The notes beneath the pieces are model-generated. The model was not told where the DNA came from and did not search any database. It was given only the letters and a program-made list of their open reading frames with translations. Both the position numbers and the translations under genes were made by a program. A stretch of DNA of 64,000 nt, taken from the NCBI GenBank assembly GCA_902788555.1, contig CADAKQ010000006.1:29155-93154 (forward strand). Direction: 5' to 3'. Below, piece by piece: positions 1 to 64,000 of this stretch; within the stretch, counting starts at the first letter, position 1, and each line of letters opens with the position of its first letter. This DNA comes from an uncultured Lachnospiraceae bacterium. Its GTDB lineage: Bacteria > Bacillota > Clostridia > Lachnospirales > Lachnospiraceae.

Positions 1-786
1 GCCATGGCTTTTATGACATTTTTTAATTCGGACAAGAAAATACTTTTTCCTGACATAACCTATTCGTTTTATGATGTATGGGCCGAGCTTCTTGGAATTG
101 GATATGAAAGACAAAAGCTGGATGACAGCTTCAGGATTAAAGCCGAGGATTATTATAAGGAAAACGGAGGAATTGTAATAGCCAATCCCAACGCTCCGAC
201 AGGTATAGCCGAGCCTGTTTTGTTTATCGAGGATATAGTGAAGAAAAATCAGGACGTGGTTGTTATAGTGGATGAAGCCTATGTCGATTTTGGTGGAGAA
301 AGTGCAGCCTCTCTTATAGACAAATACGATAATATATTGGTTGTAAGAACCTTCTCAAAATCACGTTCCATGGCAGGACTTCGTATAGGATATGCTTTGG
401 GCAGTGATGTACTTATAAAATATATGAATGATGTAAAATTTTCATATAATTCCTATACTATGAATATGCCATCCATCATTCTCGGAGCCGAAAGCATAAA
501 GGATGAAGCATACTTTAAGCAGACGATTGAAAAGGTAATAAATACAAGAGAATGGTTTAAAGATGAGATTGAAAAGATTGGCTTTTGTTGTCCGCCGTCT
601 TCTGCCAATTTTCTCTTTATTACACATAATACCGTTTCGGCAAGGGAAATATTTGAAAGAGCGAGAGAAAATAAAATATATGTCAGATATTTTGATAAGC
701 CGAGGATAGATAATTATCTCAGGGTAACTATCGGAACAAGAGAGGATATGGAGATATTTCTTGATTTTTTAAAGAAAAATGTATAA
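1..786 (+). CDS. hisC: Histidinol-phosphate aminotransferase, 5'-truncated by the window edge
   Basis: Class II PLP-dependent aminotransferase of histidine biosynthesis, converting imidazole-acetol phosphate plus glutamate to histidinol phosphate. The reading frame is open from base 1, so the gene continues upstream; about 80-90 residues of the usual ~350 are missing. Counting from the first in-window Met (base 4), visible motifs are NPNAPTG at 61-67, the cofactor-contacting DEAY at 90-93, the PLP-binding lysine in RTFSKS (K119), and a C-terminal substrate-side arginine in LRVTIG. The reading FPDITYSFYDVW fits HisC better than other class II aminotransferases. It is followed by a strong terminator, so it is probably the last gene of its transcript. 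A related phosphate-substrate aminotransferase (CobD-like) is a less likely alternative. Confidence 0.88.
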   Translation, partial: AMAFMTFFNSDKKILFPDITYSFYDVWAELLGIGYERQKLDDSFRIKAEDYYKENGGIVIANPNAPTGIAEPVLFIEDIVKKNQDVVVIVDEAYVDFGGESAASLIDKYDNILVVRTFSKSRSMAGLRIGYALGSDVLIKYMNDVKFSYNSYTMNMPSIILGAESIKDEAYFKQTIEKVINTREWFKDEIEKIGFCCPPSSANFLFITHNTVSAREIFERARENKIYVRYFDKPRIDNYLRVTIGTREDMEIFLDFLKKNV

Positions 787-790
787 GAAA

Positions 791-830
791 AATGCCGGAA
801 GCAAATAAAATATTCCGGCATTTTTTTCTT
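791..830 (+). terminator. Intrinsic terminator after hisC
   Basis: A perfect 10-bp stem, AATGCCGGAA paired with TTCCGGCATT, with a 12-nt loop, followed by a T-rich run. Confidence 0.9.
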
Positions 831-933
831 GTTTTTTTAAAATAAAAAGTATATAATATAAACACTATCTTTTTAAAAATATCAATACTTATTTTAAATT
901 CCCATTATTATTAAAAAACAGATTGGAGATAAG

Positions 934-1815
934 ATGGATTTAAACGAATTTGCATTTTTGGTTCGTGATAAAATAGGCGAACTGTTATTGACGTATGATG
1001 TTTATGATATAGTGGTTACGGATGTTTTTAAAAATAATGGTGTAAAGTACAAGGGGATAGTAATATCCATAAAAGGAAGAGATGCAGCACCTACGATTTA
1101 TATGGATTATTATTACAGGCTTTACAAACAGGGAAAACAATTTGATGAAATTCTAAAGGCTGTTTACGAGAACTATGTTTATTCCTTAGACAGGCTTGAA
1201 CTGACGGAAAAGGAAGCAGGCAATTTATGTGACTATAAAAATAATTTGTTTATAAAGCTTGTTAATTACGAAAAAAATAAAAACAGGCTTGTTGAATGTC
1301 CTTTCATACCTTTTAAGGATCTTGCTGTTACATTCAGATATCTGGTACATAAGGATGATAAGGATGTATCGTCAGCGATGGTAAATAATTCCCTTATGGA
1401 CATGTGGGGGATTGATACCAAAACAATTTATAAAACGGCATATGAAAATACCAAAAGACTTTTTCCTCCGGTAATAAGAAAATTATCTGATATTCTTATG
1501 GAAAAGAGTACAAAAGAAATATTCATACCGGATAATAATATCTATGTACTTACAAATAACTGTGGCGTAAACGGAGCAGCATATATAATATATAAGGAGC
1601 TTTTAGAGGATTTTTATGAAAGGAATGAAAAAGGATTTTATATTATTCCTTCAAGTGTACATGAGCTGATTATCATACCGGAGGATATGGAGTGCGACAG
1701 GGAGCTTCTTAAAAAATATGTAAAAGAGGTAAATGAGTTTTCGGTAGCAAAGGTGGATTATTTGTCAGACAATGTTTATTATTTTAATAAGACTGAAGGG
1801 ATAATTACAATTTAA
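934..1815 (+). CDS. DUF5688-like protein of unknown function
   Basis: A 293-residue soluble protein without signal peptide or membrane segment. It resembles the DUF5688 family, common in Lachnospiraceae: the pattern YMDYYYRLYKQG near residue 50, VNYEKNKNRL, DLAVTFRYLV, the MWGIDTKTIY and NTKRLFPP segments, and YVLTNNCGVNGAAYIIY followed by FYIIPSSVHELIIIP near the C-terminus all recur in that family as I remember it. No catalytic motif is evident. The start is set by GGAGA about 5 nt upstream of ATG 934. The gene stands alone between the hisC terminator and the cold-shock promoter. The function is not known; the family name is my recognition and was not searched. Confidence 0.75.
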   Translation: MDLNEFAFLVRDKIGELLLTYDVYDIVVTDVFKNNGVKYKGIVISIKGRDAAPTIYMDYYYRLYKQGKQFDEILKAVYENYVYSLDRLELTEKEAGNLCDYKNNLFIKLVNYEKNKNRLVECPFIPFKDLAVTFRYLVHKDDKDVSSAMVNNSLMDMWGIDTKTIYKTAYENTKRLFPPVIRKLSDILMEKSTKEIFIPDNNIYVLTNNCGVNGAAYIIYKELLEDFYERNEKGFYIIPSSVHELIIIPEDMECDRELLKKYVKEVNEFSVAKVDYLSDNVYYFNKTEGIITI

Positions 1816-1819
1816 TAAC

Positions 1820-1848
1820 TTGACTAAAATAAAACTATGTGCTATTTT
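1820..1848 (+). promoter_or_regulatory. Probable promoter of the cold-shock gene
   Basis: TTGACT (1820-1825), a 17-nt spacer, then TATTTT (1843-1848). This leaves a short untranslated leader of about 40 nt before the cold-shock start. Confidence 0.5.
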
Positions 1849-1895
1849 AAAGAAGCATAAAAAATATGCAAGATTTTATTTTTGGAGGGTTTATC

Positions 1896-2099
1896 ATGGC
1901 AAAAGGTACAGTAAAATGGTTCAATAACCAGAAGGGCTTTGGATTTATTACAGACGAGAATGGACAAGATGTATTTGTTCATTTTACAGGTCTTAATATG
2001 GAAGGCTTCAAGACTCTTGAAGAGAACCAATCAGTTGAATTCGAAGTTGTTGAAGGCGCTAAGGGACCACAGGCAACAAATGTAACTGTTATCAAATAG
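1896..2099 (+). CDS. csp: Cold-shock protein, CSD family
   Basis: A 67-residue single cold-shock domain, the usual CspA/CspB size, binding single-stranded RNA/DNA as an RNA chaperone. The RNP1 motif KGFGFIT and the RNP2-like DVFVHF are both present, with the conserved N-terminal GTVKWFN. ATG 1896 follows GGAGGG at 1884-1889 with a good spacing; an in-frame ATG further upstream (1866) would add ten residues that no family member carries. The gene has its own promoter and terminator. Confidence 0.95.
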
Positions 2100-2203
2100 T
2101 TACTACTTAATCACGTAACATCGTACCTATTTAAATATATTCTGTAGTATTATTAGTACAAAATTATAAAGTGGGATTTGTTATATCATTGAGTTAAACC
2201 TGG

Positions 2204-2236
2204 AACAGCCGTTGCAAAAATGCAGCGGCTGTTTTT
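2204..2236 (+). terminator. Intrinsic terminator after the cold-shock gene
   Basis: A 13-bp stem (one T-G wobble) starting AACAGCCG, with an AAAA tetraloop, followed by TTTTT. It lies about 100 nt beyond the csp stop. Confidence 0.85.
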
Positions 2237-2341
2237 CCGTATATTTATGCTATTCATATTTGACAAAAGAGGCTAAATAGCATACAATTAAAAGGAGTAA
2301 CAAGGGGTGAGAGTTACGGCAAAAGGAGAGGGGGCTTTTTT

Positions 2342-2953
2342 GTGGCAGATAACTTTGTTTCAAGAAAGTATAGAATAGTTTCCTCGGCTATAGATTTAAT
2401 AAGTGAATTGGGGCTTTCGGCTTTAACGACACATAATCTTGCGGAGAAGGAAAATACCTCTGAAGCTCTTATGTATAAGTATTTTAGTGGAATCGATGAG
2501 GTGCTGACAGAGGTCGTAGAATACTATTCAAGCTTTGATGATGGAATAAGGAATACAGTTTCCTCAAAGGATATTTCGTATGTTGAAAAAATAAGAATGT
2601 ACTTTAATGATTATGCATCATATTATGATAATTATTATGCATTATCAACCTTGATGCTTCAGTATGAGGAGCTTTTACACAATGTAAATACGAGAGATAA
2701 GATATCGCATTGTATAACACAAAGAAGAAAATTTGTTGAGGAGCTGTTTAAAAATGCCATTGATAATGGCGAAATTACAGATGCTTTTACACCAAAGGAG
2801 CTTGCCAATAATGCAACGGGCATGCTTACAACACATATTTTAGACAGAAGAATTACATATCATAAAAAGACATTTAAACAGGAGTTTATGGAAAACCTGG
2901 ATAAGTGGCTGAATATATTAAAATGTTCGGATCGGGAAGGAGAAGAAGTCTAA
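2342..2953 (+). CDS. TetR/AcrR-family transcriptional regulator
   Basis: A 203-residue TetR-type regulator. The N-terminal ~55 residues carry the DNA-binding helix-turn-helix: the first helix RIVSSAIDLISELGLSALT, then the TTHNLAEKENTSEALMYKYFSG segment with the typical YxYF end. The rest is a divergent ligand-binding/dimerisation domain rich in Tyr. GTG 2342 is the start, following a purine-rich ribosome-binding sequence (GGAGAGGGGG). The stop codon TAA overlaps the ATG of the next gene (TAATG), so the two are translationally coupled. The target and ligand are unknown; coupling to a receiver protein rather than a transporter is unusual. Confidence 0.85.
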   Translation: MADNFVSRKYRIVSSAIDLISELGLSALTTHNLAEKENTSEALMYKYFSGIDEVLTEVVEYYSSFDDGIRNTVSSKDISYVEKIRMYFNDYASYYDNYYALSTLMLQYEELLHNVNTRDKISHCITQRRKFVEELFKNAIDNGEITDAFTPKELANNATGMLTTHILDRRITYHKKTFKQEFMENLDKWLNILKCSDREGEEV

Positions 2954-3342
2954 TGAAGGTTTTGGTAGCAGAGGATGATATAGCGAGCGGAAAATTTATG
3001 GAGAAGCTTTTATCAAAGTATGGAGAAGTGGTATTGGCGAGAGACGGAATAGCTGCGGTTGATGAATTCGTAAATGTTGTCAATAACAACGATAAATTTG
3101 ACCTTATCTGCATGGATATTATGATGCCGAAGATTGACGGATATAAAGCACTTGCTTCCATAAGAGATGCAGAGAGAAAGCTTGGTCTTGCAAGAGATTC
3201 AAGATGCAAGGTTATTATGATAAGTGCGCTTGATGAGGGCTTTGATGCCGGTTATGCAAGTGATGATTATGAGGAATATATGTGTAAACCTATTGATATT
3301 ATTAAGTTTGACGAGATAATAAAGAAGCTTGATTTAGTATAG
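2953..3342 (+). CDS. Stand-alone response-regulator receiver (CheY-like)
   Basis: A 129-residue single receiver domain with no output domain. The acidic pocket is D8-D9 (AEDD), the phospho-acceptor is D55 in LICMDIMMPK, the switch residue is S91 in MISAL, and the conserved lysine is K112 in CKPID, so the site is complete. ATG 2953 overlaps the TetR stop codon and follows GGAGAAGAAG. No histidine kinase is adjacent. It may act by protein-protein contact, as CheY or Spo0F do; the partner cannot be deduced from the window. Confidence 0.85.
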   Translation: MKVLVAEDDIASGKFMEKLLSKYGEVVLARDGIAAVDEFVNVVNNNDKFDLICMDIMMPKIDGYKALASIRDAERKLGLARDSRCKVIMISALDEGFDAGYASDDYEEYMCKPIDIIKFDEIIKKLDLV

Positions 3343-3361
3343 CTTTCGTAAGGATTATGTC

Positions 3362-4693
3362 ATGGATTTATTTGATTATATGAGAGAGAACAGTAAAGAA
3401 AAAGATTCTCCTCTTGCAAAGAGATTAAGACCGACAGCTTTGGATGAAGTTGTCGGTCAAGAACATATATTAGGGCAGGATAAGCTTTTATACAGAATTA
3501 TAAAAGCAGATAAGCTAAGCTCTATAATACTATATGGGCCTCCCGGAACGGGCAAAACAACTCTGGCTATGGTCATAGCCAATACAACAAGTGCAAATTT
3601 CAGGGAAATAAATGCAACTACCTCCGGTAAAAAGGATATAGGTGAGGTTGTAAGTGAGGCACAGGATAATCTTAAGATGTATGGTAAAAGAACCATACTT
3701 TTTGTTGATGAGATTCACAGATTCAATAAGGCTCAGCAGGATTATCTTTTGCCTTTTGTTGAAGATGGAACCGTTGTGCTTATCGGTGCTACGACTGAAA
3801 ATCCTTATTTTGAGGTAAATAGTGCACTTGTATCTCGTTCAACTATATTTCAATTAAAACCACTCACAAAAGAAAATATTGAAGTTTTAATAAGACGGGC
3901 TATATCCGATAAAGAAAAGGGGATGGGCTCTTATGATGTGGAAATTACGAATGAGGCGGTAAGCTTTCTTGCTGATGTATCCGAGGGAGATGCAAGAAAT
4001 GCATTAAATGCCATTGAGCTTGGTGTACTTTCTACCGAGCGTGATGAAAAAACCGGAAAAATAATTATAGATTTATCCGTAGCTGAGGAATGTATTCAGA
4101 GGCGTAACATCAAATATGATAAAGATGGGGATAATCATTATGATGTTATATCGGCATTTATAAAGAGTATGCGAGGTTCCGATCCTGACGCGGCGGTTTA
4201 TTATCTGGCAAAGATGCTGTATGCCGGAGAAAGCGTAACCTTCATAGCAAGAAGAATTATGATATGTGCTTGTGAGGATGTGGGCAATGCTGACCCACAG
4301 GCGATAGTCGTTGCAACCTCATGTGCTCAGGCAGTGGAACGCGTGGGTATGCCGGAGGCACAGATTATACTTGCGCATGCGGCGATATATGTTGCCTGTG
4401 CGCCTAAGAGCAATTCTATTGTTAATGCCATATACAGTGCCATGGATTCAGTAAAGAATGTGGGAAATTCAGTAGTGCCTAATCATTTGAGGGATGCTCA
4501 TTATTCGGGTTCTAAAAATCTCGGAAATGTAGGATATAAATATGCTCATGATTACCCTAATCATTATGTTGACCAACAATATCTTCCGGATAATCTTATG
4601 GGAAGCAGGTTCTATGAACCGGGAGATAACGGTTACGAAAAGGAAATAAAGAGATGGTTTGGGCATATAAAGGGTGATGAAGCCCAATATTAA
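3362..4693 (+). CDS. rarA: Replication-associated recombination protein A (RarA/MgsA AAA+ ATPase)
   Basis: A 443-residue AAA+ ATPase acting at stalled replication forks. It shows the N-terminal RLRPTALDEVVGQEHI segment shared with clamp loaders, Walker A GPPGTGKT (~59-66), Walker B LFVDEIHRFN, sensor 1 GATTENP, and the RarA-specific C-terminal part (CEDVGNADPQA, KSNSIVNAI, LPDNLMGSRFYEPG). The length matches the family (420-450). A weak AAGGA precedes ATG 3362. It follows the receiver gene by 19 nt, so it may be co-transcribed with it, but the functions seem unrelated. Confidence 0.95.
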   Translation: MDLFDYMRENSKEKDSPLAKRLRPTALDEVVGQEHILGQDKLLYRIIKADKLSSIILYGPPGTGKTTLAMVIANTTSANFREINATTSGKKDIGEVVSEAQDNLKMYGKRTILFVDEIHRFNKAQQDYLLPFVEDGTVVLIGATTENPYFEVNSALVSRSTIFQLKPLTKENIEVLIRRAISDKEKGMGSYDVEITNEAVSFLADVSEGDARNALNAIELGVLSTERDEKTGKIIIDLSVAEECIQRRNIKYDKDGDNHYDVISAFIKSMRGSDPDAAVYYLAKMLYAGESVTFIARRIMICACEDVGNADPQAIVVATSCAQAVERVGMPEAQIILAHAAIYVACAPKSNSIVNAIYSAMDSVKNVGNSVVPNHLRDAHYSGSKNLGNVGYKYAHDYPNHYVDQQYLPDNLMGSRFYEPGDNGYEKEIKRWFGHIKGDEAQY

Positions 4694-4787
4694 TAAATTC
4701 TTAAATGTTTAAGATATATATTTATAATTATTATTTTTGTATAATTAAAAAAGCTCGATAAATTCAAATAAGAACGGGAGAGGCGTT

Positions 4788-6317
4788 ATGAAAAAAAAGA
4801 TTAAGATAATTATTACAATTATTATTTTATTGGCTGTAGCAGGTGGAATTACGGCTTATTTCTTATTAAGAGATAAGAAGGAGGACGACTCCGGTGAGGT
4901 TGTTTATGTTGAGTCGGTCGGTAACATCATGGGCTATGGCTTTTCTGTTGACAGCAGATATGTGGGAATTGTAGAAGCTCAGGAAACCAAAAAGGTGAAT
5001 CCCGATAGTGATAAAAAAGTAAAGCTTTTATATGTCAGTGTTGGAGATGAGGTAAAAAAGGGTGATGTATTATTTGAATATGATACAGAAGAAATGCAGC
5101 TTAAGCTAAGACAGCTTCAGCTTGAACTTCAAAATATTAATAATGGAATTACTACAACCAATCAACAGATAGCAGAGCTTGTTAAGGAAAGAGATGAAGC
5201 ACCTGCGGACAGAAAGATAGAATATACAGCGCAGATACAAAATCTTCAGGCAGAGGTTAATCAGAGTAATTATAATGCAAGCTCAAAGCAGCTTGAGATA
5301 GACAGACAGCAGACAGCCATGGATAATAATAAGGTTACTGCCCCTATGGACGGAATTGTTAAGGAGATAGACGAGTCTGTTGCGGAAAATAACAGCTCAT
5401 TAGGTGGAGAAAATAATTACGATTATGATATGGGTAACAACAATGAAAAGGCATACATAACTATTATGGCAGTTGGGGAATACAGAGTCAAAGGAACCGC
5501 GAGCGAGCTAAATATAAGAAGTATGTCAAAGGGTGATGCGGTTATAGTTCATTCAAGAATGGATGAAACACTTACATGGAATGGAACAATTCAAAGCATT
5601 GACCTTGAACATACGGAAAATAATAACAGCGATATGTATTATTATGGTGGCGGAAGCTCTGAAACAACAAGTAATTATCCTTTTTATGTAACGCTTGATA
5701 ATACTGACGGACTTATACTCGGAGAGCATGTATTTATTGAGCCGGACTATGGTCAGGGTGATGTTAAGGAAGGTGTATGGCTGGGTGAGTTTTATATAGT
5801 TCAGGATTCATCAGGCTCTTATGTTTGGACTGAAAACTCAAAGGGAAAGATTGAAAAAAGAACGGTTACACTTGGAGATTATGATGAGGATATGATGGCA
5901 TATCAGATTTCCTCAGGTCTTTCAAATGAAGATTATATTGCCTTCCCGGAGGATAGAATTAAAGAGGGAATGAAAACAACTCATAATTTTGAGGATGTAA
6001 TGTATGAGGATTATGGTGATGATTCCATGTCTGATGAGGATATTATGTATGATGATGAAGGTAATATGATGTTTTATGATGAAAACGGTAATCTTATCAA
6101 GTTTGATGAAAACGGCAATATGTTTGATGAAAACGGAAATGCAATTACATATGACGATGATGGAAATATTGTATATGTTGATGAGGCTTCCGAAACAGAC
6201 GGAAAGATGGAGGATTCAGATTATATAGATGATTCCGGCAAGTTTGATGATATTGATGAATCCGGTATTGATGAGGTAACAGAGGACGCTGACTTTTCAG
6301 GAGAGGAGGCAGAGTAA
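4788..6317 (+). CDS. HlyD/MacA-like adaptor subunit of an ABC exporter, with acidic DENGN repeat tail
   Basis: A 509-residue membrane-fusion/adaptor protein. One N-terminal signal-anchor helix (residues 5-27) follows MKKKIK; then come the biotinyl-lipoyl half-motif around VSVGDEVKKGDVLFEYD, a coiled-coil hairpin (LKLRQLQLELQNINN to LEIDRQQTAMD), and the returning half-motif VTAPMDGIVKEIDE. It is the first gene of an adaptor-ATPase-adaptor-permease operon resembling MacAB. The C-terminal ~110 residues are very acidic and hold five tandem copies of [YF]D[DE]xGNxx (about 6046-6180). The tail's role is unknown; it might bind divalent cations or be a surface spacer. GGGAG precedes ATG 4788; the stop overlaps the ATPase start by 1 nt. 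Confidence 0.85.
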   Translation: MKKKIKIIITIIILLAVAGGITAYFLLRDKKEDDSGEVVYVESVGNIMGYGFSVDSRYVGIVEAQETKKVNPDSDKKVKLLYVSVGDEVKKGDVLFEYDTEEMQLKLRQLQLELQNINNGITTTNQQIAELVKERDEAPADRKIEYTAQIQNLQAEVNQSNYNASSKQLEIDRQQTAMDNNKVTAPMDGIVKEIDESVAENNSSLGGENNYDYDMGNNNEKAYITIMAVGEYRVKGTASELNIRSMSKGDAVIVHSRMDETLTWNGTIQSIDLEHTENNNSDMYYYGGGSSETTSNYPFYVTLDNTDGLILGEHVFIEPDYGQGDVKEGVWLGEFYIVQDSSGSYVWTENSKGKIEKRTVTLGDYDEDMMAYQISSGLSNEDYIAFPEDRIKEGMKTTHNFEDVMYEDYGDDSMSDEDIMYDDEGNMMFYDENGNLIKFDENGNMFDENGNAITYDDDGNIVYVDEASETDGKMEDSDYIDDSGKFDDIDESGIDEVTEDADFSGEEAE

Positions 6318-7021
6318 TGTTACTTGAATTAAAAAATATTTATAAGAATTATATTCAGGGAAATATGGATGTTCCGGTTCTTAAAAATATTAATCTTTCC
6401 ATAGAAGAGGGAGAATATGTTGCCATTATGGGACCATCAGGCTCGGGTAAATCTACTCTTATGAACATTATAGGCTGTATAGATAAGCCTACTGCCGGTA
6501 CATATTTTCTTGATGGGCAGGAGATAAACACGCTTAAGGACAGGGAGCTTTCCTTTGTTCGTAACAAGCAGATTGGATTTGTATTTCAGACCTTTAATCT
6601 TATGCCGAGGCAGACTGCTCTTGACAATGTAGGCCTTCCGCTTCAGTATGCCAAGGTTCCTAAAAAAGAGCGAAAAAGAATGTGCCTTGAGGCACTTGAT
6701 CTGGTAGGACTTTCTGACAGAGTAAGCTTTAAACCGACACAGCTTTCGGGTGGACAAAAGCAAAGAGTTGCCATAGCAAGAGCTATGGTAAATCAGCCTA
6801 AGATACTTCTTGCAGATGAGCCTACCGGTGCACTTGATTCAAAGTCGGGTATACAGGTTATGGATTTATTCAGAGAGCTTCATGAACGTGGAACTACGAT
6901 TATTATGATTACTCACTCTGACGAGATTGCTTCTTATGCAGACAGAATGGTTAAAATAATAGACGGTGAGCTTATCATGGGAGATGAAGAGGCTTCCGGA
7001 CAGGAGGTGCAGGATGAGTAA
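6317..7021 (+). CDS. ABC transporter ATP-binding protein, MacB/LolD type
   Basis: A 234-residue ATPase powering the adjacent MacB-like permease. Walker A is GPSGSGKST (~39-47), the Q-loop is in FVFQTFNLMP, the signature is LSGGQKQR, Walker B is ILLADEPTGALD, and the H-loop is in MITHSD. The start overlaps the previous stop and has AGGAGG about 7 nt upstream. In this family the ATPase drives conformational changes in a permease that exports peptides, antibiotics or lipoproteins; the substrate here cannot be inferred. The C-terminus overlaps the next gene by 8 nt. Confidence 0.93.
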   Translation: MLLELKNIYKNYIQGNMDVPVLKNINLSIEEGEYVAIMGPSGSGKSTLMNIIGCIDKPTAGTYFLDGQEINTLKDRELSFVRNKQIGFVFQTFNLMPRQTALDNVGLPLQYAKVPKKERKRMCLEALDLVGLSDRVSFKPTQLSGGQKQRVAIARAMVNQPKILLADEPTGALDSKSGIQVMDLFRELHERGTTIIMITHSDEIASYADRMVKIIDGELIMGDEEASGQEVQDE

Positions 7022-8501
7022 GGCAAAAAAGATTATCATTGGTTTAATTGTCACTCTTGTTGTTGCGGGAATCACTGTTACCGTGCTTCATTTTCTTAAG
7101 AAAAAGAATGCTAACAGCAAAACTATAGATGTATATGCAGTAAATGAAATCGGTCAGGATGGAAGCTGGTTTGGAAGCAACAGTACGATAGCGGGTTATG
7201 TTTCAATTAATATGGAGCAAAAGATATATCCGATTTCTTCTCAGAAGATTAAAGAGATTCATGTTAAAGAAGGAGATACGGTTAAGGTAGGAGATGTTAT
7301 TATTGAGTATGATGTAACCTCACAAAATCTTGCTCTTGAAACCAAAAGAACTGAGGTTGAACTGGCAAGAACCTCTGTATTGGCTGCTCAAAGAGAACTG
7401 GAGGAATTAAAGAAGATTACTCCTATTGAAGATATGCCACAGCCGGAGCCCGAACCAACAACTGAAGAACCGACAACTGAGAATCCGACAACTGAGAATC
7501 CAACAACTGAAGAACCGACAATTGAAGAACCAACAACTGAAACTCCAATAACTGAAGAACCAACAACTGAAACTCCTAATCCGGATATTCCGATTAGTAC
7601 AGTTACAGATGCAGATATGGAAGATAATGAAAATGATGAAGCAGATGATATACCTATCGGTGATAATTTGGAAAGCGAACAGGCAGCTGCTCCGGATGCA
7701 CAGGTAATACCTAATCCGGAAGATAATAATTCGGATATTGATTCCTTTGATGAGGGCGAAGTTGAGGAAACCTATACCAGAGAGGAGCTTAATAAGGCGA
7801 TTGCTGATAAACAAAGTGAAATAAACAGCCTTAATACAGCCTATCAGCTTGAGCAGATAGAGTATGAGATAATGGAATACCAGCTTTCAAGCGGTCAGGT
7901 TACTGCAAATTTTGACGGAGTTGTTAAGACGGTGCTTGACGAGGAGGAAGCCTTAAGTAACAATACCGCTATGATAGTTATAAGCGGAAACTCAGGTTAT
8001 ACCGTTCAGGCATCAATCGGGGAACTATCGCTTGATAAGGTAAATCTTGGAGAAACCGTAAGCTTATATTGCTATGATACCGGTATGAATTATACAGGAA
8101 CAATATCGGATATATCGCTAATGCCTACAACAAACGGATATTCCTATAGTGAAAAGATGGAAACCTTTTATCCTGTATCAATAACAATAGAGGATGCGGA
8201 AGACCTTGAAAGAGGGATGTATATGGAGATTACGCTTCCGGATGATAATACAAATACTTCCGGCTCGTTATATCTGTCAATGGCTTTTGTAATGAGAGAT
8301 AATGATAATTATTATGTTATGAAGGAGGATAACGGCAAGCTTAAAAAGGTGTATGTTGAAACCGGAAAGATTATGTGGGGAGAGCTTATAGAGATTAAAA
8401 GAGGTGTTTCATATAATGACTATCTGGCATTTCCTTATGCAAGTGGCGTGGAAGAGGGCATAAAGACTAATCATGCCCGTACAGACAGCCTATATTATTA
8501 G
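7014..8501 (+). CDS. Second HlyD/MacA-like adaptor, with PTTEE repeat insert
   Basis: A 495-residue membrane-fusion protein, paralogous in layout to the one at 4788. It has an N-terminal anchor helix (IIIGLIVTLVVAGITVTVLHF), a lipoyl half-motif around VKEGDTVKVGDVIIEYD, a first coiled-coil helix, a ~120-residue low-complexity insert, a second helix (REELNKAIADKQSEINSL) and the returning half TANFDGVVKTVLDEEE. The insert sits at the tip of the hairpin and begins with about eight near-identical five-residue units of the type PTTE[EN] (7447-7575), then an Asp/Glu/Asn-rich stretch. ATG 7014 is chosen because AGGAGG (7002-7007) lies 6 nt upstream. Two adaptors for one ATPase is uncommon in Firmicutes. 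Confidence 0.83.
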   Translation: MSKAKKIIIGLIVTLVVAGITVTVLHFLKKKNANSKTIDVYAVNEIGQDGSWFGSNSTIAGYVSINMEQKIYPISSQKIKEIHVKEGDTVKVGDVIIEYDVTSQNLALETKRTEVELARTSVLAAQRELEELKKITPIEDMPQPEPEPTTEEPTTENPTTENPTTEEPTIEEPTTETPITEEPTTETPNPDIPISTVTDADMEDNENDEADDIPIGDNLESEQAAAPDAQVIPNPEDNNSDIDSFDEGEVEETYTREELNKAIADKQSEINSLNTAYQLEQIEYEIMEYQLSSGQVTANFDGVVKTVLDEEEALSNNTAMIVISGNSGYTVQASIGELSLDKVNLGETVSLYCYDTGMNYTGTISDISLMPTTNGYSYSEKMETFYPVSITIEDAEDLERGMYMEITLPDDNTNTSGSLYLSMAFVMRDNDNYYVMKEDNGKLKKVYVETGKIMWGELIEIKRGVSYNDYLAFPYASGVEEGIKTNHARTDSLYY

Positions 8502-8519
8502 AAAGGGGAGGAAACATAT

Positions 8520-9821
8520 ATGATTGAAAATATAAGATTATCTTTTCAGGGAATATGGGCTCATAAGATGCGTTCCTTCCTTACCATGTTGGGTATAATT
8601 ATAGGAATTGCAGCAATTATAGCCATAGTTTCAACGATAAAGGGAACCAGTGAGCAGATTAAGGATAACCTTGTAGGTACCAGTACAAATGTGGTTAAGG
8701 TAGAGCTTTATCAGGGAGATTGGGGATATAAGTCGGGTGATAGCTCAGGTGGAAATACACTTCCTGTTTTTAATGATTCTTTAAAGGATGAAATCCTTGA
8801 CTTGGATGAGGTAACTGCAGTAGCTTCATACAGATTGGGTTCACTTTACAGCGGAGCTATGTATGGTGATAATGCTGTTAATAATACAACCTTCGTGGGC
8901 GTGGATGAGGATTACTTTTCCGTAATGGGATACAGTGTTAAAAAGGGAAGACTGTTTACGGAACACGACAGGAAGAATCATAATAAATTTATAATTCTTG
9001 ATTCTGTTGCTGCGGATACGCTTTTTGCCGGAGAAAAGGATTATATCGGTAAAACCGTTATTATAAAAAATGATGCCTATGTTGTAATAGGTGTTGTCGA
9101 ACAGCAGGATTCCTTTAGTCCAAAGGTTGAAAACTTAAATGACTGGTATACCTATTATTATAATGATGCTTCGGGAAAATATTTTGTAACTGATGATATC
9201 TGGCCTATGCTTTTTGGTTTTGATGAGCCGTATAATGTGGTTGTAAAACCAAGAAGCACAGAGGATATGACAAAGGCAGGAAGAAAGACCGCAGACATCT
9301 TAAATAATTATATAGGTGCCAATAATAATGCAAATAATAATGATGGTAATGAAGATGAATCAATGGGTTCTTCGTTAAAATACAGAAGTGAGGATCTTCT
9401 TGAAAAGGCAAAGGCTTTACAGGAGGTAAGTGCTTCCACCAGTAAGCAGCTTATATGGATTGCGAGTATATCACTTATAGTAGGTGGTATAGGTGTTATG
9501 AATATTATGCTTGTTTCCGTAACGGAAAGAACGAGAGAAATCGGATTAAAAAAAGCATTGGGAGCAAGAAAGGGTGTTATTCTCGCTCAGTTTTTAACAG
9601 AGGCAGCCGTACTTACAAGTCTTGGCGGTATGATTGGTGTGGGAGCAGGTATAGGTCTTGCATATATAATTTCTGATGTTGCCAAAACTCCGGTTGCCAT
9701 AAGCGGTGCAGCTATAGTAGTATCCGTTGTATTTTCGATGGTAATCGGAATAGTATTCGGTTTTATACCTTCGGTTAAGGCTGCCAACTTAAATCCGATT
9801 GATGCGTTAAGATATGAGTAG
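8520..9821 (+). CDS. MacB-like ABC transporter permease
   Basis: A 433-residue permease with the MacB topology: one N-terminal helix after the conserved IRLSFQGIWAHKMRSFLTMLGIIIGIAAIIAI, a large extracytoplasmic MacB-PCD domain (residues ~45-300), and three C-terminal helices of the FtsX fold with the conserved GGIGVMNIMLVSVTERTREIGLKKALGA. Start ATG 8520 follows GGGGAGG. It completes the exporter with the ATPase at 6317 and the two adaptors. MacB family members couple ATP hydrolysis to export without transporting through the permease itself (mechanotransmission). The substrate is unknown. Confidence 0.92.
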   Translation: MIENIRLSFQGIWAHKMRSFLTMLGIIIGIAAIIAIVSTIKGTSEQIKDNLVGTSTNVVKVELYQGDWGYKSGDSSGGNTLPVFNDSLKDEILDLDEVTAVASYRLGSLYSGAMYGDNAVNNTTFVGVDEDYFSVMGYSVKKGRLFTEHDRKNHNKFIILDSVAADTLFAGEKDYIGKTVIIKNDAYVVIGVVEQQDSFSPKVENLNDWYTYYYNDASGKYFVTDDIWPMLFGFDEPYNVVVKPRSTEDMTKAGRKTADILNNYIGANNNANNNDGNEDESMGSSLKYRSEDLLEKAKALQEVSASTSKQLIWIASISLIVGGIGVMNIMLVSVTERTREIGLKKALGARKGVILAQFLTEAAVLTSLGGMIGVGAGIGLAYIISDVAKTPVAISGAAIVVSVVFSMVIGIVFGFIPSVKAANLNPIDALRYE

Positions 9822-9836
9822 TAAGAGGTATTAATT

Positions 9837-10097
9837 ATGTCAAACGAAGCTGATAACAGTAAAATTGAAGAAATTGAATATCTCTCGAAGCTTTCTAAAA
9901 AAAAGCTTTCCCGTGTTATTGCATGGATATGTATTGTAATTATTATAGCCTTGATAATAGCAACCTTTGTTACGGGAATTATGGGCAGCAGATTATTTCT
10001 TCCGTTTCTTGCCCTTACGATAACAGTGCCGTTTTTTATGTATATTGCGCTTTGGCTTGGAAAGATTTTAAATCGTGTGGGCGAGGATAAGAAATAA
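9837..10097 (+). CDS. Small two-helix membrane protein
   Basis: An 86-residue protein starting 15 nt after the permease, so probably the last gene of the exporter operon. It has a charged N-terminus (about 25 residues) and two hydrophobic segments (WICIVIIIALIIATFVTGIM and LFLPFLALTITVPFFMYIAL). I do not recognise a family. It could be an accessory subunit of the exporter or an unrelated membrane protein. Confidence 0.7.
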   Translation: MSNEADNSKIEEIEYLSKLSKKKLSRVIAWICIVIIIALIIATFVTGIMGSRLFLPFLALTITVPFFMYIALWLGKILNRVGEDKK

Positions 10098-10257
10098 AAT
10101 ATTGAAATAAACACATATTTTTGTTATACTATTCATTGGTTGTTAATCATGAGCATATTGGGATATGTTAATGAAAAAGACTATTGTTTTTTATAAGTGA
10201 GCTTATACGAATAAAAAGATAATGTATATAAAAATATGTAAGAGGAGCTAAACAGAT

Positions 10258-10764
10258 ATGGGTTTATTAAAGGAATGGCGTGACCACGCATATGGACTTG
10301 ATGAAAGGACACCGGAGGGAAACAAATTCTGGCTTGATTATTTTCAAAGAGAAAAGGCAATTTATGAGCAGCTTCTTGCTGAGCCGGCAAAAGAGGTAAA
10401 GGGAACTGTTAAGGAGTTAAGCGAAAAATATGATATGCCTCTTGAGCTTATGGTAGGCTTCCTTGACGGTATAGATGAAAGCCTTATAAAGTCCAATGAT
10501 GTGGATAATATAACAGAGGATAGTGAGGTTTCGCTTTTATTTGATCCTGAGAAGCTTTATATGAACATGGTAGGCTGTAATGCCGAGTGGTTATATACGC
10601 TTCCACAGTGGGACAAGATTTTTTCCGAAGAAAAGCGTAAGGAATTATATAAGATTCAAAAATCTTCAAAAACTGTAGTTAAACCGCCAAAGGTTGGACG
10701 TAATGATCCATGTCCTTGCGGAAGTGGTAAGAAATATAAAAAGTGTTGTGGAGCAAATGCTTAG
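10258..10764 (+). CDS. SEC-C motif protein
   Basis: A 168-residue soluble protein ending in a SEC-C zinc-binding motif: [18 protein letters not shown], with Cys in the CxC...CC arrangement also found at the SecA C-terminus. The upstream part is helical ([53 protein letters not shown]) and resembles a common Lachnospiraceae SEC-C protein. AGAGGAG precedes ATG 10258. The role is not established; SEC-C motifs bind zinc and often mediate contacts with nucleic acid or SecB. It is 11 nt upstream of the helicase gene and probably co-transcribed. Confidence 0.85.
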
Positions 10765-10775
10765 GAAGAGTGGTT

Positions 10776-12590
10776 ATGGATTATAGTAAGGAACAGGAGC
10801 GTGCCATAAAGCATGTTGAAGGTCCGTGTATGGTGATAGCGGGACCGGGTTCCGGAAAGACAGCAGTCATTACAGGAAGAACAAAGTATTTAATAGATTC
10901 TGCGGGTGTTTCGCCCGCAGATATTCTTGTCATAACCTTTACAAGAGCGGCAGCTGCCGAGATGGAACAAAGATTTAAGGATATGACAAAAGGACATGAT
11001 TATCATGTAAGATTCGGTACATTTCATTCGATTTATTTCTGGATTATAAAAACGGCGTATAAGCTTAGTAATTCCAATATTATTAAAAGTGAAGAAAAAA
11101 GAAAATTAATAGAAAAAATTCTTTCGGGAATGTCTCTTGAATATGAAAATAAAGAGGATATTATATCCGGCATTATACAGGAGATAAGTCTTGTTAAGTG
11201 TGATATGATAGATATAGAAAACTATTACAGTAAGGATATGCCGGAGGATGTATTTAGGGAAGTATATAAGCGTTTTACAAGAGAGATGACACGAATCGGC
11301 AAAATAGATTTTGACGATATGATGGTTATGTGCTACGAGCTTTTAAATAAAAGACCGGATATTTTAGAAAGCTGTAGAAATATATTTAAATACATAATGA
11401 TTGATGAATTTCAGGACAGTAATAAAATTCAATATGAGATATTTAAGCTTTTGGCAAAGCCTCTTTATAATGTCTTTGTGGTTGGAGATGATGACCAGTC
11501 TGTATATGGCTTTAGGGGAGCAAGACCTGAAATTATGTTTTTATTTGAGAAGGACTTTAAGAGGACGAAAAAAATATTCCTTGTAGATAACTATAGGTGT
11601 GACAGAGCAGTGACAAGAGTATCATCAAAGCTTATAGCGGATAATAAGAAGAGATTTGACAAAAAGCTTGTATCAAAAAAAACTGATGAAGGAATATACA
11701 AAATAATAGAAACAAAAAATGTTAATGCAGAAAATGAAGAAATAATCCGGATGGTTAGGGAACGCTATGAAAAGGGTATACCGTATGAAAATCAGGCGGT
11801 TTTATACAGAACAAATATAGAGCCTCGGGGACTGGCATATAAGCTTAATCAGTTTAATATACCATATACAATGAGTGATACACTACCTAATTTGTTTGAA
11901 CATTTTGTTGTTCGCGGAGTGCTTGATTATATGCGCTTTGCAATGGGAGAACAAAGTCGTGAGATATTCCTTAGAATTATGAATAAGCCAAGCAGGTATA
12001 TAAGCAGAAATCTTCTGACAGAAAATATGATAGACTTTGATGACTTAAGATATAGAGCAAGAGATAAGGAATATGTGGTAGAAAGAATAGATAAGCTTTA
12101 CGCAGACCTGCGTCTAATAAGAAAGATGCGTCCTTATCCTGCACTTAATTTTATAAGAAAAGCAGTAGGCTTTGATGATTATATAAAAGATTATGCTGAA
12201 TATCGACAGTTGGATGCTGATGAGCTTTATGAGATTTTGGATGAATTTGCAGGAATGATTGTTGATTTTAAAAGCTATGCGGATATGTTTGAATTTATAG
12301 AAGAATATACTGAGGTTATGAAAAATCAGCAGATAGAAGAAAAGAACAAAAAAGGTCTAAGGCTCATGACCATGCATAGCTCAAAGGGACTTGAATTTGA
12401 CTGTGTATATATAATGAATGTTGTAGAGGGTTTTGTTCCTTACAGAAAGGCAAAAACATCTGCAGAAATAGAAGAGGAACGCCGTATGCTTTATGTGGCG
12501 ATGACGAGAGCAAGGCATGAGTTATATGTATTTATACCGGAAGAAGTCTCCGGGAAAACAAAAAACAAGAGTTCTTTTCTTAAAGATTGA
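10776..12590 (+). CDS. UvrD/PcrA-like superfamily 1 DNA helicase
   Basis: A 604-residue 3'-5' helicase, shorter than PcrA/UvrD (~720-750). Motifs in order: Q-motif region YSKEQERAIKHVEGP, Walker A AGPGSGKTA (~23-31), Ia FTRAAAAEM, Walker B MIDEFQDSN, III VVGDDDQSVYGFRGA, IV NYRC, V LMTMHSSKGLEFDCVYI, VI EEERRMLYVAMTRAR. All catalytic positions look intact. The missing length is in the C-terminal 2B/tail region, so it may be a UvrD paralogue rather than the main PcrA. ATG 10776 follows AGGAAGAG; an upstream in-frame start overlapping the SEC-C gene seems unlikely. Confidence 0.9.
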   Translation: MDYSKEQERAIKHVEGPCMVIAGPGSGKTAVITGRTKYLIDSAGVSPADILVITFTRAAAAEMEQRFKDMTKGHDYHVRFGTFHSIYFWIIKTAYKLSNSNIIKSEEKRKLIEKILSGMSLEYENKEDIISGIIQEISLVKCDMIDIENYYSKDMPEDVFREVYKRFTREMTRIGKIDFDDMMVMCYELLNKRPDILESCRNIFKYIMIDEFQDSNKIQYEIFKLLAKPLYNVFVVGDDDQSVYGFRGARPEIMFLFEKDFKRTKKIFLVDNYRCDRAVTRVSSKLIADNKKRFDKKLVSKKTDEGIYKIIETKNVNAENEEIIRMVRERYEKGIPYENQAVLYRTNIEPRGLAYKLNQFNIPYTMSDTLPNLFEHFVVRGVLDYMRFAMGEQSREIFLRIMNKPSRYISRNLLTENMIDFDDLRYRARDKEYVVERIDKLYADLRLIRKMRPYPALNFIRKAVGFDDYIKDYAEYRQLDADELYEILDEFAGMIVDFKSYADMFEFIEEYTEVMKNQQIEEKNKKGLRLMTMHSSKGLEFDCVYIMNVVEGFVPYRKAKTSAEIEEERRMLYVAMTRARHELYVFIPEEVSGKTKNKSSFLKD

Positions 12591-12598
12591 GGTTCCAA

Positions 12599-12610
12599 TG
12601 CAGATAATTT
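12599..12610 (+). repeat. 12-bp direct repeat, left copy
   Basis: TGCAGATAATTT, repeated exactly at 13761-13772. The two copies flank the decayed sensor gene and the orphan gene fragment, consistent with an insertion or deletion event. Confidence 0.6.
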
Positions 12611-12634
12611 GACAAAAAGCTAAAGCAGTATTTT

Positions 12635-13650
12635 GTGAGCATTGCAGGCCTTCTGGTAGTATGGATGGGGATTCGTGCATACAGATTATTCAATGATTCA
12701 AACTATACATGGTATCTTTATTATGTTGCCATGATTTTTGTACCATCCGTATACTATCTGGCAAGCAGATTTATACTGGGCATGGATAACCGCATTATAA
12801 AAAGGTTTGTTATGGGCTTTTCTTCCTTTCTTTTGATACTTGTTTTAACCAATGACCTGCATAATTTTGTATGGAAATTTTATAAAAACGATAATTATAA
12901 AAATTATATCGGATACTTTATTGTTCTTATATGGATAGTATTGCTTATTATCGCATCTACATATAATCTTATAAAAAAACAATGGAGCTACAGACAAAAC
13001 TATGCGGTTTTGACGCTGTTTATTCCATTGTTTGTCGGACTTATCTATACCTTTTTTATATCAACAGGATTCCGTATTTTATTCAAAGTATTGATATGTC
13101 CTGTTTATTAGGAGTGTTATTTATAATAAGCATAGAGGGGATTTTGGCATTTGACCTTATTCCAAACAATATCAATTACGAAAAGGTGTTTATGGATTCA
13201 TTTTTGCCTATATGTATAGTTTTAAAGGATGGAAATATAAAATACAGAACACAGAAATATATAAACCCGCCGTATAAGCTTATAGAGGATATAAAAGCCG
13301 GTGAGGTAAAGGGGGAATACAGCTCTGCTTCTGATAAAAATGTAATGTATGAGCTTATGGAGATGCTGGATATACATAATAATTATCTTTATGAGATAAG
13401 CAATCGCTGTGAGGAAAGATTAGGAGACAGTTATATATTAAACCTGGATAATGAGGCTTGGCTTTTTGATGTAAGTATGGACGGACAAGAGATAACCGCC
13501 GTAGATATAGAAGAAGAATACAGATTAAATAAAAAGGTTAAGGAGCAAAATGACCTTATAAATAAAAATAATGAGGAGCTTGAATGGACTATAGAAAATA
13601 TAGAGCTTCTGGAAAAGGAAGAAAACTTACTAAAGCTTAGAAATAATTGA
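12635..13650 (+). pseudogene. Decayed 7TM sensor histidine kinase (frameshifted and truncated)
   Basis: Two overlapping frames together encode the N-terminal part of a sensor kinase of the histidine-kinase N-terminal 7TM type. Frame one (12635-13111) gives five or six hydrophobic helices (for example FVMGFSSFLLILVLTNDLHNFVW). Frame two continues with SIDMSCLLGVLFIISIEGILAFDLI, a PAS-like stretch, and a coiled linker ending EELEWTIENIELLEKEENLLKLRN. One extra T in the T6 run at 13052-13057 would join the frames, so a single-base deletion or a sequence error is likely. The protein stops where the DHp/ATPase domains should begin, so about 150-200 residues are missing. GTG 12635 lacks a clear ribosome-binding site. 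Confidence 0.7.
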
Positions 13651-13759
13651 CGGAGATGGAGCTTCAATTGGTGAGGACGGAGCTACTGTTACAATCGCCG
13701 GTGTTATATGGAATGATAAGCGTATCTATACTGATATGGCTCATATTACAGTCGAATAA
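13640..13759 (+). pseudogene. Orphan 3' gene fragment joined to the broken kinase
   Basis: An open frame without start codon, about 39 residues ending ...IYTDMAHITVE. It contains DGDGASIGEDGATVTIAGV, protein-like and in a different frame from the kinase it abuts. It looks like the last part of another gene left by a deletion or recombination. I do not recognise the parent family. Confidence 0.4.
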
Positions 13760-13760
13760 T

Positions 13761-13772
13761 TGCAGATAATTT
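13761..13772 (+). repeat. 12-bp direct repeat, right copy
   Basis: TGCAGATAATTT, identical to 12599-12610; it lies 1 nt after the stop of the orphan fragment. Confidence 0.6.
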
Positions 13773-13850
13773 ACTTAAAATGATACATTTGAAGGCCTTG
13801 CTATCTACAGGGTAACAGAGTAGCTTTACACTAAAGTAATAATGTAAAAC

Positions 13851-13886
13851 AAGGGGATTGCCATTTTTGTGGCAATCCCTTTATTA
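13851..13886 (+). terminator. Intrinsic terminator upstream of prfC
   Basis: A stem of about 12 bp (AAGGGG-ATTGCCA with TGGCAATCCCTT, one bulged G) followed by a short T-rich run. The region 13651-14016 otherwise contains only the fragment, the repeats and the palindrome listed here. Confidence 0.65.
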
Positions 13887-13899
13887 TCTCTGTTTTATT

Positions 13900-13941
13900 A
13901 AAAAATGTTATTTAAAAAATGTTATTTAAAAAATGTTATTT
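13900..13941 (+). repeat. Three tandem copies of a 14-bp AT-rich unit
   Basis: AAAAAATGTTATTT occurs three times head to tail with no mismatch, 75 nt upstream of prfC. It may be a slippage-prone microsatellite or an UP-element-like promoter region. Confidence 0.85.
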
Positions 13942-13950
13942 AAAATAATG

Positions 13951-13975
13951 TACCACTTATTTGAAAATAGTGGTA
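13951..13975 (+). promoter_or_regulatory. Inverted repeat overlapping the prfC -10 region
   Basis: TACCACT (13951-13957) and AGTGGTA (13969-13975) form a 7-bp palindrome with 11-nt centre. Its right arm overlaps a TATAAT at 13974-13979, so it could be an operator for prfC. No strong -35 is visible. Confidence 0.45.
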
Positions 13976-14016
13976 TAATACTGATATGTATGTGAAGAAG
14001 TTTTGTGGAGGCAGTA

Positions 14017-15612
14017 ATGGACGAGCAGTTAAAAAGTGAAATAGAAAGAAGAAGAACCTTTGCTATTATATCTCACCCTGATGCGGGAAAGACAACGCTT
14101 ACAGAAAAATTTCTGCTTTACGGAGGAGCGATAAATACGGCGGGTTCTGTTAAAGGAAAGGCGAATTCCAAATATGCTGTTTCGGATTGGATGGAGATAG
14201 AAAAGGAAAGAGGTATATCGGTTACATCTTCTGTTTTGCAATTTAATTATGACGGATACTGTATAAATATTCTCGACACTCCGGGACATCAGGACTTTTC
14301 CGAGGATACTTATCGTACACTTATGGCTGCCGATTCAGCAGTTATGGTTATAGATGCTTCAAAGGGTGTTGAGGCACAGACGATTAAGCTTTTTAAGGTT
14401 TGTGTTATGAGACATATTCCTATATTTACCTTTATAAACAAGATGGATTTGGAGGCAAGAGATTCATTTGAACTTCTTGATGATATTGAAACGGTTCTCG
14501 GTATAAAAACATGTCCTATTAACTGGCCTATAGGCTCAGGAAAAAGATTTAAGGGAGTTTACGACAGAAATACTAAGAAGGTTTCAATGTTTAAGGCTGT
14601 ATCGGTTGGAGGAGCAAAGGAAGCATCAGAGACAGACTTTGATATAAATGATATAAAGCTTAAGGATGAGGTGGGAGACGAGCTTTACGTAAAGCTTATG
14701 GAGGAAATTGAGCTTTTGGATGGTGCAAGTGATGAGTTTAATCAGGAGCTTGTCGATAAGGGTGAACTTACCCCGGTATTTTTCGGTTCGGCACTTACAA
14801 CCTTTGGTGTTGAAACATTTTTGGAACATTTCCTTTCTATGACAAAGTCTCCGCTACCAAGGTTGTCAAATGAAGGACTAATCGAGCCTGTAAATGATGT
14901 TTTTTCGGGATTTATATTTAAAATCCAGGCAAATATGAATAAGGCACATCATGACAGGATAGCTTTTATGAGAATAAGCTCCGGAAGGTTTGATGCTTCT
15001 AAGGAGGTTTTTCATGTTCAAAGCGGACGTAAGATGAGGCTTTCTCAGCCGCAACAGATTATGGCTCAGGACAGAAAGGTTATAGATGAGGCATATGCCG
15101 GGGATGTAATCGGAGTATTTGATCCGGGCATTTTTTCAATAGGAGATACAATTTGTTCTCCGGGAAGTAAATTTGAATATGAGGGAATTCCGACATTCGC
15201 ACCGGAGCATTTCGCAAGACTTGTTCACCTTGATTCAATGAAGCGTAAGCAGTTTATGAAGGGAGTAACACAGATAGCTCAGGAAGGTGCAATTCAGATG
15301 TTTCAGGATTATACTCTCGGAATGTCTGAAATAATAGTCGGAGTGGTTGGTGTTCTTCAGTTTGATGTATTAAAATACAGACTGGAAAATGAATATGGCT
15401 GCGACATAAGACTTGAACCACTTCCGTATAATTATATAAGATGGGTGAAGGATAAGACAACAGATTTAAATAAGATTAGCAGAATCAGTGATTGTAAAAG
15501 GGTTAAGGACATGAAAGATAATCCGCTTTTACTGTTTGTAAATGAATGGTCGATAAGGCTTTTGTTAGAACATAACGAGGGGTTGGAGCTGGAAGAGTTC
15601 CGCAAAAATTAG
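14017..15612 (+). CDS. prfC: Peptide chain release factor 3
   Basis: A 531-residue translational GTPase that recycles RF1/RF2 from the ribosome. The G-domain has G1 ISHPDAGKTTLTE, the RF3-typical GGAINTAGSVKGK segment, switch 2 DTPGHQDFSEDTYR, and G4 INKMD. The C-terminal RF3 part (MAQDRKVIDEAYAGDVIGVFDPG, VVGVLQFDVLKYRLENEY) is intact; the length matches the family. ATG 14017 is chosen over GTG 14005 because GGAGG (14007-14011) lies 5 nt before it. It has its own promoter region with a palindrome. Confidence 0.96.
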   Translation: MDEQLKSEIERRRTFAIISHPDAGKTTLTEKFLLYGGAINTAGSVKGKANSKYAVSDWMEIEKERGISVTSSVLQFNYDGYCINILDTPGHQDFSEDTYRTLMAADSAVMVIDASKGVEAQTIKLFKVCVMRHIPIFTFINKMDLEARDSFELLDDIETVLGIKTCPINWPIGSGKRFKGVYDRNTKKVSMFKAVSVGGAKEASETDFDINDIKLKDEVGDELYVKLMEEIELLDGASDEFNQELVDKGELTPVFFGSALTTFGVETFLEHFLSMTKSPLPRLSNEGLIEPVNDVFSGFIFKIQANMNKAHHDRIAFMRISSGRFDASKEVFHVQSGRKMRLSQPQQIMAQDRKVIDEAYAGDVIGVFDPGIFSIGDTICSPGSKFEYEGIPTFAPEHFARLVHLDSMKRKQFMKGVTQIAQEGAIQMFQDYTLGMSEIIVGVVGVLQFDVLKYRLENEYGCDIRLEPLPYNYIRWVKDKTTDLNKISRISDCKRVKDMKDNPLLLFVNEWSIRLLLEHNEGLELEEFRKN

Positions 15613-15629
15613 TTGGAGGACAAGGTAAA

Positions 15630-18155
15630 ATGATTTTCATTGATACGCAAAAGGAAGAATTTGCAAAATTAAAGGATATCAGGATTTTCGGCAAGGATGA
15701 TGAAGAGCAGACATTTAATAAGGACTTACTTGTAATCGGTTTGGGAGGTATAGGCTGCAAGGTTCTTACAAGCATCAAAAAAATGATTAGTGAGGACGTT
15801 ACACCTGAGGATAATATAAACTTGCTTTATATTGATTCGGATATTTCTGCCATGCAGGCAACCATTGAAGACAGTAAAGAGGGCATTGGTCTTAATGCTC
15901 TTGAGGTTATGAGTATATACAGACCTAATCTTGAAACGATTCTGTCCAAGGGAATCAGAAATAATCCTGTGCATCCTAACCTTGCAAATTGGATGAAAAG
16001 TGATTTTCCGGATATGAATATAGGAATTGACGGTACAAAGGGGAATCGTCAGCTTGGACGTCTGATGTTTTCAAATGCGTATGAAGATATAAGAATTCTT
16101 TTATTTGAAAAGATTGAAGAAATATATGATAAATCAGAAAGCGGAAAGCTTGATATTATTATTGTTTCAAGTGTTGCCGGCGGAACAGGAAGCGGTATTC
16201 TTACAGACCTTGCATATAATATCAAGGCGTTTGGCAAGTCAAAGAGACTTAATAATTATCGTGTGGGTGCATGCCTTTTAACACCGGATGTTTTATTTGC
16301 GGATCGTTTTATCGCTGATAACGAAGAGTTAAAGAAGCTTCTTAATGCAAATGGATGTGCAGCGTTAAAAGAGATTGATTATTATATGAGAATATCCAAT
16401 CGAAATGAGGCTTATTCTTTTGAAAGCACCACTCACAGACTTTCAATGAAGGAAAATATATTTGATTCCTGTATGATTATATCAGGAAAGCAGGATGAGC
16501 AGGGTTATCTTCCTGACGGAGTGATATGCAGCGATATAGCTTACTTTATTTCCATGCTTTCAAAAAATAAATTTATTGGAAATGAAAAAGCCGTAGAAGA
16601 GAGAAAGCTTTTGCGAGATGCGTTTTTTGACAGAGAGGGTTCGGGATATTATAAGATTTTTAATGAATCGGATTATAAGGTTCCTATAAAGGAAATTGAA
16701 AATATCTGCGAGTATGAGGTGTTTAATGAGGCCAACAAGCGCCTTCATGTTCTTGATAATATGGAGGGTATTATTGAAAATGATTTGAAAGCAACATGTA
16801 TTGAGCTTAATGAGTTTTTAGACGGTAAGCCTGGAGAGCCTATAAGTCTGGATGTAAAAGGACTTGTCAATATTAATCAGCTTATAAAGCCGGATTATAA
16901 GTCCATAAAGAAAAAACAGGATACTTTAAGAACATCTATGCCAAGACAGCTTTCTGATGTTGAAAAAAATATACCAAGTATTATAAAACAGCTTAAGAAT
17001 AAGATTTCTGGTGATATTGACAGACTTTTAACACGATACATGAAGGAATACGGACCTTTTCTTACTATTGAGATGATTGGTTCGGCAGGATTTGCCGGAA
17101 GGGATGTCGATGGTGGAATTATTGCACAGATTAGAAAGCTGGAACAAAAGCTCGGTTCGTATCAGCCGACCGGAGAGTTTAGCAGAATCATAGAGTCCAT
17201 AAGGGATATAGTTGCAAAAAGATTTTTCACATTTCCGTCTGCAAAACGAGAAACTGAAAACGGTTATTATGATGCATGTATAAAGGAAACTCTTGCAACT
17301 GAGCGAAATATGATAATAGATGGAATCAGTGATCAGGATTTGTTTGGTGATATTATAAGAATATTGAGACAGAAATCTGAAAGACTCAATGACATATACG
17401 GTCAGTTTGGCGAGGATTTAAAGAATGCCGTAGAGGATTTATCCAAGAGGGGAAATAAGGTTATTAATTATACTCTTAAGGGTGCAAAAAGACATGAATT
17501 CCTTCCTTCGGATTATGTAACCGATGCAAGGATAGATGAGCTTAGAAAAGGTATTATAGAGCTTATGATTGAGCATGAGTCGGATATTGATAATTCACGT
17601 CCTGTTCCGGTTAAGGATACAATGGAGAGAATTTACAGAAATATATTTGTAAGTGTTGGAGTTTATGCTCCTGAAAAGCTTATATCGGTCGCTTTCGCTG
17701 ATGATAAGCCTTCTCTTCAAGAGACAAATATTATGTTTGTGTCGGCTTCTAATGAAAAACGTGATGAGATTATGAACAATGCTGCGAGAGTATTTGTAGA
17801 GGGCTTAAGTGAGAAGACCGAAAAGAAGAAGATGTGTGTTCTTAAGGAGGGTTCAGAGGAAAAGGTTATAAGCAAGAGATATATTTCCCTGCCTGCCGCA
17901 ATGCCGCATTTTTCCGAGGCGGTAAGAGATATTCTTGTAGGTGAGCCATACAATACTCCTGATGATACAATTGCATTTAACCATGGCGAAATCGAGATAT
18001 CAATAGATGATATACTTGCAGGCGTTCCTTTATCACTACTTGAATGTGCAAGGGAGCTTCAGGATGCTTATAATGCAGTTGATAAAGCTGCATATTTCGG
18101 ACTTCATATAGATGAGGTTAATAAGGATATGTATGCATTCCCTGATTTATGTTAA
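15630..18155 (+). CDS. Tubulin-like (Tubulin_2-type) GTPase-fold protein
   Basis: A large, 841-residue protein related to the tubulin/FtsZ fold. The N-terminus has a nucleotide-binding start LLVIGLGGIGCKVLTSI (~33-49), an acidic LLYIDSD strand, and the tubulin signature-like loop SSVAGGTGSGILTD (GGTGSG at ~184-189). The remaining ~600 residues are mostly helical with charged linkers, far longer than FtsZ (~350-400). It matches the family called tubulin-like or Tubulin_2 (PF13809), known from a scattering of bacteria. GGAGG is 11 nt before ATG 15630. The neighbours are prfC (18 nt upstream) and a small helical protein gene (38 nt downstream) that may be functionally linked. Its job is unknown; assembly into filaments is an inference from the fold. 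Confidence 0.75.
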   Translation: MIFIDTQKEEFAKLKDIRIFGKDDEEQTFNKDLLVIGLGGIGCKVLTSIKKMISEDVTPEDNINLLYIDSDISAMQATIEDSKEGIGLNALEVMSIYRPNLETILSKGIRNNPVHPNLANWMKSDFPDMNIGIDGTKGNRQLGRLMFSNAYEDIRILLFEKIEEIYDKSESGKLDIIIVSSVAGGTGSGILTDLAYNIKAFGKSKRLNNYRVGACLLTPDVLFADRFIADNEELKKLLNANGCAALKEIDYYMRISNRNEAYSFESTTHRLSMKENIFDSCMIISGKQDEQGYLPDGVICSDIAYFISMLSKNKFIGNEKAVEERKLLRDAFFDREGSGYYKIFNESDYKVPIKEIENICEYEVFNEANKRLHVLDNMEGIIENDLKATCIELNEFLDGKPGEPISLDVKGLVNINQLIKPDYKSIKKKQDTLRTSMPRQLSDVEKNIPSIIKQLKNKISGDIDRLLTRYMKEYGPFLTIEMIGSAGFAGRDVDGGIIAQIRKLEQKLGSYQPTGEFSRIIESIRDIVAKRFFTFPSAKRETENGYYDACIKETLATERNMIIDGISDQDLFGDIIRILRQKSERLNDIYGQFGEDLKNAVEDLSKRGNKVINYTLKGAKRHEFLPSDYVTDARIDELRKGIIELMIEHESDIDNSRPVPVKDTMERIYRNIFVSVGVYAPEKLISVAFADDKPSLQETNIMFVSASNEKRDEIMNNAARVFVEGLSEKTEKKKMCVLKEGSEEKVISKRYISLPAAMPHFSEAVRDILVGEPYNTPDDTIAFNHGEIEISIDDILAGVPLSLLECARELQDAYNAVDKAAYFGLHIDEVNKDMYAFPDLC

Positions 18156-18193
18156 AAAATTAATTTATATATTATTAATGGAGGAAGATAAAA

Positions 18194-18412
18194 ATGGATA
18201 TTAAAGAATAGATAACAAAAATTGTAGACAAGGTAAAAAATGATAAAGATTTTGAAAAGGAATTCAAATCAAATCCTGAAAAGGCGATTGAAAAGGTTTC
18301 AGGCATAGATATACCTGACGGTATGCTTGACAAGGTGGTATCGGGGGTTCAGGCAAAGCTTGGTGCCGGAAAAGCAGCGGATGCTCTCGGCTCATTAAAG
18401 AATATGCTTTAA
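18194..18412 (+). pseudogene. Small helical protein gene with in-frame TAG at codon 6
   Basis: ATG 18194, well placed after GGAGGA, reads MDIKE then TAG (18209-18211), then an uninterrupted 66-codon frame ending at TAA 18410-18412. The downstream peptide is clearly protein-like: DKVKNDKDFEKEFKSNPEKA, then IDIPDGMLDKVVSGVQAKLG, then AADALGSLKNML. It resembles a widespread small helical family in Clostridia whose members start MDxKExx and have FKxNPxxAxE and GVDLPDxxx motifs. A Leu TTG to TAG change would explain the stop. Options are a recent nonsense mutation, a sequencing error, or recoding; an ATA/ATT restart after the stop cannot be excluded. It follows the tubulin-like gene. Confidence 0.6.
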
Positions 18413-18450
18413 AATTTTTTTGGTGAAATGACTTAAAATGGGAGAATAAT

Positions 18451-19833
18451 ATGGAAAATCCATTCAAAAAAAACAGAGGATTAAAAATTATTATTGTTGG
18501 ATGTGGAAAAGTTGGCAATACGCTCGTTGAAAAGCTTGTTCAGGAAAAACATGATATAACGGTAATTGATACAAACAGTGATTTTGTAGACAGAGTTTCT
18601 GAAACCTATGATGTAATGGGAATAGCGGGAAACGGCTCAAGCTACAGGGTTTTGCTTGATGCAGGCGTAAATGAAGCGGATATTCTAATAGCCGTTACCG
18701 AATCGGATGAGCTCAATATGCTTTGCTGTACCATAGCAAATCAGGTTGGACATTGTGCAACTATAGCAAGGGTGAGAAACCCGGATTATAGTGATGAACT
18801 TGCATATCTTAGAGCAAAACTCGGTATTTCTCTTATTATAAATCCTGAGCTTGAAACTGCAAGAGAGATTGCAAGACTGCTCAGACTTCCAATGGCTGAG
18901 GAGATAAACGCATTTACTAAAGGGCATGCGGAGCTTATCAAGTTCAAGCTTCCGGACGGAAATGTATTGGATGGTGCACATATATCCGATATCAGAAATT
19001 ATAATTCTGAGCTTTTGGTTTGTGGTGTTGAGCGAAGCGGTGAGCTTGTTATTCCGGATGGTTCCTTTGTTCTTAAGGGACAGGATTATATTACATTTAT
19101 AGCAACACCTATCAATACTCAGAATTTCTTTAAGAAAATTGATATCGATACTCATCAGGTTAAAAACTGTATGATTATAGGTGGAGGAAAGTCTTCATAT
19201 TATCTTGCAAAGCAGCTTACAGAGATGAATATTGATGTAAAAATTGTAGAGATTAATATGAAAAGATGTGAAGAACTTAGTGCACTTATTCCCAAAGCTC
19301 TTGTTATTTGCGGTGACGGAACGGATGAGTTGGTGCTTCGCGAGTCGGGCATAGAAGAGGCTGATTCGGTCGTTCCTTTAACCGGGCTTGATGAGGAAAA
19401 TATACTTATAACATTATTTGCAAGACAGTTTACTTCTGCTAAGGTAATTACAAAGATAAAAAGAAGTTCATTTCATGATGTTATAGACAATCTTGATATG
19501 GGTAGTATTCTTTATCCGAGATATATGACATCTGAGACAATTATAGGTTATGTGCGTGCAACTCAAAATGGTATTGGCAGCAATATTGAGGTGCTCTATC
19601 ATATATTTGATAATAAGGCTGAAGCTATAGAGTTTAACACAGAAGGAAATTCGCCTGTGGTAGGTAAGCCTATAATGGAGCTTAAGTTAAAGGATAACCT
19701 CATTATTGCCTGTATCAACAGAAATGGTAAAATCATTATCCCGAAAGGTAATGATTTTATTCAGGAAAATGACAAGGTTGTTATTGTTACAACACATACA
19801 GGTTTTAAGGACTTGAAGGATATTCTTAAGTAA
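18451..19833 (+). CDS. trkA: Trk potassium uptake regulatory subunit TrkA
   Basis: A 460-residue peripheral membrane protein with two RCK_N-RCK_C units, the usual TrkA layout. The first Rossmann start is IIIVGCGKVGNTLVEKL with acidic strand end TVIDTN; the second is MIIGGGKSSYYLAKQL with VEIN, whose glycine loop is less canonical (GGGKSS). It gates the TrkH channel at 19862, 28 nt downstream, in response to nucleotide. The start ATG 18451 follows GGGAGAA. The pair forms an operon. Confidence 0.95.
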   Translation: MENPFKKNRGLKIIIVGCGKVGNTLVEKLVQEKHDITVIDTNSDFVDRVSETYDVMGIAGNGSSYRVLLDAGVNEADILIAVTESDELNMLCCTIANQVGHCATIARVRNPDYSDELAYLRAKLGISLIINPELETAREIARLLRLPMAEEINAFTKGHAELIKFKLPDGNVLDGAHISDIRNYNSELLVCGVERSGELVIPDGSFVLKGQDYITFIATPINTQNFFKKIDIDTHQVKNCMIIGGGKSSYYLAKQLTEMNIDVKIVEINMKRCEELSALIPKALVICGDGTDELVLRESGIEEADSVVPLTGLDEENILITLFARQFTSAKVITKIKRSSFHDVIDNLDMGSILYPRYMTSETIIGYVRATQNGIGSNIEVLYHIFDNKAEAIEFNTEGNSPVVGKPIMELKLKDNLIIACINRNGKIIIPKGNDFIQENDKVVIVTTHTGFKDLKDILK

Positions 19834-19861
19834 TTACAAGTGCAGATTAGAGGATAAGATA

Positions 19862-21313
19862 ATGAATTATGGTGTTGTTATATATGTTTTAGGATGGATA
19901 ATGGATATTGAGGCAGCATGTATGATGCTGCCTTGTCTTGTGTCAGTTATATATGGCGAAAAGGAAGGTCTTGGTTTTTTATATGTTGCTCTTGCAGCAG
20001 CATTAGTCGGAACAATAATTGTATTTCATAAGCCAAAGGATATGAAGTTTTATCTTAAGGAGGGCTTTGTTACAACGGCTCTAAGCTGGATTATTCTTTC
20101 TGTTCTTGGGGCTCTTCCATTTGTTTTAAATGATGATATACCGCATTTTACAAATGCTTTATTTGAAACAGTTTCCGGCTTTACGACAACAGGCTCAACC
20201 ATTCTTTCGGATGTTGAAGCCCTGTCACATGCAAGTCTGTTTTGGAGAAGCTTTACTCACTGGATAGGAGGTATGGGAGTCCTTGTATTCTTACTTGCCA
20301 TACTGCCTATGGCAGGTGGCTCAAATATGAATCTCATGAAGGCGGAAAGCCCGGGTCCTTCAGTTGGAAAACTTGTTCCAAAGGTAAGGGATACAGCCTT
20401 TTATCTTTATGCAATTTACTTTGTTATGACTGTTATAGAGGTAGTTCTTTTACTGTTTGGAGGTATGAATCCTTTTGAAGCACTTACCATATCATTTGGT
20501 ACGGCAGGTACCGGAGGTCTCAGTATATGGAATGACAGTATAATGAGCTGTACAGTTTATCAGCAATGGGTTATCGGAATATTTATGGTGCTTTTCGGAG
20601 TTAATTTTACATTTTATTTTCTTGTTATCACAGGAAAGCTAAGACAGGCTTTTAAGATAGAGGAGGTAAGAGTATATTTTACCATTATAATCGTGTCGGT
20701 TACTGCTATAGCCATAAATATATATGATAAGATTGGTTCGCTCGGTGCAACAATAAGACATTCATTTTTTCAGGTCGGCTCAATTATAACTACGACAGGT
20801 TACGGAACAGCCGATTTTGATACCTGGCCTTCGCTTTCTAAAACAATACTTGTTATGCTTATGTTTATCGGAGCCTGTGCAGGTAGTACGGGTGGCGGTA
20901 TCAAGGTATCACGTTTTATTGTTATGGCAAAAACCGTTAAAAAGGAGATTATTTCTTTTCTATTTCCTAAAAGTGTCAAGAAAATTAAGATGGAGGATAA
21001 GGTTGTAGGTCATGAGACACTTCGTTCTATAAACGTTTATTTCATGACATATATTATAATTTTTTCCGTATCTCTGCTTCTTATATCATATGAAAATAAG
21101 GATATGACATCGAACTTTACTGCGGTTGCAGCAACTATGAATAATATAGGTCCGGGATTAAATCAGGTGGGACCAACCTGTAATTTCTCGTGTTATTCGG
21201 CATTCTCTAAATATGTTTTTATGTTTGATATGCTTGCCGGAAGACTTGAATTATTCCCGATTCTTTTGTTATTTTCTCCTTCAGTATGGAAGAGAAAGAA
21301 AAAGGTTGCATAA
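19862..21313 (+). CDS. trkH: Trk potassium transporter membrane subunit TrkH
   Basis: A 483-residue K+ channel-like subunit. Four pseudo-repeats each contain a pore loop with the selectivity-filter glycine: ETVSGFTTTGSTIL, SFGTAGTGGLS, ITTTGYGTADFDTWP and NNIGPGLNQVGP. The GACAGSTGGGIKVSR segment before the third-fourth linker is also typical. It works with TrkA just upstream. The protein ends KRKKKVA, consistent with a cytosolic C-terminus. Confidence 0.95.
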   Translation: MNYGVVIYVLGWIMDIEAACMMLPCLVSVIYGEKEGLGFLYVALAAALVGTIIVFHKPKDMKFYLKEGFVTTALSWIILSVLGALPFVLNDDIPHFTNALFETVSGFTTTGSTILSDVEALSHASLFWRSFTHWIGGMGVLVFLLAILPMAGGSNMNLMKAESPGPSVGKLVPKVRDTAFYLYAIYFVMTVIEVVLLLFGGMNPFEALTISFGTAGTGGLSIWNDSIMSCTVYQQWVIGIFMVLFGVNFTFYFLVITGKLRQAFKIEEVRVYFTIIIVSVTAIAINIYDKIGSLGATIRHSFFQVGSIITTTGYGTADFDTWPSLSKTILVMLMFIGACAGSTGGGIKVSRFIVMAKTVKKEIISFLFPKSVKKIKMEDKVVGHETLRSINVYFMTYIIIFSVSLLLISYENKDMTSNFTAVAATMNNIGPGLNQVGPTCNFSCYSAFSKYVFMFDMLAGRLELFPILLLFSPSVWKRKKKVA

Positions 21314-21406
21314 ATGGAATAGTTTATACTTTCCGTTTGTATAATAAAAAAAGAGCGATATATGTATATGCCAAGCATGGCTTGAAGCTAAGGAGTTGGT
21401 ATAAAA

Positions 21407-21814
21407 ATGAGTGGAAATATCATACTTGACGGCAGAAGGATAAAGGCTATGGAAATCCTCTATGCTTTGGGTGAATATACAGGTAAATCAAAGGAGTATA
21501 TAGCAAATCTTTGGTCAGAGCTTCTTAAGGATGAAGGGCTTATGGCAGAATTTATGTATTACCTTGATAACCATACCTTTAAGGATGATTATAAATATAA
21601 GGAGTACGGTCTGACGGATATATATTTTTATAATCTGAGAGTTGCTGAAATTCACTGGGACTTAGGTAAGGACTATCCGTCCGGCAGAGAGTGGGACGGC
21701 AACAAAGAGACGATAGTTTTAGATACCTTTGATATGATGGTAAAGCTTAAAAATGAGCCGGAGAAGTATCTTAAGCTTTTGTTGGAAAATCCCGGACAGG
21801 ACAGGTACATATAA
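21407..21814 (+). CDS. Conserved hypothetical soluble protein
   Basis: A 135-residue protein with no signal, membrane segment or motif that I recognise. It is helical at the start (RRIKAMEILYALGEYTGKSKEYIANLWSELLKDEGLMAEFMYYLD) and ends with another helix (TIVLDTFDMMVKLKNEPEKYLKLLL). The codon use matches the neighbours. AAGGAG lies 11 nt before ATG 21407. It has a strong terminator and could be in its own unit or the tail of the trk operon (93 nt gap). Confidence 0.7.
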   Translation: MSGNIILDGRRIKAMEILYALGEYTGKSKEYIANLWSELLKDEGLMAEFMYYLDNHTFKDDYKYKEYGLTDIYFYNLRVAEIHWDLGKDYPSGREWDGNKETIVLDTFDMMVKLKNEPEKYLKLLLENPGQDRYI

Positions 21815-21834
21815 TTAGAAGTTAATATTTTTTT

Positions 21835-21874
21835 AAAAAGTGCGTTTGGAAGTGATTCCATATGCACTTTTTTG
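21835..21874 (+). terminator. Intrinsic terminator
   Basis: AAAAAGTGC pairs with GCACTTTTTT, with an inner TGGAA-GTGA-TTCCA stem; the T-run follows. Confidence 0.85.
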
Positions 21875-21913
21875 TTGCTTTTTTATATATAATATGATAG
21901 TGTATATTTAAAG

Positions 21914-22012
21914 TTCGTCAGAAAAAGTGTGATACAAAACAATAAATTCGTCAGAAAAAGTGTAATATAATATGATAAATTCGTCAGAAAAAATGTATAA
22001 ATTATCAAAAAG
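21914..22012 (+). repeat. Three 33-bp tandem direct repeats upstream of the DUF4143 ATPase
   Basis: TTCGTCAGAAAAAGTGT starts at 21914 and 21947, and a variant (one G to A change in the same stretch) at 21980: an exact 33-bp period. The first 17 bp are conserved and the rest drifts. The array ends about 45 bp before the ATPase start. It may be an operator array or a minisatellite. Confidence 0.8.
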
Positions 22013-22056
22013 AGTATAATATATCTAATATATTAAAGAAATCAGGAGAATATGTT

Positions 22057-23346
22057 ATGGAACGGTATATTATGAATAAAATATTAGAATGGAAAAATTC
22101 AAGGTCAAGAAAACCGCTTATAATTATGGGTGCCAGACAAGTAGGCAAGACATGGGTTATGAAAGAATTTGGAAAAAGATTCTTTAAAAATACCGTTTAT
22201 ATAAATTTTGATAATGCAGATGTTCTTAAAGGCCTATTTGAAAAGGATTATGATATAAACAGAATCCTTATGGAGCTTTCTATTTATTCAAGTATAAGAA
22301 TAAATTCTGAAGATACATTGATTATTTTTGATGAAATTCAAGAAAATAAAAAAGCGATTACGGCATTAAAGTATTTTTGTGAAGATGCACCAGAGTATGC
22401 AATTATAGCTGCAGGTTCTTTGTTGGGTGTTTCCATACATGAAGGAATTTCCTTTCCGGTTGGTAAGGTAAAATTGCTTAATATATATCCGCTTTCGTTT
22501 AGAGAGTTTATGTTGGCGCTTGGGAAGGATATGTGGGTTGAGCAAATTGATAATGGAAATTATGAAGCATTAAATAGCGTTCGCGACAATATAGTAGATA
22601 TGCTCAAGCATTATTATTATGTAGGAGGAATGCCGGAGGTTGTTAATAATTTTATTGAAAATAGAGATTTTATCGAAATAAGAGACTTGCAAAAAGATAT
22701 AATTTCTCTTTATGAAAAGGATTTTGGAAAACATACTCCAAATGAGGAGTTACCAAGATTAAGTATGGTATGGAATTCAATACCGACACAGTTAGCTAAA
22801 GAAAATAAGAAATTCTTTTTTGGACATATAAAAAAGGGTGCAAGGTCAAAGGATTATGAGCTTGCTATAGAATGGCTGTTAAATTGTGGACTAATCTATA
22901 AAGTATACAATGTTACTAAACCATATATACCTTTAAAATCATATGTTGATTTCAGTGCTTTTAAATTGTACTGTTTAGATGTTGGACTTCTTGGAGCTAT
23001 GAGTGATTTGAGCGTAAAAACAATTCTTGAAGGAAATAAAATATTTACAGAATTTAAGGGAGCATTAACAGAACAATATGTGTTACAGGAATTAATATCA
23101 GAGACTCCATTTAAACCGTATTATTTTACAGAAACAAAATCAGAAGGTGAGATAGATTTTCTTATTCAAAAGGATGAGAAAGTAATTCCTATTGAGGTTA
23201 AGGCTGAGGAAAATTTAAGAGCAAAAAGCCTTAGATTATTCAGTGAAAAATATAATCCTAAATATGCCATAAGAACATCAATGTCAAACTATCGCAAAGA
23301 GGAATGGCTTGTAAACATTCCATTATGGGCGGTGTGGACTGTTTAA
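22057..23346 (+). CDS. AAA_14/DUF4143-family ATP-binding protein
   Basis: A 429-residue ATPase of the family found with AAA_14 at the N-terminus and DUF4143 at the C-terminus. Walker A is GARQVGKT (~25-32), Walker B IIFDEIQ, and the DUF4143 part shows CGLIYKVYNV, KLYCLDVGLLGAM, FKGALTEQYVLQEL, then an archaeal-Holliday-junction-nuclease-like core GEIDFLIQKDEKVIPIEVKAEEN (catalytic-looking D-x(n)-E-x-K). AGGAG precedes ATG 22057. The family is abundant and often mobile or horizontally acquired in Bacteroides and Clostridia; the function is unsettled. The A-rich coding style differs slightly from the neighbours, hinting at acquisition. Confidence 0.9.
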   Translation: MERYIMNKILEWKNSRSRKPLIIMGARQVGKTWVMKEFGKRFFKNTVYINFDNADVLKGLFEKDYDINRILMELSIYSSIRINSEDTLIIFDEIQENKKAITALKYFCEDAPEYAIIAAGSLLGVSIHEGISFPVGKVKLLNIYPLSFREFMLALGKDMWVEQIDNGNYEALNSVRDNIVDMLKHYYYVGGMPEVVNNFIENRDFIEIRDLQKDIISLYEKDFGKHTPNEELPRLSMVWNSIPTQLAKENKKFFFGHIKKGARSKDYELAIEWLLNCGLIYKVYNVTKPYIPLKSYVDFSAFKLYCLDVGLLGAMSDLSVKTILEGNKIFTEFKGALTEQYVLQELISETPFKPYYFTETKSEGEIDFLIQKDEKVIPIEVKAEENLRAKSLRLFSEKYNPKYAIRTSMSNYRKEEWLVNIPLWAVWTV

Positions 23347-23410
23347 AGATCGCAATTAATCTTATCTTTTTTTGAAATACGAGGCTGGTAAATAAAGAGG
23401 AAGGAATATC

Positions 23411-24157
23411 ATGAAATACGAAAATTATATCTTTGATTTGTACGGAACATTGGTTGACATAAAAACTGATGAAATGAAAACTTCATTATGGAAGAAGCTT
23501 GCAAAGCTATATGCAGCTTATGGTGCGATATACAAGCCTAAGCAGCTTCGTAAGGCATATATAAGGCTTGACCGAGAGGAAAGAGATATATTAAAGAAAA
23601 AGACAGGCTGCGAATTTCCGGAGATAAAGCTTGAACGCGTATTCCTTCGCCTTTTGAAAGAAGCTCCTTCCGGAAATGTGAGAGTTCCGGAAAATGAAGC
23701 TGTTTGGTCGGAATTTATGGCAAATGCTTTTCGCACACTATCAAGAAAGTATATCAAATTATATCCGGATACTTTAGAAACATTAGATAAATTAAAGAAA
23801 AAGGGATGCAAACTTTATCTTCTTTCAAATGCCCAGGCGATATTTACCAGACCTGAGATAAGTATGCTCGGCCTTGACAGATATTTTGATAAGATGTACA
23901 TATCGTCGGATTATAGAATAATGAAGCCTGATAAAGAATTTTTATTAAGGTTAATCAATGACGAGGAGCTTGATAAGTCCAAGTCTGCTATGGTAGGTAA
24001 TGAGATAAGAAGTGATGTTAAAATTGCAGACTTATGCGGTGTCGACGGAATACTTATTAACAGTGACGGACTTGATAAGAAGGAAATAAAAAAACAGGCT
24101 AAAATGTATGGGATTAAGAATACATTTAAGGTAGTAAATGCGATTAAAGAGATTTAA
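23411..24157 (+). CDS. HAD-superfamily hydrolase
   Basis: A 248-residue HAD hydrolase. Motif I is FDLYGTLVD with the nucleophile-acid pair DxYGT (an uncommon Tyr for Asp/Phe is frequent in this subfamily), motif II LLSNA, motif III K in KPDKEF, motif IV MVGNEIRSDVKIAD, in which Asn replaces the usual first Asp (GDxxxxD becomes GNEIRSDV). It is probably a phosphatase on small phosphorylated metabolites; the altered motif IV is worth noting. GAGGAAGG is upstream of ATG 23411. Confidence 0.85.
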   Translation: MKYENYIFDLYGTLVDIKTDEMKTSLWKKLAKLYAAYGAIYKPKQLRKAYIRLDREERDILKKKTGCEFPEIKLERVFLRLLKEAPSGNVRVPENEAVWSEFMANAFRTLSRKYIKLYPDTLETLDKLKKKGCKLYLLSNAQAIFTRPEISMLGLDRYFDKMYISSDYRIMKPDKEFLLRLINDEELDKSKSAMVGNEIRSDVKIADLCGVDGILINSDGLDKKEIKKQAKMYGIKNTFKVVNAIKEI

Positions 24158-24294
24158 TATTGTAGTAGAAATGAGTATTACAAATGAGGTGAAAAAGGAA
24201 TTCGGACGGTTTCTGGAATATGTAATCGATTTTTAAATATTATATTATTATTTTATTGCATATATAAATTCAGTATATTAAAATAAAATCATAA

Positions 24295-24819
24295 GCAGCT
24301 ATTATACAAAACATCATACTTGCTTATGTATTGTATTTCGGAGAAAAAAGGTGGAAGAGATTTTCACTATATGATTGTCTGGGAGACATACCGGAATACC
24401 TCAAGCCTTATGTCAGTGATTACAAAATAAATGTATTTGAGATTGCATATCTGACAGACGAGCAGGTTAAGAAGTTCAAGAGTGACTTTAAGTTTGTGGC
24501 TGATTATTTCGTACAAATGAGAAAAAATAAGAATTACATAGCGCCGAGAGAGGTTGTAAAACATGTAGATGAGGTTTTAAAGCTAATGCAGGTGCTTACG
24601 AAAGATAAAGCATGGGGTAAAAATGGTTTAGCAAAGAGGAAAGGAGCTCCATATATGGATCATTATTTGAGCAATCGAATTGCAGAAGTTAAGATAGAGG
24701 CATATTTAGATTGTGGTCTTTCTGTCTCAGAGATTGCAGTAAAGCTTAATATTTCAGAGGAAGAGGTTTCAGAGATAATTAAAAAGCTTGAAACCGAAAA
24801 TTTACAAAAGCAAAACTAA
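24295..24819 (+). pseudogene. Rpn-family nuclease/transposase remnant (N-terminus missing)
   Basis: The frame is open from 24295 to 24819 after a stop at 24292 and lacks a credible start (TTG 24331 has no SD). The sequence LYFGEKRWKRFSLYDCLGDIPEYLKPYVSDYKINVFEIAYLTDEQVKKFKSDF... matches the middle and C-terminal part of the Rpn (recombination-promoting nuclease, YhgA-like) family: a YFG-x-KxW strand, then PEELKPFVSDYKIN. The PD-(D/E)xK catalytic N-terminus is absent. The tail has a helix-turn-helix-like segment (LSVSEIAVKLNISEEEVSEIIKKL). It is probably a dead copy. Confidence 0.65.
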
Positions 24820-24831
24820 ATAATGAGTTTT

Positions 24832-24863
24832 AAGAGTTGTCCATAATGGGCGACTCTTTTTCT
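24832..24863 (+). terminator. Intrinsic terminator
   Basis: AGAGTTGTCC pairs with GGGCGACTCT using T-G wobbles, 5-nt loop, followed by a T-run. Confidence 0.75.
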
Positions 24864-24886
24864 TTAATTAAGTGTTTTATTTATGC

Positions 24887-24915
24887 TTGACAACCCTATA
24901 ACAATGTTGTATTGT
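24887..24915 (+). promoter_or_regulatory. Promoter of the ABC-2/YtrA operon
   Basis: TTGACA (24887-24892), 17-nt spacer, TATTGT (24910-24915). The operator palindrome overlaps the -10 box. Confidence 0.65.
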
Positions 24916-24934
24916 ATATATACGATATATACAA
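24912..24934 (+). promoter_or_regulatory. Palindromic operator, candidate YtrA-type GntR site
   Basis: A near-perfect 23-bp inverted repeat (TTGTATATA ... TATATACAA) centred on 24923, overlapping the -10 box. The operon it controls ends with a YtrA-subfamily GntR gene (28485-28856), so autoregulation is likely. The site itself was not demonstrated; the assignment rests on position and symmetry. Confidence 0.6.
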
Positions 24935-24993
24935 TTTTAATAACACTGTGATTTTAAACTCAAAGATATATAGCAAGCTTTATGGAGGTTCTT

Positions 24994-25848
24994 ATGCAGG
25001 ATTTTGAATATGCGATTGAGGTTAATAACCTTACTAAAAAATATGACGGATTTACGTTAGATAACGTGAGCTTTAAGGTTCCGAAGGGAAGTATTATGGG
25101 CTTTATCGGTCAAAACGGAGCAGGTAAGTCCACCACGATTAACGCAATTTTAAATATTGTTAAGAGGGACGAGGGCGAGATTAAGCTGTTCGGTCTTGAT
25201 AATTTAAAAAATGAGACAGAGGTTAAGGAAAATCTTGCTGCCGTATTTGATGAACTTCCGTTTAACGAGGATTTAAATGCAAAGATCCTGTCAAAGGTTA
25301 TGAGTGACATATACAAGAATTGGGATGAAAAGGTATTCTTCAATTATTTGGATTTATTTTCACTTCCGTCGAAAAAGGCATTTAAGAAGTTTTCCAAGGG
25401 TATGAAGATGAAGCTTCAGATAGCGGTGGCGCTTTCACATCACGCAAAGCTTCTAATCATGGATGAGGCGACCACAGGTCTTGATCCGGTTGTAAGAAAT
25501 GAGATACTGGATATTTTCATGGAGTATCTTCAGGATGAGAATAATACAATCTTTATGTCCACGCATATAACCTCCGACCTTGAAAAGATTGCCGATATGG
25601 TTACCTTTATTGATAAGGGAAAGATTATTTTAAGCGGATATAAGGACGAGATTTTGGATAACTACGGAATTATTAAATGTGGTAAGGCTGAATTTGAGAG
25701 TGTTGATAGTGCTGATTACATAGGCATAAGACACACGGATTATGGAGTGGAAATGCTTGTAGATGATAGGCGCAAGGCGGCAGAAAAATACACTGATATG
25801 GTAGTTGATAAGACCACACTTGATGAAATAATGGTATTTTTGGTTTAA
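24994..25848 (+). CDS. ABC transporter ATP-binding protein (YtrB-like)
   Basis: A 284-residue ATPase for the ABC-2 type permeases downstream. Walker A is GQNGAGKST, the signature is KFSKGMKMKLQIAVALSHHAKLL (degenerate SKGMK instead of SGGQ), Walker B is LIMDEATTGLD, and the H-loop is in FMSTHI. The divergent signature is typical of YtrB/NatA-like exporters. ATG 24994 is preferred: GGAGG (24984-24988) lies 5 nt upstream, whereas the in-frame ATG at 24982 overlaps it. First gene of the operon. Confidence 0.9.
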   Translation: MQDFEYAIEVNNLTKKYDGFTLDNVSFKVPKGSIMGFIGQNGAGKSTTINAILNIVKRDEGEIKLFGLDNLKNETEVKENLAAVFDELPFNEDLNAKILSKVMSDIYKNWDEKVFFNYLDLFSLPSKKAFKKFSKGMKMKLQIAVALSHHAKLLIMDEATTGLDPVVRNEILDIFMEYLQDENNTIFMSTHITSDLEKIADMVTFIDKGKIILSGYKDEILDNYGIIKCGKAEFESVDSADYIGIRHTDYGVEMLVDDRRKAAEKYTDMVVDKTTLDEIMVFLV

Positions 25849-25940
25849 AACGAGGAAAGGTGTCGATGCGCTTGCGCAAGCGACACTTTGACGAGAAACT
25901 CCATCGAGCCGTTAGGTGAGATGGTTTGAAACGAGGAAAG
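25841..25940 (+). repeat. 81-bp palindromic insertion flanked by a 19-bp duplication carrying the RBS
   Basis: TGGTTTAAAACGAGGAAAG at 25841-25859 recurs with one change at 25922-25940. Between them lie a GC-rich palindrome (CGCTTGCGCAAGCG, 25869-25882, extended by GTGTCG and CGACAC) and a second hairpin (CCATC with GATGG) containing CGAGCC and GGTGAG. The second copy of the duplication supplies the ribosome-binding site of the permease at 25944. It looks like a small non-autonomous insertion with a long target duplication, or a tandem duplication followed by divergence. Confidence 0.6.
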
Positions 25941-25943
25941 CTT

Positions 25944-26690
25944 ATGAAGAATCTTATTATGAGAGAATTTTATCTGGGAAGAAAGACCATCAGAATTTGC
26001 TTTATCACCATTCTTGCCTTTATTCTTATAGGAAATCTGGTTTTGCTTAGTGCAAGATGCGGAAATATAGCAAAGTATGTTTCCACCGAAAATCTTGATA
26101 TGATATTTCCTTATGTGAGACTGGGCCTTGCTTTTATGGTGTTCTTTGCCTGTATGGATGTAAGCGGAATCATACGTGTGATCTTTTCAGATTATTCCGC
26201 AGGCTTTAATAAATATTTAAATACGACACCTTTGAAAATGGTTAAATTTATCGGAGCAAAATATATCTCAATGTTTATTTTGTTTGTATGTGGTATTCTG
26301 CTTGGATTTATAAATCTTTTTATATCAAATGCAGTGAGCCATACCACCTTAAACAAAGGGGATATAGCTGTTATAGCTTTTCTTTGCGGAATCTTTCTTA
26401 TAGCAGAGCTTTTGGCGGCATTTTTATTTATCAGATTTAGAAAGTCAAGTGTTATTTCCTTTATCGGAATGGTGATTATGATTCTTTTAATGCTTTTGTT
26501 TTTTATGTTTATCGTAAAATCGGGAGTAGGTGACGCACTTGGTGAAGGTGATTATAAAGGTATCTATGATATTGTGACAGGTTTTGCTTTAAAATATATA
26601 TGGATTATGATTATTCTTGTTATTGTTACGGCATTTGCAAGCTTTTACGGTTCATGTAAGGCAGCAAAAAGCTATGGGACAAAGGTATAG
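25944..26690 (+). CDS. ABC-2 type transporter permease
   Basis: A 248-residue integral membrane protein with six predicted helices, including ICFITILAFILIGNLVLL, YISMFILFVCGILLGFINLF, and FIGMVIMILLMLLFFMFIV. It pairs with the ATPase at 24994. ATG 25944 follows GAGGAAAG; an upstream in-frame TTG (25926) is not needed. The conserved early helix ACMDVSGIIRVIFSDYSAGFNKYLNTTP resembles other Lachnospiraceae ABC-2 permeases. The substrate is unknown. Confidence 0.85.
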   Translation: MKNLIMREFYLGRKTIRICFITILAFILIGNLVLLSARCGNIAKYVSTENLDMIFPYVRLGLAFMVFFACMDVSGIIRVIFSDYSAGFNKYLNTTPLKMVKFIGAKYISMFILFVCGILLGFINLFISNAVSHTTLNKGDIAVIAFLCGIFLIAELLAAFLFIRFRKSSVISFIGMVIMILLMLLFFMFIVKSGVGDALGEGDYKGIYDIVTGFALKYIWIMIILVIVTAFASFYGSCKAAKSYGTKV

Positions 26691-26708
26691 ATGAGAGGTG
26701 ATTATAGG

Positions 26709-27482
26709 GTGCGCGGCATTATAAAGAAGGATTTGTATTTGGAAAGAAAAAACATATTTTTATGTCTGGGTGTATATTTGTTTATGGTGATTATTGCTAT
26801 AGTGGCTGTTCTTTTGAAAAAAAATGATTTGGTATTTGCCAAAGAGTTTGGCCTTGATACAAATAATATATCAATGTGCCTTGCGTTGCTTGTGTTTCTT
26901 ATGATTTTCTTCCTACAAAGTAAGGTTTGCGGGATTGATGAAAGAAGAAAATGGAGCTATTTCGGTGCTTCCACACCGCTTACGGAAAAAGGCTTGGTGG
27001 CATCCCGATATACACTAATGTTTATAATTTCATTTACGGGAGTTGTTATCTGCTTTTGCTTTGATGTACTAATCTCGCTGATAACGGGCATTCATACGGA
27101 TAATACTATTGTTTATGTGATGCTTCTTTTTGTAAATATATTTTATGATGCTTTAGAACTTCCTTTTGTCATAAGATATGGAAGCGGCAGAGGAACAAAT
27201 GTTAAGGTTGCGGTACTTTTGACGGTTTTCTTTTTTGTGATTTTATATGCATTATTTGGAGATATTTCGGGCAAGGTAGAGTTCTTTAAGCAGCTTAAGG
27301 ATAATCCGGATATAGCAAAGTACATAAACGGTGAGGCAATAACGGCAAGGCTTATTAATATGGCGGCACCAAAGCTTCTTATGGCGACACTTTTACCGCA
27401 TATAATCGTGTTGTTTTACTATATTTCATATCGTATATCCTGTAAGCTTTATCTAAAAGGAACGGAGGAGTATGATGCGTAG
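26709..27482 (+). CDS. ABC-2 type transporter permease, second subunit
   Basis: A second membrane subunit (about 257 residues, six helices) starting MRGIIKKDLYLERKN, the standard N-terminus of these permeases. GTG 26709 is chosen because AGAGGTG (26694-26700) lies 8 nt upstream; ATG 26691, directly after the previous stop, would add six residues and lacks an RBS of its own. It overlaps the next gene by 11 nt. It forms a heterodimeric exporter with the permease at 25944. Confidence 0.82.
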   Translation: MRGIIKKDLYLERKNIFLCLGVYLFMVIIAIVAVLLKKNDLVFAKEFGLDTNNISMCLALLVFLMIFFLQSKVCGIDERRKWSYFGASTPLTEKGLVASRYTLMFIISFTGVVICFCFDVLISLITGIHTDNTIVYVMLLFVNIFYDALELPFVIRYGSGRGTNVKVAVLLTVFFFVILYALFGDISGKVEFFKQLKDNPDIAKYINGEAITARLINMAAPKLLMATLLPHIIVLFYYISYRISCKLYLKGTEEYDA

Positions 27483-28482
27483 TACGGAAAATGTAATTAC
27501 AGAAAATAATCAAAATAATATGCTGACCGTCAGGAAAAAAATAATCATACAGGTTATTTTGTATGTTATAATATCCTTTGGAATTATGTATGTAACGGGT
27601 GCATTTTATTTAAAGAAGGACGGATACTTAGTAAAGCATAACTTAACTGAGGTTTCTAACTTTTTATACCTGCTTGGAATCTTTTCGCCGCTTATAGCCT
27701 GTGTGATACTCAGATATGCTTCGGGAGAAGGTTTCAAGGATGGAATCATGCTTCCAAAGTTTACCGGACATTTCATGTGGTATTTTATTGCGGTTTTAGC
27801 ACCTCTTTTTATGGGTTTAATTGGCTGTCTCCTTGTAACTTGTTCTTTACACGCCGGTTTTTCCTTCAAGAATGATTACAGCTTTTTTGTAAATATGCTT
27901 AATCCTGCAATATCGCTTGACATGGTTTATTTTAATATGTTTATTTTGCTCGGCGAGGAGCTTGGCTGGAGAGCGTATCTTTATGATAAGCTGGAGAAAC
28001 TTTTCAGATATAAAGAAATTCATACTGATAATAACGGCAAGGATATAGAGAGTAAAGATTTTACAGATATTGCATCAGATGATAATATTTCGGGCATAGA
28101 TAAGCGTGCTATAAACCTTTCAATCATAATCGGCGGAACACTATGGGGACTCTGGCATGCACAGCTTGTTGTGGTATCAGGTCTAAATTATGGCAAGGAT
28201 TACGCAGGATATCCTTATGTTGGAATTATACTTATGTGTATAAGCTGCATTTTCATGGGAGCATTTTTACAGCTTCTTAGAAAGAAGACAGATTCGGTTA
28301 TCGCACCGACCCTTGCACATGCAGTGATAGATTCCTGTATACCGGTAATAGTCACTATATTCCTTTCAGAAAATGAATCAGGCGACATACAGTTTACATT
28401 TGGCATATACGGATTGCTTGTACCTTCGATTGTCGCAGGTATACCAAGCTGGTACTTACTTCTTAGAGAAAGCGGGAAATAA
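27472..28482 (+). CDS. CPBP-family intramembrane metalloprotease
   Basis: A 336-residue membrane protein of the CPBP (CAAX protease and bacteriocin-processing, Abi) family. The motifs are EELGWRAYLYD (paired glutamates plus Arg), GTLWGLWHAQL (His), and APTLAHAVIDS (His), arranged across transmembrane helices. It sits inside the ABC-2 operon, between the permease and the regulator. Such a location suggests peptide processing or resistance linked to the exporter; that is inference. The ATG overlaps the end of the permease gene. The residues 190-220 form a hydrophilic loop. Confidence 0.88.
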   Translation: MMRSTENVITENNQNNMLTVRKKIIIQVILYVIISFGIMYVTGAFYLKKDGYLVKHNLTEVSNFLYLLGIFSPLIACVILRYASGEGFKDGIMLPKFTGHFMWYFIAVLAPLFMGLIGCLLVTCSLHAGFSFKNDYSFFVNMLNPAISLDMVYFNMFILLGEELGWRAYLYDKLEKLFRYKEIHTDNNGKDIESKDFTDIASDDNISGIDKRAINLSIIIGGTLWGLWHAQLVVVSGLNYGKDYAGYPYVGIILMCISCIFMGAFLQLLRKKTDSVIAPTLAHAVIDSCIPVIVTIFLSENESGDIQFTFGIYGLLVPSIVAGIPSWYLLLRESGK

Positions 28483-28484
28483 CA

Positions 28485-28856
28485 TTGGATATAATAATTT
28501 CAAATATGGTGGATGAACCTATCTACCTGCAGATTGAAAATCAGATAAAAGCAAAGATAATGAGTGGGGAGCTTGCTGCGGGCGAGGCTCTCCCTTCGAT
28601 GCGTAATCTCGCCATGCAGCTTCGGATAAGTGTTATAACTACCAAGCGCGCCTACGAGGAACTTGAACGGGACGGCTTCATAGAGTCCTACACCGGACGA
28701 GGTTGTTTCGTCAAGGCACAAAATGCAAAGCTACTTCGGGAGGAAAACTTGCGCCAGACGGAAGAACTGCTGTCTAAAGCAGTGGATAAGGCGAAACTTT
28801 CCGGTATAGGGCTGGAGGAGTTAAAGGATTTATTAGAAAAAAATTATAATAAATAA
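28485..28856 (+). CDS. GntR-family regulator, YtrA subfamily
   Basis: A 123-residue repressor: winged helix (IYLQIENQIKAKIMSGELAAGEALPSMRNLAMQLRISVITTKRAYEELERDGFIESYTGRGCFV) and a short helical dimerisation tail of about 40 residues, as in YtrA. TTG 28485 is the likely start; MDIIISN at the start is normal for the family. It is the last gene of the ABC-2 operon and probably represses it through the palindrome at 24912-24934. In B. subtilis the homologous ytr operon responds to cell-wall antibiotics. Confidence 0.9.
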   Translation: MDIIISNMVDEPIYLQIENQIKAKIMSGELAAGEALPSMRNLAMQLRISVITTKRAYEELERDGFIESYTGRGCFVKAQNAKLLREENLRQTEELLSKAVDKAKLSGIGLEELKDLLEKNYNK

Positions 28857-28925
28857 AATGCAATATATTGCTTATTGACCACGAAAAACACGATTAACAA
28901 GCAATATGTTGCATTTTATTTTTTG
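28855..28925 (+). terminator. Long-stem terminator after the YtrA operon
   Basis: A ~19-bp stem (AAAATGCAA and TTGCATTTT ends, one mismatch) with a ~25-nt loop, followed by TTATTTTTT. It overlaps the end of the regulator gene. Confidence 0.8.
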
Positions 28926-28981
28926 TGAATTTATAATAAGAAGAGTTATTGTGATTAATACAGTTGAAGGGGAAAACATAT

Positions 28982-30094
28982 ATGACACAAGAGATAGTCA
29001 TGATAGAAAAAAAGAGACCGTCTGTGGTTCGTTGGATAATAGTTATTGTGTCGCTTATCGTGGCAGAAATCGTAAACAGATATGCTGTTAATTCAATTGT
29101 AGAAAATATTGCAAACGGTGAAGCTGGCAGAGATGATTTCACGATATTTCATCTGCTTTTTATCGTATCTATAATAGCAGTCTTTTTTCTTACAATACAA
29201 TTTTTAACGCTTATTATGAAATTGTTCGATAAGGAGAAGGCTGTTCCGGTAAGAAAATCGGCACTTGAAAATATAAAGGCAAGACAGGCGGTAGAAGAAC
29301 TAAAAAAGAGCGGACGTATTATAAACATATTAAACGGAATATTATTTTCGATATTGCTTTCTATGATAAGCTTTTCATATATAAGAAGTGGTGGAAGAGA
29401 AAGCTACATAATTGCGGTTGTTGTTTTGATTTATATTTTTATGATGAATCCAATAAAGTTTATAGCGTCGGCTTTGGTAAAGGATAACAATGATATTTTG
29501 ATTGATAAATGTGATCCTGTGACTTATTTTGATATAGTTGAGCTTACTGCACTTGAATCATCAAATTTCAGAAAGCATAACAATTCCAATCTGATTAGAA
29601 TAGCAGCATGTTATTATATGGGGGACTATGATGAACTGTTTAAACAGCTTGATATATATGAAAGAAAAAATTTAAAGGTCAATGAGGGAATAAATGCCTT
29701 GTATTACAGAGGGGCAGCCTTTATCTATATAGGAAATGCGGACTCATTTAATGTGGTATCTGCAAAGCTTAATGACATTGAAACCAATATAAAGCTAACT
29801 GTAAGTGAGATGGCACTTGCCAAGGATGTAAGAAAAAGCTGGCAGATTATGATTGGTGCCTTTGGAGATAATCCTGCAAGTGTAAAGGGCTTGATTACAG
29901 AAAAAATGAAGCAAAGTAATAAGCAGCTTTTTAGAATAGAGCTTACATATTATCTGGCGCTTGCCCAATTAGCAGAGGGTGACGAAGAAACATCAATCTT
30001 AAATCTGAAATATGTAGCTAAAAACGGTGGAACGACTGTGTTTTGCATCAAAGCAAAAGAAATATTATGGTCAAAGGGGATAAGCTTAGAATGA
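28982..30094 (+). CDS. Membrane protein with TPR-like C-terminus, unknown function
   Basis: A 370-residue protein: four hydrophobic segments in the first ~160 residues (IIVIVSLIVAEIVNRY, LLFIVSIIAVFFLTIQFL, NILNGILFSILLSMISF, IIAVVVLIYIFMMNPIKF), then a ~200-residue helical cytoplasmic region with a TPR-like feel (LIRIAACYYMGDYDELFKQLDIYERKN, ALYYRGAAFIYIGNADSFNVVSAKL, LAQLAEGDEETSILNLKYV). ATG 28982 follows GAAGGGG; starts further upstream look unlikely. It heads a tight operon to 33082. The family name is not known to me. Confidence 0.75.
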   Translation: MTQEIVMIEKKRPSVVRWIIVIVSLIVAEIVNRYAVNSIVENIANGEAGRDDFTIFHLLFIVSIIAVFFLTIQFLTLIMKLFDKEKAVPVRKSALENIKARQAVEELKKSGRIINILNGILFSILLSMISFSYIRSGGRESYIIAVVVLIYIFMMNPIKFIASALVKDNNDILIDKCDPVTYFDIVELTALESSNFRKHNNSNLIRIAACYYMGDYDELFKQLDIYERKNLKVNEGINALYYRGAAFIYIGNADSFNVVSAKLNDIETNIKLTVSEMALAKDVRKSWQIMIGAFGDNPASVKGLITEKMKQSNKQLFRIELTYYLALAQLAEGDEETSILNLKYVAKNGGTTVFCIKAKEILWSKGISLE

Positions 30095-30633
30095 AAAACA
30101 TTGATTTAATAATTAAGCGTATAAAAAATGAATCCAAAGCTAAGATTATAGGCGGCCTTATAGCAATAGGTATTATATTGATATATTGCTTAAAGGCATA
30201 TAATGAGGAGCTTTTAGGTACATTTGGCATAATAGTTGTATGCGTAATACTTTTACTTTTTATTGTACTTACGATTGATGGATGTATGAGATATAAAAAT
30301 CCTTTGAAAAAATATCCGGGTATTGAAAGGATGGCAAGTATCATTGACGCATCCGAAGGTCCAAGATATGAAGACAGATACATATATATCATAGAAAATA
30401 TTCTGATAATAAAGGCTCGTATATATGATATGACATATCTTGAGGATATCTATGCAATTTATCGTGAAAAAATGACTACAAGGGAGATACAAAATATCGT
30501 TCTTCGTACAAAGAATCGAAAGACAGTCATAAATGTGGCGGGTATGAATAAAGAAGAGATTAATAATTATATGACCAAGATAAAAGGCTTCTGTCCGAAT
30601 GCAGTGTTAGGGAGGAAACATGGAAAAATATAA
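30091..30633 (+). CDS. Two-helix membrane protein, unknown
   Basis: A 180-residue protein, overlapping the previous stop by 4 nt (ATGA), with two transmembrane helices (IIGGLIAIGIILIYCL, LLGTFGIIVVCVILLLFIVLTI) and a ~110-residue cytoplasmic domain (YPGIERMASIIDASEGPRYEDRYIYIIENILIIK...). The latter could be a small PH-like or Ig-like fold, but I cannot assign it. The overlap suggests coupling to the TPR-like protein before it. AGGGGA lies upstream. Confidence 0.7.
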   Translation: MKNIDLIIKRIKNESKAKIIGGLIAIGIILIYCLKAYNEELLGTFGIIVVCVILLLFIVLTIDGCMRYKNPLKKYPGIERMASIIDASEGPRYEDRYIYIIENILIIKARIYDMTYLEDIYAIYREKMTTREIQNIVLRTKNRKTVINVAGMNKEEINNYMTKIKGFCPNAVLGRKHGKI

Positions 30634-31030
30634 ACATATAGTTCAATATTATGAAACAGACAAAATGGGCATAGCGCATCATTCAAATTATATAAGATGG
30701 ATGGAAGAGGCAAGGGTTGATTTCCTGTCACAGATTGGATGGGATTTCGCCAAGCTTGAAGAGATGGGGATTGCCTCGCCGGTAACTGCACTTGACTGTA
30801 AATATAAGACAAGCTGTACATTTTCCGACGAGGTTTACATAACTGTTAAAATTGAAGAGTTTAAGGGAGTGAGACTCAAGCTTTATTATGAAATGAAAAA
30901 TAAGGATGACAAGGTCTTGTGCGAGGCGCATTCAGAGCATTGCTTTTTGAATATGGATGGAAAGCTGTTAAGATTGGAAAAGGAGTATCCTGATTTTTAT
31001 AAGGCGCTTATGGATTTAATGGAGGAATAA
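30620..31030 (+). CDS. Acyl-CoA thioesterase, YbgC/FadM-like hotdog
   Basis: A 136-residue 4HBT hotdog-fold protein with the motif YYETDKMGIAHHSNYIRWMEEARVDFL, in which the catalytic Asp (TDxxG) and HxNY are present. The likely activity is hydrolysis of acyl-CoA thioesters; the physiological substrate cannot be read. It starts 13 nt before the end of the previous gene, with GGGAGG upstream. Confidence 0.9.
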   Translation: MEKYKHIVQYYETDKMGIAHHSNYIRWMEEARVDFLSQIGWDFAKLEEMGIASPVTALDCKYKTSCTFSDEVYITVKIEEFKGVRLKLYYEMKNKDDKVLCEAHSEHCFLNMDGKLLRLEKEYPDFYKALMDLMEE

Positions 31031-31032
31031 AG

Positions 31033-31902
31033 ATGATTCAAGACATACTACCATATAAATTAAATAACAGCTATCAGCCTGATGCCAAGCCGGATGAGGA
31101 TAGTCTTATAGTAGTATTTAAAGATAACAAGCTTTTGCTTAAGACTGATTCTTCAGGTGAGAATGTGGATTTCCCGAGATTAAAGGATTTTAAAGGTGAT
31201 AGCATATCTGATTTGACATACATTTTTTCAGTGGATGAGGAGAGGTTCTTCCTTGCCGAAGCTCTTTGCCTTAATAATGAAAATCCAGGTTTTGAGACAC
31301 CAGCCGGATATGCGTTTTACAATTTGAGGCGCATCATGGAATATGAGCTTGAGCCTAAAAGGTATATGTATGCTGCATTTACAGCATATCATCTGGCACA
31401 GTGGTATGGAAATAATTCATTTTGCGGCAGATGTGGAAGTAAGGTTATAAAGGATTCCTTTGAAAGAGCGCTTGTATGTCCAAAATGCGGCAATAAGATT
31501 TATCCGCGTATCAATCCGGCTGTTATAGTCGGAGTTATAAACGGTGACAGAATTCTTCTTACAAAATATAAAACGGGCTTTGCGCATAATGCTCTTATAG
31601 CGGGCTTTACTGAGATAGGAGAAACTATCGAAGAAACCGTAGCGAGAGAGGTTATGGAGGAGACAGGCCTTAAGGTAAAAAATATAAGGTATTATAAGTC
31701 TCAACCATGGGGAATTGCAGATGACCTGCTGGTCGGATTCTTCTGTGATGTAGACGGTGATGATAAGATACGTATGGATGAGTCGGAGCTAAAATATGCG
31801 GAGTGGGTAAGTCCGGAGGATATAGTGCTTCAGCCTTATGATTACAGCCTTACAAATGAGATGATGAGGATGTTTAAAGAAGGGAATAGAGTATGGAATT
31901 AA
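31033..31902 (+). CDS. nudC: NADH pyrophosphatase, NudC-like Nudix hydrolase
   Basis: A 289-residue Nudix enzyme with a NudC layout: an N-terminal domain, a zinc ribbon with CGRC and CPKC pairs (~133-151), and a Nudix box GFTEIGETIEETVAREVMEETGL (Gx5Ex7REUxEExGU complete). The motif SQPWGIADDLL replaces the SQPWPFPxS of E. coli NudC but is the same site. Expected reaction: NAD(H) to NMN(H) plus AMP, including deNADding of RNA. It ends 10 nt inside the next gene. Confidence 0.9.
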   Translation: MIQDILPYKLNNSYQPDAKPDEDSLIVVFKDNKLLLKTDSSGENVDFPRLKDFKGDSISDLTYIFSVDEERFFLAEALCLNNENPGFETPAGYAFYNLRRIMEYELEPKRYMYAAFTAYHLAQWYGNNSFCGRCGSKVIKDSFERALVCPKCGNKIYPRINPAVIVGVINGDRILLTKYKTGFAHNALIAGFTEIGETIEETVAREVMEETGLKVKNIRYYKSQPWGIADDLLVGFFCDVDGDDKIRMDESELKYAEWVSPEDIVLQPYDYSLTNEMMRMFKEGNRVWN

Positions 31903-32258
31903 AAAAACTGGAATATGATCTGACCGTATGCAAGGTAGAATCAGAAGAGGATATAGATTTGTCTAAAGATTTTTACTTCATAGGGAAGACTGACGAAGAG
32001 ATATCGCTGGTATGTGAAACTAAAGATGCGCCTGCTCAAACTACAGAGCGTGATGATGGATGGAAGGGCTTTCGTATTCAGGGAGTGCTTGATTTTTCAT
32101 TGATAGGAATTCTGTCCAAGATATCGACAATTCTTGCTGATAATAAGATAGGAATATTTGCGGTGTCAACCTATAATACCGATTACATACTTGTGAAAGA
32201 AGAGAACTTTGACAGAGCACTTGAGGTGTTGACAAAGGAAGGTTATGAGATTAAATGA
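31893..32258 (+). CDS. ACT-domain protein
   Basis: A 121-residue protein with a C-terminal ACT fold: GFRIQGVLDFSLIGILSKISTILADNKIGIFAVSTYNTDYILVKEENFDRALEVLTKEGYEI. The N-terminal half (LEYDLTVCKVES...FYFIGKTDEEISLVCETKDAP) may be a second, divergent ACT-like unit, as in ACT_7-type proteins. These are presumed amino-acid-binding modules; no enzyme domain is attached. It overlaps both neighbours. Confidence 0.85.
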   Translation: MELKKLEYDLTVCKVESEEDIDLSKDFYFIGKTDEEISLVCETKDAPAQTTERDDGWKGFRIQGVLDFSLIGILSKISTILADNKIGIFAVSTYNTDYILVKEENFDRALEVLTKEGYEIK

Positions 32259-33082
32259 ATCTTATAAAAATTGATGATTTGCAGTCAGAAGAACTAAATA
32301 TGTATGTCGCTTGTAATGAAAAGGAGCTGCTTCATTACAATGCACCAAAGGATTACGGTATATTTATAGCTGAAAGTCCAAAGGTTATAGAAAGAGCTTT
32401 AGATGCGGGTTATGAACCTTTATCTATGCTTGTTGAGTCAAAGCAGATAGATGGCGAGGCAAAATGTATTATTGAAAGACTTGGCGATATCCCGATATAT
32501 ACGGCGGATTTTGATATGCTGACAGGTATTACCGGTTTTGAACTTACACGGGGAGCCCTATGTGCTATGCGAAGAAAGGGACTTTCGACAGTTGAGAAGA
32601 TATGCGAGGATAAAAGGCGTATAGTTGTGCTTGACGGTGTAGTTAATCCGACAAATGTCGGTGCGATTATAAGAAGTGCAGCGGCACTTGGTATAGATGC
32701 CGTATTTTTTACCTCTGATTGTGCCGATCCGCTCTACAGAAGAGCTATACGGGTAAGTATGGGAACTGTATTTCAGATACCTTGGACGATTATTGATTGT
32801 TCAAACTTTGAAAATAAATCAGAATATATACATAAACTGAATAATCTTGGCTTTAAAACCGTTGCGATGGCATTAAAAGAAAATTCAATAGGAATTGATA
32901 ATGATTGTTTATCAGAGGCAGACAGGCTTGCTGTTATAATGGGTACGGAGGGTTATGGCCTTTCGGATGACGTGATTAATGCCTGTGATTATACGGCTAT
33001 GATACCCATGTCACACGGAGTGGATTCCTTAAATGTGGCAGCAGCCAGTGCGGTGACATTTTGGGAGCTTGGAAAGAGATAA
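32255..33082 (+). CDS. SpoU/TrmH-family RNA 2'-O-methyltransferase
   Basis: A 275-residue SPOUT methyltransferase. Motif 1 is VVNPTNVGAIIRSAAALGIDAVFFTSDCADPLYRRAIRVSMG, motif 2 is AVIMGTEGYGLSDDVINACDYTAMIPM, and motif 3 is SLNVAAASAVTFWEL. The N-terminal substrate-binding part is short (~105 residues). Likely targets are tRNA or rRNA; the specific site cannot be inferred. ATG overlaps the previous stop (ATGA). Last gene of the operon starting at 28982. Confidence 0.88.
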   Translation: MNLIKIDDLQSEELNMYVACNEKELLHYNAPKDYGIFIAESPKVIERALDAGYEPLSMLVESKQIDGEAKCIIERLGDIPIYTADFDMLTGITGFELTRGALCAMRRKGLSTVEKICEDKRRIVVLDGVVNPTNVGAIIRSAAALGIDAVFFTSDCADPLYRRAIRVSMGTVFQIPWTIIDCSNFENKSEYIHKLNNLGFKTVAMALKENSIGIDNDCLSEADRLAVIMGTEGYGLSDDVINACDYTAMIPMSHGVDSLNVAAASAVTFWELGKR

Positions 33083-33177
33083 ATATATGACTGACATAAG
33101 TTAAATATTATTTAAATTGCAATAGATTTATATCTTGCATAACAAGGATAAAAAAGTATATTTCAGGAGGACTAAAA

Positions 33178-33570
33178 ATGAAGGACATTAAAGAGATAAG
33201 AGAATTTTTCAGCCATGATATGTATGCAGCCGATACAGGAGCATATATCGAAGAGGTGGGAGATAACTATGCAAAGGTAAGTCTTACTTTAAATGCGCAT
33301 CACAAAAATGCAGTAGGCGGTGTAATGGGCGGGGTGTATTTTACACTTGCAGATTTTGCATTTGCAGTTGCATCAAACTGGCAAAAGCCCGGAACAGTTT
33401 CCATCACATCGGATATATCATTTATCGGAGTGCCAAAGAGCGATAAGGTTATTGCTGAAACAGAGCTTATCAAGAACGGAAGAAGTACCTGCTGTTACAA
33501 TGTGCGTGTGACCGATGATTTGGGAACACCGCTTGCGGCAGTTAAGATTGTGGGATTTCATAAGGAATAA
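33178..33570 (+). CDS. PaaI-type hotdog thioesterase
   Basis: A 130-residue 4HBT protein of the PaaI/YdiI type: NAHHKNAVGGVMGGVYFTLADFAFAVASNW. In this subfamily the HxNxxGxxxGG element and the acidic residue of the TLAD helix form the active site. AGGAGG precedes ATG 33178. It starts a second transcript with the next gene. Confidence 0.9.
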   Translation: MKDIKEIREFFSHDMYAADTGAYIEEVGDNYAKVSLTLNAHHKNAVGGVMGGVYFTLADFAFAVASNWQKPGTVSITSDISFIGVPKSDKVIAETELIKNGRSTCCYNVRVTDDLGTPLAAVKIVGFHKE

Positions 33571-33583
33571 AAGGAGTAATAAA

Positions 33584-34078
33584 ATGGGTTTTAAATCAGT
33601 AAACGAAATAGAAAAATTTACATTTGACGATTGTGTTATCTCAAGCTTTAAGGTAAATGAAGCCGGAATAATCCTTGTGCTTGAGGCACTTATTGTAGAC
33701 AGCAACAACTCACAGAATACCAATTTTACCGAAAGCTACGCAGACACAACTACTGTAAGGTTTTTGGATGGAAAGATTATATCAGCAAAAAAGGACGGCT
33801 ACAGGTATTATGATGCAAATGAGGTACTTCTTGAAGAAGTGCCGGATACTGTTTTAAGTGATGAGGAGACTGATAATATAATTAAGACCTGTGAGGGAGC
33901 TTATTTATATTATATGGAGAAAGATACCGACCATGCATCTTCTGAAAATATATATAACATAGGATTAGAGTTTACAGACGAGGAAGATAATACGGCAGCA
34001 GATTCGTACGAGATAAAAGTAAGCTTTAAAGAGGCTATTTTTACATGGGAGAGATATCTTAACAGGGTGCAGAGGTAA
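33584..34078 (+). CDS. Conserved hypothetical protein
   Basis: A 164-residue protein, beta-rich, acidic (FKSVNEIEKFTFDDCVISSFKVNEAGIILVLEALIVDSNNSQNTN...). The features are alternating strands typical of small beta-sandwich or barrel proteins, with no catalytic pattern. ATG 33584 follows AAAGGAG at 33570-33576. It lies 13 nt after the thioesterase. I do not recognise a named family. Confidence 0.7.
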   Translation: MGFKSVNEIEKFTFDDCVISSFKVNEAGIILVLEALIVDSNNSQNTNFTESYADTTTVRFLDGKIISAKKDGYRYYDANEVLLEEVPDTVLSDEETDNIIKTCEGAYLYYMEKDTDHASSENIYNIGLEFTDEEDNTAADSYEIKVSFKEAIFTWERYLNRVQR

Positions 34079-34151
34079 AATGTGCGTTGTAAACACAAAA
34101 ATATTTTTTTCAGAAAATAATAGGTTAGAAAAATATTGAGGTATTACATAA

Positions 34152-35105
34152 ATGGACAGCTTAATCTACAGCCTTAATGCGACTATACCGATATTTACGG
34201 TTATGGTTGTGGGCTACATATTAAAACAGATAAATTTTCTGAGTGAAGAATTCGTATCGGTTGCGAATAAATTCGTATTCAAGGTGTGTCTTCCGTGTAT
34301 GCTATTCTTAGATGTATGGAAGACAGACATACTGCACAACTTTGACGGTAAATATATCGGCTTTTGCGCAGTGGTTACACTTGTTAGTATTATTTCCATA
34401 TGGGTACTTTCCAAGCTTTTGCTTAAGGATAAATCAGAGGTGGGTGCCTTTGTTCAATGTTCATACAGGAGTAGTGCCGCCATACTCGGCATAGCATTTA
34501 TACAAAATGTGTACGGTGATTCGGGTATGGGACCGCTTATGATTATCGGAGCAGTACCGCTTTACAATATATTCGCAGTTATAATCCTTACCTTTGAAAG
34601 TAACGACAAAGCCACTAAAAATGATAAAAGCCGTATAAAACACGCATTTATCAATATACTTAAAAATCCTATTATAATAGGCATATTTTTAGGAATTATA
34701 GCTTCGGTTATCGGTTTAAAGCTTCCTGTAATGCTTGAAAAGCCGATACAGTACTTAGGCGGTATGGCTTCGCCTCTTGCACTTATAGCCATAGGTGCAG
34801 GTTTTGAGGGAAGAAAGGCACTTGCCAAGATAAAGCCTACACTTGCTGCAACCTTCATAAAGCTTATACTACTTGCGGCAATCTTTGTCCCGATTGCCAT
34901 ATATGCCGGCTTCAGAGACCAAAAGCTTCTGGCACTTCTTATAATGCTTGCTTCACCGAGTACCCCGACAGCATATATCATGGCAAAAAATATGCACGGT
35001 GACGATGTACTTTCGTCAAGTGTAATCGTACTTACGACACTGCTTTCGGCATTTACACTTACAGCATGGATATTTGTCTTGAGATACTTGGGATATCTGA
35101 TATAA
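34152..35105 (+). CDS. AEC-family transporter (auxin efflux carrier type)
   Basis: A 317-residue membrane protein with about ten helices. The N-terminus ATIPIFTVMVVGYILKQINFLSEEFVSVANKFVFKVCLPCMLF, the crossing-loop region SYRSSAAILGIAFIQNVYGDSG and the C-terminal LIMLASPSTPTAYIMAKNMHGDDVLSSSVIVLTTLLSAFTL are typical of AEC carriers, which in bacteria export or import carboxylates such as malate. The substrate is unknown. Confidence 0.9.
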   Translation: MDSLIYSLNATIPIFTVMVVGYILKQINFLSEEFVSVANKFVFKVCLPCMLFLDVWKTDILHNFDGKYIGFCAVVTLVSIISIWVLSKLLLKDKSEVGAFVQCSYRSSAAILGIAFIQNVYGDSGMGPLMIIGAVPLYNIFAVIILTFESNDKATKNDKSRIKHAFINILKNPIIIGIFLGIIASVIGLKLPVMLEKPIQYLGGMASPLALIAIGAGFEGRKALAKIKPTLAATFIKLILLAAIFVPIAIYAGFRDQKLLALLIMLASPSTPTAYIMAKNMHGDDVLSSSVIVLTTLLSAFTLTAWIFVLRYLGYLI

Positions 35106-35178
35106 TCTTACATTAATCCATCTTTTTATAATAATTATATAATAAATTACAAATAATACTCCTTACAGAAATTAAATT

Positions 35179-35316
35179 GGTTGGATGTGTTTTATATATC
35201 TATAAGCAGGTACTTTGAACACGCCGGTACTTAGCGAGGTTTTTTCGAGCTTAGTACCGCTGCGTGTGAGAGTAGCGAGAGCGTGCCTGCGATAGATATA
35301 TAAAACATATCCAACC
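35179..35316 (+). ncRNA. Structured 5'-leader element, copy 1 (upstream of gpr)
   Basis: A 138-nt imperfect inverted repeat. The outer helix (about 25 bp, beginning GGTTGGAT) is followed by GCAGG/CCTGC, a CACGC/GCGTG helix, an internal loop on each side, and a GGTACT/AGTACC helix. A second copy exists at 37750-37939 with the same core and a different but still paired outer helix, indicating selection for base pairing. The 3' end is 24 nt before the gpr ATG. The region 35106-35178 upstream is AT-rich with TATAAT-like boxes at 35127 and 35138 but no clean -35. It is a candidate RNA leader or a mobile hairpin; see the findings. Confidence 0.6.
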
Positions 35317-35340
35317 TTTAAATAAAAAGGAGTATTTTTT

Positions 35341-36372
35341 ATGAAGAGATATATACGTACGGATTTGGCACTTGAATTAAAGGAAGACCTTCCTGAGCAG
35401 GGACTTATAGACGGTGTGAAGATATTTACCAAGAATTACAAGGATGAGGATATAAAGGAAACAATAATAGAGGTCGTAAATAAAAACGGAGAGATGCTGC
35501 TTGGAAAGCCTGTCGGTACTTATGTAACTATCGAAAGCAAGAGCTTGCGTGAGGGAGATGACAGTATAAATAAATCCTTTATGCAAATACTTCATCACAA
35601 CCTTGCCAAGATGATAGGTAAGGCCGATAAGATAATGGTAATCGGGCTTGGAAACAGAGCGATTACACCGGATTCGTTAGGACCGCTTGTAATTGATAAT
35701 CTCTATATAACAAGGCATCTTATAAATGAGGGACTGGTAAAGGAGGATAAGGAACTTTCCGCACTTATCCCCGGAGTTATGGCACAGACGGGTATTGAAA
35801 CAAGCGTGATTATAAAGTCGGTTTGTGATAAGGTTAAGCCGGATGTAGTGATTGCCATAGATGCGCTCGCAGCAAGAGAGCCTGACAGACTTAATTCTAC
35901 TATACAAATATGTGACACGGGAATTAATCCCGGTGCGGGAGTCGGAAATAATCGTGCGAGGCTTGATAAAAAGACCTTGGGAGTTAAGGTTATCGCTATA
36001 GGAGTACCAACTGTTATATCTGTTCCGGCTATCGTCTATCAGTCAGTTGAGGGTATGATAGATGTTTTAAAGGGCGGGAGAAATCAGAATGAAAGCAGCA
36101 GAGAAAGAGGGAAGAATAATAAAGACAAAAAGGGTGAATTAAAGCATAACGCAGATATTAGCCGTGAAGCTAAGTATGGAGAAGATGATGAATATACCGA
36201 TAAACTCGACCGCTTTACTGATGCGGAAAAATATGAAATAGCCTGTAATCTTCTTGAACCGGATCTTGCAGCTATGTTTGTAACACCTAAAAATATTGAT
36301 GAAGCAGTAAAAAAGGTTTCATATACAATCTCGGAAGCAATTAATGGTTTTTTGAATTATAAACGAAGTTAA
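35341..36372 (+). CDS. gpr: Germination protease (GPR endopeptidase)
   Basis: A 343-residue zymogen protease that degrades small acid-soluble spore proteins on germination. It starts MKRYIRTDLALE, the conserved propeptide cleavage region of GPR; then VIGLGNRAITPDSLGPLVID, GVMAQTGIETSVIIKSV, AIDALAAREPDRLNSTIQI(C)DTGI(N)PGAGVGN and the RARLDKKTLGVKVIAIGVPTVI motif. An extra lysine/glutamate-rich insert lies at ~240-290. AAAGGAG precedes ATG 35341. It is adjacent to spoIIP, the usual neighbour in Clostridia and Bacillus. It implies the organism sporulates. Confidence 0.95.
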   Translation: MKRYIRTDLALELKEDLPEQGLIDGVKIFTKNYKDEDIKETIIEVVNKNGEMLLGKPVGTYVTIESKSLREGDDSINKSFMQILHHNLAKMIGKADKIMVIGLGNRAITPDSLGPLVIDNLYITRHLINEGLVKEDKELSALIPGVMAQTGIETSVIIKSVCDKVKPDVVIAIDALAAREPDRLNSTIQICDTGINPGAGVGNNRARLDKKTLGVKVIAIGVPTVISVPAIVYQSVEGMIDVLKGGRNQNESSRERGKNNKDKKGELKHNADISREAKYGEDDEYTDKLDRFTDAEKYEIACNLLEPDLAAMFVTPKNIDEAVKKVSYTISEAINGFLNYKRS

Positions 36373-36387
36373 TGCATATATTTTACT

Positions 36388-37635
36388 ATGGAAAAATTAA
36401 AAGGTTTTATTGGATATTTATATTGTTTTATAGTAATTATAATAAGCATTTTTATCATGGTCAGAACAGAATTTCTGTCGAGGTATATCTTAAGAGGACT
36501 TATAAATGAGTTTATTCCTATTATCCGAATGGATAAAACCAAAGGGGAAGGTTTTCTGTATGAAGTTATACCTATGCTTGCAATTGGAAATGAGGAATAT
36601 TCGGACGAGCGTGATTTATCCTATGATGATTTTTCAAGCTATGATTATGCGACTCTTTTTCCTGATGGATTAGGTGGTAATGAAGCATCGGATATAGAAG
36701 AAAATGATTCGTCATATGAAAATCCTGACGAAAATTCTATTATTCCGGATGGTATAAATACAGAACAAAGTTCTACCGAGATTATCCCGGATGAAAATAC
36801 AGATGAGTCTGACGAAAATAACCTTTATGTAACAGCCTCGGCAGGTATGAATCCGGGAGGTATTTATTATTCAATGGATCAGCTGAATGATTATGAATTT
36901 ATGCTTAAAAACTGCTATGCAGTTGACAGCTCGACAAGTGTTTTGCCGGAGGAGATAGATGCAGATACTTTGCTTAATATGGATATGAGCATAGACCTTT
37001 CCGGTGATGGATATAAGGTGCTTATATATCATACCCATGGAAGCGAAGCATTTGCAGACAGTCGGGAGGGAGTGACCGAAGATACCGTAATAGGCGTCGG
37101 AGACGAACTGACCCGGATATTAGAGGAAGAATATGGTATAAAGACCTATCATGACAGAAATGTTTACGATGTAGTAAACGGAGTCCTTGACAGAAGCTAC
37201 GCTTATACATTATCCGGTGCAGCAGTTGACAGAATCCTTGCTGAAAATCCATCCATAGAGGTAATCATAGACCTTCACAGAGACGGAGTAAGAGAGGACT
37301 TAAAGCTTATGAGGGTTATAGACGGAAGACCGACAGCACAGATAATGTTTCTAAATGGTGTAAGTCGTCTTAACTTAAATGGCGATATTGACTATCTGTA
37401 TAATCCCAATAAGATAGAAAATCTTGCCTTCAGTCTTCAGATGCATCTTGCAGGTAAGGCGATGTACGGGGATTTGCTTCGAAGAATATACATAAGGGGT
37501 TACAGCTTTAACCTCGAAAAGCTTCCGAGAGCCTCACTTGTGGAGGTGGGAGCCCAGACCAATACGGTCGAAGAAGCCAAAAATGCCATGATTCCGCTTG
37601 CGGCAATTATAAACAGTGTCTTGCGCAAAGAATAA
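36388..37635 (+). CDS. spoIIP: Stage II sporulation protein P
   Basis: A 415-residue membrane-anchored peptidoglycan hydrolase for engulfment. It has an N-terminal helix (FIGYLYCFIVIIISIFIMV), a long acidic linker with many Asp, Glu and Asn (~90-150), and the C-terminal SpoIIP amidase/endopeptidase domain: VLIYHTHGSEAFAD, VGDELTRILEEEYGIKTYHD, YAYTLSGAAVDRILAENPSIEVIIDLHRDGV, and ENLAFSLQMHLAGKAMYGDLLRRIYIRGYSFN. His/Asp/Glu zinc ligands (HTHGSE, DLHRD) are visible. No strong ribosome-binding site precedes ATG 36388. It is 15 nt after gpr. Confidence 0.94.
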   Translation: MEKLKGFIGYLYCFIVIIISIFIMVRTEFLSRYILRGLINEFIPIIRMDKTKGEGFLYEVIPMLAIGNEEYSDERDLSYDDFSSYDYATLFPDGLGGNEASDIEENDSSYENPDENSIIPDGINTEQSSTEIIPDENTDESDENNLYVTASAGMNPGGIYYSMDQLNDYEFMLKNCYAVDSSTSVLPEEIDADTLLNMDMSIDLSGDGYKVLIYHTHGSEAFADSREGVTEDTVIGVGDELTRILEEEYGIKTYHDRNVYDVVNGVLDRSYAYTLSGAAVDRILAENPSIEVIIDLHRDGVREDLKLMRVIDGRPTAQIMFLNGVSRLNLNGDIDYLYNPNKIENLAFSLQMHLAGKAMYGDLLRRIYIRGYSFNLEKLPRASLVEVGAQTNTVEEAKNAMIPLAAIINSVLRKE

Positions 37636-37678
37636 AAAACATAACAATTTATCTATTATAAAATATGATATTTTTAGA

Positions 37679-37708
37679 TTGCCACAAATTATACTAATAT
37701 GTTATACT
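37679..37708 (+). promoter_or_regulatory. Candidate promoter of the lepA transcript
   Basis: TTGCCA (37679-37684), 18-nt spacer, TATACT (37703-37708). Transcription from it would run through the structured element at 37750. The 328-bp gap 37636-37963 holds this promoter, the element, and nothing else I can see. Confidence 0.4.
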
Positions 37709-37749
37709 TTCCTATGATTAAATTATTATTTTATGACTTCTATTACGAA

Positions 37750-37939
37750 GGACTGTGTATGACATAAATATCCATAAGCAGGTACTTTGAAAACGCCGGT
37801 ACTTAGTGAGTTTTCGGTAAGTCTTAATAAATTTTACGAAGTAAGAATAATTAAGACTTATTGAAAAGGAACTTAGTACCGTTGCGTTTGAAAGTAGCGA
37901 GAGCGTGCCAGCGATGGATAAATATGTCATACACAGTCC
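37750..37939 (+). ncRNA. Structured 5'-leader element, copy 2 (upstream of lepA)
   Basis: A 190-nt imperfect inverted repeat with the same core as 35179-35316 (GCAGGTACTTTGAA, ACGCCGGTACTTAG, CTTAGTACCG, AGTAGCGAGAGCGTGCC). The outer helix sequence is entirely different (begins GGACTGTG) but again paired over about 25 bp. CACGC/GCGTG of copy 1 becomes AACGC/GCGTT here, a compensatory change. The inner loop is replaced by an extra helix (AAGTCTTAAT with ATTAAGACTT). The 3' end is 24 nt before the lepA ATG, the same distance as in copy 1. Confidence 0.6.
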
Positions 37940-37963
37940 GTATAAAGAAAAAGAGGAAAAAAT

Positions 37964-39778
37964 ATGGCACATCTTGATCAAAAATATATAAGAAATTTTT
38001 GTATAATCGCACATATAGATCATGGTAAATCAACACTTGCGGATCGTATCATCGAAAAGACCGGAACCTTAACCAGTCGTGAGATGCAGGAGCAGGTGCT
38101 TGACAACATGGATCTTGAGAGAGAGAGAGGTATAACGATTAAGGCACAGTCGGTGCGTATAATATATAAGGCAAATGATGGTCACGAATATATATTTAAC
38201 CTTATAGACACTCCGGGACATGTGGATTTTAACTATGAGGTTTCAAGAAGTCTGGCAGCCTGTGAGGGTGCTGTTCTTGTTGTGGATGCGGCTCAGGGTA
38301 TCGAGGCTCAGACTCTTGCCAATGTCTATCTGGCTGTAGATCATAACCTTGATGTTATGCCGGTTATAAATAAGATTGATTTACCATCGGCAGACCCTGA
38401 AAGGGTTATAAATGAGATAGAGGATGTAATCGGAATCGAAGCAAGTGAGGCACCTCTTATCTCGGCTAAAAACGGAATAAATATAGAGCAGGTTTTGGAG
38501 CAGATAGTTGAAAAAATCCCTGCACCTAAGGGGGATGTGGATGCACCTTTTAAGGCACTTATATTTGATAGTCTTTATGATTCCTATAAGGGTGTAATAA
38601 TTTTCTGCCGTGTATTTGACGGTGTTTGCGCCAAGGGAACAAAGATAAAAATGATGGCAACCGGTGCAGAGGCGGAGGTTGTTCAGGTAGGAATATTTGG
38701 AGCGGGACAGTTCATACCTTGTGATGAGCTTAGTGCAGGTATGGTTGGATATATAACCGCAAGTCTTAAAAATGTTAAGGATACAACGGTAGGTGATACC
38801 GTAACGGATGCGGACAACCCTTGTGCCGAGGCACTTCCCGGATATAAGAAGGTTAATCCTATGGTTTACTGCGGACTTTATCCTGCAGACGGAGCAAAGT
38901 ATCCGGATTTAAGAGATGCACTTGAGAAGCTGCAGTTAAATGATGCATCCTTAAGCTTTGAGCCGGAGACCTCGATTGCACTCGGCTTTGGTTTCAGATG
39001 TGGATTTTTGGGCCTCTTACATCTTGAGATTATTCAGGAAAGACTTGAAAGAGAATATAACCTTGACCTTGTAACGACAGCTCCCGGAGTTGTATATAAG
39101 GTACATAAAACCGATGGTGAGGTTATCGAGCTTACCAATCCTTCCAATCTTCCTGATCCGTCGGTTATAGATTATATGGAGGAACCGTTTGTTTCGGCTG
39201 AGATAATGGTTACTACCGATTATGTGGGCGCGATAATGCAGCTTTGTCAGGAAAGACGAGGCATATATAAGAGCATGGAATACATGGAAACCACCCGCGC
39301 CTTACTCAAGTATGATTTACCGTTAAACGAGATAATATATGATTTCTTTGATGCTTTAAAATCCCGTTCAAGAGGCTATGCCTCCCTTGATTATGAGTTC
39401 AAGGGTTATGAGCGTTCAGACCTTGTTAAGCTGGATATGCTTATTAACAAGGAGGAAGTTGATGCACTTTCCTTTATTCTTCATAAGGATACTGCCTATG
39501 AACGAGGCAGAAAAATGTGTGAAAAGCTCAAGGAAGAGATACCGAGACATTTATTTGAAATTCCTATTCAGGCTGCAATCGGAAGCAAGGTTATTGCAAG
39601 AGAGACCGTTAAGGCGGTTCGTAAGGACGTGCTTGCCAAGTGCTACGGCGGTGATATAACCCGTAAGCGTAAGCTTCTTGAAAAGCAGAAGGAAGGAAAG
39701 AAGAGAATGCGCCAGATTGGAAATGTAGAGATTCCGCAGAAGGCGTTTATGAGTGTACTTAAATTAGATGAGGAGTAG
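37964..39778 (+). CDS. lepA: Elongation factor 4 (LepA)
   Basis: A 604-residue ribosome-associated GTPase. G1 is [13 protein letters not shown], switch 2 [17 protein letters not shown]4 NKIDL; domain III/IV and the LepA-specific C-terminus ([48 protein letters not shown]) are complete. The AGAGGA site is 7-8 nt upstream of ATG 37964. hemW follows 9 nt later, a common arrangement in Firmicutes (lepA-hemN/hemW). Confidence 0.97.
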
Positions 39779-39787
39779 ATTTTACAG

Positions 39788-40984
39788 ATGAGTAGATATG
39801 TAAGTCTTTATGTTCATATACCTTTTTGTGCAGTAAAATGCAAATATTGTGATTTTCTTTCGTTTGACGGTGAAAGCTATCAGACCATGCTTCGATATGT
39901 GGATGCACTGTGTCAGGAGATAAAGCTTTATGCACCGATTGTTGATGAATATACGGTAAGAAGTATCTTTATAGGTGGTGGAACACCATCAATCTTAGAT
40001 GAATCGCTTATAACCAATATCATGGCATTTATCAAGCAGACCTTTAAATTAGAAAAAAATGCAGAGATAACCATTGAGGCAAATCCGGGCACCTTAAGAC
40101 ATCAGAAGCTTACAGGCTATAAGCTTGCGGGAATTAACCGTATCAGTATCGGGCTTCAGTCTGCTGATGATGAGATGCTAAAAAGGCTTGGCAGACTTCA
40201 TAATTATGACCAGTTTGTGGCAAGCTTTAAGGCTGCAAGACGTGCAGGCTTTAAAAATATCAACATAGACGTGATGTCAGGTCTTCCGGGACAGACAATT
40301 CATTCTTATGTGGATACCCTATCAAAGGTTCTTGATTATGAGCCGGAACACATTTCCGCATATTCACTTTCCATTGAGGAGGGTACGCCGTTTGCAAGCG
40401 ACGAATCCGTGCTTGCCGACCTACCGCCGGAGATGATTGACAGGAGAATGTATGAGATTACCAAAAAGCTTTTATCAGCAAAGGGCTATGACAGATATGA
40501 GTTTTCCAATTATGCGAAGCCGGGTTATGAATGTATTCACAATATGGTCTACTGGACCGGTGGTGAGTATATCGGCTTAGGCCTTGGCGCATCATCATAT
40601 TTTCAGGGCAAGAGGTTTAATAATTCGAGAAATATAAGATATTACATAGATACTCTCGAGGAGATTTCAGACAAGTTTACCAACAACGATAACCGTGAGA
40701 TTCTTTACAACGATACAACCAAGATGCTTCGTGAAAATGTTACACCTATCTACATTGATTCACGTATGGAGGAGTTTATGTTCCTCGGACTTCGTATGAC
40801 CTGCGGCGTAAGCAGAAGCGATTTTGAAGAGCGTTTCAAGAAGGATATTTTCGAGGTTTACGGTCCTGTCCTTAACAAATATATCGGTGAAGGATTTATG
40901 GAAATGACAGATGACCGCATATATCTTACCGACCGCGGTATAGATGTAAGCAATGTAATCTTAAGTGATTTTTTACTAAATTAA
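39788..40984 (+). CDS. hemW: Radical SAM protein HemW (coproporphyrinogen oxidase-like, haem chaperone)
   Basis: A 398-residue radical SAM protein with CAVKCKYC (CxxxCxxC) early, GGGTPS at ~61-66, ITIEANPG, and the C-terminal HemN domain (MEEFMFLGLRMTCGVSRSDF). Unlike HemN, HemW does not decarboxylate coproporphyrinogen and is thought to insert haem. It follows lepA, as in many Firmicutes. Confidence 0.92.
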   Translation: MSRYVSLYVHIPFCAVKCKYCDFLSFDGESYQTMLRYVDALCQEIKLYAPIVDEYTVRSIFIGGGTPSILDESLITNIMAFIKQTFKLEKNAEITIEANPGTLRHQKLTGYKLAGINRISIGLQSADDEMLKRLGRLHNYDQFVASFKAARRAGFKNINIDVMSGLPGQTIHSYVDTLSKVLDYEPEHISAYSLSIEEGTPFASDESVLADLPPEMIDRRMYEITKKLLSAKGYDRYEFSNYAKPGYECIHNMVYWTGGEYIGLGLGASSYFQGKRFNNSRNIRYYIDTLEEISDKFTNNDNREILYNDTTKMLRENVTPIYIDSRMEEFMFLGLRMTCGVSRSDFEERFKKDIFEVYGPVLNKYIGEGFMEMTDDRIYLTDRGIDVSNVILSDFLLN

Positions 40985-40996
40985 GGTGAGGATTTT

Positions 40997-41656
40997 ATGA
41001 ACAAGTATAAATATATCTTTTTTGATTTGGACGGTACAATTACAAAATCGGAGTTTGGAATTATCAGGTCGGCAAGAGTTGCGCTTGAGAAAATGGGCAT
41101 TGATTCAAGCTCTGAAAGTGACGATGATATGAAGAAATTCATAGGTCCGCCTTTATATAATTCATTTTATGATTTTTACGGAATGTCGGAGGAGGATGCG
41201 GAAAAAGCAGTTGCATATTACCGCGAATATTATGAAGTAAGCGGTCTTTTTGATGCCCCGCTTTATGATGGTATAAAGGAATTGGCTGATAAGCTTTTTG
41301 CTGACGGAAAGAAGCTTTTTGTGGTTACCTCCAAGCCGGCAGATATAGCAAAAAGGATTATAGAGCATTTTGAACTGGACAGTAAATTCGTCTGTGTTAT
41401 CGGTCCGGACAGGTCGGAAAGAAGTCCGAGCAAGAAGGAGCTTATAGAAAGAGCAATCAGCGAAAATTCCATTGATGATAAAAGTAAGGTCGTTATGATA
41501 GGCGACAGAAAGTATGACATAGAAGGTGCAAATGCAGTTGGCGTTGATTCGATAGGTGTATTATATGGTTACGGAAGCTATGAGGAGCTTAAAACCGCAG
41601 GTGCAACCTATTTAGTTAATATACCGGAGGAGATATATGAAATTACTTGTGATTGA
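40997..41656 (+). CDS. HAD hydrolase, phosphoglycolate phosphatase-like
   Basis: A 219-residue class IA HAD phosphatase: motif I FDLDGTITKS, cap region (ARVALEKMGI...FIGPPLYNSFYDFYGMSEEDAEKAVAYYREYY), motif II VVTSKP, K in SPSKKE, motif IV MIGDRKYDIEGANAVG. Every catalytic motif is complete. The likely substrate is a phosphorylated metabolite, e.g. phosphoglycolate or pyrophosphate, not determinable here. The ATG follows AAGGTGAGG, 12 nt after hemW. Confidence 0.9.
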   Translation: MNKYKYIFFDLDGTITKSEFGIIRSARVALEKMGIDSSSESDDDMKKFIGPPLYNSFYDFYGMSEEDAEKAVAYYREYYEVSGLFDAPLYDGIKELADKLFADGKKLFVVTSKPADIAKRIIEHFELDSKFVCVIGPDRSERSPSKKELIERAISENSIDDKSKVVMIGDRKYDIEGANAVGVDSIGVLYGYGSYEELKTAGATYLVNIPEEIYEITCD

Positions 41657-41695
41657 TGTTCATAAGTGAATATCTAATCAGAAAGGCGGATAAAG

Positions 41696-42046
41696 ATGAT
41701 TAAAGTATATTGTTATTCAAAATGTTCCACATGTAAAAAGGCACTTAAGTGGCTGGATGAAAAAAAGGTAAAATATGAACTTATCGATTTAAAGGAAAAT
41801 AATCCGGATGAGAAAACCTTAAGGAAATATCATAAGCAAAGCGGACTTCCTTTAAAAAGATTTTTTAATACCAGTGGTATGATCTACAGGGAGATGGAAT
41901 TATCAAAGAAGCTTCCCGATATGAGCGAGGATGAGCAGTTTAAGCTTCTTGCTTCGGATGGAATGCTTGTAAAAAGACCTATGCTTGTAACAGATAAGAC
42001 AGTGCTTACAGGCTTTAAGGAAAGTGAATGGGAGAAAGTATTATAA
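41696..42046 (+). CDS. Spx/ArsC-family thioredoxin-fold protein
   Basis: A 116-residue protein of the Spx/MgsR/ArsC-like family. The CxxC motif is CSTC (C10, C13), followed by KWLDEKKVKYELIDLKENNP, KRFFNTSGMIYREM, and a LASDGMLVKRPMLVTDKTVLTGFKESEW tail with the conserved KRPxLV. AAGGCGG precedes ATG 41696. It may be an arsenate reductase-like thiol protein or an Spx-type regulator; the close match to YffB/ArsC-type proteins favours the former, but function is uncertain. Confidence 0.85.
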   Translation: MIKVYCYSKCSTCKKALKWLDEKKVKYELIDLKENNPDEKTLRKYHKQSGLPLKRFFNTSGMIYREMELSKKLPDMSEDEQFKLLASDGMLVKRPMLVTDKTVLTGFKESEWEKVL

Positions 42047-42064
42047 TTACAAGGAGGATTATGT

Positions 42065-42688
42065 ATGGTGCAGCCAAGTATTGAGATTACACAGGTTACG
42101 AGACAGTCTTCGGATGGTAACACTCAAAATGAAGGGGTTAGAAATGTTGATATCAAGCAGGCAAAAGTGATTTTTAATGAGCTTCCTGCAAGTGTTGAAG
42201 AGCTTAAAAGCATTGACCGTTCCGGTGAAAACGGTAAGTATTTGACCATGGCACTTCTTTTTTGTGCGTTCAGAACATGGACACCGGAGGACAACAATGC
42301 CTGTAACGGTATGCTTGAGGCTTTGATGAATTCGCCGACATGCGGTATGACCTTTAATAACTTCGGAAAGCAGTTTGTAAAGGACAGAATGATGCAGAAT
42401 AATAAATATCTGTATCTTGCAAATGCATATTTTGACGGAGCTTCGGTAAGTAACGGATATTCGCCTGCAACACCTTTTTCGGTAACTGTGGAAGAGTATG
42501 TTTATAATATACCGCCTTCGACTATGTACGGTCCGAAGCTTGATTTGGAAAGAATTATAGTATCCTTTGATGGTGCCGATATACCAAGATATGTGGATTT
42601 TTATGTAGATCCTAAGGATAATCAATGGTATGCGTGGAGCGACAGCTATAAGGGACTGCTTGCGGATATTAAAGTGCCTGCTATATAG
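42065..42688 (+). CDS. DUF6935-like protein of unknown function
   Basis: A 207-residue soluble protein. The middle segment LTMALLFCAFRTWTPEDNNACNGMLEALMNSP and the end MYGPKLDLERIIVSFDGADIPRYVDFYVDPKDNQWYAWSDSYKGLLADIKVP resemble DUF6935 from memory. The family is typically near housekeeping genes and uncharacterised. AAGGAGG lies 9 nt before ATG 42065; ATG 42061 is in another frame. Tyr- and Asn-rich, with no catalytic motif evident. Confidence 0.65.
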   Translation: MVQPSIEITQVTRQSSDGNTQNEGVRNVDIKQAKVIFNELPASVEELKSIDRSGENGKYLTMALLFCAFRTWTPEDNNACNGMLEALMNSPTCGMTFNNFGKQFVKDRMMQNNKYLYLANAYFDGASVSNGYSPATPFSVTVEEYVYNIPPSTMYGPKLDLERIIVSFDGADIPRYVDFYVDPKDNQWYAWSDSYKGLLADIKVPAI

Positions 42689-42825
42689 ATATTAAGACAA
42701 ATTTAAAATATCCGGATATTGTATTGTTATATTAAAAAATATACTGTAAAATATAACCTAATGATGTTATAATACCTATGGTTAGGTACATATAACCGAT
42801 AATAAAATAATGGGAGGATATAATA

Positions 42826-43119
42826 ATGGAACCTGTAAAAAGTATAGATGCAGAGGATGATCAGTTTGCGTATCGTTATGATACTCAGCTTCTTATTGAC
42901 CGTCGTGACGAGGATTTGGATGAGGATGATATTGCAGATTACATAACAACTCATATCGAGGGAAATTCACTTATCGCAGCAGGTGATGAGGATTTGGTAA
43001 AGATACATTTCCATACCAATGAGCCTTGGAAGCTGTTGGAGTATTGTGCTTCAATAGGTGAGATATATGATATTGTAGTTGAAGATATGATAAGACAGTC
43101 AAACGGACTTCATGGCTAA
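42826..43119 (+). CDS. Small DhaL/YloV-related protein
   Basis: A 97-residue protein resembling one section of the YloV/FakA DAK2-fusion proteins: YDTQLLIDRRDEDLDEDDIADYITTHIEGNSLIAAGDEDLVKIHFHTNEPWKLLEYCASIGEIYDIVVEDMIRQSNG aligns with the segment ...GDSLVVVGDDxLVKVHVHTxxPGxxLEYAxxxGxLxxIxIxNMRxQ. No kinase part is present. Stand-alone versions occur in Lachnospiraceae as far as I remember. GGGAGG precedes ATG 42826. It has its own terminator. The function is unknown. Confidence 0.7.
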   Translation: MEPVKSIDAEDDQFAYRYDTQLLIDRRDEDLDEDDIADYITTHIEGNSLIAAGDEDLVKIHFHTNEPWKLLEYCASIGEIYDIVVEDMIRQSNGLHG

Positions 43120-43125
43120 GAAAAG

Positions 43126-43169
43126 AAAAAACAGGAAGCATACATTTATATGGATGTTTCCTGTTTTTG
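43126..43169 (+). terminator. Intrinsic terminator
   Basis: AAAAACAGGAA pairs with TTTCCTGTTTTT, with a further CAT/ATG pair in the stem. Confidence 0.85.
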
Positions 43170-43234
43170 CGTGATACGGCTGTCATTTAATAAACTGATT
43201 AATAAAAGAGAATAATAAATGTGGAGGAAATAAA

Positions 43235-43834
43235 ATGATTTGGGATTTGATGTCGGGACCTTATGATTTTTTTGAAAATATATATAACGGTAAGGTATAT
43301 AAGGGACTTGGAGAAAGAGTAGCACGTGAGATTGATAAAAAGGATATCGTCCTTGAGTGTGCCTGCGGTACGGGAGCTATCACAAAAAGGATTGCTGCTA
43401 ATTGTAAGAAGCTTCTGGCTACTGATCTTTCTACGGGGATGCTTAAAAGGGTTAAGAAAAAATGTAGGGGTTTGAATAATGTTACTATAAAGAGAGCCGA
43501 TATTATGAATCTTGGTTTTAAGGATGGCTGCTTTGATAAGGTTGTTGCGGGAAATGTAATTCATCTTTTGGATGAACCGCAGGCTGCGATTAAGGAGCTG
43601 GTAAGGGTTTGTAAGAATGGCGGAAAGGTTATTATTCCAACATACATTAATATACAAAACGGCAAGGAACGCAAGATGGTTAAATTAATTGAGCTTCTCG
43701 GTGTGGATTTCAAAAAGGAATTCTACTATGAATCATATATGCAGTTTTTTAAGGATGCGGGCTATGAAAACGTTGCCTTTGATGTGATTGAAGGAAAGAT
43801 GCCTTGTGCAGTTGCAATTATAACAAAGAAATAA
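43235..43834 (+). CDS. Class I SAM-dependent methyltransferase
   Basis: A 199-residue Rossmann methyltransferase: motif I VLECACGTGAITKRIA (E/DxxCGTG), post-I LLATDLSTGMLKRV, motif II DKVVAGNVIHLL, motif III KNGGKVIIPTYINI. UbiE/COQ5-like in layout. The substrate is unknown. ATG follows GGAGG (43222-43226) about 8 nt upstream. Confidence 0.85.
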   Translation: MIWDLMSGPYDFFENIYNGKVYKGLGERVAREIDKKDIVLECACGTGAITKRIAANCKKLLATDLSTGMLKRVKKKCRGLNNVTIKRADIMNLGFKDGCFDKVVAGNVIHLLDEPQAAIKELVRVCKNGGKVIIPTYINIQNGKERKMVKLIELLGVDFKKEFYYESYMQFFKDAGYENVAFDVIEGKMPCAVAIITKK

Positions 43835-43853
43835 AGGAATATTTTTTAATTTG

Positions 43854-43882
43854 TTGACATATATGAATATGTATGATATATT
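43854..43882 (+). promoter_or_regulatory. Strong sigma-A-type promoter of eno
   Basis: TTGACA (43854-43859), 17-nt spacer, TATATT (43877-43882). The transcript would start near 43889, at the leader hairpin. Confidence 0.75.
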
Positions 43883-43889
43883 TTATATC

Positions 43890-44006
43890 GGTTAGTTAAG
43901 GTGAACTAACCTTTGTGTAAATCATGTAGATTCTCTTTATTTAGCTGTAACTGCTGAATACAGCTAAAGTAGCCGGAGCCCCCGCATCCGGCTTGAGAAT
44001 CTTACA
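43890..44006 (+). ncRNA. Structured 5' leader of eno: hairpin plus three-way junction
   Basis: The first transcribed bases form a perfect 8-bp hairpin (GGTTAGTT/AACTAACC, 43890-43911). Then a closing helix P1 (43925-43935 with 43995-44006, one bulge) encloses P2, a perfect 10-bp helix TTTAGCTGTA/TACAGCTAAA (43940-43968, 9-nt loop), and P3, AGCCGG/CCGGCT (43971-43993, C-rich 11-nt loop). Junction strands are 4, 2 and 1 nt. No terminator stem or known riboswitch pattern is recognised, so it may control mRNA stability or translation. Confidence 0.6.
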
Positions 44007-44013
44007 TAAATAA

Positions 44014-45342
<1,329 letters not shown>

Positions 45343-45388
45343 TTACTTTACGTATAAGCGGGTTAGCAAACGATAAGGAGCAGCTTAT

Positions 45389-46078
45389 ATGAGTAATGAG
45401 GCTTGGGAGCTTGTAAAAAAGATAGAGGTTAGCGGTGTTGATTTGGAGCTTGCCCTTCAGTGCGCACCTCTTATTGCAGGCTTAAAGGTATCAAATCTTT
45501 TAAATATAGATATAAAAGAATTAGACCGTATGGAAGAGCTTTTAAAGGAGAGTAGTATATCATGGCATATACTATATGAAGATTCCTACAAAGCAAATGT
45601 CCTCTTATACAACGTAAAGCTTTTGGAGGATTACCTTCGAAGAGAAAGTGTATCAAGAGAGCTTGGGGAAATGGGTTATGAAGACTGCTTTGTAAAGTCA
45701 GATGTGTCATGTGATAATAACTGTATTGACTGTATGGGATATTGTTATAAAGATGGTATGCTCAATGTACTTCTTAATAGCTTTTCAAAAAAATATTCAG
45801 ATTATATGCTAAGTAAGAAGGATTTTCCTCACGAACTTGGTTTTTTGCTGGGATATCCGGTTGAGGATATAAAGGGCTTTATAAATTATAAAGGAGAAAA
45901 GTACCAGTATGTAGGATATTGGAAGGTCTATAAAAATCCTGAGCAAAAAAAGAAGATTTTTGAAGCTTTTGAAAATGCTAAGGAAAGCCTGATTAATCTT
46001 TTATATCATGGTGTAAGCATGTCGGAAATTATCAGTATATGCTGTGATAAAAACAGGAAAATACAAATCAATTATTAA
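45389..46078 (+). CDS. DUF3793-family protein
   Basis: A 229-residue protein with the DUF3793 signature: an N-terminal QCAPLIAGLKVSNLLN, a central LEDYLRRESVSRELGEMGY, and FPHELGFLLGYPVEDIKGFINYKG...YVGYWKVYKNPE near the C-terminus. A CxxxC-type cluster lies in SCDNNCIDCMGYCYKDG (five Cys in ~20 residues), a possible metal site. The gene is immediately followed by a flavodoxin, a neighbour often seen with DUF3793, suggesting a redox or iron-related role by association. Confidence 0.85.
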   Translation: MSNEAWELVKKIEVSGVDLELALQCAPLIAGLKVSNLLNIDIKELDRMEELLKESSISWHILYEDSYKANVLLYNVKLLEDYLRRESVSRELGEMGYEDCFVKSDVSCDNNCIDCMGYCYKDGMLNVLLNSFSKKYSDYMLSKKDFPHELGFLLGYPVEDIKGFINYKGEKYQYVGYWKVYKNPEQKKKIFEAFENAKESLINLLYHGVSMSEIISICCDKNRKIQINY

Positions 46079-46112
46079 ATATAATTAACCATGCGTGGTG
46101 GAAAGGAGTAAT

Positions 46113-46544
46113 ATGGACAAGATACAGGTGGTTTACTGGTCACAGGGTGGAAATACTCAGGCTATGGCGGAAGCTATCGGAAGAGGAATTGAAGAAGCCG
46201 GAAAAGAAGCAGAGGTTGTTTTTGTAAGTGATGCTTCAATTGATGCTTTGAAGGAAGCAAACGTATTTGCACTTGGTTGTCCTGCTATGGGAGCTGAAGT
46301 TTTAGAGGAAAATGAGATGGAGCCTTTTGTCTGTGATGTAGAGGCGTTTGCATCGGGTAAGACTATAGCTTTATTCGGTTCTTATGGCTGGGGTGATGGT
46401 CAGTGGATGCGCGATTGGGTTGACCGTATGGTTGCAGCAGGCGCAAATGTATTAAATGGTGAAGGCCTTATGGCTCACGAAGCACCTGATGATGATGCGA
46501 TTTCAGATTGCGTTGCACTTGGCAATCAGTTGGCATCAGCATAG
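46113..46544 (+). CDS. Flavodoxin
   Basis: A 143-residue FMN-binding electron carrier: phosphate-binding loop WSQGGNTQAMAEAIGRGI, the aromatic loops GSYGWGDGQWMRDW, and a central acidic patch. It is the usual short-chain length. Its ATG has AAAGGAG 5 nt upstream (ATG 46113); a GTG at 46095 is not used. Cotranscribed with the DUF3793 gene, 34 nt upstream. Confidence 0.93.
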   Translation: MDKIQVVYWSQGGNTQAMAEAIGRGIEEAGKEAEVVFVSDASIDALKEANVFALGCPAMGAEVLEENEMEPFVCDVEAFASGKTIALFGSYGWGDGQWMRDWVDRMVAAGANVLNGEGLMAHEAPDDDAISDCVALGNQLASA

Positions 46545-46558
46545 AATTTACTTATTGA

Positions 46559-46588
46559 GGGGCTGTAGATTTACAGTCCCTTTTTTAT
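46559..46588 (+). terminator. Intrinsic terminator after flavodoxin
   Basis: GGGGCTGTA / TACAGTCCC (9-bp stem, 4-nt loop, one G-T pair) and a run of six T. Confidence 0.88.
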
Positions 46589-46647
46589 TTATTTACTTTA
46601 CATAATTTTGTTTTTATATTAAAATAACCTTTGTTATATTGTCACGG

Positions 46648-46675
46648 TTGACTTTTTTTCTGTGATTATTATAAT
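46648..46675 (+). promoter_or_regulatory. Promoter of cysS
   Basis: TTGACT (46648-46653), 16-nt spacer, TATAAT (46670-46675). No T-box or other leader structure is seen before the gene. Confidence 0.6.
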
Positions 46676-46724
46676 TGCCAATGGTATCATATTATTAAGT
46701 AATTATAAATGATAGGAGAATATT

Positions 46725-48131
46725 ATGAAAATATTTAATACCCTTACAAGACATAAAGATGAATTTGTCCCTATAAATGAAGGAAAGGTTGGTATATACG
46801 TATGCGGACCTACTGTTTATGATTATATACATATCGGCAATGCAAGACCGATGATAGTTTTTGATACCTTAAGAAGATATCTTGAATATAAGGGCTATGA
46901 TGTTAATTATGTATCAAATTTCACAGATGTAGATGATAAAATAATTAAAAGGGCAAATGAAGAAGGAGTAGATGCATCTGTAATTTCTGAGAGGTTTATA
47001 AATGAATGTAAGAAGGATATGGAGGGCTTAAATGTAAGAGAGGCAACAACACATCCTAAGGCAACAGAAGAAATAGATGACATGATTGAGATGATAAAAA
47101 CACTTATAGCAAAGGATTTTGCTTATGAGGTAAATGGAACGGTTTATTTTAGAACCAGAAAATTCTCTGATTATGGTAAGCTTTCCAAGAAGAACATAGA
47201 TGATTTAAGAAGCGGCTTTAGGGATCTTAAGGTTTCGGGTGAGGAAGAAAAAGAGGATCCGCTTGATTTTGTGCTTTGGAAGCCTAAAAAGGAAGGAGAG
47301 CCTTTCTGGGAATCACCTTGGGGAGAAGGAAGACCCGGTTGGCATCTTGAGTGTTCTGTTATGTCGAAGAAATATATCGGAGATGTCATAGATATACATG
47401 CAGGCGGAGAGGATTTGATTTTTCCGCATCATGAAAATGAAATTGCCCAAAGTGAGGCTGCCAATGATGCAGAATTTGCAAGATATTGGATGCACAACGG
47501 TTTCTTAAAAATAAATAATGAGAAGATGTCAAAATCGCTTGGCAATTTCTTCACCGTAAGAGAGATAAGCGAAAAATATGATTTACAGATTATAAGATTT
47601 TTTATGCTCAGTGCACATTACAGAAGTCCGCTCAATTTCTCTGATGATTTGGTAGAGTCTGCGAAGTCTTCATTGGAAAGAATTAAAACAGCAGTTTCAA
47701 GACTTGATGAGATTAAAAATGCTGCTAAAGCTGATAAAGCTACTGATAAGGAGAACACACTCATTTCGGAGCTTGACGGATTTGAAAAGAAGTTTGATGA
47801 TGCTATGGAGGATGATTTAAATACTGCTGATGCAATTTCGGCTATATTTGAGCTTGTAAAATTTGCCAATACTAATGTTGATGAAAACTCTACCGTAGAG
47901 CTTGCGTCAAAGGTTTATGATATGATAGTTAAGCTTTGCGATGTGCTTGGAATAAAGGCGAAGACTGAGGCCGAGCTTTTGGATGCGGATATCGAAAAGC
48001 TTATACAGGAAAGACAGGATGCAAGAAAAAATAAGGATTATAAAAGGGCAGATGAAATCAGAAATTTACTTTTGGAAAAGGGTATTATACTTGAGGATAC
48101 AAGAGAAGGAGTAAGATGGAAAAGAGCTTAG
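46725..48131 (+). CDS. cysS: Cysteinyl-tRNA synthetase
   Basis: A 468-residue class I synthetase. The HIGH motif is HIGNARP, KMSKS is EKMSKSLGN, and zinc/cysteine specificity ligands are C in VCGPT, HLECS, and HHENE. The length matches the family. It opens the classic Firmicutes cysS-mrnC block. Its 3' end overlaps mrnC by 16 nt. Confidence 0.97.
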
Positions 48132-48556
48132 ATGATAATATAATTCTTCCTGAGATAGAAAGCAATAATGTAAATGCATATCAGTATTCCCCGCTTTCAC
48201 TTGCATATCTTGGTGATAGTGTACTTGACCTTATCGTAAAGGCTCATTTTGTCGTTAATGTGAACAAGCAGACTTATAAATATCATAAGGACGTTACACA
48301 TATAGTAAATGCTGTAAATCAATCGGCATTTGTTGATAGCATCATGGATGAGCTTTTCGAAGATGAGCTTGAAATATATAAAAGGGGTAGAAATGCAAAT
48401 GCTCATTCAAAGGCTAAGAATGCTACAAGGAGTGAGTATAGAAAAGCAACCGGACTTGAAGCATTGCTGGGATATCTTTATCTGGAAAAAAAAAAGGACA
48501 GATTAAAGTATTTTACAGATAAGATGATCGAGAATTATATTGAAAAAAATTCATAA
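48116..48556 (+). CDS. mrnC: Mini-ribonuclease III
   Basis: A 146-residue dimeric RNase III-type domain that matures 23S rRNA. The signature [17 protein letters not shown] has the catalytic Asp; [34 protein letters not shown] holds the second acidic cluster (E in [10 protein letters not shown]). There is no dsRBD, as expected of Mini-III. Position after cysS is the standard order in Firmicutes. Confidence 0.93.
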
Positions 48557-48674
48557 GAGCATAAATGAATTTATTAAAAAACGTGCTTTAAAAAATTTTA
48601 AAGTATAAATTATTAAATACATTTAAAATATTGAATATTATAAAGGTAAAATAATATACGATTTGGTGAAAATT

Positions 48675-49361
48675 ATGTCATGGTTTAAGTATTATAAGGA
48701 ACAGGTAAAAATAATAAGAGAAAGAGATCCGGCTATAAAAAATGACCTTGAGGTGCTTTTGTATCCTTCCTTTAAGGCTATATACAGCTATAGAAAAGCA
48801 CATAAGCATTATCTTAAAAAGCATTTTTTCAGAGCCAGATATATCTCTCAGCGTGCGGCAAGAAAGACAGGTATAGAAATACATCCGGGCGCTACCATAG
48901 GAGAAGGTTTTTTTATTGACCACGGAAATGGCGTTATAATAGGTGAAACGACTATTATCGGAGATAATGTAACGCTTTATCAGGGAGTAACTCTTGGTGG
49001 TACGGGTAAGGAATCCGGAAAGCGTCATCCGACTATAGGAGATAACGTTATGATAAGTGCCGGAGCAAAAGTAATCGGCTCCTTTACTATAGGAGAAAAT
49101 TCTAAAATCGGTGCAGGCTCCGTAGTATTGTCAGAGGTTCCGCCGAATTCCACGGTTGTAGGTATACCGGGCAGAGTAGTAAAGCGCGAGGATGTAAGAC
49201 TTCCACGACTTGACCTTGATCAGACACATCTTCCGGATCCTGTGCTTAATGACTTAAATGTTCTTAAGCAGGAAAATGAGGAGCTTAAAATAGCCTTTAA
49301 AAAGCTTGTTGACAGAATTGAGAAAGACGAGAAGGAATTTAAAAATCAGCAAAATAAATAA
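48675..49361 (+). CDS. cysE: Serine O-acetyltransferase
   Basis: A 228-residue hexapeptide-repeat enzyme of cysteine biosynthesis. After an N-terminal helical part it shows IHPGATIGEGFFIDHGNGVIIGETTIIGDNVTLYQGVTLGGTGKESGKRHPTIGDNVMISAGAKVIGSFTIGENSKIGAGSVVLSEVPPNSTVVGIPGR with the catalytic HGNG. Length is that of the short CysE/EpsC form. ATG 48675 is preferred to the upstream TTG/GTG, but the RBS is weak. In Bacillus cysE precedes cysS; here it follows mrnC. Confidence 0.92.
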   Translation: MSWFKYYKEQVKIIRERDPAIKNDLEVLLYPSFKAIYSYRKAHKHYLKKHFFRARYISQRAARKTGIEIHPGATIGEGFFIDHGNGVIIGETTIIGDNVTLYQGVTLGGTGKESGKRHPTIGDNVMISAGAKVIGSFTIGENSKIGAGSVVLSEVPPNSTVVGIPGRVVKREDVRLPRLDLDQTHLPDPVLNDLNVLKQENEELKIAFKKLVDRIEKDEKEFKNQQNK

Positions 49362-49408
49362 TCTACTCTTTTTATTGAAAGGAACGGCATATTGTCGTAT
49401 GAAATTAT

Positions 49409-50185
49409 ATGTCATATAAAAAAGAAAATGAAGAAAAAAATATTACGGAAGATTCACATTTGATAGAGGGCAGAAATCCTGTGCTTGAGGCATATCGTTC
49501 AGGTAAAACCGTTGATAAGCTATATGTACAAAACGGGTTGAAGGATGGAGTCATAAGCTCCATATTAAGAGATGCAAAAAAAAATGATACAGTTGTTAAT
49601 TTTGTATCCAAGGAAAAGCTTGACCGGATGTCTGAAACGGGAAAGCATCAGGGTGTTATGGCTATTTGCTCCGCATATCAGTATTCGGATATTGAGGATA
49701 TATTTAAAAATGCCGAAAAAAAGGGTGAGCAACCATTTGTATTTATACTTGATGAAATAGAAGACCCACATAATCTTGGAGCTATAATACGAACTGCAAA
49801 TTTGTGTGGGGCACATGGAGTAATAATCCCTAAAAGAAGGGCTGCAGGGCTTACAGCCACTGTTGTTAAGGCTTCGGCAGGTGCAATTAATTATACTCCG
49901 GTTGCAAAGGTAACAAACCTTGCACAGACAATAGATGAGTTGAAAAAAAGAGGTATGTGGTTTGCCTGTGCTGATATGGGCGGAGAAATAATGTATGATG
50001 TAAATCTTACAGGCCCTATAGGAATAGTCATAGGAAATGAGGGCTCCGGAGTCGGACGACTGGTTAAGGAAAAATGCGACTATATTGTATCAATACCTAT
50101 GATGGGAGATATAGATTCACTTAATGCATCAGTGGCAGCAGGCGTTTTAGCCTATGAGGTTTTAAGGCAGAGATTGGGAAGATAA
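49409..50185 (+). CDS. rlmB: 23S rRNA (guanosine-2'-O)-methyltransferase RlmB-like
   Basis: A 258-residue SpoU-family enzyme: N-terminal LIEGRNPVLEAYRSGKTVDKLYVQNG is the substrate-binding domain typical of RlmB/TrmH; the core has DEIEDPHNLGAIIRTANLCGAHGVIIPKRRAA, GIVIGNEGSGVGRLVKEKCD and PMMGDIDSLNASVAAGVLAYEVLRQR. Located in the cysS-sigH neighbourhood, as yacO/rlmB in Bacillus. yacP is not present between it and sigH. Confidence 0.9.
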   Translation: MSYKKENEEKNITEDSHLIEGRNPVLEAYRSGKTVDKLYVQNGLKDGVISSILRDAKKNDTVVNFVSKEKLDRMSETGKHQGVMAICSAYQYSDIEDIFKNAEKKGEQPFVFILDEIEDPHNLGAIIRTANLCGAHGVIIPKRRAAGLTATVVKASAGAINYTPVAKVTNLAQTIDELKKRGMWFACADMGGEIMYDVNLTGPIGIVIGNEGSGVGRLVKEKCDYIVSIPMMGDIDSLNASVAAGVLAYEVLRQRLGR

Positions 50186-50236
50186 ATAAACGTACTTTAT
50201 TATTTAGTCGGGAAACCGAAAGGACAAAGATAATTG

Positions 50237-50833
50237 ATGAGTATAAATTATGAAGCCTTATCAGATAATGAAATAATTGAAAGAATAAATAAAAAAGACG
50301 ATGAAGCCATAGAGTATATGATGAAAAAATATGGTGGAATAGTTAAAAGAGAGGTTCGTACTGTCTATATAATCGGTGCAGAGACAGAGGATTTAATGCA
50401 GGAGGGAATGATCGGTCTTTTTAAGGCTATAAGAGATTATGAGGTTGATAAGGGAGCTGTTTTTTCAACCTTTGCAACCTTGTGTATAAGAAGACAGATA
50501 AAAACAGCAATAAGCAATTCCAACCGAAAGAAGCATATTCCGTTAAATACCTATATTTCAATTTATGCAGAAAATGATGAGTACGGATATGATATTGAGG
50601 ATAATCTTGAATCTGATAACCAGATTTTAAATCCTGAAGAAATGGTTATAGCAAAAGAGCAAAGCAGAGCATTAAATGAACTAATAGAAAAACGCCTGAG
50701 TTCCTTGGAAAAAAAGGTTTTAAAGTATTATCTTGACGGACTTTCTTATCAGGAAATTGCACAAAGACTTGACAAATCCGACAAATCGGTAGATAATGCT
50801 TTACAGAGAATAAGACGAAAGTTGAGTGAGTAG
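50237..50833 (+). CDS. sigH: Sporulation sigma factor SigH
   Basis: A 198-residue sigma-70 factor. Region 2: DLMQEGMIGLFKAIRDYEVDKGAVFSTFATLCIRRQIKTAIS; region 4: KRLSSLEKKVLKYYLDGLSYQEIAQRLDKSDKSVDNALQRIRRKL. The sequence and the neighbours (rlmB upstream, translation genes nearby) match SigH, the transition-state/sporulation sigma. ATG 50237 is chosen; TTG 50234 precedes it directly. AAGGAC lies ~14 nt upstream. In B. subtilis SigH drives spo0A and spoIIA. Confidence 0.92.
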   Translation: MSINYEALSDNEIIERINKKDDEAIEYMMKKYGGIVKREVRTVYIIGAETEDLMQEGMIGLFKAIRDYEVDKGAVFSTFATLCIRRQIKTAISNSNRKKHIPLNTYISIYAENDEYGYDIEDNLESDNQILNPEEMVIAKEQSRALNELIEKRLSSLEKKVLKYYLDGLSYQEIAQRLDKSDKSVDNALQRIRRKLSE

Positions 50834-50889
50834 TCTGATATAAATTGAATATCAAGTATTAATATATTAAGTATTAATATTTTATATAA

Positions 50890-50962
50890 GCTGATATAGC
50901 ACAGTCGGTAGTGCGTCGCATTGGTAGTGCGGAGGTCACGGGTTCGATTCCCGTTATCAGCT
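50890..50962 (+). tRNA. tRNA-Thr (anticodon GGT)
   Basis: A 73-nt cloverleaf: acceptor GCTGATA/TATCAGC, D-stem GCAC/GTGC, anticodon stem TCGCA/TGCGG, loop TTGGTAG (anticodon GGT, reading ACC/ACU), T-arm ACGGG-TTCGATT-CCCGT. CCA is not encoded; a T-rich stretch follows directly. It lies between sigH and the secreted glucosaminidase gene. Confidence 0.95.
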
Positions 50963-51127
50963 TTTTTATTTTGTAAAAAAATATTAAAAATTGTTTAATT
51001 TTGTAAAAAAATGGTGCAATATACTACATTTCGTGGTATACTATCATAGATTAAGTATTATTTGAGTTTACATAATTATAAATAATGCTCTGTAACAAAG
51101 TGATATAAGTTGTTTTTGGAGATTTTT

Positions 51128-53029
51128 ATGATAATGATAAAGAGAAAAAAAGTAATATATTTACAACTGATTATAGTTTTATTAATAAATATCTTTTGTT
51201 TTGGTCAAAATAATATTCATTCATATGCTGCAACTTCAGGAAAAATCAGTGAAGGGGTAACAAGTGTAAATTTCAGAACAGAACCAAATGGAAATATTGT
51301 GACGGATGATAACGGAAACGGAATCAGATTAAACGGCGGTCAAAAGCTTACCATACTTGATACAACTAATTCGGCATGGTATAAGGTGACCGTTGATTAT
51401 AACGGAACAGAATATACAGGTTATGTATCTTCACAATTTATAGAAATAGGTTCTGCTGAAGAAAGTAAAGAAGAGGTTATAGAAGAAACAGATATATCGG
51501 TTAAGGATGAAGCTCCTTTGGATGATTTTGATGCTTTGATGAATGCTGAAGGTTTTCCGGAAAGCTATAAAGCTTTACTGAAAGATATACATAACATTCA
51601 TCCGACATGGCAGTTTAAAGCTGTACAGACAGGAATTGATTGGAATACATTGGTTGATAATGAGATTAATAAGCAGGGACAGATAAAAAATCTTGTATAT
51701 GGTGCACCGTCAGCACCGCATTATAACTGGAGAAGTTTGAATGTGGGTTATAATCCGTCTTCAAATACGTGGTCGGCTTATGATGGTACTGTTTGGTTTG
51801 CAGCTTCGGATGAACTCGTAAAATATTACATGGATCCGCGTACATATCTTTATGAAAACTATATTTTTGTATTTGAGAGTCTTTCATATCAGGAGGGAGC
51901 TCAAAATAAGCTTGGTGTAGAAGCTATATTAAATGGTTCATTTATGTATAATGCAACTCCTGTCAAAGAGAGTGTTCAGTACTCTGATATTATAATGGAT
52001 GCAGCGGAAAATAGTGGTGTAAGTCCATATCATATAGCCTCAAGAATTAAACTCGAAATGGGTAATTCGGGAGGGGTGGCAGCACTTGGAACAAGTTCTG
52101 CTTATCCGGGAATATTTAATTATTTTAATATCGGTGCCTTTGACACGGCAAATGGTTCACCGGTCGAAAAAGGTCTTTTCTGGGCTTCTCAGACGGGAGA
52201 TTACGGAAGACCTTGGGATTCAGTTTCAAAGAGTATTTTGGGCGGTTCCCAATATATAGGTGCATCTTACATACAAAGAGGACAGGATACATTATATACA
52301 CAAAAATTTAATGTTACATATACGGGTAATCTGTTTAACCACCAGTATATGACGAACATTCAGGCACCTACTACTGAAAGTCAGACAAATTATCGTGCTT
52401 ATAAAGCAAATAATCTTTTGGATTCAACCATGGTATTTAAGATACCTGTTTATAAAAATATGCCTGAAAATGCATGTGCTAAACCTGCTGATTCGGGAAA
52501 TCCAAATAACTGGCTGGCAAGTCTTGATATTAAAGGATATACTATAACGCCAAGCTTTGCGGTAAATGATGTTACGGATTATTCTTTGATAGTGGATTCA
52601 TCGGTTGAAGCTGTTGAAATCAGCGCTTCTCCGGTTGCTTCAACCTCCACGGTTATGGGTACGGGTGTTGTAGGATTATCAGAGGGAACTAATTATATAA
52701 ATATTAGTGTTACTTCCCAGACCGGAGCTGTAAGGACATATACCATAACCGTAGTGCGTGGGGATGCGTCGGCTGGACAGACAACTGTAAATGGCAGCGA
52801 TACGACAGCTTCAGATGGAGACGGCAGCTTAGGTTTGAAGGGTGATATAAACGGAGACGGAAAGATTTCAGTTCTTGATATAGTAAAAATTCAAAGAGTT
52901 ATAGTCGGACTTGATGAAACTAATGAAAATACAGCCTTCCTGTGTGACTTAAATGGTGATGGTAATGTTACTGTATTGGATATAGTCAAATTGCAGAGGC
53001 ATATAGTCGGTATAGAAGAAATTGAGTAA
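51128..53029 (+). CDS. Secreted SH3/glucosaminidase protein with C-terminal dockerin
   Basis: A ~633-residue exported cell-wall enzyme. After a signal peptide ending about ...NNIHSYA, an SH3-like region (residues ~38-105, NFRTEPNGNIV and YTGYVSSQFIEI) is followed by a glucosaminidase-type catalytic region (~150-420; SYQEGAQNKLGVEAILNGSFMYN, ISPYHIASRIKLEMGNSGG, NYFNIGAFDTA), a cadherin-like beta-sandwich (~465-545, ITVV end), and a dockerin with two Ca-binding repeats: GDINGDGKISVLDIVKIQRVIVG and CDLNGDGNVTVLDIVKLQRHIVG. The first Asp of each loop (D-N-D-G pattern) is intact. ATG 51128 follows TTTGGAG. A cohesin protein is encoded next door. Confidence 0.85.
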   Translation: MIMIKRKKVIYLQLIIVLLINIFCFGQNNIHSYAATSGKISEGVTSVNFRTEPNGNIVTDDNGNGIRLNGGQKLTILDTTNSAWYKVTVDYNGTEYTGYVSSQFIEIGSAEESKEEVIEETDISVKDEAPLDDFDALMNAEGFPESYKALLKDIHNIHPTWQFKAVQTGIDWNTLVDNEINKQGQIKNLVYGAPSAPHYNWRSLNVGYNPSSNTWSAYDGTVWFAASDELVKYYMDPRTYLYENYIFVFESLSYQEGAQNKLGVEAILNGSFMYNATPVKESVQYSDIIMDAAENSGVSPYHIASRIKLEMGNSGGVAALGTSSAYPGIFNYFNIGAFDTANGSPVEKGLFWASQTGDYGRPWDSVSKSILGGSQYIGASYIQRGQDTLYTQKFNVTYTGNLFNHQYMTNIQAPTTESQTNYRAYKANNLLDSTMVFKIPVYKNMPENACAKPADSGNPNNWLASLDIKGYTITPSFAVNDVTDYSLIVDSSVEAVEISASPVASTSTVMGTGVVGLSEGTNYINISVTSQTGAVRTYTITVVRGDASAGQTTVNGSDTTASDGDGSLGLKGDINGDGKISVLDIVKIQRVIVGLDETNENTAFLCDLNGDGNVTVLDIVKLQRHIVGIEEIE

Positions 53030-53076
53030 ATCTTTATTTGATACTTTATTTATATTTCTATGGAATGGAGAATGAT

Positions 53077-55203
53077 ATGAAAAATACAAAAAGAATTATT
53101 ACATTTTTATTGGTATTTATACTTTTTCTTAATTTTGGAACAATTAATTCCAAAGCGGCGGCATCCGTAAGTATAGCTTTATCCTCCGGTAGTGTAAGTA
53201 TAGGAGGAAGTGTTACTGCTACAGTGAGTATAAGCGGCTCTGACATTTCTGCATATGATATTTATGTATCCTATGATTCAAGTGTACTTCAGTTTGTTTC
53301 AGGAAGTGGTTCAGCTCAGGTAAATGGTGGAGGCGGAACAATCAGACTTGTTGGAACAGGCGCAGGCTCAACATCACTTTCGTTTACTGCAATAGGAAAT
53401 GGAAATTGTTATATTTCAACAAGCGGTTCAGAGGTTTATGATATAAATTACAATCAGCTTGAAATAAGTCACGCAGGAGCTTCGGTAACGGTTGCAACAG
53501 TATCTGATGATAATAGTTCAGAATATAATTCAACAACTGAAGCCGCCAATAATAATACAACAGAGGCAAATGATGATTCTACAACAGAGGAGGATAATCG
53601 TTCTGCTAATTGTAATTTGAAGAGTCTGCAAATTTCTCCGGGTAAGCTTGAACCTGCATTTTCGGCATCAACGACTTATTATTTTGTTCAGGTTGATGAG
53701 GATGTAACAAGTATGGTTGTAAGTGCTGTTGCAGAAGATGAAAAGGCTACAACGGCAGTTAGGGGAGCAGGACTTATTGAACCGGGAGCTAATACCGTAA
53801 CCATAACGGTAACAGCCGAAAACGGAGCAGTTAAGGTTTATACGCTTAGCGTTGCTGCCGGTGAGGTTTTAGGAGATGCAAAAACAAATATTAACGGAAT
53901 AGAATATAGTTTTATTCAAAGCAGTAAAGGACTTGAATATCCTGAGGGATATAAGGAGATAACCACAACATACAAGGATTGGGATATACTTGCATTCGAA
54001 TCACCAAATAAGAAAATTGTTTTAGTTTGTCTTGAACCACAGACAGAAAATAGTGAAGACTCTGTACAGGAATGGTTTATATATGATAAGGATAGTGAAA
54101 GCTTTATTCCGTATAGAGAGTATTCATCTGAATTTAACAGATATGTCATAATGGAAGCACCGGAAGGTACGCAGATACCGGACGGCTTCAAAAAGACAGA
54201 ATATGACATAGGAGGTATAGGTGAAAAGGTAGCAGTATATAAGTCGGATGATATAAAAGACAGAAATATTTATCTTGTATATGCGATAAATATAGCAGAT
54301 GGAGAGGGCTTTTATTGGTACGATGCAAAGGAAAAATCATTTTTAAGATATGCTGAAAAGGAAGAGACTGTTGCAACTGAGACAGTCGCTACAGAAACCA
54401 TAGCTACAGCTACCGAGCCTGAGAAGATAATTATTGAAGAAACAAATGATACAGGATTTTTTAATAAGAAAAATTTATCTGTGATAGCGGGAGTGTTGGG
54501 AGTGTTATCCTTGATTTTCCTTGTTATAATTATTACACTTGCTGTAATGCTTAGGGGTAAGAAGGAGTATGAAAAGGAGGATAACGATACTCTTGAAAAT
54601 GCAATAACAGAGGAAAGCGCAAATGATAATAATACCGGAGATAAAGAAATTTTAACTGAGACTGATTACGATAATTCTTCTTCTGATGATGATTCAGCGA
54701 ATGGTGAAGAATATAATCAGAATGTGGGGGTTAGTTCTGATGAAGAGGAAAGAAGAGCTTATGAAGAGGATAGAGACGTTAAGCCTGTAAGCTTTGATTT
54801 GTCAAATATGCAGGATGAAAAGTCGGTTGAAACAGCGGATAGAAATATACAGATTATGAGCTTTAAGAAAAAAGAAGAGGCAGTTGATAATAATACTGAT
54901 GACAATGTAAACGAAAATGCAGAAGCGGATTCTTCTAATGATTATAAAGATAAGTCAGAGGAAATTAAAATGGAGATAGAAGAAAACGAAGAAGTGACTG
55001 AGAAAGTATCTGAGAAAGTATCTGATGAAAGCAAGGATAATGATTTGGAGAAAGAGGATTATATTGAAACAATAAAGTATGAATTTGAACCTAAATCAGA
55101 TGAAAATGATTATGCTAAGCAGTCTGAGGCAATAAATAATAAAATAAAGAATGATTATGATGCAGAAAAGGACAGTGCATTTTCAGATGACTTAGACAAA
55201 TAG
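53077..55203 (+). CDS. Membrane-anchored cohesin-domain protein
   Basis: A ~708-residue protein: signal peptide (to ~26, ...NSKAAA), a cohesin domain (~28-150; SVSIGGSVTATVSISGSDISAYDIYVSYDSSVLQFVSGSG... LSFTAIGNGNCYISTSGSEVYDINYN), a Thr/Asn/Glu linker, a cadherin-like domain (~185-265), a ~180-residue unassigned stretch (EWFIYDKDSESFIPYREYSS), one transmembrane helix (~468-492, VIAGVLGVLSLIFLVIIITLAVML), and an acidic, low-complexity cytoplasmic tail of ~210 residues. Neighbour 51128 carries a dockerin, so the pair could dock on the surface. ATG 53077 has GGAG 6 nt upstream. Confidence 0.8.
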   Translation: MKNTKRIITFLLVFILFLNFGTINSKAAASVSIALSSGSVSIGGSVTATVSISGSDISAYDIYVSYDSSVLQFVSGSGSAQVNGGGGTIRLVGTGAGSTSLSFTAIGNGNCYISTSGSEVYDINYNQLEISHAGASVTVATVSDDNSSEYNSTTEAANNNTTEANDDSTTEEDNRSANCNLKSLQISPGKLEPAFSASTTYYFVQVDEDVTSMVVSAVAEDEKATTAVRGAGLIEPGANTVTITVTAENGAVKVYTLSVAAGEVLGDAKTNINGIEYSFIQSSKGLEYPEGYKEITTTYKDWDILAFESPNKKIVLVCLEPQTENSEDSVQEWFIYDKDSESFIPYREYSSEFNRYVIMEAPEGTQIPDGFKKTEYDIGGIGEKVAVYKSDDIKDRNIYLVYAINIADGEGFYWYDAKEKSFLRYAEKEETVATETVATETIATATEPEKIIIEETNDTGFFNKKNLSVIAGVLGVLSLIFLVIIITLAVMLRGKKEYEKEDNDTLENAITEESANDNNTGDKEILTETDYDNSSSDDDSANGEEYNQNVGVSSDEEERRAYEEDRDVKPVSFDLSNMQDEKSVETADRNIQIMSFKKKEEAVDNNTDDNVNENAEADSSNDYKDKSEEIKMEIEENEEVTEKVSEKVSDESKDNDLEKEDYIETIKYEFEPKSDENDYAKQSEAINNKIKNDYDAEKDSAFSDDLDK

Positions 55204-55204
55204 T

Positions 55205-55357
55205 GTGTCATGGGGCGTGAGCCTTTTCACATATATATTTCGATTGTATGAAAAAAATGTGCACGCATGGCATGTGTTACTTAACGCCATGCTTTGCACA
55301 TTTTTTCATACAGTCTGATATACTTAAGCGGTATGACAAGGTTCATGCCCATGTCAC
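55205..55357 (+). repeat. 153-bp nested inverted repeat after the cohesin gene
   Basis: An inner perfect-like hairpin (TGTATGAAAAAAATGTGC ... GCACATTTTTTCATACA, 55245-55312, with GCATGGC/GCCATGC inside) is nested in a second pair, GTGTCATGGG ... CCCATGTCAC (55205 and 55357 ends). It could act as a terminator-like element or be a small non-autonomous mobile element. The rest of 55358-55459 is plain AT-rich sequence before glnS. Confidence 0.65.
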
Positions 55358-55459
55358 GCTTCTGTCATTTATATTATTATAATTGGTAATATATTTAGTT
55401 TGACGATAGGTATGTTTAATGTTATTATAAAGATTGGTTTATTATAATAGGAGGCAAGT

Positions 55460-57121
55460 ATGGAAGGCGAAGTTATTTCAAGAAATTTTATAGAGCAGGA
55501 GATAGATAAGGATTTAAAGGAAGGAAGATATAGTGAGGTAGTAACAAGGTTTCCGCCTGAACCTAACGGTTATCTTCATATAGGACATGCTAAGTCCATT
55601 CTTTTAAATTATGGTCTTGCAAAGGAATATAACGGAAGGTTTAATTTCAGATTTGATGATACGAATCCGACAAAGGAGAAGACAGAGTTTGTTCAGTCTA
55701 TAATTGATGATATAAAGTGGCTGGGAGCAGATTTTGGAGATACGGTACGCTTTGCATCTGATTATTTTGATGATATGTATGAGGCTGCCGTTAAGCTAAT
55801 TAAGAAGGGCAAGGCTTTTGTCTGTGACCTTACTGCCGATGAGATAAAGGAATACAGAGGTGATTTTAAGAATCCGGGAAAGAACAGTCCATACAGGGAC
55901 AGAAGCATAGAGGAAAACCTTGATTTGTTTGAACGTATGAAAAACGGAGAATTTCCTGATGGTTCTAAGGTTCTTCGTGCGAAGATAGATATGGCTTCTC
56001 CAAATATTAATATGCGTGATCCGGTTATATACAGGATTGCACGTATGACTCATCACAATACAGGTGATAAGTGGTGTATATATCCGATGTATGATTTTGC
56101 GCATCCGATAGAGGATGCCATAGAAGGAATAACTCATTCCATATGTACACTTGAGTTTGAGGATCATAGACCATTATATGAATGGGTTGTAAATGAACTT
56201 GAATATCCTAATCCACCGAGACAGATAGAGTTTGCAAAGCTTTATCTTACAAATGTAGTAACAGGAAAGAGATATATCAAAAAGCTGGTTGAGGATGGAA
56301 TAGTTGACGGTTGGGACGACCCGAGACTTGTATCTATAGCTGCTTTAAGAAGGCGTGGGTATACTCCGGAATCAATCAAGAAGTTTATGGAGCTTTCAGG
56401 TATTTCCAAGGCTCAGAGCTCCTCAGATTATGCAATGCTTGAGTATTGTATAAGAGAGGATTTAAAAATGAAGGCTGACCGTATGATGGCGGTTCTTGAT
56501 CCGATAAAGCTGGTAATAGACAATTATCCTGAAGGTCAGACGGAATATTTTGATATAGACAATAATCAGGAAAATGAAGCTGCAGGAACAAGAAGGGTTG
56601 CATTTAGCCGTGAACTTTATATCGACAGGGAAGACTTTATGGAGGAGCCTCCAAAGAAGTATTTCAGATTGTTCCCGGGTAATGAGGTAAGGCTAAAAGG
56701 CGCTTATTTTGTAAAATGTGTGGATTATATAAAGGATGAGACCGGAAAGGTTGTAGAGATTCATTGTACCTACGATCCTGAAACAAGAAGCGGTTCGGGT
56801 TTTGAAGGCCGTAAGGTAAAAGGAACTATCCACTGGGTAGATGCTAATACCGCTGTTAATGCTGAGGTAAGACTGTATGAAAATATAGTAGATGAGGAAA
56901 AGGGAAAGCTTAATGAAGACGGAACGCTTAATTATAATCCAAATTCACTTACTATATTAAAGGATTGTAAGCTTGAGGCTGCATTTAATAATGCAAAGCC
57001 GGGTGATTCCTTCCAGTTCATAAGGCATGGATTTTTCTGTGTAGATACAAAGGATACTACGGAAGCTAAGCTTGTATTTAACAGAATTGTATCGCTTAAG
57101 AGTTCATATAAGCCAAATTAG
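55460..57121 (+). CDS. glnS: Glutaminyl-tRNA synthetase
   Basis: A 553-residue class I synthetase: HIGH box [19 protein letters not shown], the GlnRS-typical [36 protein letters not shown], and a C-terminal anticodon-binding domain. The KMSKS site reads [12 protein letters not shown], where E. coli has VMSKRK, so Lys is kept but Met-Ser is not. GlnRS instead of GatCAB-only charging is a feature seen in some Clostridia. The start ATG follows AGGAGG. Confidence 0.95.
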
Positions 57122-57174
57122 TAGTGGTTAGTAATGGCTTTATAAAATTTTTATAATGATATGTGAGGATACTA

Positions 57175-58029
57175 ATGGGACTTTTTTCAGATATGGAGAA
57201 GCTTGGACTGGGACATTACAGTGAAGCTGAAATAATTGAAAAAAATAAAAATATGCGTAATGCTAATGTTGATCCTGATGTGGAACAGGCTGCAAAGCAG
57301 CTTGAACGCAAGGAAGAAGATTATATATTTGATAAAAAATACACCTGTCCGGTATGTGATTTGGGCTTTACATCTAAGTGTGTAAAAAGCGGTAAGATAA
57401 AGCTTTCAGGACATGATACAGACTTAAGACCAACCTATGAATTTATGGATCCGTTAAAATATGATGTGGTTGCATGTGCTTATTGTGGCTATTCATCTCT
57501 TACAAGGTACTATGGAAGGCTTTCCATGAGACAGATAAAAGAGCTTAAGATGAGCATTGGCAATAAATTCAGGGGACTGCCTGATATAGAAGGTGCTTAT
57601 ACCTATGATGATGCAATAACAAGACATAAGCTGGCTGTTCTTTGCTCGGTTGTTAAAGGAGCGAAAAATGGTGAGCGTGCATATACATGCCTTAAGACCT
57701 CCTGGATTTTAAGAGGAAAAAGGCTTACGCTGGATGAGAATTCGGCAGAGTACAAAGAAATCTTAAAGGACGAGATTGACTGTATAAAAAATGCTTATGA
57801 AGGCTTCGTGCTTGCCATATCAAATGAACCATTTCCTATTGCAGGTATGGATGAAAGCACATTAAAATATATTATGGCAGATTTGGCAAGAAAGCTAAAA
57901 AAATATGAAGAGTCAGCGAAGCTCCTTGCAAGTGTACTAACTTCAAAGGCAACCAATCACAGACTTAAGGATGCTGCACTTGAATTAAAGGAATTATTAA
58001 AAAAAGATGTTGCCAGTGACAGAAGATGA
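57175..58029 (+). CDS. DUF2225-family protein
   Basis: A 284-residue cytoplasmic protein. The N-terminal region has CPVCDLGFTSKCVKSGKIKL (CxxC...C) and VVACAYCGYSSL (CxxCG), giving a probable zinc site as in DUF2225. The C-terminal half is helical, TPR-like (KYEESAKLLASVLTSKATNHRLKDAALELKELL). ATG 57175 is preferred because GAGG lies 6 nt upstream, versus GTG 57163. The function is unknown. It lies 53 nt after glnS. Confidence 0.85.
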   Translation: MGLFSDMEKLGLGHYSEAEIIEKNKNMRNANVDPDVEQAAKQLERKEEDYIFDKKYTCPVCDLGFTSKCVKSGKIKLSGHDTDLRPTYEFMDPLKYDVVACAYCGYSSLTRYYGRLSMRQIKELKMSIGNKFRGLPDIEGAYTYDDAITRHKLAVLCSVVKGAKNGERAYTCLKTSWILRGKRLTLDENSAEYKEILKDEIDCIKNAYEGFVLAISNEPFPIAGMDESTLKYIMADLARKLKKYEESAKLLASVLTSKATNHRLKDAALELKELLKKDVASDRR

Positions 58030-58072
58030 CGTATAATATTATCAAGTTAATTATTTGATCGGAGGTCTTTTT

Positions 58073-58765
58073 ATGGGGAATAAAACTTCTGCCAATAAAA
58101 AGAATATAAAAAGAACAAATCGAATAAAGAATAATGTTAAGGATAAAAGTATATATATAGTTATATCTAAAACCTCCACATTCCCGTCAAGGGTAATAAA
58201 AATGTGGACAAAGGAGCCGTACGCACACACTTCACTTGCACTGGATATAGAATTAAATGAGATGTATAGCTTTGCCAGACGTAAGCTGCATAATCCGTTT
58301 TGGTGCGGTTTTATCAGAGAGGATATAACTACAGGAGTATTCGGAAGAGATGTGGATACAACCTGCCGTGTTGCAAGACTTAAGGTAAGCACCAATACAT
58401 ATAAGAAGATAGTAAAGATGCTTAAGGATTTTATGAAGCATAATATGGATTATAAGTATAATTATCTTGGTATACTGGGTGTTATGTTCAATAAAGCGGT
58501 TGAGAGAGAGTATAATTATTTCTGTTCGCAGTTTGTATATCATGTTCTGGAAAAATCAGGAGCCGATACCTTTGACAAAAAGCCGGGGCTTGTAAGACCT
58601 GAGGATTTCAGACAGTGGGATAAGCTGGAGCTCATATATGAGGGCAAGCTTAAGGATTACAGACAATATCTTAAGGATAATAATATTTCGGAGGAAAGCG
58701 ATAAGGAGTATTTTTCGGAATGCATGATTAAGAATCTTGAAGAAAAAGCGGCGATGGCGCTATAG
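58073..58765 (+). CDS. Permuted NlpC/P60-like (YiiX/YebB) protein
   Basis: A 230-residue protein with the circularly permuted papain-like layout: an early WTKEPYAHTSLALD (catalytic His) and a late NYFCSQFVYHVLEKSG (catalytic Cys). Such proteins hydrolyse amide bonds in peptidoglycan or lipids; no signal peptide is present, so a cytosolic or non-classical location is likely. GGAGG is 7 nt before ATG 58073. The convergent DUF6062 gene follows. Confidence 0.8.
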   Translation: MGNKTSANKKNIKRTNRIKNNVKDKSIYIVISKTSTFPSRVIKMWTKEPYAHTSLALDIELNEMYSFARRKLHNPFWCGFIREDITTGVFGRDVDTTCRVARLKVSTNTYKKIVKMLKDFMKHNMDYKYNYLGILGVMFNKAVEREYNYFCSQFVYHVLEKSGADTFDKKPGLVRPEDFRQWDKLELIYEGKLKDYRQYLKDNNISEESDKEYFSECMIKNLEEKAAMAL

Positions 58766-58789
58766 AAAAACAATTCAGATAAAAATGTA

Positions 58790-58840
58790 AAAAGCAGTTG
58801 TATTAGCCTAAAGAGAGTGTTGCTACAACTGCTTTTACTT
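58790..58840. terminator. Bidirectional terminator between convergent genes
   Basis: A perfect 13-bp stem (AAAAGCAGTTGTA/TACAACTGCTTTT) with a 21-nt loop sits between the + gene ending 58765 and the - gene ending 58872. Confidence 0.85.
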
Positions 58841-58871
58841 TATTTTAACTGCTTTTTGATAAGATAAAATC

Positions 58872-59597
58872 TTATTTATCCTGAGATATAATTGTATGGT
58901 TGGTTTTGATTATTCCGCGTGGAAGAGCATCCTTGGAATTTTTCCACGGTTCATTTTTAAAACGGTAGTCGAACTTATCTATAAACCAGCCTATATCGCC
59001 GTTTACTCGTTCCATATTTTCAAAGTAAACTGCATTTAATGTATCGATGAAATCGTTTAATGCATCCTTGGAAAGCTTTGTAGCTGCGTAATCATATAAA
59101 AGACCGTAATGATATGTACAAAATCCCTTGGAGTTTTTAACCTTATCCTTGAATTCCGGTTCCTTTTTCCAAAGGTGGAAGATGGTATCGATATATCTTT
59201 CAAAGGTTCCTTCGATACGTTCACAGATAAAGCAGGTTTTCTCAAGATTTTTTACATATTCACCGACAGATGAAAAGCCCTGTTTTTTGAAAAATGAACC
59301 CTGTGCTACAGGCTTATTTTCACTTAAAGCTTTTAAATCCTTGATGGTTTTATCCGTATGTGTCTTCATCATAAGGGCAAGTCCGAGACGGTTTTTCTCG
59401 CCGTAAAGTATCTTTATATGATGGCTGCAAAAGCCAAGCTTATCTGTCATGGCTCGGTTATCGTCCTCCATATAGCTTGGTCCCATAGTGTACTCGATTG
59501 CATTTCTTTCCAGTTCTGCATACATGGCACAGACAGGACATTCGCAGTCGGTGTCAAATGCATCATTTACAGGTATTGTATAAAGCTGTTCTGCCAT
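58872..59597 (-). CDS. DUF6062-like protein of unknown function
   Basis: A 241-residue soluble protein and the only complement-strand gene in the window. It has Cys/His pairs: CECPVC (~18-23), GFCSHH (~55-60), CFIC (~121-124), GFCTYH (~158-163), suggesting a metal-binding site or sites. The family is DUF6062 by my recognition (NRLGLALMMKTHTDKT pattern). On the reverse strand AAAGGAAT lies upstream of its start. The function is unknown. Confidence 0.75.
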   Translation of the reverse strand: MAEQLYTIPVNDAFDTDCECPVCAMYAELERNAIEYTMGPSYMEDDNRAMTDKLGFCSHHIKILYGEKNRLGLALMMKTHTDKTIKDLKALSENKPVAQGSFFKKQGFSSVGEYVKNLEKTCFICERIEGTFERYIDTIFHLWKKEPEFKDKVKNSKGFCTYHYGLLYDYAATKLSKDALNDFIDTLNAVYFENMERVNGDIGWFIDKFDYRFKNEPWKNSKDALPRGIIKTNHTIISQDK

Positions 59598-59682
59598 AGA
59601 TTATTCCTTTCGTAATTCAAAATGATTTTTGATTTCTTTTAGAACAGTATATAATAAAATTGACAACTTTACCATAATTATA

Positions 59683-59710
59683 TTGACAAAAATATTCATT
59701 TTGATATATT
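59683..59710 (+). promoter_or_regulatory. Promoter of the hydrolase leader
   Basis: TTGACA (59683-59688), 16-nt spacer, TATATT (59705-59710). The transcript would start around 59717. Confidence 0.6.
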
Positions 59711-59716
59711 AATCTT

Positions 59717-59811
59717 ACATGGAGGGTCCTGCCACAAGTGGACAATAAATCAGGATAGTACCGCTAATGGTGGAACTATTAAAAAAGGTTGTGCCTTTGC
59801 ACAGCCTTTTT
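59717..59811 (+). promoter_or_regulatory. Short attenuator-like leader ending in an intrinsic terminator
   Basis: A ~95-nt leader with two folds: a long-range TCCTG/CAGGA helix (59727-59731, 59751-59755) and an 8-bp hairpin ATAGTACC/GGT-GGA-ACTAT (59755-59779). A terminator follows: AAAAAGGTTGTGC/GCACAGCCTTTTT (59782-59811). GGATAGTACCGC resembles the T-box AGGGTGGTACCGC, but the T-box specifier stem is absent. CACAA (59733-59737) could pair with TTGTG (59789-59793) in the terminator's left arm, a possible antiterminator. Confidence 0.5.
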
Positions 59812-59836
59812 ATATAAGACAAAAGGGGGCTTACTT

Positions 59837-60586
59837 ATGACATTTCACGAGTTTGGAAAAGAAAATGAAAAGGTTTTACTTATGATACACGGGGCTTGTA
59901 TGTCCTGGAGAAACTTTAAGGAAAATATAAGGCTGTTAAGAAAGGATTTTCATGTAATCGCTGTTGCGGTTCCGGGACACGATTTGCTTGAGTTTGATGA
60001 GTTCACATCCATAGAAAATGTGGCAAAAAGAATTGAAAATAAGCTTTTGGAAATGGACTTGAGTGATATTGATGTTATCTATGGATTTTCAATGGGTGGA
60101 GGTATTGCCATAAGGCTTCTTGCTTACAATAAGGTTCACGCAAAAAATGTTATTCTTGACGGAGGCATCACACCGAAGAATTACGGAAAGACCTTTGCCA
60201 AGGCTAAGCTTTGGGCGGATGTTACATTTAAAAAGCTTGAAAAGAAAAGCAGAGGACTTATGTCGCTTATTTTTCCGGATGATGAATATGATGAAAAGCA
60301 GGTTGACCTTATGCATGGAATTATAAGATGCATGAGTGTAAGCAGCATAAAGAGACTTTATTCGTCTATGGATAGCTTCCATATGCCGGATGAATTTCCT
60401 CTTATGGATACATATTTTGAGTACTGGTATGGTTCGGGCGAAAAGCAGTTTAGAGAGGCTGATATTAAATATATAAAAGAGCATATTCCAAATGTACGAT
60501 TTAGACAGATACCGGATATGGAGCATGGACAGTATGTGATGGGATATCCGAAATACTTTGCAAGGCAGATTAGAAAGCTTGTATAG
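59837..60586 (+). CDS. Alpha/beta hydrolase
   Basis: A 249-residue alpha/beta-fold hydrolase: oxyanion region MIHGACMSWRNF, nucleophile elbow GFSMGG (Ser ~86), acidic position in a LMDTYF/WYGSGEKQF region, catalytic His in MEHGQYVMGYP. Substrate is unknown. ATG 59837 follows AAGGGGG. A terminator lies immediately upstream inside the leader, so expression probably depends on read-through. Confidence 0.85.
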   Translation: MTFHEFGKENEKVLLMIHGACMSWRNFKENIRLLRKDFHVIAVAVPGHDLLEFDEFTSIENVAKRIENKLLEMDLSDIDVIYGFSMGGGIAIRLLAYNKVHAKNVILDGGITPKNYGKTFAKAKLWADVTFKKLEKKSRGLMSLIFPDDEYDEKQVDLMHGIIRCMSVSSIKRLYSSMDSFHMPDEFPLMDTYFEYWYGSGEKQFREADIKYIKEHIPNVRFRQIPDMEHGQYVMGYPKYFARQIRKLV

Positions 60587-60670
60587 ATATGCTTTTATGA
60601 ATTGTACAGACAAATGGTTTTAGATAATTAAGTAAAGAAAATGATATCATAATTTTACGAGGACTTGAAT

Positions 60671-61645
60671 ATGAATATATACAGTGAGGATAAAAATGTA
60701 ATAATAGAAGATGCCAAAGATTTTGATATAGAGGATATCTTAGAATGTGGGCAGTGCTTTCATTTTACAAGGCTTGATGACAAGGATTACGAGCTTATGG
60801 CGTATGGTAAGTACCTTCATATCAGGCAGTTTGAGGAAAAAGCAGATAAGAAGAATAAAGGTAAAGCAAAAAAAGATACAGTAAAAATTGATGCGTCAAA
60901 AAATGATACAGGTTGTGATGATAAAAAAAATTGCAGTAGGATAATTTTATATAATACTTCCTTGGAGGATTATAATGAAATCTGGTCAAGGTATTTTGAT
61001 ATGGAGGTCGACTATTCGGACATAAAGAATAAGGTTTTAACCTCTGATGACAGGCTTAAAGAGGCTGTTATGGCAAAAGCCGGGATCAGAATCCTAAAGC
61101 AGGATTTTTTTGAAACCCTTATATCCTTTATCATTTCACAAAACAAGCAGATACCACATATAAAGCAGATTGTACATACCATATCCGAGCGTTACGGAGA
61201 TAAAATTGTTCTTCCTGATGAGAGAGCAGTATACACATTTCCGGGTGTGGATAGGCTTTACGAGGTAAGTGAAGAAGAACTTAGAGAGTGTAAGGTAGGG
61301 TTTAGAGCACCTTATATAAGAGATGCAGTTTGTAAGGTATATAGTGGTGAGATAAGCGAGGATAAACTTAAAAGAATGAGCTTTAATGAAGCGAGAGATA
61401 ATCTTATGACTATAAAAGGTGTTGGTGAGAAGGTAGCAAATTGTGTGCTTTTGTACGGCCTTTCCTTTACCAATGCATTTCCGGTTGACGTGTGGATGAA
61501 GAGGATTATGGAATATATGTACTTTGGTGAAGATACTAAAAAAGAAATTATAGAAAACTTTGCATATGAAAGATATGGCGAGTATGCGGGATATGCGCAG
61601 CAGTATCTGTTTTATTACGGAAGAGAAAAAGGACTTGGAAAATAA
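60671..61645 (+). CDS. OGG1-type 8-oxoguanine DNA glycosylase
   Basis: A 324-residue base-excision repair enzyme. An N-terminal OGG_N-like part (DILECGQCFHFTRLDDKDYELMAYGKYLHI) is followed by the HhH-GPD domain: LISFIISQNKQIPHIKQIV, the hairpin TIKGVGEKVANCVLLYG with the catalytic Lys in GEKVANC, and FPVDVWMKRI with the conserved Asp. A Lys/Asp-rich insert of ~25 residues sits at ~60-85 (KADKKNKGKAKKDTVKID). ATG 60671 is preferred. Confidence 0.9.
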   Translation: MNIYSEDKNVIIEDAKDFDIEDILECGQCFHFTRLDDKDYELMAYGKYLHIRQFEEKADKKNKGKAKKDTVKIDASKNDTGCDDKKNCSRIILYNTSLEDYNEIWSRYFDMEVDYSDIKNKVLTSDDRLKEAVMAKAGIRILKQDFFETLISFIISQNKQIPHIKQIVHTISERYGDKIVLPDERAVYTFPGVDRLYEVSEEELRECKVGFRAPYIRDAVCKVYSGEISEDKLKRMSFNEARDNLMTIKGVGEKVANCVLLYGLSFTNAFPVDVWMKRIMEYMYFGEDTKKEIIENFAYERYGEYAGYAQQYLFYYGREKGLGK

Positions 61646-61738
61646 TATAAATACAGCTTTTTTACAAGGTTATTACATATCCGGTTTGGACATTAAAAAA
61701 ATAATTTGTGAAAAAGCTGTTAATTTTATAATTAGGGG

Positions 61739-61766
61739 TTGATTTTTTCAAAAAAATGAGTACAAT
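61739..61766 (+). promoter_or_regulatory. Promoter of groESL
   Basis: TTGATT (61739-61744), 16-nt spacer, TACAAT (61761-61766); the CIRCE operator starts 11 nt further on, at the expected transcription start. Confidence 0.7.
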
Positions 61767-61776
61767 AATAATTATG

Positions 61777-61803
61777 TTAGCACTCAAACTAAATGAGTGC
61801 TAA
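61777..61803 (+). promoter_or_regulatory. CIRCE element (HrcA operator)
   Basis: TTAGCACTC, nine intervening bases, then GAGTGCTAA: an exact match to the consensus. It puts groESL under HrcA repression, released by heat or misfolded proteins. Confidence 0.97.
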
Positions 61804-61866
61804 AAAATACAGACATTCGAGTCTGAAATAATTGTCAATAAAGATATAGACGAGGAGGAGTTAACA

Positions 61867-62151
61867 ATGAAATTATTACCATTAGGCGACAGAGTTGTAT
61901 TAAAGCAGTCAGTTGCAGAAGAAACTACCAAGTCAGGTATCGTTCTTCCATCACAGGCAAAGGAAAAGCCACAGTATGCAGAGGTTGTAGAAGTTGGTCC
62001 GGGTGCCGTTGTTGATGGTGAGAAGATTCCTATGGAAGTTAAAGTTGGAGATAAAGTAATCTACTCAAGATATGCAGGAACAGAGGTTAAGCTTGATGAT
62101 GAAGAATATATAATCGTTAAGCAGGCAGATATACTTGCGGTTGTAGAATAA
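61867..62151 (+). CDS. groES: Co-chaperonin GroES
   Basis: A 94-residue protein forming the heptameric lid of GroEL. It starts MKLLPLGDRVVLKQ and has the mobile-loop segment ETTKSGIVLPSQAKEKPQ. GAGGAGGAG precedes ATG 61867. First gene of the CIRCE-regulated operon. Confidence 0.98.
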   Translation: MKLLPLGDRVVLKQSVAEETTKSGIVLPSQAKEKPQYAEVVEVGPGAVVDGEKIPMEVKVGDKVIYSRYAGTEVKLDDEEYIIVKQADILAVVE

Positions 62152-62231
62152 TTGGATTTTTATGAGAAAGATGAGTAAACACTATAATTGTGATGACTCT
62201 ATTTAAGAAAGTTAAAGAGATTATTATTTAG

Positions 62232-63872
<1,641 letters not shown>

Positions 63873-63880
63873 TAACCTGA

Positions 63881-63953
63881 GCACTGCGAAAAATAAAAAT
63901 GCGGGCATGCAAGTTTACTTGCAAATGCCCGCATTTTTTGTTTTTCATAGTGC
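63881..63953 (+). terminator. Long extended terminator hairpin after groEL
   Basis: An imperfect inverted repeat from GCACT to AGTGC encloses a GC-rich stem (AATGCGGGCA / TGCCCGCATT, with an inner TGCAAG/CTTGCA). The T-run TTTTTTGTTTTT lies inside the right arm. It doubles as terminator and, perhaps, as part of a repeat element. Confidence 0.8.
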
Positions 63954-64000
63954 GAAGCACTTTACCGAGCCGAAACGAAGTGAAGGCGAGGTAGTGTGCT
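63954..64000 (+). repeat. Start of a hairpin repeat cut by the window edge
   Basis: AGCAC-TTTACC-GAGCC pairs with GGCGAG-GTAG-TGTGCT, with a central ACGAAGTGA-type loop. CGAGCC and GGCGAG also occur, in the same order, in the insertion at 25841-25940 (CGAGCC and GGTGAG). Confidence 0.45.

Follow-up and report, generated by a model that had tools for sequence, protein, structure and literature searches.

The 138-nt hairpin located upstream of gpr (positions 35179 to 35316) in the 64,000-nucleotide stretch of Lachnospiraceae DNA analysed here (the window) is probably a copy of a mobile element, and not the gpr-dedicated leader RNA that a preliminary description had proposed. The gpr site is empty in seven of the 12 genomes read, mixed genes follow the 24 sense copies in the window's genome, and antisense copies occur (among 145 copies, 32 lie between genes of the opposite direction, '--', and 92 between genes of their own direction, '++'). 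Moreover, the core is inverted at one locus, and in another genome (G047) it forms part of a transposon-like repeat with target duplications. Considering the observations as a whole, we are reasonably confident that the best explanation is a mobile hairpin that spreads as DNA, folds as RNA and is tolerated in mRNAs by this self-folding, with the caveat that most of its transposon-like features are shown in relatives only.

Two hairpins upstream of gpr and lepA

The hairpin upstream of gpr (copy 1) has the paired arms first ascribed to it. Its outer arms (35179 to 35203 and 35292 to 35316; inverted repeat I2) are 96% complementary over 25 nt, and the fold of this strand (-88.2 kcal/mol, z = -11.3) was equalled by none of 200 shuffles. 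Like all parts of the window described here, it lies on the forward strand. Within the outer arms is the conserved core (AGCAGG...CCTG; 35205 to 35289), which is matched by model R1. Reading from the sequence, the core has a short apical part, CGAGGTTTTTTCGAG (35235 to 35249), with direct repeats CTTAG on either side. On the 3' side is a mini-hairpin, GC-GAGA-GC (35275 to 35282; helix 4 of an alignment of 111 copies). The loop GCGAGAGC, previously likened to a GAGA tetraloop, is indeed of the GNRA type, but it varies among copies as GAGA, GAAA or GCAA.

Just 3' of copy 1 is the probable Shine-Dalgarno sequence of gpr, AAGGAG (35328 to 35333, read from the sequence), followed by gpr itself (35341 to 36372), which codes for germination protease (TIGR01441, 335 bits; PF03418). 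The gpr leader also carries a hairpin that pairs with the ribosome-binding site, AATACTCCTT / AAGGAGTATT (35155 to 35164 and 35328 to 35337). Given that similar hairpins are present in some element-free relatives, for example G010 and G013, copy 1 appears to sit in the loop of an older gpr-leader hairpin.

Copy 2 has outer arms (37750 to 37775 and 37914 to 37939; inverted repeat I3) that are 92% complementary over 26 nt, and is located upstream of lepA (37964 to 39778), which codes for elongation factor 4 (TIGR01393, 792 bits over the first 487 aa). Its core (37777 to 37911) includes an extra long apical hairpin (helix 37797 to 37837 / 37841 to 37881) of a type that is variable yet paired in other copies. 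As had been noticed, the two copies have a common core and mostly unlike outer arms: two direct repeats link them, one of 50 nt (90%) and one of 82 nt (77%, extending into the 3' arm), and the arms differ over most of their length. Elsewhere, long apical hairpins with variable, paired stems have TTTACGAAGTAA-like tips (L023, L025, L026, L029, L333, L339) or AACGAACGAAGTGAGTT-like tips (L024, L027), and these types resemble a second, nested element.

Copy number and host range

The copy reported at 37750 to 37939 is real, but the element is not limited to two copies. A DNA search recovered 44 matching pieces in the window's own genome, and a covariance model built from 22 copies located 38 places at E ≤ 0.001. 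All 25 genomes searched from the genus of the window (g1), its own included, gave between two and 39 matches each, whereas the remaining 16 of the 41 genomes searched, which represent 16 further families of the order, gave no match under strict filters. For seven related genomes the model returned 174 hits (38, 33, 29, 25, 18, 16 and 15), from which 150 lines were used, reduced to 145 copies after merging identical sequences; unfetched copies, duplicates, eight of the weakest hits (L330, L332 and L342-L347) and six reverse-strand self-hits were left out.

A pattern derived from the core was found in at least 118 stretches of named genomes. Among the 80 loci listed, the hosts are Lachnospiraceae, Butyrivibrio, Falcatimonas, Anaerovibrio and others, and extend to other Clostridia and Negativicutes. 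This set is mixed, in that two of the genomes in it, if not more, apparently fall within the genus of the window: JAFTFE01 (Lachnospiraceae bacterium RGIG3763) and JAMPBO01, the latter carrying a Bacteroides label that is probably wrong.

Neither window copy matched an Rfam family at the curated gathering threshold, in keeping with the earlier statement that no known riboswitch or ribozyme could be named; the only match in the window was a tRNA. Among eight further loci searched, the element copies were likewise unmatched, and the sole match was an FMN riboswitch elsewhere in L094 (L094:4909-5058), near element copies in G047. Sub-threshold matches to plant microRNA hairpins were taken as chance. 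In the open-access literature, which was searched with subscription papers mostly outside its reach, we found no description of this element family. We also considered, and set aside, arms that would serve as spacer-like phage guides; the core pattern occurred in none of the viral contigs, and the window copy had no match among plasmids and one 37-nt match in an unannotated phage record.

Secondary structure and constraint at the RNA level

The structure begins at its outside with the outer helix (median length 27 positions in 145 copies), followed by an asymmetric A-A/G step and a stem that carries the GNRA side hairpin on its 3' strand. Further inward are a variable short helix, a YU bulge, the paired segments GGTACTTAG/CTTAGTACC with a U·U mismatch, a tandem G·A and lastly an apical hairpin, short in some copies and long in others. 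The tandem G·A is a putative feature, assigned by our own reading.

Across 111 distinct copies, pairing holds in 96.5% of 4291 cells, and double changes occur at 29 of 39 pairs. The score for covariation is 0.424, as compared with 0.147 for shuffles and no more than 0.093 with a slid partner, although this alignment was fitted to a covariance model and hence leans towards structure. An alignment of 22 copies made with MAFFT has double changes at 21 of 39 pairs, and 48 named-genome loci, selected with a pattern in which much of the core is fixed, have them at 8 of 17 predicted pairs. The change from CACGC/GCGTG to AACGC/GCGTT on which the preliminary description relied is borne out by column pair 33-145, which is CG in 47, GC in 37, AU in 17 and UA in 10 of the 111 copies and is never unpaired. 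Selection on base pairing, proposed on the basis of that change, is supported by the double changes and, in the window's clade, by a strand bias of the kind expected for RNA.

This bias is evident in arm mismatches, where random strand-symmetric mutation would be expected to generate G·T as often as A·C, such that an excess of G·U points to pairing kept on an RNA-like strand. Among the 145 copies of the seven related genomes there are 103 G·T cells and 21 A·C cells, and counting each unique mismatch once, with isolated mismatches only, the numbers are 55 G·U and 10 A·C. By context, the unique ratio is 39:5 in '++' copies, 7:3 in '--' copies and 4:0 in '-+' copies, with seven more cases in incomplete or convergent contexts; the excess in antisense ('--') copies is not significant. 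These counts point to a constrained RNA specifically in the sense copies of the window's clade. In the named-genome copies the bias is absent (32 G·U and 26 A·C in the 79 of 83 copies whose flanks were long enough), and the unmerged counts by context, made with 78 copies, are 15:11 for '++' and 16:9 for '--'.

The preliminary description had held that copies inserted in either orientation, with flanks that are unpaired in other genomes, would speak against an RNA leader. Both orientations were found, but the arms still pair in all 79 named-genome copies, where every pairing score reaches or exceeds the shuffled maximum of 12 and the median is 24.8 versus 7.3.

Position relative to genes

In addition to the '++' and '--' copies described above, the 145 include 12 in divergent gaps, two in convergent gaps and seven at incomplete ends. 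Repeated occurrence before translated genes, named in the preliminary description as a mark of an RNA, was observed for the '++' copies, among which the outer stem ends a median of 24 nt (commonest value 22) before the called start, and 67 of 92 fall at 13 to 38 nt, where start codons were called by a simple ORF rule and orthologous copies were counted each time. Nine of the 92 lie less than 5 nt from the start and 16 at 41 nt or more, and some of these outlying distances probably reflect wrong start calls. The named-genome set has no clear orientation bias (29 '++' and 20 '--' of 78), and no clear pattern with respect to the replication strand was apparent by eye in the single-contig genome G006.

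The genes that follow the 24 sense copies in the window's genome are leuB, purC, ilvD, leuC, folD, trpD, panD, ribBA, a methyltransferase-like gene, rlmD, murI, ldh, a glycerophosphodiesterase-like gene, gltB, argC, pgsA, lepA, argJ, amt, glnA, mutS2, gpr and two genes without an NCBIfam name. Nine of these (leuB, leuC, ilvD, trpD, gltB, argC, argJ, glnA and amt) relate to amino acids or nitrogen. A consistent downstream gene set, as would be expected for a riboswitch or attenuator of one pathway, was not found among the 24, which span several pathways. Likewise, no protein family recurs more than three times among the neighbours of 83 named-genome copies, and by this clustering no neighbouring protein stands out as a common mobiliser.

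Variation at orthologous sites

Orthologous sites were read in 12 of the 26 genomes with a gpr match, in 10 of the 31 with a match to the lepA query and in 14 of the 24 with a match to the ilvB site. The element is present at gpr in five of 12 genomes, and G008 and G024 bear the same arms as the window copy. At lepA, three of 10 genomes have the element, two have arms without a core and five have neither. At the ilvB site, the element is whole in G024, reduced to a single arm in G000 and G016, shortened or altered in G004 and G015, and lacking in G008, G014 and G023, with the other six genomes unclassified.

The single arms at ilvB raised the prospect that arms are inverted copies of host flanks made at insertion. 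We rejected this candidate, as no arm is present in the element-free relatives read at gpr, upstream of trpD (L004), at the first copy of L012 or upstream of leuB (L206), and one single-arm allele retains the last bases of the core (L310 compared with L321). Given these armless empty sites and the core remnant, deletion is probably the better reading of the single arms, with less certainty for ilvB itself. At L012 (approximately 1440-1680), the left flank outside the arms, ACATATTTTTTACCTCA, repeats in inverted form the right flank, where the ribosome-binding site lies, and this inverted flank is absent in the three element-free relatives read.

In several pairs of orthologous copies, changes occur in blocks. 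Between L003 and L333, the left flank, arms and core are kept and the entire apical hairpin is swapped; between L081 and L319, the arms are kept and the core is swapped for a rare type present in L017. In two other pairs (L006/L310 and L010/L325) the inner stem is kept and the outer arms are replaced on both sides, and L024/L311 is another pair showing exchange or concerted change. L312 and L315, whose flanks are 93% identical, carry double changes at seven of 22 arm pairs and no single changes. Over all 117 ortholog pairs, which are not independent, one-sided changes are also common: the 2574 cells comprise 1526 unchanged, 358 changed on both sides with Watson-Crick pairing kept, 105 one-sided G·U, 52 one-sided A·C and 533 others, which include indels.

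At the site after trpD, the cores of L340 and L389 (G008 versus G023) are oppositely oriented within the same arms, which is the arrangement expected had the arms recombined and inverted what lies between them. L053 and L054 each have a reversed core nested in the apical stem of another copy.

Association with transposon ends

Mobility is supported in G047, a 6.1-Mb genome reached via L094. The terminal sequence CAATGNCATTNAGTTAAG occurs there 128 and 137 times on the two strands with two mismatches allowed, as compared with one and three matches for its reversed control. Thirty fetched loci represent 17 distinct elements, of which 16 are 189 bp and one is 158 bp in length, and all 17 contain the core. 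Direct repeats of 9-10 bp flank 15 of the 17, with 14 exact and one carrying a mismatch. Several target sites (L094, L114, L154) are small palindromic repeats (GTTACTATTCACGGC / GCCGTGAATAGTAAC, and AACAGTTCAGCC), such that one repeat family lands in another.

The same genome has a 1.7-kb insertion sequence (IS) whose ends are those of the 189-bp element and which codes for a DDE_Tnp_1 transposase of at least 436 aa. This IS is without the GGTACTTAATGAG part of the core, and no direct repeat was seen by eye around the copy inspected. Near its right end (L297:1811-1858) is an inverted repeat with AGCGAGAGCG, whose letters are identical to the side hairpin of the core; this repeat may be due to chance or may be a terminator. 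The G047 ends agree with the IS4-subgroup pattern, -AATR--------WTW----, given in the portion of PMC2266710 that we draw on, where repeats of 10-13 bp and a size of 1400-1650 bp are also stated.

Some members of the window's genus have elements with TAGGCAATTGCGAAAC as their ends, and L301 and L303 show duplications of 10-11 bp as read by eye. Some of the CAATTGCGAAAC places in the genus were looked at, and no IS partner with the same ends was found there. Pairs of CAATTGCGAAAC are 4.3 kb apart in G001 and G044, and the interval in G001 holds four ORFs of more than 120 aa, which by eye are one small and three transporter-like.

For the window copies, a search for terminal inverted repeats, target duplications or a mobilising enzyme found none. 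The arms in the window's genome are nearly copy-specific, with no recognised terminal inverted repeats in common, and no target-site duplication was found for window-type copies. The mobility of the window copies is therefore argued from presence and absence differences and from relatives. As is typical of miniature inverted-repeat transposable elements (MITEs), the element is multicopy (38 places in the genome), non-coding and short (138 nt).

Proposed explanation and alternatives

We propose that the element spreads in the form of double-stranded DNA. In one host at least (G047), an IS4-type transposase would move it as a miniature inverted-repeat transposon, as argued by the terminal repeats, the target duplications and the longer IS with the same ends, and we infer IS4-type movement in other hosts. 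The part that stays constant is a centre of 85-90 nt, with a U·U mismatch and tandem G·A in its stem, a two-base bulge and the GNRA side hairpin. Once inserted, copies diverge quickly in their long outer arms, and the two arms do so in step. The most likely causes are copying of one arm from the other and exchange of pieces between copies by ectopic gene conversion, as suggested by the block replacements seen between orthologs.

In the window's clade, where most copies are sense insertions between co-directional genes approximately 24 nt before the next start, the transcript is predicted to fold on itself and leave the ribosome-binding site free, which would allow the insertion to be tolerated. 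The likeliest role in a host mRNA would be that of a self-folding insert that leaves translation undisturbed and perhaps alters local decay, the latter suggested by the correlation reported between bcr3 and decay rate (PMC3446304, in part). The hairpin may also shield or process the intercistronic mRNA.

A role in RNase III processing or mRNA stabilisation, as for Neisseria CREE/NEMIS or Bacillus bcr3, is in our view a tentative possibility, and one that is compatible with the explanation preferred above. A long double-stranded stem (median 27 positions) in intercistronic gaps and the CREE and bcr3 precedents are consistent with such a role, but a plain RNase III substrate does not need a conserved core.

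Somewhat less probable, in our judgement, is a purely DNA-level palindrome, either a relic transposon or a REP-like hairpin recognised by an enzyme in single-stranded DNA, whose arms would stay paired only through hairpin-templated repair. In REP/RAYT elements, a palindrome of 20-40 nt bears a GTAG or CGTC tag and lies beside a Y1 transposase. A palindrome kept by repair would accommodate the double changes without one-sided changes in some close ortholog pairs, the missing G·U bias in named-genome copies, the target duplications in G047, and the nested and inverted cores. It fits poorly with the G·U excess in the window's clade (55 versus 10), with the sense bias (92 to 32) and with one core pair for which, among 111 copies, 96 have U·G, 15 have C-G and none has U-A.

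We also entertain, with considerable doubt, that the core itself is the travelling unit, a structured nucleic acid centred in unrelated palindromic elements and outliving swaps of ends and apical hairpins. If this were true, a recognised structure and not a recognised end would define the element, and gene conversion between copies would keep the core alive.

A cis-regulatory leader RNA (riboswitch or protein-bound) that controls a gene set is the least probable of these readings, as its attractions (a conserved structured core, sense bias, a preferred distance to the start codon, and amino-acid or nitrogen genes after nine of 24 sense copies in the window's genome) are offset by the remaining genes, most of which have no relation to those nine or among themselves (gpr, lepA, mutS2, murI, pgsA, ldh and others), by sites that are empty or degraded in relatives, by the existence of antisense copies, and by neighbour protein families that number three or fewer occurrences among 83 named-genome copies.

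Strong covariation can stem from a mobile hairpin and not just from a regulatory RNA, and researchers should proceed with appropriate caution on this point. The mobile, RNA-folding hairpin that we favour offers a natural system in which to measure how palindromic arms remain matched, and a model for how a mobile element may gain tolerance inside operons by folding its own transcript.

Comparison with known interspersed repeats

In MITEs, the ends are the part common to copies. Here, in contrast, the centre is common across hosts and the ends differ, being CAATGTCATTAAGTTAAG in G047, TAGGCAATTGCGAAAC in part of the genus and none that we recognised in the window. The G047 element otherwise resembles the IS4-family MITEs and mobile insertion cassettes of the IS231 group in its terminal inverted repeats, a target duplication of approximately 10 bp, its non-coding nature and an IS with the same ends. 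The ends of CREE are also conserved, and those of the element here are not. MITEs are the subject of a review (PMC10969869). CREE/NEMIS of Neisseria, according to the part of PMC2649163 that was available, are inverted repeats with a conserved core located near genes, as here, and can bind RNase III and be cut or protected.

The BOX and RUP repeats of pneumococcus, as presented in the available part of PMC3049150, are small interspersed repeats that would be strongly folded if transcribed and that likely affect co-transcribed genes. The element described here is similarly small, interspersed and foldable if transcribed, a likeness of description. BOX is also modular, but it varies by tandem boxB modules, whereas variation in our element involves entire apical hairpins and concerted change of the arms.

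The bcr1-bcr18 repeats of Bacillus cereus are also comparable, being MITE-like and located in UTRs and intercistronic regions, with bcr3 correlating with mRNA decay rate and bcr10 and bcr18 having conserved structures, as stated in the available part of PMC3446304; a title cited there calls bcr1 specific to the B. cereus group. The element here is likewise MITE-like and intercistronic with a conserved structure, and arms that are unique to each copy and matched in step are not described for bcr in that part of the paper. Repeats of these kinds are usually defined by conserved ends, whereas here it is the middle that widely differing Bacillota have in common, with ends that may vary provided that they pair.
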